From positions 1,594,501 to 1,658,500 of the forward strand of contig NZ_CP021376.1 of assembly GCF_002157875.1 (NCBI RefSeq): 64,000 bases of DNA. Direction: 5' to 3'. The notes beneath the pieces are model-generated. The model did not search any database, had not been told where the DNA came from, and saw nothing but the letters and a program-made list of their open reading frames with translations. Position 1 is the stretch's first letter, and each line of letters opens with the position of its first letter. Below, piece after piece: positions 1 to 64,000 of the stretch. The DNA is from Oceanisphaera avium. Its GTDB lineage: Bacteria; Pseudomonadota; Gammaproteobacteria; Enterobacterales; Aeromonadaceae. Made by a program: the position numbers and the translations under genes.

Positions 1-303
1 GATCGAGTTGATCTAAGCCAGAATAGGTGACGCCTTGCGTGGTGCTGGTGATCATTTTTTCCATGTAGCTGGCCACTTCCAGCTGAATTTGGCGCACACT
101 TTTAAGCTTGCGCCAGCGCCAGCTTAAATAAAGACGAATTAAGGCTCTAATAATAGGGCCACCAATACCGGACAAAGTAGAAAAACGGTATTTAGCAATG
201 GCGCCTACAAACTCATCGTCGTGGATCAAGCGCTGAATAGCGCCGGCGACTTCTTCGTCCCGATACGGGCGAATGTCTTTAAATAAATCAGTGTCTAAAA
301 CCA
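1..303 (-). CDS. 1-acyl-glycerol-3-phosphate acyltransferase family protein (N-terminal part)
   Basis: The first 101 codons of a gene that runs off the left edge. The ATG lies at 301-303 on the minus strand. The visible protein begins MVLDTDLFKDIRPYRDEEV and ends TYSGLDQLD, an N-terminal region I recognise from the long (about 370-residue) PlsC-like glycerol acyltransferases of gammaproteobacteria, where it precedes the acyltransferase core. The catalytic HX4D motif would lie beyond the window edge and cannot be checked. The likely role is phospholipid acylation at the inner membrane. Recognition is from the N-terminus only, so the call is moderate. Confidence 0.6.
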
Positions 304-387
304 TGACAACCTTTATGGTGTGAACGAAAACTTCGTGACTTTACCTGTTATTGAGTACAACTGTCACAAAAGAAGCTTAAAAATCTA

Positions 388-973
388 TTAAAACCAGATC
401 ATTAACACACTGGCGGCGGTTAATAATGCCATGCCTTGATTAAAACGTCGCCAATCATTAGCTTGGCACAAACCGCCACGCAGCTTTAATCCTAAAAAAG
501 TCCATAAATGACCCGTAACGGCCTAGTATTAAAAAGACCGCCAGTATAAGCCAAGCTGAGGGTCAATACTGCTCGTCCGCTAAGGTAAAGCCACTCATTG
601 CAAAGAGCGCCATTACCCAGGCCTTAGGGTTAATAAATTGAAATACCATCCCTTGGTGCCAATTCATACTCCCAACGTCATTACTAGCAGGACGCGTACG
701 AGCAATTTGCCATGCTAACCACAGCAAATAGCCACTGCCAAGTATTTTTAAGCCCCTTGTATAAACGGCCAACGAAAAAAAAAGCTGGCTGAGCCCCAAC
801 GCCGACAGTAAGAGCAACAATTGCAAACCCAGCATGATCCCCAGTAATAATTTTAAGCTAGCTCCATAACCAGCGCGCGCAGCACTGTGGGTTAATAGCA
901 TATTATTAGGGCCGGGCGTGGCGCAGGAGGCAAAGGCAAAGCCCGCCACCGAGATCAAGAGTGCAAAATCCAT
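388..973 (-). pseudogene. LysE/RhtB-family amino-acid exporter, disrupted
   Basis: From the ATG at 973 the frame gives a typical LysE-family start (hydrophobic N-terminus, then the family motif GPNN within ATPGPNNMLL) and continues to NPKAWVMALFAMSGF. It then stops at a TGA (563-565) where a Trp codon would fit: the same frame carries on as PSAWLILAVFLILGR. Just after, near a GGG run (512-514), the family C-terminus resumes in another frame as WTFLGLKLRGG and ends LTAASVLMIWF at 388. The gene therefore has one nonsense codon and one 1-base shift. Restored length is about 195 residues, normal for the family. Intact members export amino acids across the inner membrane. Real decay or sequence error is not resolved. 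Confidence 0.8.
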
Positions 974-1133
974 AGGCAACTCGAAAAAAGAGCAGTAGAA
1001 AGGCGCTGTTTTACTCGATTTTGCCCGCCTCGCCCAGTACTTTATGGCTAAATAATGCTAATTTAATCGACAGTCAACGTCACACTTTCTTATTAATGCC
1101 ATCGCCGCTCGGTTAGGAGTTATCACCCGCAAT

Positions 1134-2113
1134 ATGATACATACCAGTAAATTTCATGCTCCTTGGTGGGCGCGCAGTGCTCATCTGCAAACCATATTGG
1201 CTAAAGTGTTACACCCTAATGGTATTGGCTTTCGTAAAGAACGCCTTGAGCTGCCAGATGGCGACTTTGTCGATCTGGCATGGGGATTACCTGAACAAGG
1301 GGACCATAAGCCGCTGGTGGTGTTATTTCATGGCTTAGAGGGCAATATCGACTCTCATTATATTCAAGGCATGATGGCTGCTATCCAGCAACAGGGCTGG
1401 CAGTGTGTGTTGATGCACTTTAGAGGCTGTAGCGGCGAGCCCAATCGCTATTTACAAGCTTATCATTGCGGTGCAATTGAAGACCCGCATTATTTACTAA
1501 CGCTATTGCGCCAACGCTACCCCGAGCGCGCCATTGCCGCCATTGGTTATTCGCTTGGGGGAATATGCTCGTTAACTACTTAGCTAAGCACCCTAATAAT
1601 ACGCTGTGTGCGGCGGTCATTATCTCGGCGCCATTGGCGCTTTCTGCCAGCGCCACCCGTATTAATAAAGGCTTATCTCGCGCCTATCAGCATTATTTAT
1701 TAAAGCGCATGCTCTTTAATTGGCAGCAACGCCTTCGCCGCCACCCCCAACATCAGTCGGAAGTGAAACCGTATCAGATAAAAAGTTTACGCCAATTTGA
1801 TGATCGCATTACCGCGCCCATTCATGGCTTTAAAGATGCTGAAGATTATTATCACCAATGCTCGGGCTTATCTTTATTAGATAAAATCAGCACGCCCACC
1901 TTAATGTTGCATGCCGCCGACGATCCTTTTATGAATGATGCAGCGATCCCCGATGCGAGCGATCTTTCTCCTGCTATTACTTATGAGCTAAGCCAACACG
2001 GTGGCCATGTGGGCTTTATTTACGGCACGCCCTGGGCCCCCCTTTATTGGCTAGAGCAAAAGGTTCCTCACTGGCTTGCCCAGCAATGGCCCCCTTATTT
2101 GGAGAACGCATGA
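1134..2113 (+). pseudogene. yheT: YheT-type alpha/beta hydrolase, frameshifted
   Basis: Two overlapping frames together make one YheT-like alpha/beta hydrolase of about 325 residues. The first frame (1134-1583) holds the oxyanion region HGLEGNIDSHY and the nucleophile elbow GYSLGG. It breaks at a run of five G (1557-1561), and the second frame resumes at once with NMLVNYLAKHP and carries the acid and His regions (HAADDPF, HGGHVGF). Adding one base to the run restores GYSLGGNMLVNYL. Its stop overlaps the start of yheU by four bases (ATGA), and yheT-yheU-prkB is the E. coli order. Substrate unknown. It could be a real frameshift or a homopolymer sequencing error. Confidence 0.85.
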
Positions 2114-2334
2114 TTATTCCCTTTACTGACTTAAATTCCGACACACTAGATAACTTAATTGAACAATTTGTACTGCGCGAGGGCACCGAATACGGTAGGG
2201 AAGATATCTCCTTATCAGAAAAAGTTATTCAGGTTAAACAGCAACTTAAATCAGGAGAGGCGCTCATCGTCTACAGTGAATTACATGAAAGCGTTAACAT
2301 AGTGCCGGCTAGCCATCTGCGTAACACGCCTTGA
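2110..2334 (+). CDS. yheU: YheU family (UPF0270) small protein
   Basis: A 74-residue protein beginning [20 protein letters not shown] and ending near VPASHLRN, which matches the UPF0270/YheU family (about 72 residues in E. coli). I chose the ATG at 2110 because GGAGAACGC precedes it, it overlaps the yheT stop by four bases, and the length matches; an upstream in-frame ATG at 2047 lies inside yheT. No function is established for the family. Translational coupling to yheT is likely from the overlap. Confidence 0.9.
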
Positions 2335-2390
2335 CCTAGCCCTAGCCCTTTGCGTATAAACATTCACAGTTTACTCATTTAAGGTTCTTT

Positions 2391-3260
2391 ATGTCTGCCA
2401 AGCACCCCATTATCGCGGTGACCGGTTCCTCGGGTGCCGGCACCTCGACCTCCACCGAGGTCTTTCAATCCATGTTTGCTCAGCTTGGCGTAAAAGCGGC
2501 CATGTTAGAGGGTGATAGTTTTCATCGCTATACTCGACCCGAGATGGATGTCGCTATTCGCCGTGCGCGCGAGCAAGGCAGACATATCAGTTATTTTGGC
2601 CCTGAAGCCAATGATTTTGAACTGCTAGAGCACTTTTTTAAAAAATACGGTGACACAGGTACCGGACAATTTCGCCGTTACTTACACACCTTTGACGAAG
2701 CTGTGCCTTTTAATCAAATGCCCGGCACCTTTACGCCTTCGCAGCAATTACCCAGCGACACTAATTTATTGTTTTATGAAGGCTTACACGGCGGTGTGGT
2801 CACCGATGAGCATAACGTGGCGCAACATGTGGATCTATTGATCGGCATGGTGCCTATCGTTAATTTAGAGTGGATCCAAAAATTGATCCGCGATACTGCC
2901 GAGCGCGGACATTCTAGAGAAGCAGTCACCGACTCTATCGTGCGCTCGATGGAAGACTACATTAATTTTATTACACCGCAGTTTTCACGAACTCATATTA
3001 ATTTTCAGCGCATTCCTACTGTTGATACCTCTAATCCTTTTAGTGCCAAAGTTATCCCTAGCGCCGATGAGAGCATGATGGTGATCCGCTTTCGCGGTAT
3101 TAAAAATGTCGACTATCCCTATTTGCTGGCCATGATCGACGGCTCTTTTATGTCACGACGCAATACCATAGTGGTGCCAGGCGGCAAGGTAGGTTTTGTG
3201 ATGGAGCTAATTTTGCGCCCCATGTTAGAGCGCTTATTAGAAACAGGGAAAATACGCTAG
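2391..3260 (+). CDS. prkB: PrkB, phosphoribulokinase/uridine kinase-like protein
   Basis: A 289-residue cytoplasmic kinase-like protein, normal length for the E. coli PrkB (YhfF-region) family. The N-terminus IIAVTGSSGAGTSTST contains a P-loop of the phosphoribulokinase type, and LEGDSFHRYTRPEMD is the conserved substrate-side segment. The organism shows no sign of a Calvin cycle here, and PrkB of enterobacteria is not known to act in carbon fixation, so the substrate is unclear. It follows yheU by about 55 bases in the conserved yheT-yheU-prkB order and ends at a strong hairpin terminator shared with the convergent peroxidase gene. Confidence 0.88.
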   Translation: MSAKHPIIAVTGSSGAGTSTSTEVFQSMFAQLGVKAAMLEGDSFHRYTRPEMDVAIRRAREQGRHISYFGPEANDFELLEHFFKKYGDTGTGQFRRYLHTFDEAVPFNQMPGTFTPSQQLPSDTNLLFYEGLHGGVVTDEHNVAQHVDLLIGMVPIVNLEWIQKLIRDTAERGHSREAVTDSIVRSMEDYINFITPQFSRTHINFQRIPTVDTSNPFSAKVIPSADESMMVIRFRGIKNVDYPYLLAMIDGSFMSRRNTIVVPGGKVGFVMELILRPMLERLLETGKIR

Positions 3261-3287
3261 ATTAGGGATTAGGGAATCGAACAATGC

Positions 3288-3317
3288 AAAAGCCCAGCTT
3301 AATATGCTGGGCTTTTT
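3288..3317. terminator. Bidirectional terminator between prkB and cytochrome c peroxidase
   Basis: An inverted repeat AAAAGCCCAGC / GCTGGGCTTTT with a 7-base loop, flanked by A and T runs, lies between the two convergent genes and can serve both. Confidence 0.9.
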
Positions 3318-3339
3318 ATCATTTACGTATCGTGCTTAG

Positions 3340-4344
3340 CTAACCAAACGGGATTGGCTTAGGTGTTGCGTTGGTAGAGGGCGGCAAGATAGGTAATTCA
3401 AAGCGTGGCTGCTCGCCGGTTAATGACTTTAAGAACGCCACTATTTGGCCAATTTCTTGCTCTGAATACACGCGCCCTAATTGTAAGCGCCCCATAATAT
3501 CGACCGCCTCTTCTAGCGTTGATGCTTCACCATCATGAAAGTAGGGATAGGTTAGCTCAACGTTGCGCAGGGTCGGGACTTTAAATAAAAAGCGATCCGC
3601 GTCTTTACCCGTCACCGCTGCTCGCCCTACTTCTGTAGACGCCGACTGATAAGGCTCAATCACGCCCATTTTTTGATAAGAAGTACCGCCGACATTTGGC
3701 CCGTTATGACAAGCAACACAGCCACTGTCTTTAAAAAGCTGATAACCGGCTAAAGCCTGGGCTGTTAAGGCGTTATCGTCGCCTTTTAGCCATAAGTCAA
3801 AATCAGAATTAGGCGTTACTAGTGTTTCTTCAAAGGCTGCAATAGCATCGGTGATCATATCGATATTAAGAGATTCCTTACCAAATACTTGGGCAAAGTC
3901 TGCCACATAGCCTGGGATAGACTGCAACACATCCACCGCTAACTCGTGGGTAAAGGCCATTTCACCCGGGTTGGCGATAGGTCCGCCCGCTTGCTCTTTT
4001 AAGCTTGCGGCTCGACCATCCCAAAACTGCGCTAAGTTAAGGCTTGAGTTTAATACCGTGGGCGAGTTAATGGGTCCTTGCTGCCAATTATGGCCAATGG
4101 AGGTTTTAATATTATCGGTCCCGCCCATGGATAAATTGTGGCAAGAGTTACAAGAAATAAAGCCTGACTTGGATAATCTGGGATCAAAAAATAGCTTTTT
4201 ACCCAGTTCAACCATAGCGCCATTAGTAATGGTAGCTTGGGGAATAGGTTGTATTGGCTCATTACGCGGGCTAGCAAGGGCGGCTTGGCTCAAGCCTAGT
4301 GCCAATACCATACCTATACCCACTCGAGTAAATTGTTTATTCAT
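3340..4344 (-). CDS. ccp: Diheme cytochrome c peroxidase, periplasmic
   Basis: A 334-residue precursor in the CcpA/MauG family. It reduces H2O2 in the periplasm with electrons from small cytochromes. The start at 4344 (MNKQFTRVG) was chosen because it begins a clean signal peptide ending ALA before SPRNEP and has AGAGGT upstream; the frame extends further but without a leader-like sequence. Two heme-binding CXXCH motifs are visible: CNSCH near residue 65 and CVACH near residue 210. Conserved segments include GPINSPTVLNSSLN, FWDGRA and FKVPTLRNVELTYPYFHDG. An FNR-type box sits upstream at a class II activation position. It stands between prkB and yhfA, which are adjacent in E. coli, so it looks inserted into that block. 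Confidence 0.93.
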   Translation of the reverse strand: MNKQFTRVGIGMVLALGLSQAALASPRNEPIQPIPQATITNGAMVELGKKLFFDPRLSKSGFISCNSCHNLSMGGTDNIKTSIGHNWQQGPINSPTVLNSSLNLAQFWDGRAASLKEQAGGPIANPGEMAFTHELAVDVLQSIPGYVADFAQVFGKESLNIDMITDAIAAFEETLVTPNSDFDLWLKGDDNALTAQALAGYQLFKDSGCVACHNGPNVGGTSYQKMGVIEPYQSASTEVGRAAVTGKDADRFLFKVPTLRNVELTYPYFHDGEASTLEEAVDIMGRLQLGRVYSEQEIGQIVAFLKSLTGEQPRFELPILPPSTNATPKPIPFG

Positions 4345-4393
4345 AGGGCTTACCTCTGTTGCAAAAGGAGTGCACAACCACTTTATTGCTAAC

Positions 4394-4435
4394 AATATAA
4401 ACCCTAATAAAACAAAGGTTATTGATGTGGATCAT
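4394..4435 (-). promoter_or_regulatory. FNR-type promoter for the cytochrome c peroxidase gene
   Basis: On the minus strand the sequence ATGAT-CCAC-ATCAA (4422-4435) matches the FNR box TTGAT-N4-ATCAA at 9 of 10 fixed positions. A -10-like TATATT lies at 4394-4399. With a start point near 4387 the box centre would be at about -41.5, the classic class II activation position. Low-oxygen activation of ccp genes by FNR/Anr is well known in proteobacteria; its action here is inferred. Confidence 0.65.
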
Positions 4436-4467
4436 AGGCCAACATTGTCACAGCGCGCTGCGACTAA

Positions 4468-4872
4468 TTATGCTGGATGTATCTCATAAGACGAGGTGGC
4501 GCTAAGCGCTTTATCAAGCATCTTCATCACAGAGCAATACTTTTCCATAGATAAGCTAATGGCTCGCGCTACGTGTTTTTCAGACAGCTCAGTCCCCGTC
4601 ACCACAAAATGCATATTAATATCCGTAAACACGCGGGGCGCTTGCTCAGCGCGAGTCGCACTTAGCTCTACTACACAACCGGTAATAGCTTGGCGACTTT
4701 TTTCTAGAATAGACACTACATCGATGGCACTGCAGCCTCCCGCGCCTAACAGTACTGCTTCCATAGGGCTGGCCCCTTGTCCTGGATTAGTGCCATCGAG
4801 CGTGATTTTATGACCCGACTCAGATAGCCCTTCAAAACGCATTCCTTCTAACCATGTCACTGTTGCTTTCAT
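4468..4872 (-). CDS. yhfA: OsmC/Ohr family protein YhfA
   Basis: A 134-residue cytoplasmic protein, the same length as E. coli YhfA, beginning MKATVTWLEGMRFEG. The OsmC fold segments are visible: the MEAVLLGAGGCSAIDVVSIL helix with its conserved Cys and the CVVELSATRAEQAPRVF strand region. OsmC/Ohr proteins reduce organic hydroperoxides through a Cys pair; YhfA itself has no proven substrate. I chose the second of two adjacent ATGs (4872), with GAGG five bases upstream. It is divergent from crp, as in E. coli, sharing an intergenic region of about 180 bases. Confidence 0.92.
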   Translation of the reverse strand: MKATVTWLEGMRFEGLSESGHKITLDGTNPGQGASPMEAVLLGAGGCSAIDVVSILEKSRQAITGCVVELSATRAEQAPRVFTDINMHFVVTGTELSEKHVARAISLSMEKYCSVMKMLDKALSATSSYEIHPA

Positions 4873-5052
4873 CATTACCTCAAGCAAAATGGCTATATTA
4901 GCCTATTGATTTAGCGCCGACGAGTAGGATAAAAGCTTAAGTCCTTGATGATATGAGTTAAGCCTTTTATGCTAGGTCGTCGAGAAGACTTAACTTAGAC
5001 AGCTTGCTAGGCCAAAGCCCCGAGCTAATTAATGGAATTAAGAGGTAAAGAA

Positions 5053-5691
5053 ATGGTTATTAGCAAGCCCCAAAGTGATCCAACCCTAGAATGGTTTCTA
5101 TCTCATTGCCATATTCATAAATATCCCGCTAAAAGCTCTTTGATCCATGCGGGCGAAAAAGCAGAGACGCTGTACTACATAGTGAAAGGCTCGGTCTCTG
5201 TGCTGATTAAAGATGAAGACGGCAAAGAAATGATCCTGTCTTATTTAAATAAGGGAGACTTTATTGGTGAACTGGGGCTATTTGAAGACACAGACAACCC
5301 ACTGCGCACCGCTTGGGTTCGTGCTAAATCCCCTTGTGAAGTGGCCGAAATCTCTTACAAGAAGTTTCGCCAACTCATTCAAGTAAACCCAGAAATTTTA
5401 ATGCGTTTGTCAGCACAAATGGCCGAACGTTTGCAAACCACCAGCCAAAAAGTAGGCGACTTGGCTTTTTTAGATGTCACAGGTCGTATTGCTGAAACAC
5501 TGCTGAGTTTAGCGCGCCAGCCCGATGCTATGACCCATCCGGATGGCATGCAAATTAAGATCACTCGCCAAGAAATCGGCCAAATTGTCGGTTGCTCTCG
5601 TGAAACCGTGGGCCGTATCTTGAAAATGTTAGAAGAGCAAAATCTTATTTCTGCTCATGGAAAAACCATAGTGGTATTTGGTACCCGCTAA
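5053..5691 (+). CDS. crp: cAMP receptor protein (CRP), global regulator
   Basis: A 212-residue protein almost identical to E. coli CRP (210 residues). It has an N-terminal cAMP-binding beta-roll ([24 protein letters not shown]), the dimerisation helix near residues 110-135, and the C-terminal helix-turn-helix containing [11 protein letters not shown]. The start [14 protein letters not shown] aligns with E. coli MVLGKPQTDPTLEW, so 5053 was chosen over the in-frame ATG at 5032; AGAGGT precedes it. The protein activates catabolic promoters when bound to cAMP. The insertion of DNP in the strand after LFEDT makes it two residues longer than the E. coli protein. Confidence 0.98.
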
Positions 5692-5711
5692 TTCTAACCA
5701 GAATGAATACT

Positions 5712-5739
5712 AAAAAAGCCCAGTAAACTGGGCTTTTTT
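5712..5739. terminator. Bidirectional terminator between crp and purC
   Basis: The inverted repeat AAAAAAGCCCAGT / ACTGGGCTTTTTT with a 2-base centre lies between the convergent crp and purC genes. Confidence 0.93.
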
Positions 5740-5757
5740 ATTGGTGAGTGGCACTTA

Positions 5758-6861
5758 CTAAACGATTAAGTCATATTGCTCGCGTAAAATAGTAATAATA
5801 TCGGCTTTAGGATTAGCGGATAATACTATTTTTTGACCGGTTATTTTCTCTGCTAGCTTAATATAAGTGTCAGATACGGCCATTAATGCACTCACGGGCA
5901 AAGCGTTATGTTTGGCGAGGGCTTCTCGCTCTGCCATACGCTCTTTATTTAGTAAAATATCGGGTTCTGGAAAATGATTAAGCAACATTTGGCGAAACTC
6001 TTCTTTTGAGTTTTCTACTATTTGTCCTGCTTGATAAGCCGCTTCATCCCAAATTCTTGAAGAATCTGGCGTTCCCACCTCATCCATATAAATCAGTTGT
6101 TCTTGGCCATTGGCATCAGTGACATAACCAAATTCAAATTTGGTATCCACAAAAATTTGACCGAGTTTAGCTAATTCCTGTTCAATAACCGCAAAACCCT
6201 CGGCTAATAAACGCTCATAGGCGTTAATGTCATCGGCTGTTTTAAAGTTAAAGGCACTAAAGTTGGCCTGAATATCTTGGCGGCTAATATTCACATCATC
6301 CGCTTCTGGCACTCCCGCAATGCCGGTTAATATGCCTTTAGTAGAGGGCGTAATCAGTAACTGGGGAAGTTTCTGATCTTTTTGTAAGCCATCAGGTAAG
6401 CGAAGGCCACAAAACTCTCGCTCCCCCTTGGCATAACTGCGCCACATTGAGCCAGTAATATATTGGCGAGCAATGGCTTCAATCTTAATGGGCGTGGCTT
6501 TTTGCACTATCCAGACAAAAGGATGGGGAATATCTAAAATATGGCTATCGGCTAAGCCTTGCTCTTTAAACAGCTTAAACCAATGATTAGAAATAGCATT
6601 TAACGCCGCCCCTTTACCGGGCACGCCTTTCATTCCACTCTCACCGTGCCAAATACAATCAAACGCAGAGATACGATCACTGATCACCATAATGGCCAGC
6701 GGCGCATCACTAGCTACTTGATACCCTTTTTCTTGGATTAAGCGCTGGCTATCTTCAGCGGTTAGCCAGTATACGGAGCGTACCTTACCGCTGTGTACCG
6801 CTTGCTGGGTACGGATCGGCAAGTCGTCGTTTACGGCCAATACCTGGTCTGCAAGGCTCAT
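5758..6861 (-). CDS. purC: Phosphoribosylaminoimidazole-succinocarboxamide synthase (long form)
   Basis: A 367-residue SAICAR synthetase, which joins CAIR and aspartate with ATP in purine synthesis. This is the long PurC of Shewanella/Vibrio-type bacteria, not the 237-residue E. coli form. Visible family segments include [11 protein letters not shown] near the N-terminus, the [15 protein letters not shown] motif around residues 60-75, [21 protein letters not shown], and the KFEFGYV...[15 protein letters not shown] nucleotide-site block around residues 240-265. It stands alone with its own downstream terminator. No clear PurR operator was found upstream by eye. Confidence 0.95.
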
Positions 6862-6970
6862 TTATTAAATCCTGTGTGTGATGTTAATCGGCACTGGATT
6901 TGGCTACTCATTATTAGCATGATTAGAAAAAGAGTGAGCCACCAGCCCTAATATCTTATCAGCTATCAGA

Positions 6971-7633
6971 CTAGCGCAATAGTTGCCTTACCATCTGCCA
7001 TAAAGGCAAAGGAGAAGGCGCTAACCACCCGCCACACCATAAACAGGCTAATAGCGCTAAGTTAGGTAAGTGTGCTGGCCATTGCATCACTTTAAGTGCT
7101 GTGCCAAAGGATTTTTTAAGCCGCCTGCCTTCTAAATCTATACTGTATATTTCATCGAGTACTAAATGGATCACAGCGCCAATAAACATAAACACGCCCA
7201 TTAACCAAGACTGAATGACGCTTAAATGAAACAGATGGTAACTTACCAATACTGTCGCAATACCAAACACCCCATTGGCCAGCAATGAATGCAAACTGGC
7301 TCTGTGCACTGTGAGTTTGGCAAACGCCCAGCAACAAGGGTAGCGCATCAATAAATAGGCGCCGCCTGCTAATAATAAGGTATCAAGTAAAGGTAAATGA
7401 TGGCGGCCATACAGCATCATTAGCGTGCTAGCGAGCGCACCAAAGAGGCGAAAGATAATCTCAATGGAGCGTGAGGTGTCGGCATCTATGTCTGGCATAA
7501 TGCCGCCTAACGAGCCGCTTAACCATAAAAGACAGGCTTCTGGCAGGCTAATGAGCTCGGTCCATGCCAAACTGCTGGCCAATATGCCTGTCGCAATAGA
7601 GGCAACTTTTACATGGGTCTTAAAATCTGCCAC
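6971..7633 (-). CDS. YdjM-like membrane-bound predicted metal-dependent hydrolase
   Basis: A 220-residue membrane protein resembling the YdjM/DUF457 family of predicted membrane-bound metal-dependent hydrolases. It begins MADFKTHVKVASIATG and has about five hydrophobic stretches. Family-typical polar motifs lie between them: MPDIDADTS (residues 45-55), a TVHRASLHSLL segment (near 108) and HLVLDEIYSIDLEG (near 160), whose His and Asp residues would bind metal. E. coli YdjM belongs to the SOS regulon, but I see no clear LexA box here. Substrate and role are unknown. Confidence 0.78.
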   Translation of the reverse strand: MADFKTHVKVASIATGILASSLAWTELISLPEACLLWLSGSLGGIMPDIDADTSRSIEIIFRLFGALASTLMMLYGRHHLPLLDTLLLAGGAYLLMRYPCCWAFAKLTVHRASLHSLLANGVFGIATVLVSYHLFHLSVIQSWLMGVFMFIGAVIHLVLDEIYSIDLEGRRLKKSFGTALKVMQWPAHLPNLALLACLWCGGWLAPSPLPLWQMVRQLLR

Positions 7634-7820
7634 AACAATCGCTCTTAGTAAAAAAATGCAAAGTGTAGCAGGCGCTACTGGATAAAAAAACAGGTAATGG
7701 TGTTAGCTTAGCCAGCGCTTGGCACAACCCCTTGCTTTGTGTAAAACAGTGACCTGATTAAGCGCATAGCGTTCGCGCACTCTTGTCGCTACCATAGCGC
7801 TTTTTCTAAGAGTAACCATT

Positions 7821-8357
7821 ATGGCTTTACCTGCCGCTATCCATAAAGTGCAGCTTAATATTAGCGATCTCCATCGCCATTATTACCAAGAGCACAGCTT
7901 CACTCTCGCACAACACCCTTCAGAAACTAACATCCGACTTATGGTGCGGTTACTGGCATTTATCCGCCATGCTCACCCTAGTTTACGTTTTACTAAAGGA
8001 CTGAGTAGCGACGATGAGCCAGAGCTTTGGCTTAACGCCGACGATGGCCGTATTTTAATGTGGATTGAATTAGGCGAGCCCAGCGTCAAGCGCATTAAGC
8101 AAGCCTTGTCTCGCGCCGAGCAAGTACTAGTATATAGCTATGGCGGGCGCAGCGCTGAGCTGTGGTGGGAAAAACATCACACTCAGTTAAGCTCACTGCC
8201 AAGATTGGCCATTTATCACTTAAGCGATCCTCAGCCGCAAAGACTAGCCAGTTTATGTCAGCGTAATATTGAGCTATTTGCCACGCTGCAAGAAAGTGAA
8301 GTGCAACTGACGGATGGCGAGCACAGCTTAGATTTAGCCCTGCAACAGTGGCGGTAA
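7821..8357 (+). CDS. yaeQ: YaeQ family protein
   Basis: A 178-residue protein clearly of the YaeQ family: MALPAAIHKVQLNISDLHRHYY, then HPSETNIRLMVRLLAFIRHA and the acidic SSDDEPELWLNADDGRILMWIELGEPSVKRIKQA block. The known fold is restriction endonuclease-like (PD-(D/E)XK), with the acidic residues and LGEP region near the presumed active site. No enzymatic activity is established; older work linked E. coli YaeQ to RfaH suppression. A tiny downstream frame starts on its stop codon (TAATG). Confidence 0.92.
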   Translation: MALPAAIHKVQLNISDLHRHYYQEHSFTLAQHPSETNIRLMVRLLAFIRHAHPSLRFTKGLSSDDEPELWLNADDGRILMWIELGEPSVKRIKQALSRAEQVLVYSYGGRSAELWWEKHHTQLSSLPRLAIYHLSDPQPQRLASLCQRNIELFATLQESEVQLTDGEHSLDLALQQWR

Positions 8358-8455
8358 TGAGGACTAAGTTTGGCGAGCAATTGTTACTGGTCTTTAAAAA
8401 AGGCAGCTTTTGCGCTATGGTGCTGGCAAGATTAGACAAGTATAGGCGGCGTTAA
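8357..8455 (+). CDS. Possible 32-residue basic protein coupled to yaeQ
   Basis: The yaeQ stop and an ATG overlap as TAATG, opening a 32-codon frame (MRTKFGEQLLLVFKKGSFC... ending DKYRRR). It is basic and partly hydrophobic, and ends five bases before the next gene. The stop-start overlap suggests translational coupling, but a frame this short could arise by chance. No family is recognised. A remnant of a longer gene is also possible. Confidence 0.25.
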   Translation: MRTKFGEQLLLVFKKGSFCAMVLARLDKYRRR

Positions 8456-8459
8456 CACC

Positions 8460-8933
8460 TTGGAAAAACATGAAGATATGCTAGTGGCGTTGCGCCAAAT
8501 TATTCGCGCCATCGATCTGCACTCCAGACAGCTGAGTAAAGAGTCGGGCTTAACCGGCCCCCAGTTGCTGTTGCTGCAGGCCATTAGCGAGCACGGCGAT
8601 ATTACGATGCGTAAACTCGCTCAAGCCACTCATATGAGTCAAGCTACGGCCACCACTATTATCGATAGATTAGAGCAAAAATTACTAGTGCGTCGTGAGC
8701 GTAGCCAAACCGATAAGCGCAAAGTGTATGCCGTGCTAACCGATGAGGGCAAAGATAAGTTAAAAACCGCGCCGCGCCCGCTTCAAGAAAGCTTTATTCA
8801 GCGTTTTCAAGGCTTAGATGAATGGGAGCAAAATCTATTGCTCTCTTCAGTACAACGTATTTCATCCATGATGAATGCCAATGACTTAGATGTAGCGCCA
8901 CTATTACAAGTGGGCAGCCTGCTGCACGAATAG
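8460..8933 (+). CDS. MarR-family transcriptional regulator
   Basis: A 157-residue winged-helix regulator. The HTH is at about residues 42-70 (ITMRKLAQATHMSQATATTIIDRL), followed by the beta-wing RRERSQTDKRKVYAVLTDEG that marks MarR proteins. The N-terminal helix DMLVALRQIIRAIDLHSRQLSKESGLT resembles the EctR/CosR group that controls compatible-solute genes, but no ectoine genes are in view, so its target is unknown. The start is TTG at 8460, giving the expected MEKHEDML N-terminus; an ATG at 8478 is the alternative. The Shine-Dalgarno sequence is weak for both. Confidence 0.85.
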   Translation: MEKHEDMLVALRQIIRAIDLHSRQLSKESGLTGPQLLLLQAISEHGDITMRKLAQATHMSQATATTIIDRLEQKLLVRRERSQTDKRKVYAVLTDEGKDKLKTAPRPLQESFIQRFQGLDEWEQNLLLSSVQRISSMMNANDLDVAPLLQVGSLLHE

Positions 8934-8953
8934 CCCAAGCATTCTGTCTCTCA

Positions 8954-8982
8954 TAAATAGGGCGAGTCTTATGCCCTATTTA
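8954..8982. terminator. Inverted repeat between marR and yjaG, probable terminator
   Basis: TAAATAGGGC / GCCCTATTTA form a perfect 10-bp stem with a 9-base loop between convergent genes. There is no separate long T run, so efficiency is uncertain. Confidence 0.6.
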
Positions 8983-9004
8983 GCAGACCATATTAAACCG
9001 TGAA

Positions 9005-9583
9005 TTAGTCTAAGCTAATCCCAATATTAGAGACGCCCTCTTGAGCAGCAAAGTCTCGGATCGCTAGAATAGCCTCAGCATCGCGGGGCTGGTTAACTCG
9101 CTCTAGTAAAGCCACCTGAAACTCCATTTCTGCCATTAATAGCTCTTCTTCATAGAGCTCTTCTTCGCTTAACTCGCGCTCTGCGAGTAGCTCTACAAAA
9201 CCGGCAACGGTACCTAAAGAGGCATGACTGGCTTCAATGGCTTCTTCACCAATACGACAAATCACCGAGTTAAAGGCACAACCCAGTGCCACACAGGCAT
9301 CGAGTGCAGGATAGGCGCCATAGCTTTCAAATTGGCTAGGGTCGGGGATCATACTTTCAAACGACTCAAGCTCGGCGCCTAAGTCTACCCGCGAGCCTTT
9401 AACGGTGAGATAGGTCCACAAGATATTTAGTGTTTCGCGAAAACGCTCTCCACTACCAAAGTGACTGGTATCGCTAAATAACTGGTAATTGGGATACATG
9501 CGTTCGGCCAGCGCTAGCGCAAATACAGTTTGTTGCCACGGAGCTAGCTTGTTGATTTTTTTGTAAAATTTATCCCCGAACAC
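9005..9583 (-). CDS. yjaG: DUF416 family protein, YjaG-like
   Basis: A 192-residue, acidic cytoplasmic protein matching YjaG (DUF416). It starts MFGDKFYKKINKLAPWQQTVFALALAERMYPNY and contains the family segment FESYGAYPALDACVALGCAFNS. An E-rich stretch (ELSEEELYEEELLMAEMEFQ) near residues 135-155 is probably helical. No function has been established for the family. It is transcribed alone, convergent with the marR-type gene. Confidence 0.88.
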   Translation of the reverse strand: MFGDKFYKKINKLAPWQQTVFALALAERMYPNYQLFSDTSHFGSGERFRETLNILWTYLTVKGSRVDLGAELESFESMIPDPSQFESYGAYPALDACVALGCAFNSVICRIGEEAIEASHASLGTVAGFVELLAERELSEEELYEEELLMAEMEFQVALLERVNQPRDAEAILAIRDFAAQEGVSNIGISLD

Positions 9584-9737
9584 AGATATTTCCTTGTGGT
9601 TATGTGATCATTTTTTTGCCATTATGGGTCTTTCACATCACGACTCACAGTTTAGGCGGCCCATGCTGGTATAAGTTTAGGCATGTGGCATTGTCTCATA
9701 AAATGCCCTGACAAGAAGCATAATAAGGAGAGAAGGT

Positions 9738-10682
9738 ATGGCCAATCATACCCTGTTATTGCTCAGCCAAGATAACGCCGAGTATCAAGCATTATTAAAA
9801 CAGGCCTACCTGCCAGGCTTAACGATTTTAGCGCCAAGCGATGAAGCGGGTATTCAAGCCGCACTCAGCCATGCTGATATTTTATTGGGTGAGCCACAAA
9901 AGCTGCGCGAGCGTTTGCCTCAAGCAAAAGCGCTGCGCTGGGCACAATCGACGTATGCCGGCGTGGACGCGCTACTGCATGCCGAGTGTCGCCAAGATTA
10001 TTATCTCACTAATATCAAAGGCATTTTTGGCCCGTTAGTCAGTGAATATGTGTTTGGTCATTTATTATCGCTCACCCGCCACTTGCGCCATTATAAAGCG
10101 CAACAACGCTTACATAATTGGCAGCCTATTCCTTATGAAAGTCTCCAAGGAAAAACCATGCTGATCATGGGCACCGGCAGTATCGGCCAACATATTGCCC
10201 ATACCGCGCAACATTTTGGCATGTCAGTGCTGGGTATTAGTCGCTCGGGCCGAGAAGCCGCCGGCTTTGATCATACTTATCAGCTGCCCGCTTTAAATAA
10301 CGTATTAGCGCGCGCCGATGTAGTAGTCAGTGTATTGCCCTCTACGGCACAAACTCGCGGCTTATTTAATGCCGAGCGCATCAGTCATTTTAAACCCGGT
10401 ACTATCTTTTTTAATATTGGCCGCGGCGATGCAGTAGATGAAGGGGCGCTGATCCAAGCATTGCGCCACGGTAATATTGGGGCAGCAGTACTGGATGTGT
10501 TTGCTACCGAGCCGTTACCCGTAGCCAGCCCACTGTGGGATATGCCAAATGTGGTGATTACGCCTCATAACTCGGGTTATAGTTTTCCTGAGCAAATCGT
10601 TACCCGCTTTAGTCGTAACTATTTAAAATACACCACAGGAAAAACGCTAGAGGGCTTAGTGGATTTTAATTTAGGCTATTAA
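9738..10682 (+). CDS. D-2-hydroxyacid dehydrogenase, NAD(P)-dependent
   Basis: A 314-residue oxidoreductase of the D-isomer 2-hydroxyacid dehydrogenase family, which interconverts 2-oxoacids and D-2-hydroxyacids. The Rossmann motif GTGSIGQHIAHTAQHFG lies near residue 140-155, followed by the basic ISRSGR that may favour NADPH. The catalytic signature region NIGRGDAVDEGALIQAL and the His-containing ITPHNSG are present in order, and DVFATEPLP carries the expected acidic residue. It resembles the YcdW/GhrA-like group (glyoxylate or hydroxypyruvate reductases), but substrate cannot be assigned. A clear AAGGAGAGAAGGT lies before the ATG. Confidence 0.9.
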   Translation: MANHTLLLLSQDNAEYQALLKQAYLPGLTILAPSDEAGIQAALSHADILLGEPQKLRERLPQAKALRWAQSTYAGVDALLHAECRQDYYLTNIKGIFGPLVSEYVFGHLLSLTRHLRHYKAQQRLHNWQPIPYESLQGKTMLIMGTGSIGQHIAHTAQHFGMSVLGISRSGREAAGFDHTYQLPALNNVLARADVVVSVLPSTAQTRGLFNAERISHFKPGTIFFNIGRGDAVDEGALIQALRHGNIGAAVLDVFATEPLPVASPLWDMPNVVITPHNSGYSFPEQIVTRFSRNYLKYTTGKTLEGLVDFNLGY

Positions 10683-10738
10683 AAAAGTGCGATCTTTAGT
10701 TAAGGCGCTAACGGCACCCTTTTAATAAGTGAGGCAAT

Positions 10739-11347
10739 ATGGGCAATAATCCGTCTGAGTTTGAACGAATATTAATGCAGGCGCGCGCGTGCACATTATG
10801 TGAAGCTCATTTGCCGTTAGGCCCTCGCCCCGTATTACAAATGGCTCCCGCTGCCCGCATTATGATTATTGGCCAAGCACCCGGTACTCGGGTCCATAAA
10901 ACGGGCATTCCTTGGAACGATCCCAGTGGTGATACTCTTCGCCGCTGGTTAGACTTAACTCGTGAGCAATTTTATGACCCCGAAATAATGGCCATCATGC
11001 CTATGGGCTTTTGTTATCCGGGCAAAGGCAAAAGTGGCGACCTACCGCCGCGCCCTGAGTGCGCGCCGGCGTGGCATCAACAGCTGCTTAGCGTCTTACC
11101 TAATATTGAACTGACACTGCTTATTGGCCAGTATTCTCAGCGCTACTATTTAGGTAAGCGCTATAAAACGCTCACCGAAACGGTACGCCATTGGCAAGAG
11201 CTAGCCCCGACTATATTACCTTTGCCTCATCCTTCGCCTCGCAACCGGTATTGGCTCATGAATAACCCTTGGTTTGAAAGCGAAACGCTGCCTGCGCTGC
11301 GCCAACGGGTCCATGAAGTACTAGCAGCGCCCAGTTTTGAGCGATAG
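10739..11347 (+). CDS. Uracil-DNA glycosylase superfamily protein
   Basis: A 202-residue protein with the UDG fold signatures: motif IIGQAPGTRVHKTGIPWND at about residues 42-60, with Asp in PSGDTLRRWL, and the late motif LPLPHPSPRNRYW at about residues 160-172. Four Cys in the first 30-odd and later residues (ACTLCEAH) recall the Fe-S type family 4/5 enzymes, but only one CXXC is visible, so an iron-sulfur cluster is doubtful. The family is often annotated only as UDG-like, and its true lesion is not known. It starts 56 bases after the dehydrogenase, perhaps cotranscribed. Confidence 0.82.
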   Translation: MGNNPSEFERILMQARACTLCEAHLPLGPRPVLQMAPAARIMIIGQAPGTRVHKTGIPWNDPSGDTLRRWLDLTREQFYDPEIMAIMPMGFCYPGKGKSGDLPPRPECAPAWHQQLLSVLPNIELTLLIGQYSQRYYLGKRYKTLTETVRHWQELAPTILPLPHPSPRNRYWLMNNPWFESETLPALRQRVHEVLAAPSFER

Positions 11348-11405
11348 CAAGAGCGCTGTTTATAATTTATGCGCCATCCTGATGAAATTAGGGACTCGCT
11401 GCTAA

Positions 11406-11480
11406 GCCTCAGTACCTGACAGTACGAGACACTGAGGCAAGCTCAGTAAGACCTAGCTACACCAAGTAGGTGTAGCTAGG
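11406..11480. terminator. Two inverted repeats between the UDG-like gene and znuB
   Basis: GCCTCAGT (11406-11413) pairs with ACTGAGGC (11431-11438), and CCTAGCTACACC (11452-11463) pairs perfectly with GGTGTAGCTAGG (11469-11480) around a 5-base loop. They lie between convergent genes and probably end transcription, but neither has a T run, so a factor-dependent end or another role is possible. Confidence 0.5.
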
Positions 11481-11500
11481 TATCTAGTTGGCGTCGTTCT

Positions 11501-12289
11501 TTAACCTCGTTTGGGCACTAAATGAGACAACAAAAATAACGCCGCCGCTATCACTACTACCGAAGGTCCAGCGGGCGTGTCATAACTGACCGACAGCTGC
11601 AAACCGCCGACCACGGCCACCATGCCCAGCCCCATGGCATACACGGCCATTTGCTCCGGTGAGCGACTAAAGCGACGCGCAGTAGCGGCAGGAATAATCA
11701 GTAAAGAAGTAATAATTAACGCGCCGACAAATTTCATCGCCACCGCAATTAAGACGCTGATCATTAGCAATAACAGGAGTTTTAACCGCTCAACTTTAAT
11801 GCCCTCTACCCGCGCTAGTTCTTCACTCACGGTAATGGACAATAACTGGCTCCAAAAGTGGTGTAATATCGCCAGTAGTACTAAGCCACCGCCAAATATC
11901 CAATATAAGTCCACTAACTGAATGGCTAATAAATCGCCAAACAGATAGGCCATCAGATCCACACGTACATTATCCATAAAAGCCAAGGCCACTAAGCCAA
12001 GAGATAACGAGGTGTGCGCTAAAATACCTAATAAGGTGTCCGTTGCTAACCAACTGGCTCGCTGTAACGCAGCCAAAACAATACCTAAACAGACACAAGC
12101 CACCAGTACTGCCAGTGTTAAATCAATCTGGAGCATTAAGCCAAACGCTACACCTAATAATGAAGAGTGCGCTAAAGTATCGCCAAAATAAGCCATGCGC
12201 CGCCACACCACAAAGCTGCCTAAGGGGCCGGCTAAAATAGCAATACCTAACCCAGCTAACAGCGCATAGCCTAAAAAACTATCCCACAT
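11501..12289 (-). CDS. znuB: Zinc ABC transporter, membrane subunit ZnuB
   Basis: A 262-residue ABC permease (E. coli ZnuB is 261) of the metal family. It has about eight hydrophobic segments, with the conserved [28 protein letters not shown] near the N-terminus and [23 protein letters not shown] in the C-terminal half. It carries zinc from ZnuA across the inner membrane, driven by ZnuC. I chose ATG 12289 ([13 protein letters not shown]), which has GGAG nine bases upstream and gives the family length; earlier in-frame ATGs extend into znuC. It overlaps znuC by about 11 bases. Confidence 0.95.
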
Positions 12290-13016
12290 GACGGACATCT
12301 CCATGGTGTTCATCGTCACAGTCATGATGATGGGTATACACGGCTAACTGCGCTAATTCAGGTCGGCCAAACAAGCGGGCAAATTCAGGATGGCGCGCCA
12401 CATCTTCAGGCTCACCATGACAACAAATATGTTGGTTTAAGCAAATCACACTATGAGTGCTGGCCATGACTAAATGCAGATCATGAGACACCATTAACAC
12501 GCCACATTGCAGCTCATCCGCCAGCAGCTTAATTAAGGCATATAACTCCGTTTGGCCATGCACATCTACCCCTTGGGCAGGCTCATCAAGAATTAATAAC
12601 TCCGGCTGCATCATCAAAGCCCGAGCCAGTAAAATGCGCTGCATTTCTCCACCTGATAACGCTTGCATACTGCGCTCGGCTAAGCGCTCAGCACCTACTT
12701 TGGCCAGCGCTTGGGTAACAGTGAGCTTTCTCCCATGAGATAAGCTCATAAAGCGCGCTACTGTTAATGGCAGTACTGAGTCTAAATGCAGCTTTTGCGG
12801 CACGTAACCCACGCGTAACCTTGGCTTCTGCCACAAGGTCCCTGTGTGCCCCGTTAATAGCCCTAATACCAATTTAATTAATGAGCTTTTACCCGCACCA
12901 TTAGGGCCGACTATCGTTAGGATTTCACCGCGTTCTAGCGTTAATGACACTCGTTCTAGAATAACATTGCCGCCTAAGGTGAGTCCCACGTCCGTTAATT
13001 CCACCAGCCTCATCAT
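12279..13016 (-). CDS. znuC: Zinc ABC transporter, ATPase subunit ZnuC
   Basis: A 245-residue ATPase with Walker [10 protein letters not shown] (about residues 38-46), signature [15 protein letters not shown] (about 130) and Walker [13 protein letters not shown] (about 150), followed by the switch His in VSHDLH. It powers zinc uptake by ZnuB. The C-terminus is His-rich ([12 protein letters not shown]), as in many ZnuC proteins. [12 protein letters not shown] at 13016 is preferred to the upstream in-frame start because the Zur operator and promoter would then lie outside the coding region; 13013 is equally possible. Confidence 0.95.
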
Positions 13017-13039
13017 GGATTTTATGCCTTTACTTCTCA

Positions 13040-13061
13040 ATTTGTAATATTATAACATTGC
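13040..13061. promoter_or_regulatory. Zur operator between znuCB and znuA
   Basis: The sequence ATTTGTAATATTATAACATT contains a near-palindrome whose reverse strand reads AATGTTATAATATTACA, very close to the E. coli znu Zur box GAAATGTTATAATATCACA. It sits between the divergent znuC and znuA starts, where Zur represses both in zinc-replete cells. Confidence 0.85.
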
Positions 13062-13101
13062 TTAGTTAGCAAACTCTATCACTCATCTGGACTCCCCGCC
13101 C

Positions 13102-14004
13102 ATGAAAGTCGTATTCACTTTGTGCCTGTGCTTGGTTTTAAGCAGCCAGGCTCGTGCCGTTGAAGTACTCACCTCTATTAAACCACTGCAATTAATCGCC
13201 AGCGCTATTACTGAAGGCACAGCTACACCTAAATTATTATTGCCCCCTGGCAGCTCGCCCCACGATTATGCGCTGCGCCCTTCTGATGTGCGAAAAATAA
13301 AAAATGCCGACCTCGTTATTTGGGTGGGACCCGAGCTAGAAGTTTTCTTAGCCCCACTGCTAGCAAGTCAGGAAAAAAGTGTGGCGCTACTTAGCCAGTT
13401 ACCGGCTATTGAGCATGCTCACCATCACGATAAACATTCTTTAGTGATCGAAGATACAGAGCAAGATAGTCACCACCATCATCACGGCAGCCAAGATCCA
13501 CACATCTGGCTAGATCCACACCAAGCCGAGGCTATCGCTGCACTGATTGCTAAAAAATTGAGCCAGATCGATCCGCAAAATTATGATCGATATCAAACTA
13601 ATTTGGCTGTTTTTCAGGCAAAATTAGCAAAAGTTGACGCTAAGCTGGCCGCACAATTAGCGCCGTTACAAGGCATTGGCTACTTTGTATTTCACGATGC
13701 CTATGGGCATTGGGAACGCCATTATCAGCTGTCATCATTGGGGCACTTTACTGTTAACCCTGCCCGAGCACCTGGCGCTAAAACCGTCACTCGCATTCAT
13801 CATGCCCTTAAACAATCTAAGGCCGTGTGTGTATTTGCCGAGCCACAGTTTAAGCCCGCGGTAGTGAGCGCTGTGTTGCGCAATACCCAAGCTCGCAGTG
13901 GTGTGCTAGACCCATTAGCAACCGATATCAGCCCAAGTGCTGAGGGCTATTTTAGGTTTATGGAGCAGTTGGCAGCGGCGATGACGAAGTGTTTACTCAA
14001 CTAA
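13102..14004 (+). CDS. znuA: Zinc ABC transporter, periplasmic binding protein ZnuA
   Basis: A 300-residue periplasmic zinc-binding protein. It has a short signal peptide (MKVVFTLCLCLVLSSQARA, cut before VEVLTS), then the first zinc ligand region PPGSSPHDYALRPSD. A His-rich mobile loop at about residues 112-135 (HAHHHDKH, HHHHHG) is typical of ZnuA and is followed by DPHIWLDPHQA. The late ligand segment VFHDAYGHWERHY is intact. The operator upstream and the divergent znuCB complete the uptake system. Confidence 0.96.
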   Translation: MKVVFTLCLCLVLSSQARAVEVLTSIKPLQLIASAITEGTATPKLLLPPGSSPHDYALRPSDVRKIKNADLVIWVGPELEVFLAPLLASQEKSVALLSQLPAIEHAHHHDKHSLVIEDTEQDSHHHHHGSQDPHIWLDPHQAEAIAALIAKKLSQIDPQNYDRYQTNLAVFQAKLAKVDAKLAAQLAPLQGIGYFVFHDAYGHWERHYQLSSLGHFTVNPARAPGAKTVTRIHHALKQSKAVCVFAEPQFKPAVVSAVLRNTQARSGVLDPLATDISPSAEGYFRFMEQLAAAMTKCLLN

Positions 14005-14165
14005 CGCTAAATATTTACCCTTTACTGCGTTAAAATAAGGAACTTTTTTACATAAATTAGCTCAAACCCATGATTCACGCCAATAGCACCAAGACGATAA
14101 GCTGTTTATTGCTGCTTACCAAACCGTGCTGAATTCAGCCTTTGAGCGTTTTTTGTATTAAAATC

Positions 14166-14217
14166 AACCGCTTTATTATCCGTTACCTGAGTCGGATAGC
14201 TAAAGCGGTTTTTGTTT
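14166..14217 (+). terminator. Terminator upstream of mepM
   Basis: AACCGCTTTA (14166-14175) pairs with TAAAGCGGTT (14201-14210); an inner TATCCG/CGGATA extends the stem, and a TTTTGTTTTC tail follows. It lies about 160 bases after znuA, so znuA and mepM are probably separate units. Confidence 0.85.
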
Positions 14218-14255
14218 TCATTATTTTAGCCACTTCATAGGCATAGGTACTTCGG

Positions 14256-15602
14256 ATGAATTTTCTCCGCCCACTTCAAGTAAAACTGCAAGATGTTCCT
14301 AAGCAGCTACCCAAGCGACACCTTTATGGCATTGTCTTATTGAGTACGCTGACACTGACAACGGCAGTGATGCTCCCTTCTGCTCAACATTTACTTGAGC
14401 CACCCCGTACCCTTAGTTTACCCGAGACGTTAGCGCTGCCTGCGGGCGCCATTCAACCTCAGGTAGATAACACCGAATTTTTTACGCTTCCCGATGATGA
14501 CTTAGGCCCCGTAGAGCCGGTGGATGCATTGGATGAACTGGCCGCCGTAGAGCCAGAGTGGCAGCAATACGGCGTACAAAACGGCGATACCTTAAGCAGC
14601 ATATTTAATGGCTTAGGCTTACCGCTGGCCACTATGTACAAGTTACTAGAAGTAGATAAAGAGCGGGTGTTAGATGGCCTTAAGCCCGGCCAAACCCTTA
14701 GCTTGCTCATTGACTCAGATAACTTGTTGCTTGAATTTAAAATCAAACAAGACTTGCTCCATACTCGTACTTTTGTGCGCAATGGTGATGGCTACGATAG
14801 CAAGATAAAAACCGAAGCCAGTAATTGGGAAACCCGCGCCCTTAAAGGGGTGATCAAAGGCAGTTTTTACTTAAGCGCGCGTGATGCCGGTTTATCTGCC
14901 ACGCAAATTCAGCGCGTGGCCAACTTGTTTCAATGGCAGCTTAACTTTGCTCGCGACTTACGCCAAGGCGATAGCTTTAAAGTATTAGTACAGCGCGAGT
15001 TTGTACAAGGAAAAAGCACGGGCAAGTCTGAATTACAAGCCGTAGAAATTAATAATAAAGGCCGTACTTATTACGCTTTTCGCCATGAAGATGGCAAATT
15101 TTATGACAGTAAAGGCGAAAGCTTAGAGCGCGGCTTTATTCGTATTCCGCTAGAAGTCACCCCGCGCATTAGCTCACGCTTTAATTTAAATCGTAAACAC
15201 CCTATTACTGGGCGGGTACGCGCTCATAAAGGTACCGACTTTGCCGTGCCCGTGGGCACGCCTGTACTGGCGCCCGGCGATGGGGTAGTCGTAAAAGCGG
15301 TGCATCATCCGTTAGCGGGTAATTACATTGTTATTCGCCATGGTCGCCAATACACCACCCGGTTTTTGCACTTAAGTAAATTTTTAGTGAAACAAGGTGA
15401 TAGCGTACGGCGCGGCCAACGCATTGGGCTTTCTGGTAATACCGGTCGCTCAACAGGACCGCACTTGCACTATGAATTTCATGTGAATAATCGTGCCGTC
15501 GATGCCATGCAAGTTAAACTCCCCATGGCGGAAGGCTTAAGCGGCCAAGAAAAACGCACTTTCTTAACCACGGTGAATAAATATCAAAAAGAGTTAGGTT
15601 AA
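14256..15602 (+). CDS. mepM: Murein DD-endopeptidase MepM (M23 family)
   Basis: A 448-residue envelope peptidase (E. coli MepM 440). It has an N-terminal membrane anchor or signal (IVLLSTLTLTTAVML), an OapA/LysM-like domain around residues 95-150 (YGVQNGDTLSSIFNGLGLP, LKPGQTLSL), and a C-terminal M23 domain. The zinc ligands are visible: HKGTDFA (His and Asp, about residue 325) and HLHYEF (about residue 410). It cuts D-Ala-mDAP crosslinks to let murein expand. It follows znuA as in E. coli, where a zinc enzyme next to zinc uptake is a known linkage. Confidence 0.95.
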   Translation: MNFLRPLQVKLQDVPKQLPKRHLYGIVLLSTLTLTTAVMLPSAQHLLEPPRTLSLPETLALPAGAIQPQVDNTEFFTLPDDDLGPVEPVDALDELAAVEPEWQQYGVQNGDTLSSIFNGLGLPLATMYKLLEVDKERVLDGLKPGQTLSLLIDSDNLLLEFKIKQDLLHTRTFVRNGDGYDSKIKTEASNWETRALKGVIKGSFYLSARDAGLSATQIQRVANLFQWQLNFARDLRQGDSFKVLVQREFVQGKSTGKSELQAVEINNKGRTYYAFRHEDGKFYDSKGESLERGFIRIPLEVTPRISSRFNLNRKHPITGRVRAHKGTDFAVPVGTPVLAPGDGVVVKAVHHPLAGNYIVIRHGRQYTTRFLHLSKFLVKQGDSVRRGQRIGLSGNTGRSTGPHLHYEFHVNNRAVDAMQVKLPMAEGLSGQEKRTFLTTVNKYQKELG

Positions 15603-15692
15603 GTTAGTGAAACGTGAGGGTAGCACTGAAGGGCAGTTGCTGCAGACTTAAAGTTTTGCCTCTCCTTTACTATTGCATCTTATACTCCTCAT

Positions 15693-15720
15693 AAAAAAAG
15701 CGCCTTGCGGCGCTTTTTTT
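15693..15720. terminator. Bidirectional terminator between mepM and hemE
   Basis: AAAAAAAGCGCC / GGCGCTTTTTTT with a 4-base loop lies between the convergent genes. Confidence 0.92.
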
Positions 15721-15791
15721 ATTCTTCTAAAGAGTAACGATAATAACCGATTGCAGACTTGGTTTTACCCCCTCACTCCTTACCTTTCATA

Positions 15792-16859
15792 TCACTTAGC
15801 ATGATATGGGCGAGACAATTTCTGTACCGCACGAATAAAGGCGCCAGCATGCTCAGGATCTACATCTAAGTGAATACCGTGGCCAAGGTTAAACACATGG
15901 CCTGGGCCTTCGCCAAAGCTTTCTAAGATGGTTGACACTTCTTGTTCAATGCGTGGGATCGGAGCATACAACATAGAGGGATCCATATTGCCTTGTAGCG
16001 CCACTTTATCGCCTACACGACGCTTAGCATCGGCCATATCGATGGTCCAGTCTAAACCAATACCATCACAGCCGGTAGCCGCAATGGCTTCAAGCCACTG
16101 GCCGCCATTTTTAGTAAATAATGTTACCGGTACGCGACGACCGTCATTTTCACGGACTAAGCCATCCACGATTTTCGCCATGTACTGCAAAGAGAACTCT
16201 TTGTAGTCGCGCGTACTCAACACCCCACCCCAAGTATCAAAAATCATTAGCGACTGAGCACCGGCCGCAATTTGCGCGTTCAAATAGCTAGTGACACTGT
16301 CGGCTAGCTTATCAAGCAATAAGTGCATGGCGTTGGGGTCGGCAAACATCATTTTCTTGGTCTTAGTAAAGGCCTTAGAGCCGCCGCCTTCTACCATGTA
16401 AGTGGCCAAGGTCCAAGGGCTGCCAGAGAAACCAATCAGTGGCACTTCACCTTTTAGCTCACGACGAATAGTGCGCACCGCATTCATCACATACTGCAGC
16501 TCACCTTCAGGATCAGGAATACCTAATTTTTGTACGTCAGCCATACACGTAATAGGACGTTGAAACTTAGGACCTTCACCGGTTTCAAAATACAAGCCTA
16601 AACCCATGGCATCGGGGATAGTCAAAATATCAGAGAATAAAATCGCCGCATCCAAGGGAAAACGACGTAACGGCTGCAAGGTCACTTCACAGGCCAGCTC
16701 AGCGTTTTTACACAAGGCCATAAAGTCGCCTGCTTCGGCACGGGTGGCTTTATATTCAGGTAAATAACGCCCTGCTTGGCGCATCATCCAAACCGGTGTG
16801 TAATCAACGGGCTGGCGTAATAAAGCACGTAAGTAACGATCATTTTTCAAAGGTTGCAT
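15792..16859 (-). CDS. hemE: Uroporphyrinogen decarboxylase
   Basis: A 355-residue cytoplasmic enzyme (E. coli HemE 354) that removes four carboxyl groups from uroporphyrinogen III to give coproporphyrinogen III in heme synthesis. The signature [16 protein letters not shown] occurs at about residues 22-37, the catalytic Asp region [12 protein letters not shown] at about 80, and [17 protein letters not shown] at about 145. [19 protein letters not shown] near the end is also diagnostic. It lies beside rsd as in E. coli, but in divergent orientation and without nudC between. Confidence 0.97.
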
Positions 16860-17249
16860 TCTATCGTCCCAAAACAGGTGGCAAATGCGGCTATTGTATC
16901 ACTACCTTAGATAAAGCCCCAATTAGACGTCACATCGCGTCTAAATGCTGCTTTTTGCAGCACTATCGTGCTAAGGCTTAACCATAAGTAGCAACTGCGT
17001 AAAAGAGGTGGATGAATAAAGTTGCAAATATTCCAGTAAATTGTTGGCAACTACCAAATTCTGCGTTAATGATTACTAAGAAAAGCTCAAGTCAGCTTGT
17101 GTCTTAGGGACCCAAGGTTCGCGAGATAGCGCCCAAGTTAGAGGGATAGTGATTGACCCGACGGCTATTTTTCTTTAATGATGGATAGGTAACGTTTGTC
17201 TTTTATGAGCTATGCAGTTATGCGGCTCTAGCATCCCAAGGAGGGAATC
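16860..17249. other. Intergenic region between divergent hemE and rsd
   Basis: About 390 bases with no convincing gene, RNA or strong hairpin. It must hold the promoters of hemE (minus) and rsd (plus), but I could not pick out confident -35/-10 pairs. The only clear signal is the AAGGAGG ribosome site at the rsd end. Confidence 0.6.
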
Positions 17250-17723
17250 ATGCTCAGGAAAATGGCACATAGCAAAGCTAAGCTCACCGGTAAACACCAA
17301 GCGCTAGACGACTTTATGGAAGCTCGCCAAGCTTTATTAGTGGAATACATTCGTTTATCGACCGATAGAAAAGTATTGCCAGAGCCACAAGAGCTCAGCG
17401 ACTTTTGTAGCCAGCTGGTGGATTACGTTAGTGCGGCGCATTTTGAAATATACGATTATGTGATGGCGGCTTATGAGTCAGCCCGCGGCAGTGGCCGGAC
17501 TCTTGCCGAGCGTATTTACCTGCGCTTGAAAAAAAGCTCAGTGTTAGCGCTTAATTTTCACGATAAATATGCAAAAGTAGATAATGACGAAGTGTTATTG
17601 GAATTAGATAAGGATCTCAGTGTACTGGGTGAGATGCTAGAAGAGCGCTTTAGTTTAGAAGACCGCTTAGTATTTGCCGTGTCTTTACTTAATCACTTGA
17701 GCGCGAATGAAGAACCCGCGTGA
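17250..17723 (+). CDS. rsd: Rsd/AlgQ-type anti-sigma-70 factor
   Basis: A 157-residue helical protein of the Rsd/AlgQ family, which binds region 4 of sigma-70 and frees core polymerase in stationary phase. Characteristic pieces are LDDFMEARQALLVEYIRLS near the start, LSDFCSQLVDYVSAAHFEIYDYV in the middle and LALNFHDKYAK near residue 108. The ATG has an excellent AAGGAGG eight bases upstream. The next gene (PilZ) begins 12 bases after its stop, so they are probably one transcript. Confidence 0.93.
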   Translation: MLRKMAHSKAKLTGKHQALDDFMEARQALLVEYIRLSTDRKVLPEPQELSDFCSQLVDYVSAAHFEIYDYVMAAYESARGSGRTLAERIYLRLKKSSVLALNFHDKYAKVDNDEVLLELDKDLSVLGEMLEERFSLEDRLVFAVSLLNHLSANEEPA

Positions 17724-17735
17724 TCAGGAGCCCTT

Positions 17736-18113
17736 ATGGCCGAGCGTCGAATATTTACTCGGGTTGAGTTTAGCTCTCCCGCTTGGATAATAACTTTAGA
17801 TGGCGAGCAACACTCGGTATTGGTGCAAGATTTATCTATTCATGGCGCGCTGCTTAAGGTGACTGAACCGTGGCAAGCAGAGCTTAATGCCCCACTTGAA
17901 CTGCGTTTATCTCTTGATGGCGAACATAAACAGATTATTATGCAAGCCCGCCAGCGTTTTCACCAGCATGAATGCATTGGTATAGAATGCGAATTGCTAG
18001 ATATTGAAAGCGCGAGCCGGCTACGGCGCTTAATGGAGCTTAACCTTGGCGAAGAAGCCTTATTATTGCGCCAATTTGAAGAGCTATTAGACTCGCGCCC
18101 GTATGCTGAGTAA
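17736..18113 (+). CDS. PilZ-domain protein
   Basis: A 125-residue single PilZ domain protein, expected to bind cyclic di-GMP. Both binding elements are visible: the arginine motif in ERRIFTRVEF (residues 3-12) and the DLSIHGALL (D/N-X-S-X-X-G) motif at about residues 31-39. CAGGAG lies just before the ATG, and the gene closely follows rsd. Such small proteins relay c-di-GMP to motility, adhesion or polysaccharide machinery; the partner is not evident here. Confidence 0.88.
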   Translation: MAERRIFTRVEFSSPAWIITLDGEQHSVLVQDLSIHGALLKVTEPWQAELNAPLELRLSLDGEHKQIIMQARQRFHQHECIGIECELLDIESASRLRRLMELNLGEEALLLRQFEELLDSRPYAE

Positions 18114-18125
18114 GTGTTAGTTAAG

Positions 18126-19496
18126 TTACAGCGCTTCTAGCGCCTCTTCTAATTTTTTAACGGCAATCACTTCCATGCCTGGCGGTGAGTGTTTAGGCCG
18201 ATTTGCCCAAGGAATAATAGCGCGAGTAAAGCCATGCTTGGCCGCTTCCATCAGGCGCTCTTGCCCTGAGGGCACGGGGCGTATTTCACCCGATAACCCC
18301 ACCTCACCAAACACCACCAACTCTTGCGGTAAGGCGTTATCACGAAAGCTCGAAACTAGCGCCAGTAGTAAAGCTAAATCGGCACTGGTGTCTTCCACTC
18401 GTACGCCACCCACTACGTTTACAAACACATCTTGGTCGGCCATTTGCAAACCACCGTGGCGGTGTAACACTGCTAATAACATCGAGAGGCGATTTTGCTC
18501 AAGCCCCACCGTCACCCGGCGCGGATTACCAAGTTGTGAATAATCCACCAGTGCTTGTAGCTCTACTAATAAGGGCCGCGTGCCTTCCCAAATAATCATG
18601 ACGACTGAGCCAGTGGTTTGTTCTTCACCGCGACTTAAAAAGATAGCCGAGGGGTTGCTCACCTCTTTTAAGCCTGTTTCAGTCATGGCAAATACGCCTA
18701 ACTCATTTACGGCACCAAAGCGGTTTTTATGACTACGCAGCATTCTAAAACGACTATCGTTAGCGCCATCTAGCATAATAGAGCAATCTATACAGTGCTC
18801 TAACACCTTAGGTCCTGCCAACGCCCCGTCTTTAGTGACGTGCCCTACCATTAATACCACCACGCCATGTTGCTTAGCATAACGAGTGAGCTGGGCCGCG
18901 GCTTCGCGCACTTGACTGACCGAGCCTGGTGATGACGTCACGCCCTCCACATGCATAACTTGAATGGAGTCAATTACGATCACTGCCGGTTTTTCTTCAC
19001 GGGCAATGTGACAAATTTGCTCAACGCTGGTTTCAGATAACATGCGAAGCTTATCTCGGGGCAGACCTAAGCGCTGAGCGCGCATCGCCACTTGCTGTAG
19101 CGACTCCTCGCCAGTGATATATAAGGTTTTCATACGACTGGCTAAGCCACACATCACTTGTAGCAATAAAGTACTCTTACCCGCGCCTGGGTTACCGCCA
19201 ATTAATATGGCAGAGCCTGGCACCATACCGCCGCCTAGTACTCGGTCAAGCTCGCTAAAGCCACTGCCAATGCGCGGCAATTCGGTAAGCGCGACTTGAT
19301 CAAGGGTTTGTACTTTATTGTCTTGAGCGCCGGCATAGCCCACAAAACGACTATTGCGACTAGCGGAAGCGGCAGCAGGCGCCAAGCGAATTTCGGTGAT
19401 GGTATTCCACTCTTTACACTCAGTACATTGCCCCTGCCAGCGTGGAAATTCACCCCCACATTCACCACATACAAACGCCGTTTTAGTCTTTGCCAT
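18126..19496 (-). CDS. radA: DNA repair protein RadA
   Basis: A 456-residue RecA-like branch migration helicase in recombination and repair. The N-terminal zinc finger FVCGECGGEFPRWQGQCTECKEWNT has four Cys in CXXC pairs. The Walker A is GGNPGAGKSTLLLQ at about residue 95, the RadA KNRFG motif is at about residue 255 (SHKNRFGAVNELG), and a C-terminal Lon-like domain follows. ATG 19496 (MAKTKTAFV) matches the E. coli start; a GTG three codons upstream is possible. The stop is convergent with the PilZ gene, 12 bases apart. Confidence 0.96.
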   Translation of the reverse strand: MAKTKTAFVCGECGGEFPRWQGQCTECKEWNTITEIRLAPAAASASRNSRFVGYAGAQDNKVQTLDQVALTELPRIGSGFSELDRVLGGGMVPGSAILIGGNPGAGKSTLLLQVMCGLASRMKTLYITGEESLQQVAMRAQRLGLPRDKLRMLSETSVEQICHIAREEKPAVIVIDSIQVMHVEGVTSSPGSVSQVREAAAQLTRYAKQHGVVVLMVGHVTKDGALAGPKVLEHCIDCSIMLDGANDSRFRMLRSHKNRFGAVNELGVFAMTETGLKEVSNPSAIFLSRGEEQTTGSVVMIIWEGTRPLLVELQALVDYSQLGNPRRVTVGLEQNRLSMLLAVLHRHGGLQMADQDVFVNVVGGVRVEDTSADLALLLALVSSFRDNALPQELVVFGEVGLSGEIRPVPSGQERLMEAAKHGFTRAIIPWANRPKHSPPGMEVIAVKKLEEALEAL

Positions 19497-19571
19497 GACA
19501 CTCACTCATTCATTAACGAGCTGCTATACTGGCCTAACTTTTTAAGCCACTCAACCCCAAGCTAGGCCAAG

Positions 19572-21797
19572 ATGGATCTCAGTGCATATAAGACCTTGAT
19601 CAATAAGCTAGTCACTCTGAGCTACCAGTATGATCTCGAGCATTTAGTGGATGATCTCGTACCCGATGCTAACGAGGAGCTGCGTTTTCAGCTACAAGCT
19701 GAAGTGCGCCGCTTAACCACCCCTTGCTTACGCGTGCTGGACTTGCGAAGCCTATTTGGCGCTCAATGCCAGTTAGTGCGCCACCAAGGGCTAGACCATC
19801 AAATGCCGGCCAGCTTAGCGGCGCGTTTTCAGCGCTTATTGCAACACTTTAATGGAGAATATACTCGTGGCTTATATGAAGCGTTATTGGCAGAGCTGGC
19901 GGCATTAAGAAAACTACCCGCCCAGTTTAATACCTGCCCTTGGCAGCTACCGGCGCTGGGCTTACAGCGTAAAGAAAGTCGCTTGCGCTTTGTAACGCCT
20001 CTTTGCCTGCATTTACCAAACCAGCAAACGCTGGCAGGCAATAGCTTAGATATTTCGCCCACCGGTTTGCTCGTACAACTACAAGCTAACCTCTCCTTGC
20101 CCAGTGAGCTTGCAGTGAGTTTCCCTGACTTAAGTAAACAAGCCGGCTTAGCCTGTTTAGCGCAGCCTAAGCGCTATCGAGTCAGTCAAGCGCAGACAGA
20201 AAAGGGGCGAGTTAAGCTCCAAAGAATGGAAGAAGACAATGAGTGGCATCACGCCCTTAGTCAGTTTATTGAACAACAACGCCCTCGGTATGGCTTAGAT
20301 GCCGAAGACTTATATAGCAGCGTAAAAGCCCAGTGCTGGAGCCAAACTATGCTAGAAACTAGCATTAGCTTGGCGCTGTTTTTTAACGACTGCGGCGAGT
20401 TACAGCACCTGCTAACCAACAGACGCAATGAAAAAATATTAGCGACCTGGCAACAGCAAACACCCGGCGACTTACTGTCTACCTTATTAAGTCCGGCGCG
20501 CATTTTAAGCATGGGCCAGCACCCTCAAACCCCTGGTGTGCTCTATAGCTTTCGCTTGCCTAATCAGTCGCAAATTTTTGTAGCTAGCCAAGAGCAACTG
20601 GACACAGACCACACCTTTAGCGCCTTTGTGCAAGCGGGTCTAGCCGCTAATAGTCTTACATGTTACTACCTTAGCCTGCGCTCGTTAACAGTAGCAGACC
20701 AAGATGTAGTACTCGATAATCAAGGGCTTCGTCAATTACAGCAGTTAGCTTGGCAACTGTGGCTCACGCCTATTCCAGCACCGCAATTAGCTCAAGGTGT
20801 CTCCTGTGAATTAAACCAACTTAGTCGCTATTTAGTGAGCTTAAGTAGCCATAAGGCGATAACGGCTCCCTTAGGCCGCCAAGGCTCTAAGCGCCAAGAG
20901 GCGCGTTTTAAACTGCGCAGCGCCATAGAGCTAACTATAGGCAACCAAGTCATTAGCGCAGTGACTGAAGATTTATCCGCTCATGGTATAAAAGCGGTGC
21001 TCAATCAGGCTATACGCTTAGATATTCCTTGTATGGCACAAGTGAGTTTAACCGAGCTAAATAAGCGCAGCCGCCAATGGAAACTAAAGGGGCTAGCTTA
21101 TCGGGTAGTGAACCTAAGTGAGCATGGCACCATAGTGCACTTACAAATTGCAGGCTCAGAAGAGAGCCATAATGGTTTTCATTTTTTTAACGCTTTATTG
21201 GCGCAAAACCAAGATAAATTACGTGCTAAGCCAGAGACCTTCCATACTAGCTCTTGGGCAAACTGGTTAACCCAGCAAGCGCTGCAACAGCCACCCTCAC
21301 CTAGCTTTTTATTAGCCCGCAACGATGGCGGCTTTTATGTACAAGGCGCCCTCGCCTGCTTAGAGCAGCCAGCACTGATGGCTTACTTATCGAATAACTA
21401 TCAACAAGCGCATCTTAGTAAATTATTGTCTCGCCAACAGTGGCAAAGCATTTATAGCCAATTACTCAGACCTGATGGTCGCAGCCACCATAGCTATGAA
21501 ATTTGGACGGCCAACGCGGCCGATAACCCACAGCAAAGTTGGCTATTACTTAATCCTGAGCCAAAGCGCCAAGCCTTTTTACTCGACGCTCGCCACAGCC
21601 AGCAATTAAGCGTGACTTTAGTGCTGATCCACCGCGTACAACTGCGCCAACTAGAGTGCTTTGTGCCGCAGTGGAATAGGTTAGCGCAAACCTCATTGCA
21701 TAAAACTCAGCAACTTGAGCAACAACTTGCTGAGCTATGCGCCTTGAGTCAAGTATTTGATATTACCGATATTGCCCGCAGTCGGCAGCGCCATTAA
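19572..21797 (+). CDS. Large protein with two PilZ domains
   Basis: A 741-residue cytoplasmic protein without membrane segments. Two PilZ-like modules are visible. The first, at about residues 135-210, has RKESRLRFVTPLCL then SLDISPTGLLVQL. The second, at about residues 435-530, has RQEARFKLRSAIEL then TEDLSAHGIKAVL. Both carry an Arg-rich strand and a D-X-S-X-X-G motif, so both could bind c-di-GMP. The long regions between and after them are not recognised. Similar proteins occur beside radA/serB in marine gammaproteobacteria. It overlaps the convergent serB gene by four bases. Confidence 0.8.
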   Translation: MDLSAYKTLINKLVTLSYQYDLEHLVDDLVPDANEELRFQLQAEVRRLTTPCLRVLDLRSLFGAQCQLVRHQGLDHQMPASLAARFQRLLQHFNGEYTRGLYEALLAELAALRKLPAQFNTCPWQLPALGLQRKESRLRFVTPLCLHLPNQQTLAGNSLDISPTGLLVQLQANLSLPSELAVSFPDLSKQAGLACLAQPKRYRVSQAQTEKGRVKLQRMEEDNEWHHALSQFIEQQRPRYGLDAEDLYSSVKAQCWSQTMLETSISLALFFNDCGELQHLLTNRRNEKILATWQQQTPGDLLSTLLSPARILSMGQHPQTPGVLYSFRLPNQSQIFVASQEQLDTDHTFSAFVQAGLAANSLTCYYLSLRSLTVADQDVVLDNQGLRQLQQLAWQLWLTPIPAPQLAQGVSCELNQLSRYLVSLSSHKAITAPLGRQGSKRQEARFKLRSAIELTIGNQVISAVTEDLSAHGIKAVLNQAIRLDIPCMAQVSLTELNKRSRQWKLKGLAYRVVNLSEHGTIVHLQIAGSEESHNGFHFFNALLAQNQDKLRAKPETFHTSSWANWLTQQALQQPPSPSFLLARNDGGFYVQGALACLEQPALMAYLSNNYQQAHLSKLLSRQQWQSIYSQLLRPDGRSHHSYEIWTANAADNPQQSWLLLNPEPKRQAFLLDARHSQQLSVTLVLIHRVQLRQLECFVPQWNRLAQTSLHKTQQLEQQLAELCALSQVFDITDIARSRQRH

Positions 21798-22777
21798 GCA
21801 CTTTGTATTAAGCCTAATACCGCTTCTAAGCTTAATAAGTTAATGCACACCGGCGCTTGCTCTTGCACCACAGGCTTGGCATGTAGTGCCACCCCTAAGC
21901 CGGCTTTAGCTAACATGACTAAGTCGTTAGCGCCATCCCCCACCGCCACGGTTTGGCTGAGCGGGATATGATAGTGCTCGGCCAGCTCGCCTAAAATACG
22001 TGCTTTAGCCTCGGCATCCACAATATCGCCCAACACTTCCCCGCTAAAGCGCCCTTCTATTATTTCTAGCGTGTTAGCAAAATGAGCATCTAATTGTAAG
22101 ATGTCATGTAAATGGCCGGTAAAAGGCGTAAAGCCTCCAGAGGCCAGCGCCACTTTCCAGCCCATGGCTTTTAAGCCCTCTACCAGAGTAATTAGCCCAG
22201 GCATGAGTGGCATATTGGCAATCACTTGCTCAATAATGCTGGCATCTGCGCCCTCCAGCGCTTTAACACGCCGGCGTAAACTTTCAGAAAATGGCAACGC
22301 CCCTTCCATGGCTGCGCGAGTAACCGCAGCTACCTGCTCACCCACTCCCGCTAATAGCGCAATTTGGTCGATACACTCTATTTGAATGGCAGTGGAGTCC
22401 ATGTCCATTAACACTAAGCCGGGCTGAGTGCCTAGCGGCAAGGCGGGGACACAGGCAATATCCCAGCTAGTGGCAATCGCTTGTAACTGCGCTTTTAGCT
22501 CAGGAGACCAGCTTGATAACCGTAAATTAACCAGCTCGCGCTGGGCAATATTTTTAATACTGACTAGCTCCACACCAATACCGGCGGTATCTAATACCTG
22601 TAGACTTTGCTGCAACGCTGACTTTGAGAGTTGCTCGGCCAATAGCACTAAGTGCGCTTGTGGCGCCTCTAACTGGCCCGCTATCCACTCTCCTTGTTGC
22701 CAAAGATAGGGTTTGCCAGTTAACAAGTTAGCCCAATTCCCTAACTGCTCGGGTAAAACATCCATTAACAGTGTCAC
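21794..22777 (-). CDS. serB: Phosphoserine phosphatase SerB
   Basis: A 327-residue HAD-family phosphatase (E. coli 322) that makes serine from phosphoserine. An N-terminal ACT-like region of about 110 residues is followed by motif I DMDSTAIQIECID (catalytic Asp pair), motif II LASGGF, and the motif IV region VGDGANDLVMLAKAG. A GTG start at 22777 is chosen because AAGGA lies eight bases upstream; the in-frame ATG at 22765 has no ribosome site at the right distance. It is divergent from ytjB, as in E. coli. Confidence 0.95.
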   Translation of the reverse strand: MTLLMDVLPEQLGNWANLLTGKPYLWQQGEWIAGQLEAPQAHLVLLAEQLSKSALQQSLQVLDTAGIGVELVSIKNIAQRELVNLRLSSWSPELKAQLQAIATSWDIACVPALPLGTQPGLVLMDMDSTAIQIECIDQIALLAGVGEQVAAVTRAAMEGALPFSESLRRRVKALEGADASIIEQVIANMPLMPGLITLVEGLKAMGWKVALASGGFTPFTGHLHDILQLDAHFANTLEIIEGRFSGEVLGDIVDAEAKARILGELAEHYHIPLSQTVAVGDGANDLVMLAKAGLGVALHAKPVVQEQAPVCINLLSLEAVLGLIQSA

Positions 22778-22857
22778 TTAATTTTTCCTTACACATTAAG
22801 ACTGGCGCTAGAGTAGCGTATTGCTTTTTAAGCAAGCAAGGGACAATATTGCCCGCT

Positions 22858-23514
22858 ATGCGCAAAACTCCTTTTTACACTTATCTTTTTCGTCCTAAAC
22901 TGCTGCTGTGGCTGCTGGTTTTATTACTCTTACTTGTCACTCTTTGGCAAGGGATAAGGCTGGCTCAATTAGGCCCAGCTTGGCAGTCTTTACCACAACG
23001 TATTCAAGCCACGCCGTTAGTAGACTACGCCGAGCAAGAAGCAGTGCGCGTACTACTTGCCGATGATAGCATGCAAGCACAACGCTTAGTCTCTGAGCTT
23101 GCCGCCACTAAATTGATTAGCTCAGCCCAGCTTTATGGCGAAGAAGGCCAATTAATTGCCAGCGCGGCTAAAAACGACCCTAAACTCAGCGGTCTTAGCG
23201 AAGCGCAAGAGCCAGATGAAGCGCTAGCCCTTAAAGACGAGCCCACTAGCCCCCCACAACTCAGCGAAGCACCGCTTAAGCTGGGCAAGAGTAACAGCTT
23301 GTCTTACGTACGCCCGCTTTACCAAGCCGAGCAACCCATTGGTTTTTTGCGACTGCAGCTCGCTCACAATCCTTTATCTCTTGCCCAACAAGGTATTTGG
23401 CGCCAAATGGAGCATCATCTAAGTTGGCTACTGCCCTTATGTTTATCACTCGGGTTATTATTAGGCATGAGCATTCAACATCTGCGCCAGCGCCATTTCT
23501 CTAGTAAAAAATAA
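22858..23514 (+). CDS. ytjB: YtjB/AhpA (Smp) family membrane protein
   Basis: A 218-residue protein with one N-terminal membrane segment (LLLWLLVLLLLLVTLW, residues 12-27), a periplasmic domain of about 150 residues, and a second hydrophobic segment near the C-terminus (LSWLLPLCLSLGLLLGM). This topology and its position divergent from serB match E. coli YtjB (Smp) and Vibrio AhpA. AhpA has been linked to peroxide and glutathione-related stress in Vibrio, but the molecular role is unclear. The start MRKTPFYTYLF at 22858 was preferred; the upstream in-frame ATG at 22771 would overlap the serB start. Confidence 0.85.
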   Translation: MRKTPFYTYLFRPKLLLWLLVLLLLLVTLWQGIRLAQLGPAWQSLPQRIQATPLVDYAEQEAVRVLLADDSMQAQRLVSELAATKLISSAQLYGEEGQLIASAAKNDPKLSGLSEAQEPDEALALKDEPTSPPQLSEAPLKLGKSNSLSYVRPLYQAEQPIGFLRLQLAHNPLSLAQQGIWRQMEHHLSWLLPLCLSLGLLLGMSIQHLRQRHFSSKK

Positions 23515-23701
23515 TGCGACTAAATCCCCATTTTAGACGCAGATCAAAACAAGCACTTTTATAGTCTTTTGTAATTGAACTACTTAAACGCAGCATTCAA
23601 GATGCCTTATTAAACCATTTAAAAATAATTGGCATGCTTAGTAAAAACTCTTGGCTTTCGCCGACAATTGAAGCTTAGGTGGCAATATAAAGAAATAATA
23701 A

Positions 23702-24643
23702 GTGTCTAGACTGTCACAATCTCAAAAAATCGTGGAGTTTCTCAAGAAAAATCCAAATCAAAAGTTTAATGCTCGCCAAATAGCAGAGCAAATCGTTGGC
23801 TCTTATCCAGAAGACTATAGAGACAAGAGGCAGAACCCTAGGTTTGGCGATGAAAAAGCCTTCCTATCTCAAGTTGTGGCAGAAATTGGTTCGCAAAAAG
23901 ATCAAATAGTAAAAAATGATGCACACATATTTTGGCAAGATAAACCTCGCCCTAGAGTGTATTGGTATAATCCTGAAAAAATAGTTGGTCAAATAGAACC
24001 TGAAATAGATGAAACCGAAGATGAGAACATTGAGGCTTCACTGATATCGGAAACAATAATTTTCTCCGAGCACTGTCTATATCCGATACTTATTGATTAC
24101 TTAAAAACAGAACTAAACTTGTATTGCCAGAGAATAAATGAAAAACGCTCAATAAATTCACATGGCAGTAGCGGGTATCAGTGGTTGCATCTAGATATTG
24201 TGGCTATGCAACCAGTAGATAAAGAATGGAATGATTTAATTCGAAGTTGCGTTAAGCAAGGAGCGGGACAAAGTGTCAGGTTATGGTCTTTTGAAGTCAA
24301 AAAAGAATTAACCGGATCAAATGTGAGAAAGAGTTTTTTCCAAGCTGTAAGTAATTCAAGCTGGGCTAATGAGGGCTATCTGGTAGCCACATCTATATCA
24401 GATAGCAATGTCGAACAAGAATTAAGGATGCTTTCTGCACTTCATGGTATTGGCGTTATTCTTCTTAATCCTGAAAACCCAAGTGAAAGCGAAATGATGC
24501 TCCCTGCAAAATCAAGAGCAGAGGTAGACTGGCAATCTGTTAATCGAATTCTAGTGGAAAATGCTGACTTCAAAGACTATATCGAACTCGTGTCTACTTA
24601 TTATCAGACAGGGAGAGTGCGCGCTAGAGATTGGAATAAGTAG
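23702..24643 (+). CDS. HTH plus PD-(D/E)XK nuclease-like protein (COG2958 type)
   Basis: A 313-residue protein with two visible parts. Residues 1-75 (SQSQKIVEFLKKNPNQKFNARQIAEQIV) look like a HARE-HTH/winged-helix module of the kind fused to restriction enzymes. Residues about 120-260 look like a PD-(D/E)XK nuclease core: HLDIVAMQP supplies the Asp strand and WSFEVKKEL the E-X-K motif, followed by SFFQAVSNSSWANEGYLVA. I recall it as COG2958. It starts at GTG 23702 with only a weak AAGAAAT ribosome site. The gene is much more AT-rich than its neighbours and stands between ytjB and an ACT gene, suggesting recent acquisition. A DNA-damaging or defence role is inferred only. Confidence 0.65.
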   Translation: MSRLSQSQKIVEFLKKNPNQKFNARQIAEQIVGSYPEDYRDKRQNPRFGDEKAFLSQVVAEIGSQKDQIVKNDAHIFWQDKPRPRVYWYNPEKIVGQIEPEIDETEDENIEASLISETIIFSEHCLYPILIDYLKTELNLYCQRINEKRSINSHGSSGYQWLHLDIVAMQPVDKEWNDLIRSCVKQGAGQSVRLWSFEVKKELTGSNVRKSFFQAVSNSSWANEGYLVATSISDSNVEQELRMLSALHGIGVILLNPENPSESEMMLPAKSRAEVDWQSVNRILVENADFKDYIELVSTYYQTGRVRARDWNK

Positions 24644-24763
24644 AGCTTCAACAACACGCAAGGTCATTAACTGATTTCCTAGCAGCTAGCTTAGTTGTAT
24701 TACACATGCTTTTTAGCACACTATAACTCTTCTCTTATAGCAGCGTTTCCCACAGAGCACACT

Positions 24764-25162
24764 ATGTCCGCCATTACTGAGCTAACAAAATTATTAACTT
24801 CATTAAAGCCACACTTACTCGAGCCTGAGTTTGTGTTTTGTACTGTGGCGGGCTCGCTAGCTGACTATGTGGCGTTAGAGCCAGTCGCGATGTTTGTGGA
24901 GGCAGAAGGCGTAACGCTGGTATTGAAAAAAGAGCGCGCGCAACAGGTGGGCTTAGCATTTGAGGGCTCATTTCGCCAAATTACCTTAACGGTACATTCA
25001 AGCCTTGAAGCGGTAGGTCTAACGGCGGCGGTGTCGAGCACACTTGCCGAACAGGGCATTAGTGCCAATGTCATTGCCGCTTATTATCACGACCATATTT
25101 TTGTGCCAGCCAATAAAGCGCAGCAGGCGTTGTTAGCCTTACAAGCGCTTAGCTGTGCCTAA
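24764..25162 (+). CDS. ACT-domain protein
   Basis: A 132-residue protein that looks like a COG3602-type pair of ACT folds, with FVFCTVAGSLADYVALEPVAMFVEAEGVTLVL in the first half and SSLEAVGLTAAVSSTLAEQGISANVIAAYYHDHIFVP in the second. ACT folds bind small ligands such as amino acids. The start at 24764 (MSAITELTKLL) follows CACAGAGCACACT; the longer frame upstream is not conserved-looking. It ends one base before the convergent deoD stop. Function unknown. Confidence 0.82.
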   Translation: MSAITELTKLLTSLKPHLLEPEFVFCTVAGSLADYVALEPVAMFVEAEGVTLVLKKERAQQVGLAFEGSFRQITLTVHSSLEAVGLTAAVSSTLAEQGISANVIAAYYHDHIFVPANKAQQALLALQALSCA

Positions 25163-25163
25163 A

Positions 25164-25880
25164 TCAGACTGCTTGCAATAGCACTGACTCTAGTGCGATT
25201 TCTATCATGTCATTAAACGTACTTTGTCGCTGTACAGCGCTTAGCGCTTCTTGGCGCAAAATATGATCCGATACCGTGCAAATAGTAGCGGCGCGAGCAC
25301 CAAATTCGGCAGCCACGCCATATAAACCGGCGGCTTCCATCTCTACTCCTAAGATAGCGTATTGCTTAAGCAGCTGGAAAGTTTGCGGTTGTGGGGAATA
25401 AAATAAATCTGTAGAAAACAAATTTCCAACCTTTACTGGTGCTTGACAGGCGCGAGCCGCCGCCACTAACTGACTCACTAATTCAAAGTCAGCCAAAGCG
25501 GCTAAGTCATGATCCATAAAGCGCAGCCGATTTACTTTAGAGTCAGTACTGGCTCCTAAGCCGATGACGACATCTCTTAGCTGTACATCGTCGCGCACTG
25601 CACCACATGAGCCCACTCTAATAATATTTTTTACACCAAACTCGGTGATTAACTCTTTGGCATAAATAGACACCGAAGGGATCCCCATGCCGTGACCCAT
25701 CACCGACACAGTGCGCCCTTTATAACGGCCAGTAAAACCCAGCATGTTGCGCACAGCATTCACTTGGCGGGTATCTGTTAAAAAAGTCTCGGCTATATAT
25801 TGAGCGCGCAGCGGATCACCGGGCATTAACACAGTGTCGGCAAAATCGCCCCGCTCGGCATTAATATGTGGTGTGGCCAT
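25164..25880 (-). CDS. deoD: Purine-nucleoside phosphorylase DeoD
   Basis: A 238-residue hexameric PNP (E. coli 239) that splits purine (deoxy)nucleosides with phosphate. The start [26 protein letters not shown] at 25880 has AGGAG six bases upstream. The phosphate-binding RVGSCGAV, the [14 protein letters not shown] block and the catalytic Asp in CTVSDHIL are present. It lies last in a deoC-deoB-deoD series on the minus strand; deoA, between deoC and deoB in E. coli, is missing here. Confidence 0.97.
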
Positions 25881-25991
25881 GGTAGGCTCCTGTCGCAAGT
25901 AGCGCTACGCTTTACGTCATACGCTATAAGTCAAAAAAGAGCGCGTTAGTTTTTAACGTAACGCGTGAACCGTATCGCGTACGGCTGCCTT

Positions 25992-27221
25992 TCACAAAAA
26001 CGAGATGCCGTAATCCATGGCGCTAGTGCCAAAGTATTGAGCCAAGCTTTGACCAATATCGGCAAAGCTATCGCGCTGACCAAGTGAACCGGCGCTTAAC
26101 CCCGCACCCAGCGCTAATACCGGCACCCGCTCGCGAGTATGATCGGTACCTGGCCAACTAGGATCACAGCCGTGATCCGCGCTTAGGATCAACAGATCGT
26201 TAGGTTGTAAGGCGCTTAATAGCTCTGGCAGCATGCGATCAAAGGCCTCTAACTCAGCGGCATAGCCGGCAATATCGCGTCTATGGCCAAAACTCGAGTC
26301 AAAATCCACAAAGTTGGTCATGATTAAGGTGTTATCGCCCGCCTGCTTAAGCTCCGCTAAGGTAGCATTAAATAACGCCTCGGTGCCGGTGGCTTTTACT
26401 TTTTTAGTAATACCAAAGTCGGCGTAAATATCGGCAATTTTACCTATAGACACCACTTGCCCTTGGCGCTCGGTCACCAGCTTTTGCAACACAGTGGGTG
26501 CCGGCGGCGCTATGCTGTAATCACGCCGATTACCCGTGCGGGCATAATTCTCTGGGCTATCGCCAATAAAAGGGCGCGCTATAACTCGCGCTATGTTGTA
26601 GGGCATAAGTAACTTGCGCGCCACTTCACACACTTCATAAAGGCGCGCTAAGCCAAAGTGTTGCTCGTGAGCGGCAATTTGAAAGACCGAGTCTACTGAG
26701 CTGTAGCAAATCGGCTTGCCGCTACTAATATGTTCATCCCCTAGCGCTTGCAAAATAGTGGTGCCGGGTGCATGACAGTTACCTAAAATGCCGGGCAGCT
26801 TAGCTTGGGTTACTAAATCATTAATTAACGACTCAGGAAAGCTGTGTTCTTTATCTAAAAAATATCCCCACTCAAATAACACCGGTACCCCTGCCAGCTC
26901 CCAATGACCCGAGGGCGTATCTTTACCGGAGGAAATCTCTTGAGCATGGCCGTAACTGCCAAGCACAGTGTTAGGGAGCACCACCCCCGCTGCTGGCTGG
27001 CCCGTACTTTCTACATGGGCATGAAATAAACCAAGGCTTGCTAAGTGAGGTAAATACAGCGGGCCGCTACGTGGACGAGGGCTGATAGCTGCTGCGCGTC
27101 CTTGGGCACAGGCTTTAGCGATACTGCCTAAGGTATCGGCACCTAAGTCACCAAACTCGGCAGCATCGGGTGCCCCGCCAATACCAAAAGAGTCGAGAAC
27201 TAATACGATCGCGCGTTTCAT
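25992..27221 (-). CDS. deoB: Phosphopentomutase DeoB
   Basis: A 409-residue alkaline phosphatase superfamily enzyme (E. coli 407) that converts (deoxy)ribose 1-phosphate to the 5-phosphate. Metal ligands are visible in [25 protein letters not shown] at the N-terminus and in [23 protein letters not shown] near the C-terminus; [14 protein letters not shown] is also diagnostic. AAGGAAGCTT precedes the ATG. It links DeoD upstream in the pathway to DeoC, and shares the deo transcript direction with both. Confidence 0.97.
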
Positions 27222-27303
27222 AAGCTTCCTTTATTGAGAGGCTCACTGCTCGGCTGCAACTAAGCCTAAGCCAAGCCCCTGTACTACTAATTATTGACCG
27301 CCA

Positions 27304-28083
27304 TTAAGCCTTATTTTCAAGAGTATGTAATAACTCATTTAATAAACTGGAAGCGCCAAATCGAAGGTGGCTAGGTGTTAACCAGTGCTCACCCATTATG
27401 CTGGCCGCTAAGGCAAGGTATTGGCGTGCTTGTGCAGTCGTGCGCACCCCTCCCGAGATTTTAATGCCAATAGGTTGGCCGCTATCTTTAATAGCGCTAA
27501 GTATAAGCTCAGCCGCCTCAAGGGTGGCATTAATTGGCACTTTTCCGCTAGAGGTTTTAATAAAATTCGCGCCACCAGCAATGGCTATTTGGCACGCTTT
27601 GGTAATGAGGGCCGGGCTTTTTAGCTCACCACTTTCAATGATCACTTTCAACAATATGGGTAAAGCAGCTTTTGCGCACACATTATGAGCGGCTTGGACC
27701 ATGGCCAACGGCGTTTGCTCATCCCCTTTAATTAATGAACGATAAGGCAGTACTAGATCGATTTCTTGGGCGCCCGCTGCCAGTGCTAACTCTATGTCTT
27801 GCTCTACTCGGCTTATGCGCTCTTGCCCTTTTGGAAAGTTAACCACAGTAGCAATGGCGACTTGGTCGCTTAAATTAAGCTCAGCCAAGCCAGCCACTAA
27901 GGTACTAATAAAGCGCGGGTAAACACAAATAGCCGCCACAGTGCCAAAAGGCGTGCGCGCTTGCTGGCATAAATGACTAATACTTTGTGCTGTATCAATG
28001 TCATTTAAGCGTGTTAAGTCCAGCATAGTCAGCGTTTTTTTAGCGGCTAAACAATCTGTTAACGCGCCTTGGCAAGTGCTCAT
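27304..28083 (-). CDS. deoC: Deoxyribose-phosphate aldolase DeoC
   Basis: A 259-residue class I aldolase, exactly the E. coli length, that cuts deoxyribose 5-phosphate to acetaldehyde and glyceraldehyde 3-phosphate. The Schiff-base Lys lies in FIKTSSGKVPINATLEAA, and LLKVIIESGEL carries the second Lys. ATG 28083 (MSTCQGALTDCLAAKKTLTMLDLTRLND) has GAGGGT upstream; the frame could extend 14 codons but without support. First gene of the deo group; a CRP or CytR-type operator was not evident by eye in the upstream 150 bases. Confidence 0.96.
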   Translation of the reverse strand: MSTCQGALTDCLAAKKTLTMLDLTRLNDIDTAQSISHLCQQARTPFGTVAAICVYPRFISTLVAGLAELNLSDQVAIATVVNFPKGQERISRVEQDIELALAAGAQEIDLVLPYRSLIKGDEQTPLAMVQAAHNVCAKAALPILLKVIIESGELKSPALITKACQIAIAGGANFIKTSSGKVPINATLEAAELILSAIKDSGQPIGIKISGGVRTTAQARQYLALAASIMGEHWLTPSHLRFGASSLLNELLHTLENKA

Positions 28084-28234
28084 GTATTTACCCTCACGGT
28101 AGCTATTTAGCTTATTTTTAAACAAATAGTTTGACGTTAAATTAGCGGGCCTCGCTTGAATAATTTTGACATTATCCGCTGCTTATTCTGCCGACTTTCT
28201 AGCCGGTTATTAAACCACTTTATAGGTATAACCG

Positions 28235-29845
28235 ATGCTTATTTCTTTACGCTCCAAACTCTTGGCCATAGTGCTATTAATGAATGCAATCGCTGTAATT
28301 AGCTATACCACTTATACCTATCAATCGCGAAAATCGGATCTCTATCAGCAAATAGATACCCAGCTAAGCTTTGCCGCGCAAACCGCTGCCCACTTAATTA
28401 AACACAGTGTGTATGACGATGTGGCTAACAATAGCTTTACTAAGGCGCAGTCTAATGACATACATCGCCAAGCCTATGAGCTTATTTCCAACACTGAAGT
28501 GGCTTATATTTACACTTTAGTGCGCATAGATAATAAAATTTTGTTTGTTATGGATACGCCAAAGCCACAACAGTATGACAACAACGACTTATCTGCGCCG
28601 CTTGCCCACTATACCGATGCCAGTGAGGGCTTAGTTAAGGCATTTAACTCAACAACGCCAGTGTTTGATGAATATTCAGATGAATAGGGGACTTTTCGTT
28701 CGGTATTTATTCCCTACCAAACGGCCAGCGGCCAGCATTTTATTGCCGCGGCAGATATTGCGATTAGTAATATTCATGCAGCCCTAGTAGAAACCTTAAT
28801 GGTGGCCAGCTCCTTGGGAGCAGCGCTGTTTATTTTCGGTTCTTTGATCACCTATTTATTAGTTAACTCAGTATTAAAGCCGGTGTTACGTGCCCAAGTC
28901 ACTTTGCGAGAAATTGCCTCTAGTCGTAATCTTTCGCTGCGCGCTGTAGGGGGTAAAGATGAAGTGGGCTTATTGTTAAATGACTTTAACCAACTGATGA
29001 ATGAGCTACAAGAAGCCATAGAAACCACTACTGACAATGCAGGAGAAACCGCAGCTATTCAAAGTAGTAGCCGAGAAATGCAACAACGAGCTCACAGCGT
29101 AAGCCAAGCAGTAGATCAAGTTCGCCAACAAGCAGAAATGACCGCCGAGCTGATTAACGACTCAGACCAACAGCTAGATTTAGCAATGAACACGGTGGCT
29201 GACTCGGCACAACGCTTAAATATGGGCCAAGGAGCAATGGCTAAAACTAATGACACTATTACGCTGATTACTGAAGAACAAACCCGACTCTCGGATGAGC
29301 TTAATACCTTGTCTAAAGAAGCAGAAAACGTTAATCAAGTATTATCTGTGATAAGCGCCATTGCCGATCAAACTAATTTATTAGCACTGAATGCCGCCAT
29401 AGAGGCGGCTCGCGCAGGAGAGCATGGCCGAGGTTTTGCGGTAGTCGCTGATGAAGTACGCCAACTCGCTACGCGCACGCAGGATAGTTTGAGTCAAACC
29501 AGCAATATCATTAACACCATTGTTAACTCCATTATTGACACTGCCCAGCACATGCAGCACAGCGCCAGTCAGTTTGATCTTTTATTAGTTGACTCCAATG
29601 CCGCCCTAGAGCATGTACTTACTAGCGCTCAGAGTATGGATAGCACACAAACCAATATGCGCAACACCGTAGAACAACTTAAAACAGTGCTGATGCGCAA
29701 TCAAGAAGTGGTGCACCAAATCAGCCATGTGGAAAGTCAAACCCAAGATAATAATATGAGCACCGAGGAAATTTTAGCGGCGGCCGAGCGGCTACAGCAG
29801 TCTGCAGGACAATTAACTGACCAGCTCGCTAAATTTAGTGCTTAA
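28235..29845 (+). pseudogene. Methyl-accepting chemotaxis protein interrupted by an in-frame amber codon
   Basis: One frame of 536 codons encodes a full chemoreceptor except for a TAG at 28685-28687 (codon 151). Before it are an N-terminal membrane segment (LLAIVLLMNAIAVISYT) and a periplasmic Cache-like sensor ending VFDEYSDE. After it the same frame continues [24 protein letters not shown], a second membrane segment, a HAMP domain ([16 protein letters not shown]) and the signalling hairpin [35 protein letters not shown] Trp codon (TGG) fits the site, as EYSDxWGTFRS is common in related sensors. A single G-to-A change explains it. It may be a pseudogene, be suppressed, or be a sequence error. 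Confidence 0.85.
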
Positions 29846-29871
29846 GACTCATTGCGCTTATTAGGCATCTC

Positions 29872-30657
29872 TTAGGACCAGCCAAATAGCCGATTTACGT
29901 TTTGCTCTAGCTGGGCGGCAAGGCGAAGCTCGTCTAGTTGGCACAGTTCGCTTAAGGCGCTAAGCACTAAAGGTAATTGGCGGGGATGATTAGCTTGGCC
30001 CTGAAAACCACACAGTGGCATATCGGGAGCATCGGTTTCTAACACCAAGGCTTCAATGGGCATAGCGGCAATAGCGCGACGTGTCTTGCTGGCTCTGGCA
30101 TAGGTAATAGTCCCGCCCACCCCAAGGTGAATACCTAATTGCCAAAACGCTTGAGCTTGTTGTAAAGAGCCAGAAAAAGCATGTACCACGCCGCCACTAA
30201 CAGGGTATTGGCGTAACCATTTAAGTACTCGGTCATGGGTGCCATGGCTGTGGATGATCACCGGTAACTCATACTGCTGCGCCATTTTAAGTTGGGTTAT
30301 TAATGCGCGCTCTTGCTCAACTAACGCCACCTTTATATGTTTATCTAGCCCTATCTCGCCTAATGCCACACAGCGCTCATCCCTTGCTGCTTGTTGCAAG
30401 GCGAGCGCTAACTGCTCGGCCCAATCGTCAGTCGCTTGTTCTAACCACCAAGGATGAAGTCCTAGTCCATAATAAAAACCACTATATTGGGCACATAACG
30501 CCGGCAAGCTGGCCCATTGGCTCTCATTAATGCCTGGGATCACCAAGCGATGGACGCCCACGGCTGTGGCTTGTCGCCAATGCTCGGCGCGTTCTATACC
30601 TGACTCGGGGCCAAAGACGGCAAAATCAAAGTGACAATGACTATCGGTGAGCAGCAT
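29872..30657 (-). CDS. yjjV: TatD-family metal-dependent hydrolase YjjV
   Basis: A 261-residue TIM-barrel hydrolase. The metal-binding DSHCHFDF starts at residue 6, ALGEIGLDKH gives the bridging Glu, VIIHSHG and VVHAFSG supply His ligands, and LVLETDAPDMPLCGFQGQANHP holds the final Asp. This ending is the YjjV/TatD type. E. coli yjjV lies close to the deo operon as here. TatD proteins are DNases or deaminase-like hydrolases; substrate of YjjV is not firmly known. Confidence 0.92.
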   Translation of the reverse strand: MLLTDSHCHFDFAVFGPESGIERAEHWRQATAVGVHRLVIPGINESQWASLPALCAQYSGFYYGLGLHPWWLEQATDDWAEQLALALQQAARDERCVALGEIGLDKHIKVALVEQERALITQLKMAQQYELPVIIHSHGTHDRVLKWLRQYPVSGGVVHAFSGSLQQAQAFWQLGIHLGVGGTITYARASKTRRAIAAMPIEALVLETDAPDMPLCGFQGQANHPRQLPLVLSALSELCQLDELRLAAQLEQNVNRLFGWS

Positions 30658-30904
30658 TCCGCCTCCTGATAAACAGCGTTATTAACGATTAAAGACTTTT
30701 TGCCACACAATACCCGCAAGAGCACAAAAAAAGTGACGAAGAGAAAAGGTAGGTGACGGGTTAGGACCTTACAATAAATATGCCCTGTGATTCTTATTTT
30801 GCTGCTCTTGGTTTGTAGTTTCCAAGTATTGCGTGGCAAAAAAATAGCTAGCTTGTGCGCACCACTCTTTACTCTTCGCCCTTTAGGTATATAACAGAAA
30901 TAAC

Positions 30905-30927
30905 AACGCCGGCGAGTGGCCGGCGTT
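30905..30927 (-). terminator. Probable prfC terminator
   Basis: AACGCCGGC / GCCGGCGTT form a perfect 9-bp stem with a 5-base loop just after prfC. The T run on the minus strand is short (GTTATTT). The rest of the 30658-30951 gap shows no feature. Confidence 0.7.
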
Positions 30928-30951
30928 AAAGATTCAGTTAGCAACACAAGC

Positions 30952-32541
30952 TTAGTGCTCGCGAGTTTTACTAAACTCAATGTCAGGGTAGCGCTCTTGG
31001 GTGAGGTTCAAATTCACCATAGTGGGGGCGATATAAGTCAGATTATCTCCGCCATCCAGCGCCAAGTTCAATGACACTTTACGCTGAAAATCATCCAGCT
31101 TCTTAGCGTCTTCTGAGTAGACCCAGCGCGCAGTAGAGACGTTGACCGATTCATAAATGGCATCTACGTTATATTCTGATTTTAAACGCGCGACCACCAC
31201 ATCAAACTGCAACACACCCACAGCGCCGACAATTAAGTCGTTATTTTCAAGCGGGCGAAATAATTGCACAGCGCCCTCTTCCGATAACTGGACTAGCCCT
31301 TTTAGTAATTGCTTTTGTTTTAGCGGATCACGCAGGCGAATACGGCGGAATAACTCTGGCGCAAAGTTAGGAATGCCCGAGAACTTTAAATCTTCACCTT
31401 GGGTAAAAGTGTCGCCAATTTGAATGGTGCCATGGTTATGCAAACCAATAATATCGCCTGCTACCGCTTCTTCGGCACGCTCACGGTCACCGGCCATAAA
31501 GGTGACCGCATCGGAGATACTAATGGTTTTACCAATGCGCACGTGCTTCATCTTCATGCCTTGGCTGTAGGTGCCCGACACAATGCGCATAAAGGCGATA
31601 CGGTCACGATGGCGAGGATCCATATTGGCTTGAATTTTAAAAACAAAGCCCGAAAATTTCTCGTCACTGGCTACCACTTCTCGCTCATGGGTAGTGCGCG
31701 GCTGGGGCGCGGGCGCCCACTGACTAAAGCCATCTAATACATGATCTACCCCAAAGTTACCCAGCGCAGTACCAAAATAGACAGGCGTTAACTCACCGGC
31801 TAAAAATAACTCTTGATCAAACTCATTAGAAGCTCCCATTACCAGTTCTAGCTCATCTCGCAGATCAGCGAGTTCTTTCTCATCTAAAATCTCGGCAAGC
31901 TCAGGGTTATCTAAGCCTTTAATAGTGCGCACTTCTTGAATGGTATGGCCAAGGCCGGGTTGATACAGGGTAATTTCATCATTTTTTAAGTGATATACCC
32001 CCTTAAACCATTTGCCGCTCCCAATCGGCCAAGTAATAGGCGCGCACATAATATTGAGCTCGTCTTCTACTTCATCCAGTAGCTCCATGGGGTCGCGAAT
32101 ATCACGGTCTAACTTGTTGATAAAGGTAATAATAGGCGTGGTACGAAGACGAGTAACTTCCATCAATTTGCGCGTTCTATCCTCAACCCCTTTACCGCCA
32201 TCAATCACCATAAGACAAGAGTCCACGGCGGTGAGCGTGCGATAGGTATCTTCCGAGAAGTCCTCGTGACCTGGGGTATCAAGGAGGTTAATTAAGCAGT
32301 CGTGATAAGGAAATTGCATAACGGAAGTAGTGACCGAAATGCCACGCTCTTTTTCCATTTCCATCCAGTCAGACTTAGCATGCTGATTTGAGCCACGGCC
32401 TTTAACGGTACCAGCACTTTGAATCGCATGGCCATGCAACAACACCTTTTCGGTGATAGTGGTCTTACCCGCATCGGGGTGAGAGATAATAGCAAAGGTG
32501 CGGCGCTTGGCGACTTCCTGCAAGAATGAAGATGCTGACAT
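30952..32541 (-). CDS. prfC: Peptide chain release factor 3
   Basis: A 529-residue translational GTPase, the same length as E. coli RF3, that recycles RF1/RF2 after peptide release. G1 [10 protein letters not shown] is near residue 20, G3 [14 protein letters not shown] near 90, and G4 NKLDRD near 145. ATG 32541 ([27 protein letters not shown]) fixes the start; the frame runs 36 codons further upstream without similarity. Confidence 0.97.
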
Positions 32542-32757
32542 GGTTGAATTTCTTCTACTTTGATAAGGAGTCACACGCCGATGGCGAGGTAACTCAAGGG
32601 CGACAAATAAAACGGCGGCTATTGTCGCTGATTTACGGCCATTCCTCAATCAAGAGTTAACAATCACTGATTAGCGCTTGCCTAAATGCACGACAAAATT
32701 TCGCGCTATAGCAAAGGTCGGCTTATGATGGGCGCTGGCTTTAACAGAGTAGTCACT

Positions 32758-33372
32758 ATGTCTCGCGCTTATTGTTGTGCTTGCCAACTGCCGCAAGTGG
32801 CCTGTTTATGTGCGCATGTTTATCCGCAACCCTGCCCATTACCGGTGCTCATTATTCAACATCCGCTAGAGGCAAAACATGCTAAAAGCACGGTTCCCTT
32901 ACTGCGCTTAGCCCTGCCTGACCTCGACATTGTGGTCGCCGAGCAACTTTCTGCTCCCAAAATACTGGCAACCGGTCAGTGGTGGCTACTTTACCCCGAT
33001 GCTCATGCCCTCGACTTAGACACACTGGCTCAAGATGCTAAGGCATGGCAACACACGCGTGCCACTATTGGCGGATTAATTATATTAGATGGCACTTGGC
33101 GAAAAACTCGCCTCTTATTGCATCTTAATCCGTGGTTACGACACTTACCGACTCTGTCATTTAGCCAAGCTCCTAGCAGTGGTTATGCCATTCGCAAAGG
33201 GCCAGGCGGGCAAGCTTTATCCACGTTAGAAAGTGTGGCTCATGTTTTACAACACTTAGCTCCTGGATTTTGTGCCGCCCCTTTACACGACTTATTAGCG
33301 GCCAGAGTGGCGCAATTTAAAACAAGAGCACCTTCAAGTGCTTGTTCCGACCAACCACGTCGCAAAAGCTAA
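32758..33372 (+). CDS. DTW-domain tRNA aminocarboxypropyltransferase (TapT/TuaA-like)
   Basis: A 204-residue DTW-domain protein. Members such as E. coli TapT put the acp3 group from SAM on tRNA uridine (U47). The N-terminal Cys cluster YCCACQLPQVACLC, the HPLEAKHAKSTVPLL motif and the name-giving ILDGTWRKTRLLL (D-X-T-W) are all present, with SGYAIRKGPGGQALSTLE downstream. The start MSRAYCC at 32758 places the Cys cluster at the very start, as usual; in-frame ATGs at 32686 and 32725 (the latter with AAGG upstream) are alternatives. Confidence 0.88.
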   Translation: MSRAYCCACQLPQVACLCAHVYPQPCPLPVLIIQHPLEAKHAKSTVPLLRLALPDLDIVVAEQLSAPKILATGQWWLLYPDAHALDLDTLAQDAKAWQHTRATIGGLIILDGTWRKTRLLLHLNPWLRHLPTLSFSQAPSSGYAIRKGPGGQALSTLESVAHVLQHLAPGFCAAPLHDLLAARVAQFKTRAPSSACSDQPRRKS

Positions 33373-33740
33373 CCAACTGATATACTTAACATTATTTTAA
33401 TTAAAAATTGATTTAGAGCAATGATTTAGCATTCAAGATACATTTTTTAGAAAATAGGTGCTGATTTGTTCACAAGATCCGCTATGATGTTGCCGCTGAA
33501 TGTTAGGCGATTGTTTTTTTATCTCGTTAGTTAGGAATAAACTGACTAACAAGACAAGAACGTAAGTCACTGATAAACAGTGATATTGCGTAGCAATTTT
33601 AAGTCATTTTCAATTTTGCAACCTTTTTTGTAAAATATAATCGATAAATGACGTTGACATTCACCACGTAATTGAAAAAAATCTACACACAAATTGTCAA
33701 CATTTTGAATTTCAAAAGTACACAATTTGCATAATAAGAA
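33373..33740. other. AT-rich region upstream of puuD
   Basis: About 370 bases without a gene. It contains a -10-like TATAAT (33636-33641), a TTGAAT/CATAAT pair with a 19-base spacer (33705-33735) that could start RNA right at the structured leader, and a weak FNR-like TTGATTTAGAGCAA (33408-33421). None is certain. Confidence 0.35.
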
Positions 33741-33800
33741 GGCAGCGCATGTGGTCTCAGCCCTCAGCTTTCCAGCTGGGCACCTGTTTCGATGCGCTAG
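33741..33800 (+). promoter_or_regulatory. Structured leader of puuD, candidate xanthine/urate (NMT1-type) riboswitch
   Basis: AGCGCAT (33744-33750) pairs with ATGCGCT (33792-33798), enclosing an inner stem of GCC/GGC with CAGCT/AGCTG and a TTCC loop. The two stems are separated by an asymmetric internal loop (GTGGTCTCA on one side, CACCTGTTTCG on the other). The element is about 55 nt and lies 40 bases before a urate hydroxylase start. NMT1-motif RNAs are small two-stem riboswitches that sense xanthine and uric acid and control purine oxidation genes. Architecture and context fit, but I could not test the consensus. Confidence 0.45.
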
Positions 33801-33838
33801 GGTCCTAACTAATAATATGAAACAGAGAAGGTAAGACC

Positions 33839-35119
33839 ATGGAAGCGTATCTGCTGGATTTTGGTAACTTATTAATCAGATGGCTGCACGTCATCGCGGC
33901 CATTGCTTGGCTAGGTGAGTCAATCTACTTCGTAATGCTGGATAACGGCCTTAAGCCACCTAAAGGTGAAGCTTGTAAGAAAAAAGGCGTATTCGGTGAA
34001 ATGTGGGCCGTACACGGTGGTGGTTTCTACCACAACCAAAAGTACGCAACTAGCCCAGAAGATCTGCCAGAAGACCTGCACTGGTCATTCTGGAAGGCTT
34101 ACACCACCTGGCTGTCAGGCTTTGGTTTATTCGTACTCTTGTACCTGACCAAGCCCAGCATTTATCTGGTTAACCGTAACAGCCCGTGGGAATGGGCAGC
34201 CAACATGACCGGCACCCAGGCCAATATTGCTGCCTTGCTGTTTTTATTGTTCGGTTGGATTATTTATAACGAATTATGTAAGCGCATTAGCCCTAACATG
34301 ACCCGTGACGGCATCCTAAGTGTTGCTGTAGGTGTGATGATGATAGCGGTAGCTTATTTGAGCACCCATATCTTTGCAGGCCGTGCTTCTTTCTTGTTAA
34401 CTGCTGCCGTAATGGGCACCGCGATGTCTGCTAACGTATTCTTCTGGATTATTCCTGGTCAGCGTCGCATGGTTAACGCCATGAAAGCGGGTCAAGCGCC
34501 AAATCCAATTGATGGTTTACGTGGCCGCCAGCGTTCAGTACACAACACTTACTTCACCTTACCGGTAGTATTGTTGATGCTGAGCAACCACTACTCGTTC
34601 ACCTTTAGCCACCACTTGTCTTGGGTGCTGATGGTATTGTTCATCTTCGCCGGTGCCCTGATTCGTCAGTACTTTGTATTGATGCACCGCGGTCAAATTC
34701 GCCCAGGCTACCCCATTGCCGGTGTGATCTTGATTATTATCGCTGCTTGGGTAGGTTACTTACCTGCTCCTAAAGTAGAGCGAGTGAGCACTCCAGCCCA
34801 AGTTGAAGCGCCTGTAGCTAACGCTGGCGACGCAGTTGAAGGCGATGATGCCGCTGCTGCTAACGACGGCGAAGTAACTTTGGCCCAAGTTGAAGCTGTG
34901 ATGGAAGAGCGTTGTGTCCAGTGCCACGCTGAAAACCCAGATAAAAGCTTTGGTTTTTCTGCTGCCCCACTGGGTATCAAGCTAGACTCAGAAGCTGAAA
35001 TCTTAGTACACGCAGCCGATATTAGAAAAGTAGTTGCTAATAACTACATGCCTTTGGGCAACATTACTCATATCACTGATGAAGAGCGTGACCTCATTGC
35101 AGCTTGGAGCGGCAAATAA
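33839..35119 (+). CDS. puuD: Urate hydroxylase PuuD with C-terminal cytochrome c domain
   Basis: A 426-residue membrane protein. Residues 1-310 have about eight hydrophobic segments and the PuuD (urate oxidase N) signatures: RWLHVIAAIAWLGESIYFVMLDNGL, the HGGGFYHNQKY block and RSVHNTYFTLPVVLLMLSNHY. After an Ala/Asp-rich linker (residues 320-350) a c-type cytochrome domain follows with one heme motif CVQCH and the axial Met region NNYMPLGN. PuuD oxidises urate to 5-hydroxyisourate and passes electrons to cytochrome c rather than making H2O2. AAGGTAAGACC precedes the ATG. Codon use (CTG, CAG) looks more biased than in neighbours, suggesting good expression. Confidence 0.92.
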   Translation: MEAYLLDFGNLLIRWLHVIAAIAWLGESIYFVMLDNGLKPPKGEACKKKGVFGEMWAVHGGGFYHNQKYATSPEDLPEDLHWSFWKAYTTWLSGFGLFVLLYLTKPSIYLVNRNSPWEWAANMTGTQANIAALLFLLFGWIIYNELCKRISPNMTRDGILSVAVGVMMIAVAYLSTHIFAGRASFLLTAAVMGTAMSANVFFWIIPGQRRMVNAMKAGQAPNPIDGLRGRQRSVHNTYFTLPVVLLMLSNHYSFTFSHHLSWVLMVLFIFAGALIRQYFVLMHRGQIRPGYPIAGVILIIIAAWVGYLPAPKVERVSTPAQVEAPVANAGDAVEGDDAAAANDGEVTLAQVEAVMEERCVQCHAENPDKSFGFSAAPLGIKLDSEAEILVHAADIRKVVANNYMPLGNITHITDEERDLIAAWSGK

Positions 35120-35133
35120 GTTAACCTCTCAAT

Positions 35134-35165
35134 AAAAAAAGCCCGCCTTGTGCGGGCTTTTTTTT
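35134..35165 (+). terminator. puuD terminator
   Basis: AAAGCCCGC / GCGGGCTTT with a 5-base loop and eight following T. The rest of the gap to 35423 shows nothing clear. Confidence 0.93.
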
Positions 35166-35423
35166 ATCCGTTTTTTCTGTTCTCTCACCCTTGCTCAAAA
35201 CGAGCTCACTTCTCGCTTTATCTTTTATTAACTAAAATTCTTGGCTCACTTAATTAATGCACAGCACAAATCTCATGCCTAATTTAATGGATTAAATGCT
35301 AATAATGAGAGCTAAGTTAAGACTATTTAAGAATATGGTAACAATGCAATGCACAACTAGGGTTACAATCGCATCTGGTGCGGTCGTCATAGGCCGTCTC
35401 TTCCCGCCTTTAGGATGATAATG

Positions 35424-36173
35424 ATGACGACTTATTATGATATGCAAGAAAAAGTATGTGTAGTCACCGGTGCTGCGCGCGGCTTAGGTAGAACCATTAG
35501 CGAGACATTAGCCAAGGCCGGAGCCCGCCGCATTTATGCCTGCGATATTAATATGGCTCCTGCCGATAGCTGGATTGGTGATTACCCTAACATTACCGCT
35601 ATTACGCTAGATGTGTGTAATAGCGCAGCACTCGCCACGTTACGCCAGCGTATCCAAGACGAACACGGTCATGTGGATGTGTTAGTTAATAATGCCGGTA
35701 TTACGCGCGATGCCTTGCTGGGTAAGATGACAGAAGAACAATGGGATCAGGTATTAACTGTTAATTTGAAGGGGGTATTTTTAACGACCCAATCTCTCTT
35801 GCCACTGCTAAAAGAAAAAGGAAAAAGCAGTATAGTCAGTATCTCCTCTGTAGTAGGAACGGACGGCAACATTGGCCAAAGTAATTATGCAGCCAGTAAA
35901 GGCGGCATTATTGCCATGACGAAGGGCTGGGCTAAAGAACTAGTGCACGGTGGCTTACAAGTACGCGCCAACTGCATAGCGCCGGGCTTTATTAATACCG
36001 AAATGACCCAAGCCGTACCCGAGGCGGTGCTGCAAAAAATGGCGGCACGTATTCCATTAGGTGCACTGGGCGAGCCCCAAGACATTGCCGATGGCGTGTT
36101 ATTTCTAGCCAGTGAGCGCGCCCGCTACATTACCGGCCAAGTACTAAAAATTGATGGCGGTTTAGTCCTGTAA
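35424..36173 (+). CDS. Short-chain dehydrogenase/reductase, FabG-like
   Basis: A 249-residue SDR. The cofactor motif TGAARGLGRTISE lies near residue 16, NNAG at about 90, the catalytic Ser in SIVSISSVVG at about 137, and YAASKGG (Tyr and Lys) at about 153. The pattern GQVLKIDGGLVL at the end is FabG-type, so 3-oxoacyl or acetoacetyl reductase activity is likely; a PHB-type PhaB is another option. Three close ATGs exist (35415, 35421, 35424); AGGA at 35412 favours the last. It is monocistronic. Confidence 0.87.
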   Translation: MTTYYDMQEKVCVVTGAARGLGRTISETLAKAGARRIYACDINMAPADSWIGDYPNITAITLDVCNSAALATLRQRIQDEHGHVDVLVNNAGITRDALLGKMTEEQWDQVLTVNLKGVFLTTQSLLPLLKEKGKSSIVSISSVVGTDGNIGQSNYAASKGGIIAMTKGWAKELVHGGLQVRANCIAPGFINTEMTQAVPEAVLQKMAARIPLGALGEPQDIADGVLFLASERARYITGQVLKIDGGLVL

Positions 36174-36240
36174 AATGAAGCTGTGGTAAGCGGGTCGTTA
36201 AGGCTACCACGACTTAATTAACGCCAGAATTGAAAAGCTA

Positions 36241-36271
36241 AGAGCTGTCGATAACTCGCCAGCTCTTTTTT
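36241..36271 (+). terminator. Terminator after the SDR gene
   Basis: AGAGCTG (36241-36247) pairs with CAGCTCT (36260-36266), followed by TTTTT. The next 235 bases up to katE show no other clear feature. Confidence 0.8.
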
Positions 36272-36506
36272 GTCTAAAAAATAGCCCTTGAACTGGCTGC
36301 GATAACTGCTAGCCTCATTAAGTCTGCATAGGGACTCAAAGATGTCTTAAAATTAGCTGAGAAGTAAAGTGTCGCAGCCTAGGCGCTGGCATACAACAAG
36401 TGAGCGTTCTTCTACTAGGCTCAGTAACGGGTACTTAAACTGCGTTCAACGTTAAGTCATCGATTTATATCTCATTACTCAAGTCTACTTTCCCTAAGGA
36501 TGGATT

Positions 36507-38594
36507 ATGAAAAAAAAGATTGATCACACTGACCCCGCGAACAAGATGAATACTACTCAAGGCAATGGCGGAGAAACTCATCAAGATGCCGGCCAAGAGG
36601 TGCCAACCCTGACTACTCAACAAGGGGTCGCTATCGCCGATAATCAAAACTCGTTAACTGTCGGAAGTCGTGGCCCTACCCTGCTTGAAGATTTTGTTTT
36701 AAGAGAAAAAATTAACCACTTTGATCATGAACGTATTCCAGAGCGGATTGTACATGCGCGCGGCAGTGCCGCTCACGGCTACTTTGAGTTAAGCGAGTCT
36801 TTGGCTGAATATACCACGGCCAATATTTTGACTGAGGTCGGTAAACAAACGCCTCTCTTTACCCGCATCTCTACGGTGGCGGGCAGTAAAGGCTCTAAAG
36901 ATACGCCCCGCGACGTGCGCGGTTTTGCCGTGAAATTTTACACCGATCAAGGCAACTGGGATCTGGTGGGCAATAATATGCCGATTTTCTTTATTCAAGA
37001 TGCGATGAAGTTTCCCGATCTGGTTCATGCCGTAAAACCCGAGCCAGACCGCGGTTATCCCCAAGCCGCCTCAGCTCATGATACTTTCTGGGATTTTGTA
37101 TCACTTAGCCCAGAGACCATGCATAACGTAATTTGGCTAATGAGTGATAGAGCATTACCTAGAAGCCTGCGCATGATTGAAGGCTTTGGTATTCACAGTT
37201 ATCGTTTAATTAATAAAGAAGGCAAAAGCACCTTTGTGCGCTTTCACTGGAAACCCGTATTAGGGGTGCAATCTACTACTTGGGATGAAGCCGTTAAGAT
37301 CTCCGGCGCCGATCCCGATTATCATAGACGCGATCTTTTTGAGTCCATTAATCGTGGTGATTTCCCAGAGTGGGAATTAGGCGTACAGTTATTTAGCGAA
37401 CAAGAAGCGGCGCAATTTCCCTTTGATCACCTCGATGCCACTAAGCTTATTCCTGAAGAGTTAGTACCGGTAAAAATTGTGGGTAAAATGGTGCTGAACC
37501 GTTATCCCGATAACTTTTTTGCTGAAACCGAACAGGTGGCGTTTTGTCCCTCCCACCTGCCACCGGGCATAGATTTTAGTAATGATCCGCTATTACAAGG
37601 GCGACTATTTAGTTATTTAGATACTCAGCTGTCTCGGTTAGGCTCTCCTAATTTTGCGCAAATTCCCATTAATGCGCCAAAATGTCCGTTTGCTAATATG
37701 CAGCGCGATGGTCATATGCAAATGCAGGTCCCTAAAAGCCGCGTGGCTTACGAGCCGCAAAGTTTAGATCCGAGTATGCCAAGAGAAAGCGAAAAGCGCG
37801 GCTTTCATTCCTATTCAGAATCGCTCGATGATGGCGTAAAAGGACGGGTACGTGCCGACAAATTTGCTGATCACTACTCACAGCCACGCATGTTTTACCA
37901 AAGCCAAACGGCACCTGAGCAAGCACACATTGCCTCAGCTTATGCTTTTGAATTAGGTAAGGTAGACACCGCCCATGTGCGCACCCGCATGCTGGGCCAT
38001 TTGCGCCACATTGACGAAGACCTAGCCGCTCGTGTGGCCGATGCTCTGGGCATGGAGCTCCCCGAGCCACCCACTGCCGCCGCACCGATACAAGAGATGC
38101 CCACCTCTGATGCACTGCAAACCATCGGCCGCACACCGCATACACTCAAGGGCCGCCAAATTGCCATTTTAGTGGCGCCTGGCTCTAAGCGCAGTGAGAT
38201 AGAAAAATACCAACAGGCCGCTAAAGACCAAGGTGCGAGCGTGAAGATTATTGCTCCTGGGCGCGAAGCGGTATTAGATGATGGCACTCGTATTCAGTCT
38301 GATGAGCGGGTAGCAGGCGCGCCTTCTGCAATGTTTGATGCAGTGGTAAGCATTATTATGCCCGAGCAGGCTAAGAAGCTGGCCAAAGATAGCTCAACGC
38401 TTGATTGGTTTACTGATGCTTATGGCCACTGTAAGGCCATTGCCTATTGTGGAGCGACCGACCAATATATTTTAAGTAAGCTACCCATTGAAAAAGATGC
38501 CTTTATTACGCCGCTAACTGAGCTCGATAACTTTATTAAAAATGCTAAAACTCGGTTATGGCAACGCGAACCCAAGGTGCGGGATTTGGCTTAA
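36507..38594 (+). CDS. katE: Large-subunit catalase HPII
   Basis: A 695-residue clade 2 catalase (E. coli KatE 753). The active-site His is in [16 protein letters not shown] (about residue 85), the Asn in [13 protein letters not shown] (about 155) and the heme-ligand Tyr in [15 protein letters not shown] (about 370). Residues about 540-695 form the flavodoxin/class I amidotransferase-like extra domain ([34 protein letters not shown]) typical of HPII. It breaks H2O2 to water and oxygen in the cytoplasm. The N-terminal 50 residues are polar and probably disordered. GGATGGATT precedes the ATG. Confidence 0.96.
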
Positions 38595-38645
38595 TGCCTT
38601 TAAAGCTTAAACTTAACACCCCAGTTTAAGCCTAAAGAACGAATA

Positions 38646-38673
38646 AAAAAGCTCAGCTTAAGCTGAGCTTTTT
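38646..38673. terminator. Bidirectional terminator between katE and azlD
   Basis: AAAAAGCTCAGC / GCTGAGCTTTTT around a TTAA centre, a perfect 12-bp stem between convergent genes. Confidence 0.93.
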
Positions 38674-38687
38674 AGTCAGTACTTACC

Positions 38688-39014
38688 TCATACAAACCAG
38701 CCATTCATTAACGCCATATAAACTAAAGTACCACTTAAAATACTCAACAACGCTTGGCCTCGCCATAACTGCAAACTAGCGACTACCGCCACCGCAATGA
38801 GTTGTGCGTAACCTGCACTAAGCTGCTGCCAATGCTGCACATTCATGGCATATAAAGTAAGTAGCACCATCATGGCCACCGGCAAGCGCCGCCCTAGAAT
38901 TTGAATACGTTTATGGTGGGCAATGAGGCTGCGCGCCACAAAGGGAAAGGCGCGCAGGCCAAAGGTAACTGCCGCCATAATTAAGGCGGCAATGGCATAA
39001 TCTAGATGGCTCAT
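38688..39014 (-). CDS. azlD: AzlD-family branched-chain amino acid exporter subunit
   Basis: A 108-residue membrane protein with three to four hydrophobic segments and the AzlD signature LRAFPFVARSL near residue 25. With AzlC it exports branched-chain amino acids. ATG 39014 (MSHLDYA) overlaps the azlC stop by four bases (ATGA), which decides the start and implies coupling. Confidence 0.9.
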   Translation of the reverse strand: MSHLDYAIAALIMAAVTFGLRAFPFVARSLIAHHKRIQILGRRLPVAMMVLLTLYAMNVQHWQQLSAGYAQLIAVAVVASLQLWRGQALLSILSGTLVYMALMNGWFV

Positions 39015-39673
39015 GCCGCCTCCGCACTGGGCCACGCCAGTAGTACGATCACGAGCATGAGCGAGGCAGACAATAAGAAGTACTCACTGAGCCACCAACC
39101 GGCAATGGCGGCTACCAGCAAGCCAAGAGCGAGGGCACCCCAGTCTTTTTTAGCTCGCATCTGCTCTACGGCCAAAACCGTAAATAAAGCTGTAAGTGCA
39201 AAGTCTAAGCCTTGTAAACCAGGAGGTAGCCCTTGTGCTAAAAGCATGCCCAGTAAGGTGCCTATAATCCAATAACTTTGATTAAAGGCCACCACCTGCA
39301 GCGCTGTTTTTGAGTCATTCACTTGGCCAGAGGCACTTAATAGCGAGTAGGTTTCATCGGTAATCCCAAAGATAAAATAAGGCCGCCCCACAGGACCGTT
39401 TGGCAATAAATGATATAAAGATAAGCCATAAAAAAGATGGCGAAAATTGACTAATAAAGAAGCCACCGCCAAATCAATCCAGCCAATGCCGGCGGCCAAC
39501 ATGCCCACCGCTAAATATTGCAACGCGCCGGCATAGACCAAGATACTCATCAAGGGCGCCCAATACCAAGTGAGCTGGGCATCTATCCATAGCACGCCAA
39601 ACACGGCGCCCAAGGGTAAATAGCCCATCATCACCGGCAAGGTCAGCGAAAACGCAGTACGCCAGCTAGTCAT
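39011..39673 (-). CDS. azlC: AzlC-family branched-chain amino acid exporter subunit
   Basis: A 220-residue membrane protein with six or more hydrophobic segments. LPLGAVFGVL and the diagnostic VNFRHLFYGLSL plus ITDETYSLL motifs identify AzlC (YgaZ in E. coli). The start MTSWRTAFSLTLP at 39673 has AAGGT upstream and removes a 12-residue extension. First gene of an azlC-azlD pair. Confidence 0.92.
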   Translation of the reverse strand: MTSWRTAFSLTLPVMMGYLPLGAVFGVLWIDAQLTWYWAPLMSILVYAGALQYLAVGMLAAGIGWIDLAVASLLVNFRHLFYGLSLYHLLPNGPVGRPYFIFGITDETYSLLSASGQVNDSKTALQVVAFNQSYWIIGTLLGMLLAQGLPPGLQGLDFALTALFTVLAVEQMRAKKDWGALALGLLVAAIAGWWLSEYFLLSASLMLVIVLLAWPSAEAA

Positions 39674-39785
39674 GTAAGACCTTAAAAAGGGAAATAAACA
39701 AAGCCCCAAAATCTAAGCCAAGCCTTCGGTTTAAGCAAGGATGGTCCTTAAAAAGCCGTGCTTAATCTCAAATTTTTCATAAAAA

Positions 39786-39802
39786 CTGAGTGGATCACTC
39801 AG
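39786..39802 (-). terminator. Terminator overlapping the end of the sensor kinase gene
   Basis: CTGAGTG / CACTCAG with a 3-base loop; read on the minus strand it is followed by TTTTTATG. The kinase stop codon lies inside the hairpin. Confidence 0.75.
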
Positions 39803-41222
39803 CTTTACTTGGAAATTCCAGCATAAAACGAGTGCCGCTATCGTCACTGGTGACACATACTTGGCCATGATGCAGCTGCATAATAGAACGCACTATCGAT
39901 AAGCCCAGCCCCCCGGTTTGACTGCTATGGCTGCGGGCTGGATCGCCACGGTAAAAGCGCTCAAACAGCAGTGCTAAAGAGTCAGCTTTAATAATAGGGC
40001 CTCGATTACCGACCTCAATTATCCAAGACGACGGCGACTGTGGCTGCTGTTGATTCTCTTGCTCATAACAACGCAGCACTATGGGTTGACCTTTGGCTCC
40101 GTAGCAAAGCGCATTACTTAATAAGTTGGCCAAGGCGCGGCGTAATAAGTCTTGATCGGCCCATACTAAAGTAAGTGCTCGCTCAGCTTGTGGCGCCTGC
40201 TCGTTAAGCCCTACTTCATTAATTAGCGCCATATCGGCTTCTTCTGCCATGCCCTCAAAATATTCAAATAATTGCTCAGTGAGCTCAAACACATTCACCC
40301 AACTTTGCTTAAGGGAGGCTTGGGGTTGCTCGGTGCGTGCTAAAAACAACATGCTATTAACCATGCGCGATAAGCGCTCATACTCTTCTTGGTGAGAAGC
40401 TAGCAAGGTTTCATAGTCTTCTAACGGGCGTGCTTTACGCAAAGTATGTTCGGTTTGCCCCATTAAGTTACTTAAGGGAGTACGTATTTCATGGGCTAAG
40501 TCTTCTGAAAAACGCGATAGCTGGCCAAACCCTACTTCTAAACGGCCCAGCATTTGATTAAGACTATAAGCCAGCCCGCGCAATTCGGTAGGTAACTCGG
40601 CATCGGCCAAGCGCAAATGTAAGCGCCTTGCATCAATAGACTCAACTTGGCGAGCGAGTCGGCGCACCGGTTGTAGCCCCTGTCGACTCACCCAGGCTCC
40701 CAGCAAAAAAGCCAATAGACTACCGATAACTAAGATAACGAATAACTTTAGCCGATAAGCGGCCAACATTTGCTCTCGTGGTGCCAGCAATTTACCGGCA
40801 ATCAGCATTAACCCTTGCTCATTATGTTCTACATAGCGCCACGCTAAACGCGCTTGTTGTTGCTCATCAAAGCCCAGTTGTGCTGTTTGGCTGTGACTTA
40901 AGGTCGGTAGCGGTAACTGGCTGGGGTTTACGCTAATTAAGGTCTGCCCTTGATCATTTAACACCCATAACAGGCTGTCTTGATTGCCTAACATATTGGC
41001 ATAAAGCTGAGGACGGTTTTGCAACTCGATAACACTTTGGCTTTCATCTAATAACGCTTGGATATGTTCAAGACGACCCAATAAACTTTGATCGTCCCGC
41101 CACGCTATCTCTCTTTGCAGTGAGTAATTTAAATAAAAACCGATACCGCCCAGTAAGCAAGTGCTCACTAAAGCAAACATGAAAGCCAGGCGAAAGCTTA
41201 AAGAATTGAGGCGCCCATTCAT
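39795..41222 (-). CDS. hprS: HprS/CusS-type sensor histidine kinase
   Basis: A 475-residue inner-membrane kinase. It has a membrane segment at about residues 10-30, a periplasmic sensor of about 130 residues, a second segment at about 160-180, HAMP, the phospho-acceptor His in SEDLAHEIRTPLSNLMGQTEHTL (about residue 247), and the ATPase N-box ANLLSNALCYGAKG and G-box GGLGLSIVRSIM. It belongs to the heavy-metal sensor group containing CusS and HprS. The HprS name rests on context: E. coli hprRS (yedWV) is divergent from hiuH just as here. The start overlaps the regulator stop by four bases. Confidence 0.82.
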   Translation of the reverse strand: MNGRLNSLSFRLAFMFALVSTCLLGGIGFYLNYSLQREIAWRDDQSLLGRLEHIQALLDESQSVIELQNRPQLYANMLGNQDSLLWVLNDQGQTLISVNPSQLPLPTLSHSQTAQLGFDEQQQARLAWRYVEHNEQGLMLIAGKLLAPREQMLAAYRLKLFVILVIGSLLAFLLGAWVSRQGLQPVRRLARQVESIDARRLHLRLADAELPTELRGLAYSLNQMLGRLEVGFGQLSRFSEDLAHEIRTPLSNLMGQTEHTLRKARPLEDYETLLASHQEEYERLSRMVNSMLFLARTEQPQASLKQSWVNVFELTEQLFEYFEGMAEEADMALINEVGLNEQAPQAERALTLVWADQDLLRRALANLLSNALCYGAKGQPIVLRCYEQENQQQPQSPSSWIIEVGNRGPIIKADSLALLFERFYRGDPARSHSSQTGGLGLSIVRSIMQLHHGQVCVTSDDSGTRFMLEFPSKAE

Positions 41223-41890
41223 GAGCGCAGCTCACACACATAGCCCATACCGCGCATGGTGTGAATTAATTTAACGGGGAAGTCTTCATCGATTTTGGCG
41301 CGCAGGCGTCGTATTGCTACATCCACCACATTGGTATCACTATCAAAGTTCATATGCCACACCTGAGATGCAATATAGGTCCGCGTCATTACTTCACCTT
41401 GGTGGCTAATCAATAATTGCAACAGCGTAAACTCTTTATTGGTCAGCTCAATACGCTGTCCAGCGCGAGTGACTCGTCGGCTTAGGGGCTCTAGCTGCAG
41501 ATCTGCTAGTTGATAGAGAGTAATCTCTCGCAGTGGTGCGCGCTGTAATAATTTACGTGAACGCGCCAGCAGCTCGGCAAAAGAAAAAGGCTTCGCTAAA
41601 TAATCATCGGCGCCCTGCTCTAGCCCCCGCACTTTATCTTCTACCGCATCGCGGGCGGTAAGAAAAATCACCGGCGTACTCGAAGTACGCCGAATAATTT
41701 CTAATAATTGCCAGCCATTGAGCCCAGGTAACATGATATCCAAGATGATTAAATCGAATTGACCTTCATTAATCAGGTACTCACCCTCGCGGCCATCTAG
41801 CGCCACTTCCACTGAATAACCCGACTCACTAAAGCCTTTTTTCAAATAATCGGCAATTTTAGCTTCATCTTCGACAATTAAAATTTTCAT
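41219..41890 (-). CDS. hprR: HprR/CusR-type response regulator
   Basis: A 223-residue OmpR-family regulator. The receiver has the acidic pair in VEDEAK, the phospho-Asp in LIILDIMLPGLNG (residue 51), the Thr in FLTARD and the Lys in DYLAKPF. The winged helix at about residues 125-220 contains LTNKEFTLLQLLISHQGEVMTR and ends with MRGMGYVCE. In E. coli, HprRS responds to H2O2 and activates hiuH and itself; the same is inferred here. Confidence 0.85.
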   Translation of the reverse strand: MKILIVEDEAKIADYLKKGFSESGYSVEVALDGREGEYLINEGQFDLIILDIMLPGLNGWQLLEIIRRTSSTPVIFLTARDAVEDKVRGLEQGADDYLAKPFSFAELLARSRKLLQRAPLREITLYQLADLQLEPLSRRVTRAGQRIELTNKEFTLLQLLISHQGEVMTRTYIASQVWHMNFDSDTNVVDVAIRRLRAKIDEDFPVKLIHTMRGMGYVCELRS

Positions 41891-41990
41891 GACTTACCTT
41901 GAATTTTGAGCAGCTTAATGTGGGCGAGTTAGACCACTTTACCACTGTTATTCTTTACTTCGTAAGCTCACAGAGTGAGATGACAGCTTT

Positions 41991-42006
41991 GTAATCTAAG
42001 CGTAAT
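41991..42006. promoter_or_regulatory. Candidate response-regulator direct repeat between hprR and hiuH
   Basis: GTAAT occurs twice 11 bases apart (41991-41995 and 42002-42006) within TTTGTAATCTAAGCGTAATG. One helical turn spacing is usual for OmpR-family binding. The site is about 107 bases from the hiuH start. Confidence 0.35.
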
Positions 42007-42112
42007 GGGTTTGTTCGCCACCCACAGGCATGATGAGAACAGACAGTAAGCCCGACTCTTTATCGCTCACTACTGAACTTTGTTTTAAACATCACATCTT
42101 TGAGGACTAACA

Positions 42113-42523
42113 ATGAAAAAATTAGCATATTTAATGGTCGGTACCCTCTTAGCCAGCAGCGCGGGTTTAGCCCTCGCCGCCGATAATCCATTAAGCGTAC
42201 ACGTACTGAATTTAGAAAATGGCTTACCCTCATCCGGTGTAGAAGTGATGTTAGAGCAACAAGCAGGTGATAGCTGGACTAAGCTCAATAGCGGCATCAC
42301 CAATGAGCAAGGCCGTATCCCGGCTTTATATCCAGAAGGTAAAAAATTAGAGGAAGGTGTCTATCGCGTCACCTTTGAAACAGGCGACTGGTTTAAAAAG
42401 CATGATACCACCACTTTCTTCCCTGAAGTACCGGTGATCTTTACCGCCGACGCCAGCGTTGAGCATTACCATATTCCGCTGTTACTGAGCCCTTATGGTT
42501 TCTCTACTTATCGCGGTAACTAA
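42113..42523 (+). CDS. hiuH: 5-hydroxyisourate hydrolase, periplasmic
   Basis: A 136-residue transthyretin-like protein. A signal peptide (MKKLAYLMVGTLLASSAGLALA, cut before ADNPLS) sends it to the periplasm, as with E. coli HiuH. Family motifs are LSVHVLNLENGLPSSGVEV at the N-terminus, the ITNEQGRI region, and the C-terminal LLLSPYGFSTYRGN, which matches the diagnostic YRGS ending except for the last residue (Asn for Ser). It opens the ring of 5-hydroxyisourate, the product of PuuD. It is divergent from the HprRS-like pair. Confidence 0.93.
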   Translation: MKKLAYLMVGTLLASSAGLALAADNPLSVHVLNLENGLPSSGVEVMLEQQAGDSWTKLNSGITNEQGRIPALYPEGKKLEEGVYRVTFETGDWFKKHDTTTFFPEVPVIFTADASVEHYHIPLLLSPYGFSTYRGN

Positions 42524-42591
42524 CATTAACGCTGTGCTCCCTACATTTAGCCGTTTTGCTAGCTTCGCTTAAGATCCATAAATGAACGGCC

Positions 42592-42624
42592 GGTGACACA
42601 CCCTTTAGCGTGTCACCTTTTTTT
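42592..42624 (+). terminator. hiuH terminator
   Basis: GGTGACAC (42592-42599) pairs with GTGTCACC (42610-42617), followed by seven T. Confidence 0.92.
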
Positions 42625-42646
42625 ACGTGCCATTAATGGATTAGCT

Positions 42647-43597
42647 TTATTCGCCGCGTAATTTTTTTAAGCGATTTTCAATGGAGGGATGGGTAGAAAA
42701 AAGCGAGTCGCCTTTACTAAAAATATAGGCGGCGGCGCGATATTTCTCAGTAAAAGACTCATACTCTTCTTCTTGCTCTGGCTGTTGTGCGTAATCACCT
42801 GAGATTTTTTGCAAAGCAGAAATCATCGCCTGATTATCGCCGGTTAATTGTACCGCCGCCGCATCGGCCATGTATTCTCGGGTGCGCGATAAATATAAAT
42901 ACAGTACTTGCGTGATCACCGGCAACACAAAATTCAACACTAATAAAATCAGTTTGGCTTTATTGGCATTATTATTTCTACTGCGAGAAAAGAAAAATAG
43001 CCGCCCTAAAATATTGGTAATGGTTAGAATAACGTTCGCTAAAATACCCACATATAAGGTGAGCTTAGAGTCACCATGTAAAATATGACCAATTTCATGG
43101 GCGATCACTGCCTGCACTTCACTGCGCGTTAGCTTGGCTTGTAAGCCTGAAGTCACCGCGACTAAAGCGTTATTCGCATTCCAGCCCGCAGCAAAGGCAT
43201 TCATCTGGGCGCTTTGCATAATATAGACCTTTGGCACATAGCCTAAATTAGCACTAATAGCCATTTCCTCAACCATATTAAGCACTTGGCGATCGTTATC
43301 GCTTAAGTCCGAGTCAGGCGTTAATAAACGATAATGCGAGCCAGATAGCATCATCTTATGGCCAAATTTACTGATAATAATAATACCGACTAAGGTGCAG
43401 GTCATAATACCTAGCGTAATATAAGGAATAGCCGCCAACGTTAGATACAGCTGCATATCATAAAGAAGACCATTATTTGATAAGGGGCGAAAGGCGATAT
43501 CCGATAATAGCCCCACCACCAACATAATGGCGATATAACTCAGCACTACTAGCTTGGTTTTTCGATTGTTAATCTTAATTGCTTGTCTAAAGTCCAT
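42647..43597 (-). CDS. M48-family zinc metalloprotease, HtpX-like
   Basis: A 316-residue membrane protease. Two membrane segments lie at the N-terminus (residues 15-40 and 60-85), then the catalytic AHEIGHILHGDSKL at about residue 165, two more hydrophobic stretches, and the third zinc ligand in TREYMADAAAV. It resembles HtpX/LemA-linked M48 enzymes and probably clears damaged membrane proteins. ATG 43597 (MDFRQAIKINNRK) is chosen; a GTG four codons earlier is possible and neither has a strong ribosome site. It lies downstream of lemA, a common pairing, but a terminator separates them. Confidence 0.88.
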   Translation of the reverse strand: MDFRQAIKINNRKTKLVVLSYIAIMLVVGLLSDIAFRPLSNNGLLYDMQLYLTLAAIPYITLGIMTCTLVGIIIISKFGHKMMLSGSHYRLLTPDSDLSDNDRQVLNMVEEMAISANLGYVPKVYIMQSAQMNAFAAGWNANNALVAVTSGLQAKLTRSEVQAVIAHEIGHILHGDSKLTLYVGILANVILTITNILGRLFFFSRSRNNNANKAKLILLVLNFVLPVITQVLYLYLSRTREYMADAAAVQLTGDNQAMISALQKISGDYAQQPEQEEEYESFTEKYRAAAYIFSKGDSLFSTHPSIENRLKKLRGE

Positions 43598-43619
43598 AAG
43601 CGCTACCACAAAAATGATT

Positions 43620-43642
43620 TAAAAAAGCCCCTTCTCGGGGCT
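43620..43642 (-). terminator. Intrinsic terminator between lemA and the M48 gene
   Basis: On the minus strand AGCCCC / GGGGCT with a 5-base loop is followed by six T. It sits in the gap between two genes that otherwise look like an operon, so it may limit read-through. Confidence 0.85.
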
Positions 43643-43647
43643 GTTAT

Positions 43648-44217
43648 TTAAAACTGTACGCGGCGGGCCTCTTCACTTTTAATAGTGGCTTCATCTAAAG
43701 ACCAATACTCAAAGTTATGATTAAGGTTACTAAAGAGACTAGGAATAATCAGGCTTGGAAAACTACCCTTAGCCACATTGTAGCGTTCTATGGCATTATT
43801 AAAGGCTTTCTTTGCAAAGGATAATTTATTTTCTGTGGACACAATTTCTTCTTGCAGCTGTCTCATATTACGATCGGACTTTAGCTCAGGATAACTTTCT
43901 ACGGCGACGTTAATAGAGCCACTGCTCACCATTTTCGATAAGTCATCTTGCGCTTGTTTCACCGCATGCGGTGACGCGCTAGGGTCCAGCGTTTTAGCCC
44001 GCAGTGCCGTCACTTGCGTAAATACCTCACTTTCATGCTCAAGGTAGCGGTTAACGGTCGCAATTAAACTATCAAACACTTTACCTCGTCTATCTAATTG
44101 CACTGAGATTTCTTTCTCTGAGTTATGTACCGCCTCAATAAGCTTAACAAAATTATTATAGGCGGCGATAAACCACACTATGATGGCAATAACGACGATA
44201 ATTAAAATGATTTCCAT
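43648..44217 (-). CDS. lemA: LemA family protein
   Basis: A 189-residue protein with one N-terminal membrane segment (IILIIVVIAIIVWFIAAYN) and a helical cytoplasm- or periplasm-facing domain. LemA features include NNFVKLIEAVHNSEKEISVQLDRRGKVFDSL, the YPELKSD motif with the following NMRQLQEEI, and the conserved AFNNAIERYNVAKGSFPS. ATG 44217 follows GAGGTCTT. The function is poorly known; association with M48 proteases is common. Confidence 0.92.
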   Translation of the reverse strand: MEIILIIVVIAIIVWFIAAYNNFVKLIEAVHNSEKEISVQLDRRGKVFDSLIATVNRYLEHESEVFTQVTALRAKTLDPSASPHAVKQAQDDLSKMVSSGSINVAVESYPELKSDRNMRQLQEEIVSTENKLSFAKKAFNNAIERYNVAKGSFPSLIIPSLFSNLNHNFEYWSLDEATIKSEEARRVQF

Positions 44218-44299
44218 AAGACCTCGATAGATAAAAGGCGAACACTCGCCTTGGCAAGTCATTGTGCATGTTAGTATAGGTAATAAGTGCCTGTAAGAA

Positions 44300-44322
44300 A
44301 AAGAGCAGCTAAGCTGCTCTTT
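44300..44322 (-). terminator. pntB terminator
   Basis: AAAGAGCAGC / GCTGCTCTTT with a 3-base loop; TTTTCTT follows on the minus strand. Confidence 0.88.
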
Positions 44323-44347
44323 CATCTATCTTAATTAAGTCTCTTTA

Positions 44348-45727
44348 TTACCAAGATTTTAAAATTTTATCGACGCTATCTTTGGCATCACCAAAGAGCA
44401 TAACGCTGTTATCACGATAAAATAGCGGATTTTGCACGCCTGCATAGCCAGTGCTCATGGAGCGTTTAAATACCACTACCTGCTGCGCTTTCCAAACCTC
44501 CAGTACTGGCATGCCAGCAATCGGGCTACTGGGATCTTCTGCCGCAGACGGATTAACGGTGTCATTCGCACCAATCACTAATACAGTATCAGTGCTTGCA
44601 AAGTCGTCGTTAATTTCCTCCATTTCCAGCACTATGTCATAAGACACTTTCGCTTCTGCTAGCAGTACGTTCATGTGTCCTGGCAAACGCCCCGCCACCG
44701 GATGAATGCCAAAGCGTACCTTTATTCCCGCCGCTTGTAACTTAGCAACCAGCTCGGCTACAGGATACTGAGCTTGAGCCACCGCCATGCCATAGCCTGG
44801 AGTAATGATCACCGAGTCGGAGTTTTTTAATATCTCAGTGACGTCTTGCGCGCTCACTTCTTTGCACTCGCCTTGCTCATCTTGTTCATTATCTGTGGTA
44901 ACGATATCGGCGCCAAAACCACCGGCAATGACAGAAACAAAAGAGCGATTCATGGCTTGGCACATAATATAAGAGAGAATGGCACCACTTGAACCCACTA
45001 AAGCACCGGTGACAATCAGCAAGTCATTAGACAACATAAAACCTGCCGCCGCCGCTGCCCAACCTGAATAAGAGTTAAGCATGGAGATCACCACTGGCAT
45101 ATCGGCACCGCCAATACTGGCCACCAAATGCCAACCAAAGGCGAGTGCAATCGCTGTCATCACAAACAGTGGGAAGGTCGAGCCCTCTGCCTGTACAAAC
45201 CAGATTAATAATAGGGCAGATAAAATCAGCGCCAATAAATTAAGCTTATGGCGGTGCGGCAATTGCAACGGCTTAGAAGAAATTGAGCCGCGTAATTTAC
45301 CAAAGGCAACAAGGGAGCCAGTAAAGGTAACAGCACCAATAAAGACGCCTAAAAATATCTCAATATTATGAATATTGAGCATGGCGCCCACCATGGGCTG
45401 ATATTCCATATAGGTGTTAAAGCCCACAAACATGGCCGCAAGTCCGACAAAGCTGTGCAAAATAGCAATCAGCTCGGGCATTTGCGTCATTTCAACTTTT
45501 AGCGCTAAGCGAATACCAATAGCAGCCCCAATAATCATGGCCAGCAAGACCCAGCCAATTCCGGTGACGGCAGGATTAAAGATAGTCGCCACTAAAGCGA
45601 TAGCCATACCGGCAATACCGTACCAATTACCCGACTTAGCCGACTCTTGTTTAGATAACCCAGCCAAGCTCATAATAAACAGCACGGCGGCCACTATATA
45701 GGCGGCAGTTACAACTCCATGTGACAT
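44348..45727 (-). CDS. pntB: NAD(P) transhydrogenase subunit beta
   Basis: A 459-residue inner-membrane subunit (E. coli 462). About nine membrane helices fill residues 1-265, including [25 protein letters not shown]. The NADP-binding domain III follows, with [46 protein letters not shown] and [14 protein letters not shown]. With PntA it uses the proton gradient to move hydride from NADH to NADP. It starts four bases after the pntA stop. Confidence 0.97.
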
Positions 45728-45731
45728 ATGA

Positions 45732-47258
45732 TTAGCCCTTCCTAAACATTTTTAGCATCCGGTGCGTAACGGTAAAGCCGCCAAACACGTTAATAGAAGC
45801 AATTAAGATGGCAATGAACGCCAATACACTAATAAAGCCGCCGCTGCCCATTTGTGTTAATGCACCCACCACAATAATGCCCGAAATCGCATTCGTTACC
45901 GACATTAACGGCGTGTGCAGCGAGTGAGAAACGTTCCACACCACGTAGTAGCCCACAATGCAGGCTAAGATAAACACCGTAAAGTGGGATAAAAATTCCG
46001 CCGGTGCCACCGCGGCTAACCAGGCAAATAATAAGGCGCCGATGCCGGCGGCATAATATTTAGCATTATTGGCAGGCTTGGCGGGGCGCTCTGTAGGCGC
46101 AATTGGCATCGCTTTCGCTTTTGGCGTCGCAGAGACGCTAATACTCGGAGGAGGAAAGGTAACTTCGCCAGCTTTAAGCACTGTCATATTGCGCAGCACC
46201 ACATCATCAAAGTTAACGTCAATTTGGCCATCTTTAGTTTTACAAAGTAGCTTGGCAAGATTGACCAGGTTGGTGGCATATAAGGTAGAAGACTGAGTAG
46301 GTAAGCGGCCATTAAGATCCGTATAACCAATTATTTTAACGCCATGCTCAGTAACAAAGAGTTTATCAGGCTGAGTAAGCGCACAGTTACCTCCATTTTG
46401 CGCGGCAAGGTCGACAATCACCGAGCCTGGCTTCATTTGCGCAACCATCTCAGCGGTAATTAGCGTGGGTGCCGGTCGGCCAGGAATAAGCGCAGTAGTG
46501 ATAATAATATCGACTTCTTTCGCTTGTTGCATAAAGAGCGCCATTTCGGCATCAATAAAGGCTTGGCTCATTTCTTTGGCATAGCCATCGCTAGAATTGG
46601 CGTCTTCTTGGTAGTCCAACTCCAAAAACTCACCGCCCATGGAGTTGATTTGTTCTTTTACTTCAGGACGGGTATCAAAGGCGCGCACCACAGCGCCTAA
46701 TGAGCCTGCAGCCCCGATGGCGGCCAAGCCGGCAACACCGGCGCCTATCACCAGCACTTTAGCCGGTGGTACCTTGCCAGCGGCGGTAATTTGGCCCGTA
46801 AAAAACCGTCCAAATTCATGTGCCGCTTCAATCACTGCCCGATAACCGGCAATATTTGCCATTGACGATAGCGCATCTAGCGATTGTGCGCGCGAGATCC
46901 GCGGCACCATATCCATCGCTAATACAGTCACGCCTTTAGCTTGTAATTGTTCTATTAATTGTGGATTTTGTGCCGGCCAAATAAAGCTCACTAAGGTGGT
47001 GCCCGCTTGTAGCTGTTCAATTTCCGCCGGGCTTGGCGCATTTACTTTATAGATAATCTCAGCTTGCCAAACTTTTTCGGCACTCACTAATTCTGCGCCC
47101 GCCGCTTGATAGGCGCTATCTTCAAAACTGGCTTTAAGACCGGCGCCTTGTTCAATGCTTACCTCAAAGCCCAGTTGGCGCAGTTGCTCAACCGACTTAG
47201 GGGAAGCCGCAACACGCGTTTCCCCGATCAGGGTTTCCTTTGGAATTGCGATTAACAT
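45732..47258 (-). CDS. pntA: NAD(P) transhydrogenase subunit alpha
   Basis: A 508-residue subunit (E. coli 510) with the NAD-binding domain I ([22 protein letters not shown] at the start, [20 protein letters not shown] at about residue 170, [10 protein letters not shown] at about 255), a Pro/Ala linker at about 370-395, and four C-terminal membrane helices ending [13 protein letters not shown]. First gene of pntAB. The alanine dehydrogenase-like domain I is intact. Confidence 0.97.
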
Positions 47259-47470
47259 AATAAATCCCTATTTAATGTCGATATCACGGTTTAGCGAGTG
47301 GCTATTAGCAGCATTGATAATAGCCAACCTACCGTTACCCCATATCTTGCATCCTTAAGCTATGCACTTAGCTAAGTTAGCATTCTTCCTTTAATAATGG
47401 AGGAAGGATTTAGTGGCTGAGATCACAAAAAGCACAGACTAGCTCTTCTCTTTTCATCGGCGCGAGAAGT

Positions 47471-47511
47471 AAAAAGCCCAAGACTGACAATAAGTTAGTC
47501 TTGGGCTTTTT
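47471..47511. terminator. Long hairpin terminator after the NRAMP-like gene
   Basis: AAAAAGCCCAAGACT / AGTCTTGGGCTTTTT form a perfect 15-bp stem. It ends the minus-strand transporter gene and could also act on plus-strand RNA. Upstream to 47258 no gene is seen. Confidence 0.92.
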
Positions 47512-47554
47512 GACTAAAAGTAACAAAGTGAAAGCAGGCTGTTAGGTAAGATTA

Positions 47555-48847
47555 TTACTTTACCAACAAATACCAATAGCCAAATAATAAATTGAAACCG
47601 GCAAAGAACAAAATACCCAGCCAACTTAATACGCGCATTCCTAAGCCTAAACGATGGCGCTCGGGCACTACAGATAAATGCATTAATCGATAATTTAGCC
47701 AAGCAAAAACCAAAGCACTAATAAAGGCCGAAATCATGGCAAACTCGAGCATGGCTAATAAGGCGCCTTTAAAAAACATAATAATAAAAGCGCTAATAAT
47801 GCCCATGGCAATCATTAAGGGATAAGTAAAGCGACTCCCTGTACCGGTGGGGCCACTGCCTTGCGGTTGGCTAAATTGCACAAAGCATTCACTAATAGCA
47901 CGGCTATAGCCGTCTAATACGGTGACTGTGGTAGAAAACATACATAAAAAAGCGATAGAAGCGATCAGCCAGCGGCTCCACTCGCCCATGACGCTGGCAT
48001 ACACATCCACTAGTTGATGAGCAAAACCAATGCCTGAGCTGGCCAGACTAATACCACTGCCATGTAACACCAGCGCGCCGAGCGCCACAAAAGCCAGCGC
48101 TAATAAGGTGGAGGTAAAATAACCCACGTTAAAATCCACCAGCGCATCTTGGTAGTCTAGGTTCTTATTTAGCGCTTTTTTCTGGCGCAACCACACACTG
48201 TTCCACGTTGATAACTCGATGGGCGCCGGCATCCAGCCCATTAGCGCGACTAAAAAACCTACCGAAGCTAAATTCCACGGGCTAGGAGAGATAAAATCAG
48301 CAGGCGCTACGCCACCTTTATTTAGCGCTAGGCACACTGCCGCTATCGTAGCGATGGCTAAGCCCACTATAATCCACTTAGTGACTTTATCGAGTGTTTT
48401 ATAATGACCCGTAAGCAAAAATATTAAGGAGCCGGTCAGTACTATCATGCTGAGCTGGGTGACCGTTAAGCTATCGCCAATAAATAAGCCCAAAATACTG
48501 CCACATAACATGGCCACCCCAGCAGTACTAATCACCGAAGCCACTACATTAAGCACACTAAATAAATAGAGGTAGCCTCGGCCTATGCGATCATAACCTT
48601 GAATAAGCGTTTCATCGGCAGCCATGGTGTAGCGAGCACCAATTTGAAAGAAAGGATACTTAAGCACATTCACTAATAAAATTAAGCCCACTAATTGCCA
48701 GCCATAAATAGCACCCGCTTGGGTAGAGGCCACTAGATGAGAGCCACCAATGGCTGCTGCCGCGCCTAAAATACCGGGGCCTAAGACTTGCATATAATGA
48801 CCGAGACTGCGCGAGCCGGCTTTAGTTTCACTGATTGCCTGTGCCAT
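47555..48847 (-). CDS. NRAMP-superfamily transporter with altered metal-binding motif
   Basis: A 430-residue inner-membrane protein with about eleven hydrophobic segments. The GPGILGAAAAIGGSHLVASTQAGAIYGW start aligns with NRAMP TM1, but the metal-binding DPGN motif is replaced by GGSH. In TM6, LMGWMPAPIELSTWNS keeps a Met-Pro pair. True Mn/Fe NRAMPs use the TM1 Asp and Asn to hold the ion, so this member may carry another substrate or work by a different mechanism. Related DPGN-lacking proteins are known in bacteria but poorly studied. Monocistronic. Confidence 0.75.
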   Translation of the reverse strand: MAQAISETKAGSRSLGHYMQVLGPGILGAAAAIGGSHLVASTQAGAIYGWQLVGLILLVNVLKYPFFQIGARYTMAADETLIQGYDRIGRGYLYLFSVLNVVASVISTAGVAMLCGSILGLFIGDSLTVTQLSMIVLTGSLIFLLTGHYKTLDKVTKWIIVGLAIATIAAVCLALNKGGVAPADFISPSPWNLASVGFLVALMGWMPAPIELSTWNSVWLRQKKALNKNLDYQDALVDFNVGYFTSTLLALAFVALGALVLHGSGISLASSGIGFAHQLVDVYASVMGEWSRWLIASIAFLCMFSTTVTVLDGYSRAISECFVQFSQPQGSGPTGTGSRFTYPLMIAMGIISAFIIMFFKGALLAMLEFAMISAFISALVFAWLNYRLMHLSVVPERHRLGLGMRVLSWLGILFFAGFNLLFGYWYLLVK

Positions 48848-48984
48848 CTGACTATCCTGTAATGAGCTTAAATTAATGCGTTTAAAGTAGGAGGGCAGTG
48901 ATATTATCAGTTTTAATCGCCCTACTCTGTATTTGGCGAACAGTTTGCTTAAGTAATAAAACCTGTCAGCTTATGGGTTCACAA

Positions 48985-50193
48985 CTATTGTGCGCCCCAT
49001 GCATTACCGGTTAACCATACACCCGCTATGGGTTGGCTGCCTTGTAAGGTAAAAGGAATGGACTCCATCACGCCTGACTTATTCACCTGTAGAGCCAAAT
49101 GCAAATGCGCTCCTGAGGTATAACCTGTATTGCCTGAGGCGGCAATGGCTTGGCCTAGTCGTACTTGCTCGCCCTTAGCGACGCGTATTGAGCCTGTTTT
49201 AAGATGAGCATAAAGCGCCACTGTGCCATCACTATGACGAATCCGCAGATGGTTGGCTTTGCCTCTAAACTTTTCATCTAACCCTCCCCCTTGGTGGTGA
49301 TCAACGGCCGCTACCACTACGCCAGCACGGCTAGCATACAAAGGTGTGCCCACAGGTAATGCCAAATCCAGCGCATAACGAGTGGCGGGTTTATTATGGC
49401 TAAAATCACCATTAAAGCCTTGAGCGATAAGGTAGGAGCCAATAACAGGCGCAGCTAAATCGTGAGCGCTTTTATAATAAACATGACGCTGTTGAGTAGC
49501 CCGATAGCTTAAATTTAAACTGGAGTTTTGTAAGCTAGGCGCCTGAGAAGGAGGAAAATAGGCCGCCGTTTTTTCAATAACACTCGGCTCATGAACGTTA
49601 GGCACAGTGGCCTGTATATTTTGTGCAGGCTGGTCACCGTATAAATAAGAAAAGCCATATTGATAATGCCAATCACCCGCCTGCTTTGGCGCTAGCTTAC
49701 CAATTAAGGTTTCCGCACTGGCGGGTAACAAGAGCGCTTGCTGCAGCGCCACCGGAATCGCCACATTATGCTGCTGAGTAAATTGAGGGACGAGAGTGAT
49801 GGCGACATTTAACCGATTAAGCATCCAGATATAATGGCCGTCTGCGCGCTCTTCAATGCGCATTAACACACCATTACGATTATGAGCGTGCTCTTCACCA
49901 CTTTCGGGCAAAGGCTTTATTTTAAAGGTGTGGTTATCAAGATAATGCACCATACGATTCGCATCATGATAACGATAGCGCTCAGCTTGTGCAGGTTGTA
50001 CTACTATTAGCAGCCCCCATAAACAAACAATGACTGCGCGCTTTATGACTAATTGCGCTGTTAATAATGGCGCTAACTTAATAACTAAAGAAGAGAATAC
50101 AGCCTTAGGTAATAATGCGATAAGCGAAGTAATCATTATCTTATATAAACGCAGCGGCTTATTTATTTGAATAACATCCCTGAACACGCCCAT
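48985..50193 (-). CDS. M23-family peptidase, exported
   Basis: A 402-residue protein with hydrophobic N-terminal stretches, the second ending as a signal sequence VQPAQA before ERYRYHD at about residue 70. A C-terminal M23 domain (residues about 265-375) has RYALDLALPVGTPLYASRAGVV, the LRIRHSDGTVALYAHL strand and GAHLHLAL. The first zinc His is not in the short HXGXD form; a His ten residues before the Asp (SHNKPATRYALD) may serve, as in LasA-like M23 enzymes. Probably a cell-wall endopeptidase. AGGA seven bases before ATG 50193 supports the long start. Confidence 0.83.
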   Translation of the reverse strand: MGVFRDVIQINKPLRLYKIMITSLIALLPKAVFSSLVIKLAPLLTAQLVIKRAVIVCLWGLLIVVQPAQAERYRYHDANRMVHYLDNHTFKIKPLPESGEEHAHNRNGVLMRIEERADGHYIWMLNRLNVAITLVPQFTQQHNVAIPVALQQALLLPASAETLIGKLAPKQAGDWHYQYGFSYLYGDQPAQNIQATVPNVHEPSVIEKTAAYFPPSQAPSLQNSSLNLSYRATQQRHVYYKSAHDLAAPVIGSYLIAQGFNGDFSHNKPATRYALDLALPVGTPLYASRAGVVVAAVDHHQGGGLDEKFRGKANHLRIRHSDGTVALYAHLKTGSIRVAKGEQVRLGQAIAASGNTGYTSGAHLHLALQVNKSGVMESIPFTLQGSQPIAGVWLTGNAWGAQ

Positions 50194-50242
50194 ATTTTCA
50201 TCCTTTGAAAGGTGTGCAAGCTTTGATTATAACGACAAGCCG

Positions 50243-50713
50243 CTAGTCGTACACCTTAAACGCCATTAACACTGCATCTTCCCAGCCCTTTGCCGTGGGA
50301 TAATAATCATGGCGCACACTATATTCTTGATAATCCATGGCGGCATATAAGGCTTGGGCACCGATATTAGATGCGCGTACCTCTAACCAGTGTTGAGTAA
50401 TATCGCGCTCGCGACACAAGCGTAAATAATGAGTCATTAATTGACGACCTAGCCCTTGGCGCTGGGCGCTGGGAGCCACACAGATATTCATTAAGGTACT
50501 TTCATCTAGTACTTTGTCAGCTACAAAATAGCCCTGTAGGGTGCCTTTTGGCTCGAGCGAGGTCGCGGCTGTCCATAGCGAGCCAGTAAAGTAGCGTGCA
50601 CCAAAGCTACTGGCTAGCGTTTGGCGAGTCCAAGGGTGAGTATGAGCTTGATTTTCTAGCGCCTGCATCGCCGCTAAGTCTTCGGGGGTAAGTGCTCTAA
50701 ATAGCAATGACAT
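50243..50713 (-). CDS. rimI: Ribosomal protein S18-alanine N-acetyltransferase
   Basis: A 156-residue GNAT enzyme that acetylates the N-terminus of S18. Motif LMNICVAPSAQRQGLGRQLMTHYL carries the acetyl-CoA loop, and WLEVRASNIGAQALYAAMDY is typical of RimI. ATG 50713 (MSLLFRALTPEDL) is chosen over upstream in-frame codons that lie deep in holD. It overlaps the holD 3' end by 40 bases, like the holD-rimI overlap in E. coli. Confidence 0.93.
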   Translation of the reverse strand: MSLLFRALTPEDLAAMQALENQAHTHPWTRQTLASSFGARYFTGSLWTAATSLEPKGTLQGYFVADKVLDESTLMNICVAPSAQRQGLGRQLMTHYLRLCRERDITQHWLEVRASNIGAQALYAAMDYQEYSVRHDYYPTAKGWEDAVLMAFKVYD

Positions 50714-51062
50714 AAGCAATTCCATAACGCACGTTTTTGTGCAACTGAGAGCGGCCAATGCTCAGCATGCCAATGAAAATCAGCCAACCCTTTATCAATC
50801 TGAATACCTAATAACACCGGCGCGCTGGGCTTATTAGCAGCCAGCCAGTGACTTAGCTTCACCCAAGTGAGCTGTGCAGCAGGCAAAGCTAATGCCGCAC
50901 CCATATCTTGTAAAAACAGCGAAGACAGTGGGATATTATCGCCTACCACTATCAGCACTTCCCCTTTTGGAATTAAGGGAGCCGGCGCCAGCGGCAGGCG
51001 CTCGGGTGCGTGCATTGCCAAAGTGGTAAGTCTAAAAACTGCCAAAGTTGCGAATGGTTCAA
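50674..51062 (-). pseudogene. holD: DNA polymerase III psi subunit HolD, probable frameshift
   Basis: The main frame encodes a HolD-like C-terminal part (PLAPAPLIPKGEVLIVVGDNIPLSSLF, DFHWHAEHWPLSVAQKRALWNCLC), upstream of rimI as expected. Its own N-terminus lacks a ribosome site. In another frame, a TTG (51062) eight bases after AAGGAG opens NHSQLWQFLDLPLWQCTHP, which looks like the usual HolD N-terminus. Adding one C to the CCC run (plus-strand GGG, 51004-51006) joins the two as CTHPERLPLAP. Total about 130 residues, the family length. Psi links the clamp loader to SSB through chi. If the break is an error, the gene is intact; otherwise a shortened protein from ATG 51015 is possible. Confidence 0.7.
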
Positions 51063-51084
51063 CGTCATCACTCCTTTGAAATGC

Positions 51085-51111
51085 AAAAAGCCAGCACTAG
51101 GCTGGCTTTTT
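51085..51111 (-). terminator. tRNA-Trp terminator
   Basis: AAAAAGCCAGC / GCTGGCTTTTT with a 5-base loop lies eight bases after the tRNA 3' end. Confidence 0.9.
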
Positions 51112-51119
51112 ACAAAATG

Positions 51120-51196
51120 TGGCAGGGGTGGAGGGACTCGAACCCCCAGCCGTCGGTTTTGGAGACCGCCGTTCTACCAATTGGAACTACACCCCT
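51120..51196 (-). tRNA. trpT: tRNA-Trp (CCA anticodon)
   Basis: The minus strand reads AGGGGTGTAGTTCC at the 5' end, has the anticodon arm GGTCTCCAAAACC with anticodon CCA, the T arm GGGTTCGAGTCCC, and an acceptor end CACCCCTGCCA with encoded CCA. It is close to E. coli tRNA-Trp, and a terminator follows. Confidence 0.97.
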
Positions 51197-51360
51197 GCAA
51201 TACGAAGCGAATTATAGAGCAGCCTAGCTAAAGGTAAAGGCCTATTTAGCATAAAGTCGTTTGTTCGCTTAATCTTTCACCGAATTCATCAGATCTTTTG
51301 CTTCTGGCTGACATTTATCTATAATCTGACCGATTAGCAAGCGCTTGGAGTGCAGTACCA

Positions 51361-51513
51361 ATGCTGATAGCATTATCTAGCTCACAATCTCATTTGGAAC
51401 TCGCTCAGCCTGTGTACCGCGAGCGCACAGGCGTTTGTAATCATCTAGCTCTAATAGCCCCACGCTGGGGCTTTTTTGTGGCCTTCACCTTACACCTGCA
51501 AGAGCGTCGCTGA
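51361..51513 (+). CDS. pyrL: PyrL-like leader peptide of pyrBI
   Basis: A 50-codon frame from ATG 51361 (GGAG ten bases upstream) runs through the attenuator hairpin and stops at TGA 51511-51513, sharing the A with the pyrB ATG. Its end, [18 protein letters not shown], recalls the E. coli PyrL ending NRGAFFCLGVRR, encoded across the terminator. Translation close behind polymerase at low UTP would open the terminator, so the peptide is a regulatory device. Sequence similarity beyond the end is low. Confidence 0.65.
51409..51431 (+). promoter_or_regulatory. Pause hairpin in the pyrB leader
   Basis: CCTGTG (51409-51414) pairs with CACAGG (51426-51431), upstream of the attenuator, where the pyrBI pause hairpin is expected. 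Confidence 0.5.
51456..51477 (+). terminator. pyrBI attenuator
   Basis: AGCCCC / GGGGCT with a 5-base loop, ending in a run of six T, lies 36 bases before pyrB inside the leader frame. This is the layout of the UTP-sensitive pyrBI attenuator of E. coli. Confidence 0.88.
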
Positions 51514-52436
51514 TGGCAAATCCTTTATATCAAAAGCACATTATCTCAATTTCTGACTTCTCTCGCTCCGAGCTTGAGTTGATCATAGACACCGCTGTAA
51601 AACTTAAAACTCAACCTTATCCTGAGCTATTAAAAGGCCAAGTAGTGGCGAGCTGTTTTTTTGAAGCCTCTACCCGCACTCGGCTTTCTTTTGAAACCGC
51701 CATTCAGCGCTTAGGTGGCTCTGTGATTGGTTTTTCTGATAGCACCAGCACCTCCTTAGCTAAAAAAGGCGAAACACTGGCTGACTCCGTAAAAGTGATC
51801 AGTTCTTATGGCGACGCCTTTGTTATGCGCCACCCCCAAGAAGGCGCGGCACGACTCGCCTCTGAGTTTTCTTCAGTGCCGGTGATTAATGCAGGAGATG
51901 GCTCAAACCAACATCCCACCCAAACGCTGCTCGACTTATTTACCATTTATGAAACCCAAGGCACGCTGCAAGGCTTAACCATCGCGTTTGTGGGTGACCT
52001 TAAATACGGACGCACCGTGCACTCGCTTACCCAAGCTTTAAGCTTATTTGGCTGTAAGTTCTATTTTATTGCGCCACAAGCCTTATCGATGCCAGATTAC
52101 TTATGTGATGAGCTGAGCGATAAAGGCATTAACTTCGAAATTTGCGACAGCATGGAAGAAGTCATGGATGAAATTGATATTTTATATATGACGCGGGTGC
52201 AAAAAGAGCGCTTTGATGAAACAGAATACGTGCATGTGGCTTCTAAATATGTGCTGACGCCTGAAGTATTAGAGGGCGCAAAAGATAGCTTAAAAATATT
52301 ACACCCGCTGCCGCGCATCGATGAAATAGCGATAGAAGTGGATGACACGCCTTATGCTTATTATTTTGAGCAAGCAGAAAATGGCGTCTATGCGCGCCAA
52401 GCACTGCTGGCGTTGGTGTTGAACGAAAATATATGA
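51513..52436 (+). CDS. pyrB: Aspartate carbamoyltransferase catalytic subunit
   Basis: A 307-residue enzyme (E. coli 311) joining carbamoyl phosphate and aspartate in pyrimidine synthesis. The carbamoyl-phosphate site [16 protein letters not shown] is at about residue 50, the [12 protein letters not shown] loop at about 80, and the aspartate-side [10 protein letters not shown] and HPLPRIDEI later. Start 51513 shares one base with the leader stop. Followed at once by pyrI. Confidence 0.97.
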
Positions 52437-52441
52437 GAGAC

Positions 52442-52900
52442 ATGATGCACAAAAGCCAATTGCAAGTGGAAGCCATTCATAATGGCACCGTCATCGATCA
52501 TATCCCAGCAGGCCAAGGCATAAAAATTTTACGGCTGTTTGGGTTATTACACACCAAAGCCAAAATTACCGTGGGCTTAAACTTACCCTCGGTAGCACTG
52601 GGCAGCAAAGACATTATAAAAGTGGAGAATGTTCGCTTAACTTCTTCCCAGGCCAACCAATTGGCGCTGTTTGCTCCAGATGCCACTGTAAATTTAATTG
52701 AAGACTTTGGCGTGGTGGAAAAGCTGCAGCTGCAATTACCCGAGCGCATTGAGGGCATTTTTTCTTGTCCTAACTCTAACTGCATCAGCCATAACGAGCC
52801 GGTTTCGAGTAAATTTAAAGTGCGCGCCATTAAGGGCCAAGTGCGCTTTCGCTGCAGCTACTGCGAAAAATCCTTCCATCAAGACTTTATGACGTTTTAA
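52442..52900 (+). CDS. pyrI: Aspartate carbamoyltransferase regulatory subunit
   Basis: A 152-residue subunit (E. coli 153) that binds CTP/ATP and holds the ATCase holoenzyme. [20 protein letters not shown] is the nucleotide domain start; the zinc site uses CPNSNCISH and, later, CSYCEKSF (four Cys). Starts at 52433 (overlapping pyrB), 52442 and 52445 are all in frame; 52442 is a compromise, preceded by GAGAGA. Confidence 0.95.
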
Positions 52901-52998
52901 TGTGTGCGTGAGGAGTGAAGGAGGAATGAGGTGAAGTGAGGCTTTATGCCTCCCGTTTACGCCTTTGCGCAATAAAGTTACCCGCTAAAGACAACACC

Positions 52999-53040
52999 AA
53001 AGCCGAGTTCCTAATTTAAGTTAGGAGTTTGGCTTTTTTT
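52999..53040 (+). terminator. Terminator after pyrI
   Basis: AAAGCC and GGCTTT enclose an inner CCTAA/TTAGG stem with an internal loop, followed by a T run. It is about 100 bases after pyrI. Confidence 0.75.
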
Positions 53041-53175
53041 GTTTACCGCCAAGGCAGCTCCCCTGTTTTCACTTACCTCTTACTCTTCACGCCTTATACC
53101 TCACACTAATAAAGTTGCCAAAGCGTGCGGCGCCAGCCAAGCTAGTGAGTCGAAAGGATCAGGAACAGGCGGCCC

Positions 53176-55101
53176 ATGAATTTACAGCAGACCTTACAAC
53201 ACTACTTTGGTTTTTCTACTTTACGTCCCGGCCAAGAGCAAGTCATTAACACCATTATGAGCGGTCAGTCAGCGGCGGCAATTTTTCCTACTGGCTCGGG
53301 TAAATCACTGTGTTATCAGCTCCCTGCTGTATTATTACCGCATTTAACGCTGGTTATTTCCCCCTTGTTAGCGCTAATGCAAGATCAATTAGCGTTTTTG
53401 GCCAGCAAAAATATTCCTGCTGCCAGCATCGACTCTACTCAAAGTTTTGAAAAAAGCCGTGCTGTTATGCAAGGCGTACGCGAGGGGCAAATTAAAGTAT
53501 TAATGATCTCGGTAGAGCGATTAAAAAACGAGCGCTTTCGAAATTTCATTAGCCACGTCCCCATTTCCTTGCTGGTAGTAGATGAAGCACACTGTATTTC
53601 TGAGTGGGGCCATAACTTTCGACCCGATTATTTAAAACTGCCTAGCTATTGCCAGCGTCTTAATATTGCTCAGGTACTCTTGCTCACCGCGACTGCTACT
53701 CCAGCCGTGATTAATGATATGCAGCAAAAATTTAAGCTGGCACCTGATAACGTGGTGATCACGGGATTTTATCGGCCTAACCTTTACTTAGACGTATTAG
53801 CGGTGCCAGAGGCAAATAAAATTACCACCTTAATTGAGCGGCTATCTTTAGCGCCTAATGAAGCCACTATTGTGTATGTCACTTTACAACACACCGCAGA
53901 GCAAGTGGCTAACCAATTAAGCGCTGCCGGCATTGCCGCTCACGCTTATCATGCGGGTATGGATCAAGATAAGCGCCAAGCTCTACAGCAGGCGTTTATG
54001 AGCGGTGAAATCCCTTGTATGGTGGCTACTATTGCTTTTGGCATGGGGGTCGATAAAGCTAATATTCGCCACGTATTTCACTATGACTTGCCCAAGTCGA
54101 TTGAAAACTACAGCCAAGAAATTGGCCGAGCAGGACGCGATGGTCACGCCGCTCATTGCACCTTATTAGGCAATTTAGCCGGCTTAACCGTGCTAGAAAA
54201 CTTTGTCTATGGCGACACCCCTGAGCCCAGTGCCATTAGAACTTTATTAGAATATATTCCGCGTGATGGCCAGCCGTGGGAGATCATGGCACTAAGACTG
54301 GCTAATGAGTGCAATATACGCCTATTACCTTTGCGTACTTTGCTGGTGTATTTAGAGCTTAACCATATTTTAGAAGCTCAATATAGTTATTACGCCGATT
54401 ACCGCTTTAAGTTTATCTCTTCTAAAGAAGAGATCTTGGCGCGCTTTAACCCAGAGCGCCAAGCTTTTTTGCGCAGTGTATTTCAAGGCTCGCCGCAGGC
54501 TAGAACGTGGTGCCAAGTCGACTTTGACGCTATTTGGCAACAAGGCGCTGGGGAGCGTTCTCGGGTGGTTAGCGCGCTAGATTATCTAGATGAACACGGG
54601 CTTATTAGCCTTGAAAGTAAGCAAATGGTGGAAGTGTATCGCGTTGTTACACCTCATTTTGAAATAGCGGCAGAGGCGGCACGTTTAACACAATTATTTA
54701 GCCAAAAAGAACACAGTGAAATAACGCGCATTCAGGAAATGGTAGATTTCTTTGAAAGCAATGAGTGCTTAAGTCATCACTTAGCTCGCTACTTTGGTGA
54801 CACTCACGCCCCTCGTGCTTGCGGCCATTGTTCTGTGTGTACGCACCATCAGCCCACTTCCTTGCCAAAACCTCAGCTAGCGCAACTGCCGGCTCGTTCA
54901 CAATTACAGCAATGGTGTCAGCCTTTACAAACGGCCAGCTCTGCACCACTCAGTGCTCATACCTTAACGTGCTTTTTATCCGGTATTAGCACGCCTTTGC
55001 TAAATAAATTAAAGGCCAAACAACAAGTGGGTTTTGGTAAATTAGAGCAGTATCGTTTTTATGATATTCGCCGTGCCTTAGAAGAGCCCGCCTCTATGTA
55101 G
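53176..55101 (+). CDS. RecQ-family DNA helicase without HRDC domain
   Basis: A 641-residue SF2 helicase. RecQ motif 0 FGFSTLRPGQEQVI starts at residue 11, Walker A is FPTGSGKSLCYQLP, the DEAH box is VVDEAHCISEWGHNFRPDY, motif III is LLTATATP and motif VI is YSQEIGRAGRDG. A zinc-binding set (CLSHHLARYFGDTHAPRACGHCSVC) follows at about residues 530-560. The last 90 residues do not look like HRDC. It is therefore a second RecQ-type enzyme rather than RecQ itself; such paralogues are common in Vibrio/Shewanella and act in DNA repair in some unknown niche. Confidence 0.87.
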   Translation: MNLQQTLQHYFGFSTLRPGQEQVINTIMSGQSAAAIFPTGSGKSLCYQLPAVLLPHLTLVISPLLALMQDQLAFLASKNIPAASIDSTQSFEKSRAVMQGVREGQIKVLMISVERLKNERFRNFISHVPISLLVVDEAHCISEWGHNFRPDYLKLPSYCQRLNIAQVLLLTATATPAVINDMQQKFKLAPDNVVITGFYRPNLYLDVLAVPEANKITTLIERLSLAPNEATIVYVTLQHTAEQVANQLSAAGIAAHAYHAGMDQDKRQALQQAFMSGEIPCMVATIAFGMGVDKANIRHVFHYDLPKSIENYSQEIGRAGRDGHAAHCTLLGNLAGLTVLENFVYGDTPEPSAIRTLLEYIPRDGQPWEIMALRLANECNIRLLPLRTLLVYLELNHILEAQYSYYADYRFKFISSKEEILARFNPERQAFLRSVFQGSPQARTWCQVDFDAIWQQGAGERSRVVSALDYLDEHGLISLESKQMVEVYRVVTPHFEIAAEAARLTQLFSQKEHSEITRIQEMVDFFESNECLSHHLARYFGDTHAPRACGHCSVCTHHQPTSLPKPQLAQLPARSQLQQWCQPLQTASSAPLSAHTLTCFLSGISTPLLNKLKAKQQVGFGKLEQYRFYDIRRALEEPASM

Positions 55102-55204
55102 CAAATTAAAAAGTAAAAATTAAAAAGTAGCAAGGATGCCGCCCGAGGCGTCCTTTACTATAAGGACATAACACTTTATATTATGGCGTCGGTTTTTCCG
55201 GCTT

Positions 55205-55360
55205 CGTTCTCGGGGCGGGGTGTAATTCCCCACCGGCGGTAAGGTGCTTTAGTCAGTAGCATTAAGCCCGCGAGCGCTTTAGTAGTCTTGTTACTTTCTA
55301 AAGGTCAGCAGATCTGGTGTAACTCCAGAGCCGACGGTGATAGTCCGGATGATAGAGAGC
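55205..55360 (+). promoter_or_regulatory. FMN riboswitch (RFN element)
   Basis: The conserved RFN blocks appear in order: TCGGGGCGGGGTG, CCCCACCGGCGGTAAGG, AGCCCGCGAGCG, GGTCAGCAGATCTGGTG, CCAGAGCCGACGGT and TAGTCCGGATGATAGAGAGC. It binds FMN and lowers expression of the downstream riboflavin gene. About 140 bases separate it from the start codon; no clear terminator with a T run was seen there, so control may be at translation. Confidence 0.97.
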
Positions 55361-55503
55361 GTCAGACATGTCCTTTACTATGGCACACTTGGCGAACTGC
55401 CAAGCTCACTGCTAACCAAAGACCGTGGCCAACGCACCTGTTGCGAGTGCCGCGTTTGCCTGTACGTTCGCCCTGATTCAGTTATTTTATAATGGGATTG
55501 ACC

Positions 55504-56001
55504 ATGGATCAGAGCTTAACGAAATCAATTGAATTTAACGCACGCGACCAACGTATTGCCTTTATTCATGCCTCTTGGCACACCGATATTCTGTTAAATT
55601 GTTTAGCTGGCTTTCGCTCACAGCTTAGCGAGCTTGGCTATGACGTAGACAAGATTGATGTGCTTGCCGTACCCGGTGCCTATGAAATTCCTCTACAAGC
55701 TAAGTTGCTTGCTAACAGCGGCCAATATAGTGCAATTGCTTGTAGTGGCTTAGTGGTCGATGGCGGCATTTATCGTCATGACTTTGTGGCTCAAGCAGTG
55801 TGTAGTGGCCTAATGCAAGTGCAGCTAGAAACACAAATCCCCGTGCTTACTGCTATTTTAACACCGCATCATTTTCATGAGCATGAAGAGCATAAACAAT
55901 ATTATAGCCGCCACTTTGTAGTGAAAGGCCAAGAGCTGGCAAGTGCCGCCGATGGGGCCATGCGCATGACAGCCCAAAACAAGGCATTAACTGCTTCTTA
56001 A
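55504..56001 (+). CDS. ribH: 6,7-dimethyl-8-ribityllumazine synthase, RibH2-like
   Basis: A 165-residue lumazine synthase, the step before riboflavin synthase. IAFIHASWHTDI is the substrate-binding start, VPGAYEIPLQAKLL is the diagnostic motif, and the catalytic His lies in YRHDFVAQAV. The sequence after TAILTP (HHFHEHEEHKQYY) is of the RibH2 type found in Brucella and relatives, which forms decamers and is often an extra copy under an FMN riboswitch. No other rib genes are adjacent. ATG 55504 follows GGGATTGACC; 55492 is an alternative start. Confidence 0.9.
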   Translation: MDQSLTKSIEFNARDQRIAFIHASWHTDILLNCLAGFRSQLSELGYDVDKIDVLAVPGAYEIPLQAKLLANSGQYSAIACSGLVVDGGIYRHDFVAQAVCSGLMQVQLETQIPVLTAILTPHHFHEHEEHKQYYSRHFVVKGQELASAADGAMRMTAQNKALTAS

Positions 56002-56020
56002 AATAGAAGACAACTAAGGT

Positions 56021-56045
56021 AGCGGGCTATTAGCCCGCTTTTTTA
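56021..56045 (+). terminator. ribH terminator
   Basis: AGCGGGCT / AGCCCGCT with a 3-base loop and six following T. Confidence 0.92.
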
Positions 56046-56399
56046 TAAGTAATAAATGAGATAATCACACTTCGCACTGACTTGATGACTGCACGGCGTA
56101 GCAATTAAAAAGAGCGACCAAAGGCGGGCTAGTTGTTTTATTAACGCCCATTATTATTGGAATAAAGGCAAGATAGCCTCATAACTAAACGCTAAATTTA
56201 GCGCCAGCGCACAGTTTAATAATCCGTGTTTGAAGCTAATTTAAGAGTATGATCTAATTCATTTTAGATTAAAGCATTTTCACTCGTCAGTGCTAGGCGT
56301 CGTTTGGCCTTTCAATAACCTTACTCCCTATTTTTATAAGGGATAACCCAGTTACGTTTCGCCAACCACTTGGCCAGGTGAGCTAAGGAAGGCTCCAAT
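56046..56399. other. Leader region of the GGDEF/EAL gene
   Basis: About 350 bases without a gene. A perfect 14-base palindrome CGCTAAATTTAGCG (56190-56203) could be an operator. No c-di-GMP riboswitch consensus was seen. AAGGAAGG precedes the start codon. Confidence 0.4.
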
Positions 56400-59300
56400 A
56401 TGACTTACCAAAACCCCTCTGCTTTATCTCGCCTAGCTTGGTTAATGCTGCTGATTGGCTTGTTATTAACAGGTCTTAGCGCCTGGCAAGTAAAAACAAC
56501 CTCCGATAATCACGCCATTAAAGAATTTGCCTTCGTTGCCCAAAAAATCACCACCACCATTACCGAGCGCTTAAACGCCTACGCCTTAGTATTACGCGGC
56601 GCGGCCGGCTTATTAAATGCCGCCGATACGGTGACTCGTCAAGAGTGGGAAACTTACGTTAGTCAATTACAGCTAATGAAAAACAAGGCAGGTATCTCTG
56701 GTATTAACTTTGCCGAATATGTGCCAGCTAACCAATTGGCCAGTCATACGGCGCGTATTCAAAGTGAAGGTTTTCCTCATTATCATATTTGGCCAAGTTA
56801 TCCGCGTGCCGCTTATAGCTCACTGATTTATTTAAGCCCCTTCGATGCTCGCAACCAAAAAGCGTTAGGTTATGACATGTTTAGCGAGCCGACCCGCCGC
56901 CAAGCCATGAGCCAAGCGCGAGACTCAGGCGAGGTTAGCTTAAGCGCTAAAATAGCATTGATTATTGAAGATACCGAAAGCCCGCAAGCGGGCACTGTCA
57001 TGTATGCGCCTGTGTATCGCCCAAATAGCGACTTAACTACCCTCGCACTACGCCGTGCTGCACTACTAGGCTGGGCGGTGGGCGGCTATCGTATGGATGA
57101 TTTAATGGAAAGCTTATTAAGCCAGTGGCAAGCGCCGCAAGAAAAAGCCATAACCATGGAAGTCTTTGATGGCCAAGCGAGCCCTGAGCATCTGTTATAT
57201 CAAAGTCACCCCTTAGCCAAGCCCCACACCTCCAGCATGTTCTCTCAACAACAGACCGTTAATTTTAATGGCCGCATTTGGCTGCTACATTTTGATTATT
57301 TAAACCCTCAGCACGTGGTCAGTTATCAGTATGTTTGGGCCACCCTCCTTGGTGGCTCAATACTGAGTATATTATTGTTTTTATTGATCCAATCTTTTGC
57401 TAGAACCCGCGCTAGTGCTCGGGCACTCGCTCAGGCGCTGACTGAACAAGTTTATCAGCGTGAACAACAACTAAAAGTAGCGCTACATCGCTTAAAGACT
57501 ATCGCCAGTCGTATTCCGGGTATGGTGTTTGAATATAATTACTCGGGTGAGGGCCAAGGGCACTTTCCTTTTACCAGTGAAGGTATTCAACGCATCTATG
57601 GCATTAGCCCTCAACAAGTTCAAGAAGACGCTAATCAGCTCTTTGCCATGGTGCACCCTGAAGATATCGCCGCGGTGATCAATAGCATTAAAGAGTCCGC
57701 TATTTATCTCACACCATGGCGCCATGAATATCGTATTTATCATCCAGATGGTAAAATTAGCTGGCTTTATGGTGACTCTGAGCCCCATAAAGAAGCCAAT
57801 GGCTCCATCACTTGGTACGGCTTAGTCACTGATATTACCGAGCGCAAAGAAGCCGAATTAGCGCTAAAAGCCGCCAACCAACAAACCTTACTATTTCGCC
57901 AAGCCCTCGATCACGTGCCCTCTTGTATCTTTATGAAAGATATTAATATGCGCTATACCTACGCCAATAGAGCAACGTTAGAGTTACTTGGTTGTAATAG
58001 CGCCATGTTACTTGGAAGCACAGGAGAAGAGTTTTTAGGCCCGGAGACAACGGCGCAATTAAACTTAATAGATAAAAAGACGCTGCAAGGGGAGCCTCAC
58101 CAACTGGAGTTTTCATTAACGGGGCCCAATGGCCATGTTACGCATTTCTTAGATGTTAAAACGCCTATCTTTGATGAGGCTGATCATTCGCAAGTCATCG
58201 GTATGCTCGGTATTGCCACCGACATCACCTTGCTTAAGGCAAATGAACAAAAGTTAGAATATCAGGCGCACTACGACACCCTCACTAAATTACCCAATCG
58301 GTTAATGCTTGCCGATCGCCTGCACCAAGCCATGTTGCAAGCCAGTCGTCATCAACAATCTATTGCCATTATTTATTTAGATTTAGATGGCTTTAAATAT
58401 ATTAATGATAATTATGGCCACGACGCCGGAGATGAGCTATTGAGGGCAGTAGCGGCGCGCATGAAAAATGCGATTCGCGACGGTGATACGTTGGCCAGAT
58501 TAGGCGGCGATGAGTTTGTGGTTATTTTGCTTGATATTGAACAGCTCAGTGACAGTTTTCCGCTGTTAAAGCGTTTACTTGATGCAGCCTCACGCCCAGT
58601 ATTATTAAATCATCATCGCTTACAAGTAACGGCCAGTTTAGGAGTGACTTTTTATCCTCAACCCGAGGTACTCGAACCTGAACAATTAATCCGTCAAGCG
58701 GATCAAGCTATGTATCAAGCCAAGCTAGCTGGTAAAAATCGCTATTATTTATTTGATAGTGAACAAGCACGCAATATGCGCGAGCACCATCAAAGTGTGG
58801 AGCATATTAATCGCGCCTTACTCGCCAAAGAATTTACTTTATATTATCAGCCGAAAGTAAATATGCGCACCGGCGCTATTATCGGCGTAGAAGCGCTTAT
58901 TCGCTGGCAACACCCAGAGCAAGGCTTACTTAGCCCTAATCGTTTTTTACCTTTTATTGAAGAGCACCGACTTGCAGTGGAAGTCGGCGATTGGGTTATC
59001 GATAGCGCGCTTCAGCAAATTTTAAATTGGCAACAACAAAACATTGCCTTAGGTATCAGCATTAACATTGCCGCACGCCATCTGCGCCAAGTGGACTTTG
59101 CGGCTAAATTAGCCGCTCATTTAGCTAACTACCCCAGTATTGCTCCTAATATGCTTGAGCTGGAAGTATTAGAAACCAGTGCCTTAGGAGATTTAGCCTT
59201 AGTGTCTAAAACACTAGAAACGTGTCGTGATCTTGGGGTGGGTATCTCATTGGATGACTTTGGTACCGGCTATTCTTCGCTTACTTATCTGAAGCGCTTA

Positions 59301-59936
59301 CCCACTCACACCATTAAAGTGGATCAGAGCTTTATTCGCGATATTTTAGAAGACCCAGAAGACTTAGCGATTCTTGATGGCGTACTCAGTCTAGCTAAAG
59401 CCTTTGGCAGGCAAGTGATCGCCGAGGGGGTAGAAACCTTAGCTCACGGTGATACTTTATTGCGCATGGGCTGCCACTTAGCTCAAGGCTATGGCATCGC
59501 CCGCCCTATGCCAGCGACAGAGGTACCTACTTGGCTGGCTAACTGGCAGCCGCCTGCTCGCTGGCTTGAAACTCGCCAACTTCATCGCGATGAGTTTTCT
59601 TTGTTATATGCAGGATTACAGCACAAGGCATGGATTGATGACTTAGTATTAGCCGTGCAACATAATAGTGAGACTTGGCCCCTGTTTGATAGTAATCAAA
59701 GTCACCTTAGCCAGTGGTTAAACAGTCAACCTAACATCTCCGCCACGCGATTAAATTACCAAACCGCGCTGAGTCAAAAAATTAAACAATGTGTAGCAGA
59801 GCTTGCGAAATATTATGCCAATCACGGTGCTAAAGACGCGAATAGCCAACTAATTTCTCAACTAGATGCGCTATGTGAATTAAAAGCTCAATTAATAAAA
59901 GAATTAGAAGAGTGCATGAATGACTCAAAAAGGTAA
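56400..59936 (+). CDS. CHASE-PAS-PAS-GGDEF-EAL cyclic di-GMP enzyme
   Basis: A 1178-residue inner-membrane protein. A membrane segment (residues 12-28) is followed by a periplasmic CHASE-type sensor (about 40-290: ERLNAYALVLRGAAGLLNA, GINFAEYVP) and a second segment (about 315-330). Then come PAS 1 (about 370-480), PAS 2 (about 495-610), a GGDEF domain with intact ARLGGDEFVV (about 700), and an EAL domain with VEALIRWQHPEQG (about 835) and LDDFGTGYSSLTYLKRLP (about 955). Both catalytic motifs are intact, so it may make and break c-di-GMP. The last 115 residues look helical, with HKAWIDDLV recalling a CZB zinc-binding start. Confidence 0.92.
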   Translation: MTYQNPSALSRLAWLMLLIGLLLTGLSAWQVKTTSDNHAIKEFAFVAQKITTTITERLNAYALVLRGAAGLLNAADTVTRQEWETYVSQLQLMKNKAGISGINFAEYVPANQLASHTARIQSEGFPHYHIWPSYPRAAYSSLIYLSPFDARNQKALGYDMFSEPTRRQAMSQARDSGEVSLSAKIALIIEDTESPQAGTVMYAPVYRPNSDLTTLALRRAALLGWAVGGYRMDDLMESLLSQWQAPQEKAITMEVFDGQASPEHLLYQSHPLAKPHTSSMFSQQQTVNFNGRIWLLHFDYLNPQHVVSYQYVWATLLGGSILSILLFLLIQSFARTRASARALAQALTEQVYQREQQLKVALHRLKTIASRIPGMVFEYNYSGEGQGHFPFTSEGIQRIYGISPQQVQEDANQLFAMVHPEDIAAVINSIKESAIYLTPWRHEYRIYHPDGKISWLYGDSEPHKEANGSITWYGLVTDITERKEAELALKAANQQTLLFRQALDHVPSCIFMKDINMRYTYANRATLELLGCNSAMLLGSTGEEFLGPETTAQLNLIDKKTLQGEPHQLEFSLTGPNGHVTHFLDVKTPIFDEADHSQVIGMLGIATDITLLKANEQKLEYQAHYDTLTKLPNRLMLADRLHQAMLQASRHQQSIAIIYLDLDGFKYINDNYGHDAGDELLRAVAARMKNAIRDGDTLARLGGDEFVVILLDIEQLSDSFPLLKRLLDAASRPVLLNHHRLQVTASLGVTFYPQPEVLEPEQLIRQADQAMYQAKLAGKNRYYLFDSEQARNMREHHQSVEHINRALLAKEFTLYYQPKVNMRTGAIIGVEALIRWQHPEQGLLSPNRFLPFIEEHRLAVEVGDWVIDSALQQILNWQQQNIALGISINIAARHLRQVDFAAKLAAHLANYPSIAPNMLELEVLETSALGDLALVSKTLETCRDLGVGISLDDFGTGYSSLTYLKRLPTHTIKVDQSFIRDILEDPEDLAILDGVLSLAKAFGRQVIAEGVETLAHGDTLLRMGCHLAQGYGIARPMPATEVPTWLANWQPPARWLETRQLHRDEFSLLYAGLQHKAWIDDLVLAVQHNSETWPLFDSNQSHLSQWLNSQPNISATRLNYQTALSQKIKQCVAELAKYYANHGAKDANSQLISQLDALCELKAQLIKELEECMNDSKR

Positions 59937-60134
59937 TAATTTTTAATTTAAGTAAACATTAACTTTTAATTAATTAAAAATAACTAATATAAAAACTCAC
60001 ATTTCGTTTAATAATTAAGCTAATAATTTACCTAATTTAAAAAAACAGACTAAATCACGCTTAGAGTTTGAAAAAACTGCATATTGCTTCTACGGTAATT
60101 TAATCAAGTTCGCACACTTAAACAGGACGATATC

Positions 60135-61646
60135 ATGCATCATCCCGTATTTTTGGCGGCAGGGTTAGCACTTACCTGGGGGCTAAGCGCTCCGTTATTT
60201 GCCGCAGAACAGCTGGACTCCTCGCAGTCAGCTTCATTAGTTGAACAAGGTCAATATATCGCTAAAGCCGCTGACTGCTTAGCCTGTCATGTAGGACCCG
60301 ATGGCACTCCTTATGCTGGCGGCAAGCCAACTGCTACCCCAATGGGCGATATCATAGCCCCTAATATTTCATCTTCTAAAAAATACGGTATTGGCGATTA
60401 TTCAGTTAAAGATCTCACACGGGTATTACGAGATGGCAAGACTCCGTCTGGCCGACATCTGTATCCGGCCATGCCCTACCCCGCTTACCGAGGCATGACA
60501 GATGAAGATATTAAATCACTGCATGCTTATTTAAAAACCACCGCCGCTGTTGAGCAAAAACCTAGCGCTAAAACTGATCTTAAGTTTCCTTTTAGCATGC
60601 GTTGGCTAATGATTGGCTGGAATGCTAAGAATTTAGATAATTACCAAGCTCCCCAAGGCTTAGATGACCAAGCGGCGCGCGGCCAGTATCTGGTGGATCA
60701 CTTAGGTCACTGTGGCACCTGCCATACACCGCGCAATAGCATGATGGGCAGTGATTACGATCAATACTTAGGCGGTGCACAACTTGGCAACTGGTTTGCT
60801 CCTAATATCACCAGTGATCAAAAATCCGGTATAGGGGCATGGAGTGAGCAACAATTAGCAGATTACTTTAAAACCGGTCAAATGGGTTATGCCGCTCAAG
60901 CCGCCGGCCCTATGGCTGAGGCCGTGCATTACAGCTTGCAGTATTTAAATGAAGAGGACCGCTTGGCCATCGCCGCTTATTTGAAGTCTGTTCCCGCTAT
61001 TGCTGATGACGCACAACAACAACCTGTGCTCGATACTCGTATCAACGAGACCTTACTTCATCGCGAACCGAAAGTAACACAGGTTACCCGTTATGAAGAA
61101 AGAGAGCTCGCTCAACAAGGTCTTAAGCAAGAAGATATCAGTGATCCCGACTCTGCTAACGGCTTATATGCTCAGTACTGCGCATCTTGTCATGGCGATG
61201 AGGGTTACGGGCAAACGACCTCTTTTTATGCCAGTTTGGTGGGCAATACCACGGTGCGCAGTGCCAACCCTAGAAACTTAGTAGCCGTTATTCTTAAAGG
61301 CGTCGAATTTAGAGGCGCGACCCCTAAGCCCCTGATGCCAGGCTTTGAAGACAAACTCAACCATCAACAAATTGCGACGCTAGCCAATTATGTACGCACT
61401 GAATTTGGCGCGTATTCAAACAGTGAAATAAGCACAGATGATGTGGCGTATATCGCCTCAGGCAAACAGAAAGTGTCGGCTCTTATTCGCTACGCCCCAT
61501 TACTAGCTTGGCTTGGCATTATCCTAGTGGCCGTTATTATCATCGCCGGTGTGTGGTACTGGCGCCGGCGTCGTCCAGTGCGCGTTAATCCAACCGTCTC
61601 TCAGACCAACCTCGATCAACCCCCTCACAATAGGAGCGACCTATGA
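60135..61646 (+). CDS. Triheme membrane-anchored cytochrome c
   Basis: A 503-residue exported cytochrome. A signal peptide (LTWGLSAPLFAAE) is followed by three heme motifs CLACH (about 49), CGTCH (about 193) and CASCH (about 352). A C-terminal helix (LLAWLGIILVAVIIIAGVWYW, about 455-476) and an Arg-rich tail anchor it in the membrane with the hemes outside. The order resembles the cytochrome subunit of membrane alcohol or gluconate dehydrogenases. Its stop overlaps the flavoprotein start by four bases, so it is probably the electron acceptor of that enzyme, passing electrons to the quinone pool or oxidases. Confidence 0.9.
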   Translation: MHHPVFLAAGLALTWGLSAPLFAAEQLDSSQSASLVEQGQYIAKAADCLACHVGPDGTPYAGGKPTATPMGDIIAPNISSSKKYGIGDYSVKDLTRVLRDGKTPSGRHLYPAMPYPAYRGMTDEDIKSLHAYLKTTAAVEQKPSAKTDLKFPFSMRWLMIGWNAKNLDNYQAPQGLDDQAARGQYLVDHLGHCGTCHTPRNSMMGSDYDQYLGGAQLGNWFAPNITSDQKSGIGAWSEQQLADYFKTGQMGYAAQAAGPMAEAVHYSLQYLNEEDRLAIAAYLKSVPAIADDAQQQPVLDTRINETLLHREPKVTQVTRYEERELAQQGLKQEDISDPDSANGLYAQYCASCHGDEGYGQTTSFYASLVGNTTVRSANPRNLVAVILKGVEFRGATPKPLMPGFEDKLNHQQIATLANYVRTEFGAYSNSEISTDDVAYIASGKQKVSALIRYAPLLAWLGIILVAVIIIAGVWYWRRRRPVRVNPTVSQTNLDQPPHNRSDL

Positions 61647-63256
61647 GCAGTAGCCCCTTAACTCGGCGTGACTTATTAGTAATGCTTGGCCAAGCCGCAG
61701 GTGCTGGCGCCGTTTACTCCGCCATGAGCTCACTGGGCTTGGCTCAGGCCTCTACTTTTACCGATGAACTCGACTTATCCGCCGCGCCCAACGGTAGCAG
61801 TGTCTTAATATTGGGCTCAGGATTGGGCGGCATGACCGCCGCCTACGAATTGCGAAAAGCAGGTTATGACGTCACTATCTTTGAATACACTGAACGCCCC
61901 GGCGGGCGCTGCTTTACCATTCATAGTGGTGATACTGTTACCGATTTATCCGGCGAAACCCAACATTGTAGCTTTGCCCCTGGCAACTATATCAACCCAG
62001 GTCCTTGGCGTATTCCATACCATCATTATGGTGTGCTGCATTATTGTAAGAAATTTGGCGTTAAGCTCGAGCCCTTTATTCAACTTAACTACAATGCCTA
62101 CGTCCATGCACAAAATGCTTTTGGTGGTAAGCCAAAACGCGTGCGCGAAGTGCTAACCGATGTACATGGCTACACTTCTGAATTACTGGCTAAAGCAACC
62201 GACCAAAACGCACTCGATGAATACCTCACTGCAGAAGACTGTTCAGCACTCATCGCCCAGTTAGGTGAGTGGGGTCGACTAAGTGAAGGGAATAAATATC
62301 AAAAAAGCCTTAAAGCCAGTGAGTTTCGCGGTTACGAGCACTGGCCGGCAGGCGGCTTAATGGCAAAACCCTCTCCCAGTGAGCCTCTTGAATTTAAAGA
62401 GCTATTACACTCTGGTTTATGGGGCATGTTGCTCGATTACTTTAATACTGAATACCAGCACACCATGTTTGAGCCGGTAGGAGGTATGGAGCAAATAGCT
62501 AAAGGTTTCGCTAAAGAAGTAGGCGATTTAATTGAGTATCGCCGCCAAGTCGTGCGCATTGAGCAATCAGATAGCAAAGTCACTGTTCACTATATAGACC
62601 CTGATAAACCTGATGAGGTGATGACTCGCAGCGCCGATTGGTGTGTCTGTAACATTCCGTTATCGGTATTGAGCCAAATTCCGGTACAAGCCTCGCCGGC
62701 ATTATTACAGGCAATTGCCGCTGTACCCTATGGTAGCTCGACTAAAACGGGACTTGAATTTAAGCGTCGTTTCTGGGAGCAAGATGAGAATATTTTTGGT
62801 GGCGTAAGTTATACCGACTTGCCCATTACCACTATCTCTTATCCCGCCTATGATTATTTCAGTGATGGTCCGGGCGTATTACTGGGTGCCTATACTTTTG
62901 ATGATGTAACCAGTTATACCATGTCGGCCATGAGTGCTAGAGAGCGCGTAGCCGCAGCGGTGGCCTACGGTAAACAAATCCATCCCCAGTATGAAAAAGA
63001 ATTCCTATCAGGAGTTTCTTGGTCTTGGCACCGTTGCCCTTGGACACTGGGTTGCTACGGCGTATGGACTGATGAGCTCAGAGAAGCTCATTACGATACC
63101 TTGTGTGCCATTGATAATCGCTTAGTACTGGCCGGTGAGCATTGCTCTTATATTCCAGCTTGGATGGAGGGCGCTATTCTTTCTGGTATGGATGCAAGTC
63201 AACGGCTCCATGAAAAAGCCACCGCCAACATGAAAAATGGAGGCGATCATGCATAA
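61643..63256 (+). CDS. Tat-exported flavin amine oxidase-like enzyme
   Basis: A 537-residue FAD protein. The twin-arginine leader LTRRDLLVMLGQAAGAG (residues 6-22) sends it folded to the periplasm. The FAD Rossmann motif LGSGLGGMTAAYELRKAG and the second motif YTERPGGRCF identify the monoamine oxidase/L-amino acid oxidase group. The C-terminal FAD motif AGEHCSYIPAWMEGAILSG is present. The substrate is unknown; an amine or amino acid is expected. The linked triheme cytochrome suggests a dehydrogenase rather than an H2O2-making oxidase. GAGCGACCT precedes the ATG, and the next gene begins inside its last codons. Confidence 0.9.
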   Translation: MSSSPLTRRDLLVMLGQAAGAGAVYSAMSSLGLAQASTFTDELDLSAAPNGSSVLILGSGLGGMTAAYELRKAGYDVTIFEYTERPGGRCFTIHSGDTVTDLSGETQHCSFAPGNYINPGPWRIPYHHYGVLHYCKKFGVKLEPFIQLNYNAYVHAQNAFGGKPKRVREVLTDVHGYTSELLAKATDQNALDEYLTAEDCSALIAQLGEWGRLSEGNKYQKSLKASEFRGYEHWPAGGLMAKPSPSEPLEFKELLHSGLWGMLLDYFNTEYQHTMFEPVGGMEQIAKGFAKEVGDLIEYRRQVVRIEQSDSKVTVHYIDPDKPDEVMTRSADWCVCNIPLSVLSQIPVQASPALLQAIAAVPYGSSTKTGLEFKRRFWEQDENIFGGVSYTDLPITTISYPAYDYFSDGPGVLLGAYTFDDVTSYTMSAMSARERVAAAVAYGKQIHPQYEKEFLSGVSWSWHRCPWTLGCYGVWTDELREAHYDTLCAIDNRLVLAGEHCSYIPAWMEGAILSGMDASQRLHEKATANMKNGGDHA

Positions 63257-64000
63257 AACGACTCTCGCACTATTATTGCTGACTAGTATGACGGGTGCGC
63301 ACGCTCAGCTTAGAGTTGATGACAACTCAACGACTGAAGATACCCGTGCGCAAGCTAGCGCTTTATCTGCTACGACAGAAGAGCCAGCAACTGAGCAAAA
63401 ATCAGCAGCGAAAAAAGACACCACTAACCAACATGAGTCTTCTGCTAAAGAAAAGGACACGAACAATAACGAGACCACTCGTGAGCAAGCGGCGACTGAC
63501 AATAAAGAAGCCGCTACCACTCAAGAGCGCGATGCGGCTAAGAAGAATGAACAGGCGGCGAAAAAAGAGTCGACGAATAAACACGAGTCTGCGGCTAAAG
63601 AAAAAGACTCAACAAATAACGACAGTCGTAAACCCTCTTCTTCTGACAATGAAAAGCGCTCTACAAACCAAGATGTCAAACAGGATCGAGACTCTTCTAA
63701 CGATAATGAAAAGGCGGCTAAAAAAGACATAACCAATAAACAAGACTCTTCCGCTAAAGAAAAAGACACTACGGGGCAAGAGGCCACTAACACATCTGGC
63801 TCTACTAATAAAGAGGCAGATACAGATCAAACAGCTAAGCAGTCGTTAGACGAGCAGGAACCATCACAGAAAGATAAAGGTAAAAATAAAGATAAAAAAA
63901 ACGCTGACAGCAAGACCTCTCAGCAAACAGATAAACGAGATCTCAAAGAAAGCACTGCATTAATTAAAAATGCCGCTAAACGCGGTACACCACCTTGGAC
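63249..64000 (+). CDS. Secreted repeat-rich protein, third gene of the cytochrome/flavoprotein operon (partial)
   Basis: The 250 visible codons start at ATG 63249, eight bases inside the flavoprotein gene, and run off the right edge. A signal peptide (MHKTTLALLLLTSMTGAHA) is followed by about 210 residues very rich in Lys, Glu, Asp, Thr, Asn and Ser. Three copies of a 19-residue unit of the form AAKK(D/E)xTNxxxS(S/A)AKEKD lie at residues 53, 103 and 156, spaced 50-53 residues apart. The low-complexity part gives way to STALIKNAAKRGTPPW at the end, perhaps the start of a folded domain. No family is recognised. Confidence 0.7.
   Translation, partial: MHKTTLALLLLTSMTGAHAQLRVDDNSTTEDTRAQASALSATTEEPATEQKSAAKKDTTNQHESSAKEKDTNNNETTREQAATDNKEAATTQERDAAKKNEQAAKKESTNKHESAAKEKDSTNNDSRKPSSSDNEKRSTNQDVKQDRDSSNDNEKAAKKDITNKQDSSAKEKDTTGQEATNTSGSTNKEADTDQTAKQSLDEQEPSQKDKGKNKDKKNADSKTSQQTDKRDLKESTALIKNAAKRGTPPW

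Follow-up and report, generated by a model that had tools for sequence, protein, structure and literature searches.

Here, we describe a three-gene operon from Oceanisphaera avium that probably encodes a periplasmic L-amino acid dehydrogenase system passing electrons through two cytochromes to respiration, as judged from sequence comparison. The operon begins at position 60135 of the stretch of DNA analysed (64,000 nucleotides, here called the window), runs past its end, and encodes, all on the + strand, a trihaem cytochrome c (gene 1), a flavoprotein (gene 2) and a monohaem cytochrome c (gene 3). A core of flavoenzyme and small cytochrome is already known, and its pairing with a trihaem subunit of the sugar-dehydrogenase type seems to be undescribed.

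Operon organization and gene products

All three frames are open, and gene 1 (60135-61646) overlaps gene 2 (61643-63256) by 4 nt. The overlap between genes 2 and 3 is 8 or 20 nt, depending on whether gene 3 starts at 63249 or 63237; the former is the likelier start, with GGAG lying just 5' of it. These overlaps confirm the tight packing described in an earlier note on this DNA. Promoter-like sites were not above chance (7, against 8.2 in shuffles), and terminator-like sites numbered 11, against 5.4 in shuffles. G+C content is 0.48-0.49 for genes 1 and 2 and 0.465 for the window, which is hardly any difference.

Gene 1 (+) encodes a predicted exported protein of 503 aa that resembles the cytochrome subunits of fructose, glucose and alcohol dehydrogenases by Pfam, phmmer and hydropathy. 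Pfam Cytochrom_C matches it in three stretches, and residues 28-481 match the cytochrome subunit of fructose dehydrogenase (7w2j_C) at 339 bits (phmmer). Its three CXXCH motifs, at residues 48, 193 and 349, read CLACH (60276-60290, +), CGTCH (60711-60725, +) and CASCH (61179-61193, +), the last lying in a domain whose sibling is the haem domain of gene 3. A hydrophobic stretch near the C-terminus (residues 456-474; 61500-61556, +; hydropathy 2.79) is followed by RRRR. Three haem motifs, full-length homology and this predicted anchor are the features of a trihaem subunit, and they bear out the membrane-anchored triheme cytochrome c of the earlier note; signal peptides and membrane anchors of the operon proteins are motif and hydropathy readings. 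Trihaem relatives of gene 1 belong to membrane dehydrogenases as ubiquinone-reducing subunits, and the catalytic subunits of the fructose, glucose and alcohol enzymes are GMC flavoproteins or PQQ enzymes. No catalytic partner of these kinds lies beside gene 1, whose neighbour in the operon is gene 2, of the amine-oxidase fold. The available parts of PMC6472588 and PMC8348568 contain no statement on ubiquinone reduction by fructose dehydrogenase.

Gene 2 (+) encodes an FAD flavoprotein of 537 aa, predicted to be exported by the Tat pathway and proposed to be an L-amino acid dehydrogenase. Its N-terminus, SPLTRRDLLVMLG, carries a twin-arginine motif by eye (RR codons at 61664-61669, +; in A1, R9 is invariant and R8 nearly so), and residues 61-522 form an amine-oxidase domain, so that the Tat-exported, amine oxidase-like flavoprotein first proposed holds at motif level. 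The structure model is partly weak, with a mean pLDDT of 76.7 and 72 residues under 50. Among the matches listed, the nearest solved relative in both full-length sequence and fold is the Rhodococcus opacus L-amino acid oxidase (2jae), which is described as an oxidase and for which we know of no cytochrome partner. R123, Y417 and K368 are invariant in 92 of 92 aligned rows of the flavoprotein family; counting along the alignment, they correspond to positions 83, 370 and 322 of the 2jae chain, and the lysine has an equivalent in MAO-B. According to the accessible text of PMC9331233, L-amino acid oxidases place an Arg and a Tyr at the substrate carboxylate and a conserved Lys near the flavin, and gene 2 appears to carry this Arg/Tyr/Lys signature of the R. 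opacus type. That the substrate is another amine, as in NicA2 or monoamine oxidases, is quite improbable, although database names of gene 2 relatives read 'flavin monoamine oxidase family' and the common fold does not fix the substrate.

The first reading had compared the flavoprotein with NicA2. The top 60 of 173 sequence matches to gene 2 do not include NicA2 by name, and neither do the 50 rows listed for each fold comparison, which excludes nothing. We set aside 'NicA2-like' as too narrow, the nearest solved fold being that of an L-amino acid oxidase; the comparison very probably holds for a cytochrome-using amine-oxidase fold and fails for the closest analogue. Three columns only (486, 501 and 515) are diagnostic of flavoproteins of the trihaem clade, and no clear docking patch was found among them.

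The window holds 254 of the 407 codons of gene 3 (63237-64000, +), comprising, by sequence and domain comparison, the signal peptide and low-complexity linker of a predicted secreted monohaem cytochrome c. The full gene spans L002:3737-4960, ending at window-equivalent position 64460, and a cytochrome c domain with CQACH (residue 312) lies at its C-terminal end, beyond the window. The protein is rich in K/E/D/T/N/S/A, and its repeats are irregular: there are 3 copies of 92 nt, two of them 61 and 75% identical to the third, and Tandem Repeats Finder reported one 6-nt array only. A secreted K/E/D/T/N-rich repeat protein had been proposed here; the composition was right and irregular repeats are present, but a stand-alone repeat protein is rejected, since the full gene encodes a cytochrome c. 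The gene 3 haem domain shares 36% identity with the third domain of gene 1 (E 3e-13), and the sibling comparison of third trihaem domains with gene 3 haem domains gave 16/16 and 0/32.

Distribution and evolution

Presence of the three-gene set in other genomes had been fixed beforehand as a check, and all three genes were found together at 16 further loci, with the trihaem gene split over two open frames at one of them (L065). A monohaem partner accompanies the flavoprotein at 93 of 97 loci, 3 of 97 have no neighbouring haem protein at all, and at 80 of 97 no trihaem adjoins. Gene 3 is kept in 17 of 17 trihaem loci. The C-terminal membrane stretch is absent from 6 of 16 intact trihaems, all from one Psychrobacter group. 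When genes flanking the core at the 17 trihaem loci were compared by BLAST, no telling gene was common across loci; three neighbours only were common to a non-Psychrobacter locus and another genus, and these look like housekeeping genes by eye. In the flavoprotein tree, enzymes of the trihaem version fall on a single branch, and most simply the trihaem was added once to a two-protein core of flavoprotein and monohaem cytochrome. In a tree of the trihaems themselves (33 rows, L065 left out), flavoprotein-linked members are interspersed with database entries of unknown context (8 changes, against a shuffled mean of 11.1), which speaks neither for nor against a single origin of the trihaem itself.

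The proposal of an exported amine-oxidase-fold enzyme was right in kind; the enzyme very probably passes electrons to cytochrome c, and its operon recurs at other loci. An alternative, which we consider unlikely, has gene 2 as an oxygen-dependent L-amino acid oxidase of the periplasm that produces peroxide, with the cytochromes in a secondary role, either disposing of peroxide or providing a minor electron outlet. The oxidase activity of the R. opacus relative and the three loci without a haem neighbour fit it, as does a B. anthina enzyme with an adjacent cytochrome that reacts with both O2 and cytochrome c (PMC12224317, Table 1, in the portion available). Against it stand the monohaem partner at nearly all loci, the view given in the same portion of PMC12224317 that dehydrogenase function is better predicted by a cytochrome gene next door, and the loss of most IAA production in cytochrome maturation mutants of Gluconacetobacter diazotrophicus (cited in the available part of PMC5053998). 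Prediction of oxygen reactivity from sequence is described as unreliable in the text available from PMC12224317.

No RidA gene lies beside the operon (L002), and an exported RidA is encoded in the same genome at G000:C1:574245-574769, about 1.08 Mb away. Across the 88 loci flanked on each side by 1.7 kb or more, 16 have the trihaem only, 1 has both, 53 have RidA only and 18 have neither (Fisher p 2e-7, a value that ignores kinship and reflects one independent pair only, because the tree shows a single gain of the trihaem). The RidA gene adjoins that of the flavoprotein in 4 of 6 genomes of the genus and 4 of 5 shared genomes of the class, and the two co-occur in those genomes because the genes are linked. 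With the cut-offs applied, RidA occurs without the flavoprotein in one genome of the class (G202), and the reverse holds in another (G299). An exported RidA was found in 2 of 16 trihaem-clade genomes or records examined, one record being a plasmid alone.

Proposed mechanism

In the system we propose, the Tat-exported flavoprotein would transfer hydride from an L-amino acid to FAD, and the imino acid product would hydrolyse to a 2-oxo acid and ammonia, aided by the exported RidA encoded elsewhere in the genome. Reduced FAD would then be reoxidized in one-electron steps by a class I cytochrome c, rather than mainly by O2. The ancestral acceptor would be the monohaem protein of gene 3, whose long low-complexity region may serve as a leash or spacer ahead of the haem domain. 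By analogy with its relatives, the trihaem of gene 1 would deliver electrons at the membrane, with ubiquinone as the likeliest acceptor and the cytochrome c/cbb3 branch as the other. In its fullest form, which we put forward tentatively, the complex would be a membrane-bound L-amino acid:ubiquinone oxidoreductase that captured the trihaem module of sugar and alcohol dehydrogenases in a single event, with the leashed monohaem, a detached sibling of the third trihaem domain, as a swinging arm from flavin to trihaem.

Two other electron routes bear on this form. Electrons might avoid quinone and reach the high-potential cytochrome c/cbb3 branch from flavin by way of the gene 3 haem and then the trihaem, which would be no more than a docking relay; this is a real possibility though short of probable. 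Most relatives have a small cytochrome only (the 80 loci above), cbb3 is encoded in the same genome, and six Psychrobacter trihaems have no C-terminal anchor, all of which agree with such a by-pass; it sits poorly with trihaem relatives that are ubiquinone-reducing membrane dehydrogenase subunits, and adding a trihaem would be pointless if a soluble route were enough, which is an argument and not data. The third haem is the electron entry point in fructose dehydrogenase, and it is conceivable, though rather doubtful, that the trihaem likewise takes electrons straight from the flavoprotein, with gene 3 a left-over or alternative acceptor. The sibling relationship between the third trihaem domain and the gene 3 haem domain favours this direct transfer. 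However, gene 3 is retained at every trihaem locus, and its pre-haem region is longer there (73-311 residues, n=17) than elsewhere (41-170 residues, n=76; relatedness uncorrected), which together suggest that gene 3 is still used.

Comparison with known systems

The operon had been put forward as an undescribed respiratory system. For the flavoprotein-cytochrome core this does not hold (PMC5053998 and PMC12224317, in the parts available); the trihaem version does appear undescribed, as no trihaem version of an amine-oxidase- or L-amino-acid-type enzyme was described in the literature searched, which mostly excludes subscription journals. If our reading is true, cytochrome-using amine-oxidase-fold dehydrogenases extend to relatives of L-amino acid oxidases, and the trihaem module known from sugar dehydrogenases can work with a new kind of catalytic partner, linking respiration to the oxidation of amino acids in the periplasm. 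On this reading, many proteins annotated as 'flavin monoamine oxidase' or 'tryptophan 2-monooxygenase' are likely to be L-amino acid dehydrogenases linked to cytochromes, and what cccA does in the lao pathway to auxin becomes directly testable.

The lao-cccA-ridA cluster of G. diazotrophicus (GDI2456-2454) encodes an L-amino acid oxidase-family flavoprotein with predicted Tat export and an adjacent cytochrome c (PMC5053998, here and below in the part available). Because insertions in lao lower the transcript levels of cccA and ridA as well, the mutant phenotype does not distinguish among the three genes; a tryptophan phenotype is known for the G. diazotrophicus cluster only, and the authors of that work call for more study of what the cytochrome does. 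That account as available makes no mention of a trihaem cytochrome, and the lao primers it gives encode two motifs of the gene 2 family, the link to GDI2456 consisting of those two motifs only. In both systems a flavoprotein gene is followed by a cytochrome c gene and RidA is associated, but RidA is adjacent there and unlinked here, where gene 3 also has a long low-complexity linker.

The dehydrogenases of the NicA2/CycN type resemble gene 2 in their amine-oxidase fold, their Tat signal and a neighbouring gene for an exported cytochrome c (PMC12224317, in the portions available). That survey began from NicA2 and its partners are monohaem and dihaem c4 cytochromes; a trihaem partner or an amino acid oxidase gave no match in its available text. 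Our operon carries two of its markers, a predicted exported cytochrome c gene beside the flavoprotein (gene 3) and a Tat signal at motif level only. The nearest fold of gene 2, in contrast, is that of an L-amino acid oxidase. The membrane-bound fructose, glucose and alcohol dehydrogenases (7w2j, 8hdd and 8gy2) have a trihaem cytochrome subunit, and gene 1 is homologous to those of the fructose and glucose enzymes across nearly its full length and has a C-terminal hydrophobic stretch; here, however, the catalytic subunit is an amine-oxidase-fold flavoprotein, joined by a separate monohaem cytochrome.

Description

The window corresponds to G000:C1:1594501-1658500 of the source genome. At its right-hand end, three genes on the + strand encode a trihaem cytochrome c (gene 1, 60135-61646), a Tat-type amine-oxidase-fold flavoprotein (gene 2, 61643-63256) and a monohaem cytochrome c (gene 3, from 63237), which, judged by sequence, most likely form a cytochrome-linked L-amino acid dehydrogenase system. 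The genes are co-directional and, as the earlier note had claimed, overlapping. Its description of gene 3 as a secreted, K/E/D/T/N-rich protein agrees with the composition and, by eye, the signal, but the window had cut the gene short: the complete 407-aa product, read beyond the window end in the source genome (2.9 Mb, single contig), ends in a cytochrome c domain with CQACH. This domain follows a signal sequence (by eye), a ~225-residue linker dominated by K, T, A, D, S, E, N and Q and lacking Phe, Trp and Tyr, and a short segment. Because tRNA, 5S and 23S rRNA genes lie 3' of gene 3 on the opposite strand, the operon most likely ends there. Upstream of the operon (56400-59936) is a gene for a 1178-aa protein with GGDEF and EAL motifs, recognized by eye.

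Relatives of the flavoprotein were chosen by similarity from plasmid records (6 of 88, hand-picked among 20 listed) and a species-genome collection (best 80 of at least 590 confirmed stretches); the 86 relatives, this locus and ten further loci make up a 97-locus set. A one-haem ORF adjoins the flavoprotein in 86 of 86 relatives, a figure confined to closer relatives (at least 48% identity) and silent on remote ones, matching the gene 3 haem domain at 60-230 bits and lying downstream in all except Deinococcus (L033). Across the full set, the monohaem partner is present in 93 of 97 loci, one locus (L125) has a dihaem ORF instead, and three (L128-L130) have no haem-motif ORF within the stretch. 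In L125 (5954-8641), a remote relative with 36% identity, the dihaem ORF lies between the flavoprotein and RidA, the imine-hydrolysing protein. In the remote relatives L128 and L129, RidA adjoins the flavoprotein with no haem-motif ORF in the stretch; these flavoproteins are possibly true oxidases and offer a useful contrast for oxygen reactivity.

The three-gene set, which the earlier note proposed to seek in other genomes, was found with the trihaem gene directly upstream in 17 of 97 loci: the source genome, a congener (L035, genome G012), Cobetia, Halomonas halodenitrificans, eleven Psychrobacter, Marivita and a Roseinatronobacter plasmid. Several families of Gammaproteobacteria and of Rhodobacterales carry this trihaem-bearing version. 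In a quick tree of the flavoprotein, a single branch (SH-aLRT 91, below 95) separates all trihaem loci from the others, and they sit among RidA-type lineages; shuffled trihaem labels give 15.9 changes on average. Three congeners with the RidA layout (G005, G015 and G022; 57-58% identity) are placed elsewhere, and this placement, with the grouping of the trihaem loci, fits a single trihaem acquisition followed by transfer between families. Homologues of gene 1 include the cytochrome subunits of fructose (339 bits), glucose (304 bits) and alcohol (242 bits) dehydrogenases.

In one Psychrobacter group (L050, L051, L058, L060, L061 and L067), the trihaem protein lacks the C-terminal membrane stretch and the gene 3 signal is lipoprotein-like in five of six; the membrane anchor may have moved between subunits, a reading tempered by lipoprotein-like gene 3 signals in Psychrobacter loci whose trihaem retains that stretch. 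The trihaem gene of an uncultured Psychrobacter genome (L065:5743-6896) is split over two overlapping open frames, by breakage of the gene or by assembly error. The source genome has a second trihaem cytochrome (L164:4105-6376; G000:C1:774105-776376) of 462 aa, which shares 37% identity with gene 1 across residues 31-424; its gene overlaps one for a dihaem protein carrying a SoxA/TsdA-type domain, and together they probably make up a thiosulfate dehydrogenase pair.

Among the 13 solved structures that match gene 3, the top five hits are the third domains of trihaem subunits, and gene 3 also aligns with residues 344-440 of the trihaem encoded in its operon (36% identity, E 3e-13). A profile built from the monohaem partners of loci lacking the trihaem gene recognizes 16 of 16 trihaem third domains (39-64 bits) and, at E up to 10, none of the 32 first and second domains. 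From these matches and the specificity of the profile, we infer that the monohaem partner is a sibling of the trihaem third domain. The pre-haem region of gene 3 homologues spans 73-311 residues in the trihaem clade (n=17) versus 41-170 elsewhere (n=76), with start codons picked by rule and no correction for relatedness; the K/E/D/T/N linker is very long in the source genome and shorter in L035. On a Deinococcus radiodurans plasmid (L033:6140-6952), the cytochrome partner, here upstream of the flavoprotein, has a hydrophobic N-terminus and then, ahead of the haem, a long linker rich in S/T/N/Q, unrelated to that of gene 3, and the resemblance is suggestive of a leash.

In the proposed route, gene 2 would transfer electrons from an L-amino acid to FAD, FADH2 would hand its electrons singly to the haem of gene 3, and this haem would pass them to the membrane-anchored trihaem (or the flavin would do so directly), which would deliver them to ubiquinone or the cytochrome c branch. 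Both exits are available, since the source genome encodes bc1 cytochrome b, a cbb3-type cluster (COX1 family; haem-bearing neighbours by eye) and three further COX1-family genes, one of which may, by length, be a nitric oxide reductase.

RidA genes cluster with those of FAD-dependent amine oxidases, and RidA hydrolyses imines produced by L-amino acid oxidase (available text of PMC4433059). In 58 of 97 loci, RidA is encoded on the same strand no more than 3 kb away, and nearly all neighbouring RidA proteins, among those listed, show by eye an N-terminal Sec or lipoprotein signal (a few ORFs, such as L070 and L096, were called too long for judging), suggesting extracytoplasmic handling of the imine. 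In the source genome, no RidA gene flanks the operon, and an orphan exported RidA is encoded at L165:4246-4770 (G000:C1:574245-574769), ~1.08 Mb away. RidA of this type is found in 6 of 23 genus genomes, exactly the six having the flavoprotein, adjoining it in four and apart from it in two (the source genome and G012). Of 369 class genomes, six have the flavoprotein (E<=1e-80) and six have RidA (E<=1e-12); five have both, four of the five by linkage (p 6e-10, uncorrected for linkage or relatedness). At these thresholds RidA occurs without the flavoprotein in G202, and the reverse is true of G299. RidA does not appear to be generally needed by the trihaem clade, as only 2 of 16 genomes or records, one of the 16 being a lone plasmid record, carry RidA of this type. 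Halomonas halodenitrificans (L037:4777-5274) is the only trihaem locus of 17 with RidA nearby, upstream of the trihaem gene, and this four-gene arrangement may be an intermediate.

The earlier note's proposal of an undescribed respiratory system may hold for the trihaem-bearing version, which appears to be new in the literature searched, but not for the flavoprotein-cytochrome kind, already glimpsed genetically (PMC5053998) and biochemically (PMC12224317). Work with purified proteins shows many amine-oxidase-fold enzymes that combine a Tat signal with a neighbouring cytochrome c gene to be dehydrogenases, with monohaem and dihaem c4 cytochromes named as partners; the terms triheme, tri-heme, three heme and amino acid oxidase do not occur in the available text of PMC12224317. 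In Gluconacetobacter diazotrophicus, the available text of PMC5053998 describes a lao-cccA-ridA cluster (L-amino acid oxidase, cytochrome c and RidA) found by transposon mutagenesis; neither of the two lao mutants produced IAA, and both left a large tryptophan peak, while cytochrome c maturation mutants, as cited there, made 5% of wild-type IAA. The lao insertions also reduced cccA and ridA transcripts, so the phenotype cannot separate the three genes, and the authors leave open what the cytochrome does. The paper also prints two lao primers whose translations, YPSHGYF and QVIHPNY, agree with the motifs YPS.GYF and Q.IHP.Y of our flavoprotein alignment (A1); through these two shared motifs, short stretches only, the lao product (GDI2456) is tied to the family of gene 2.
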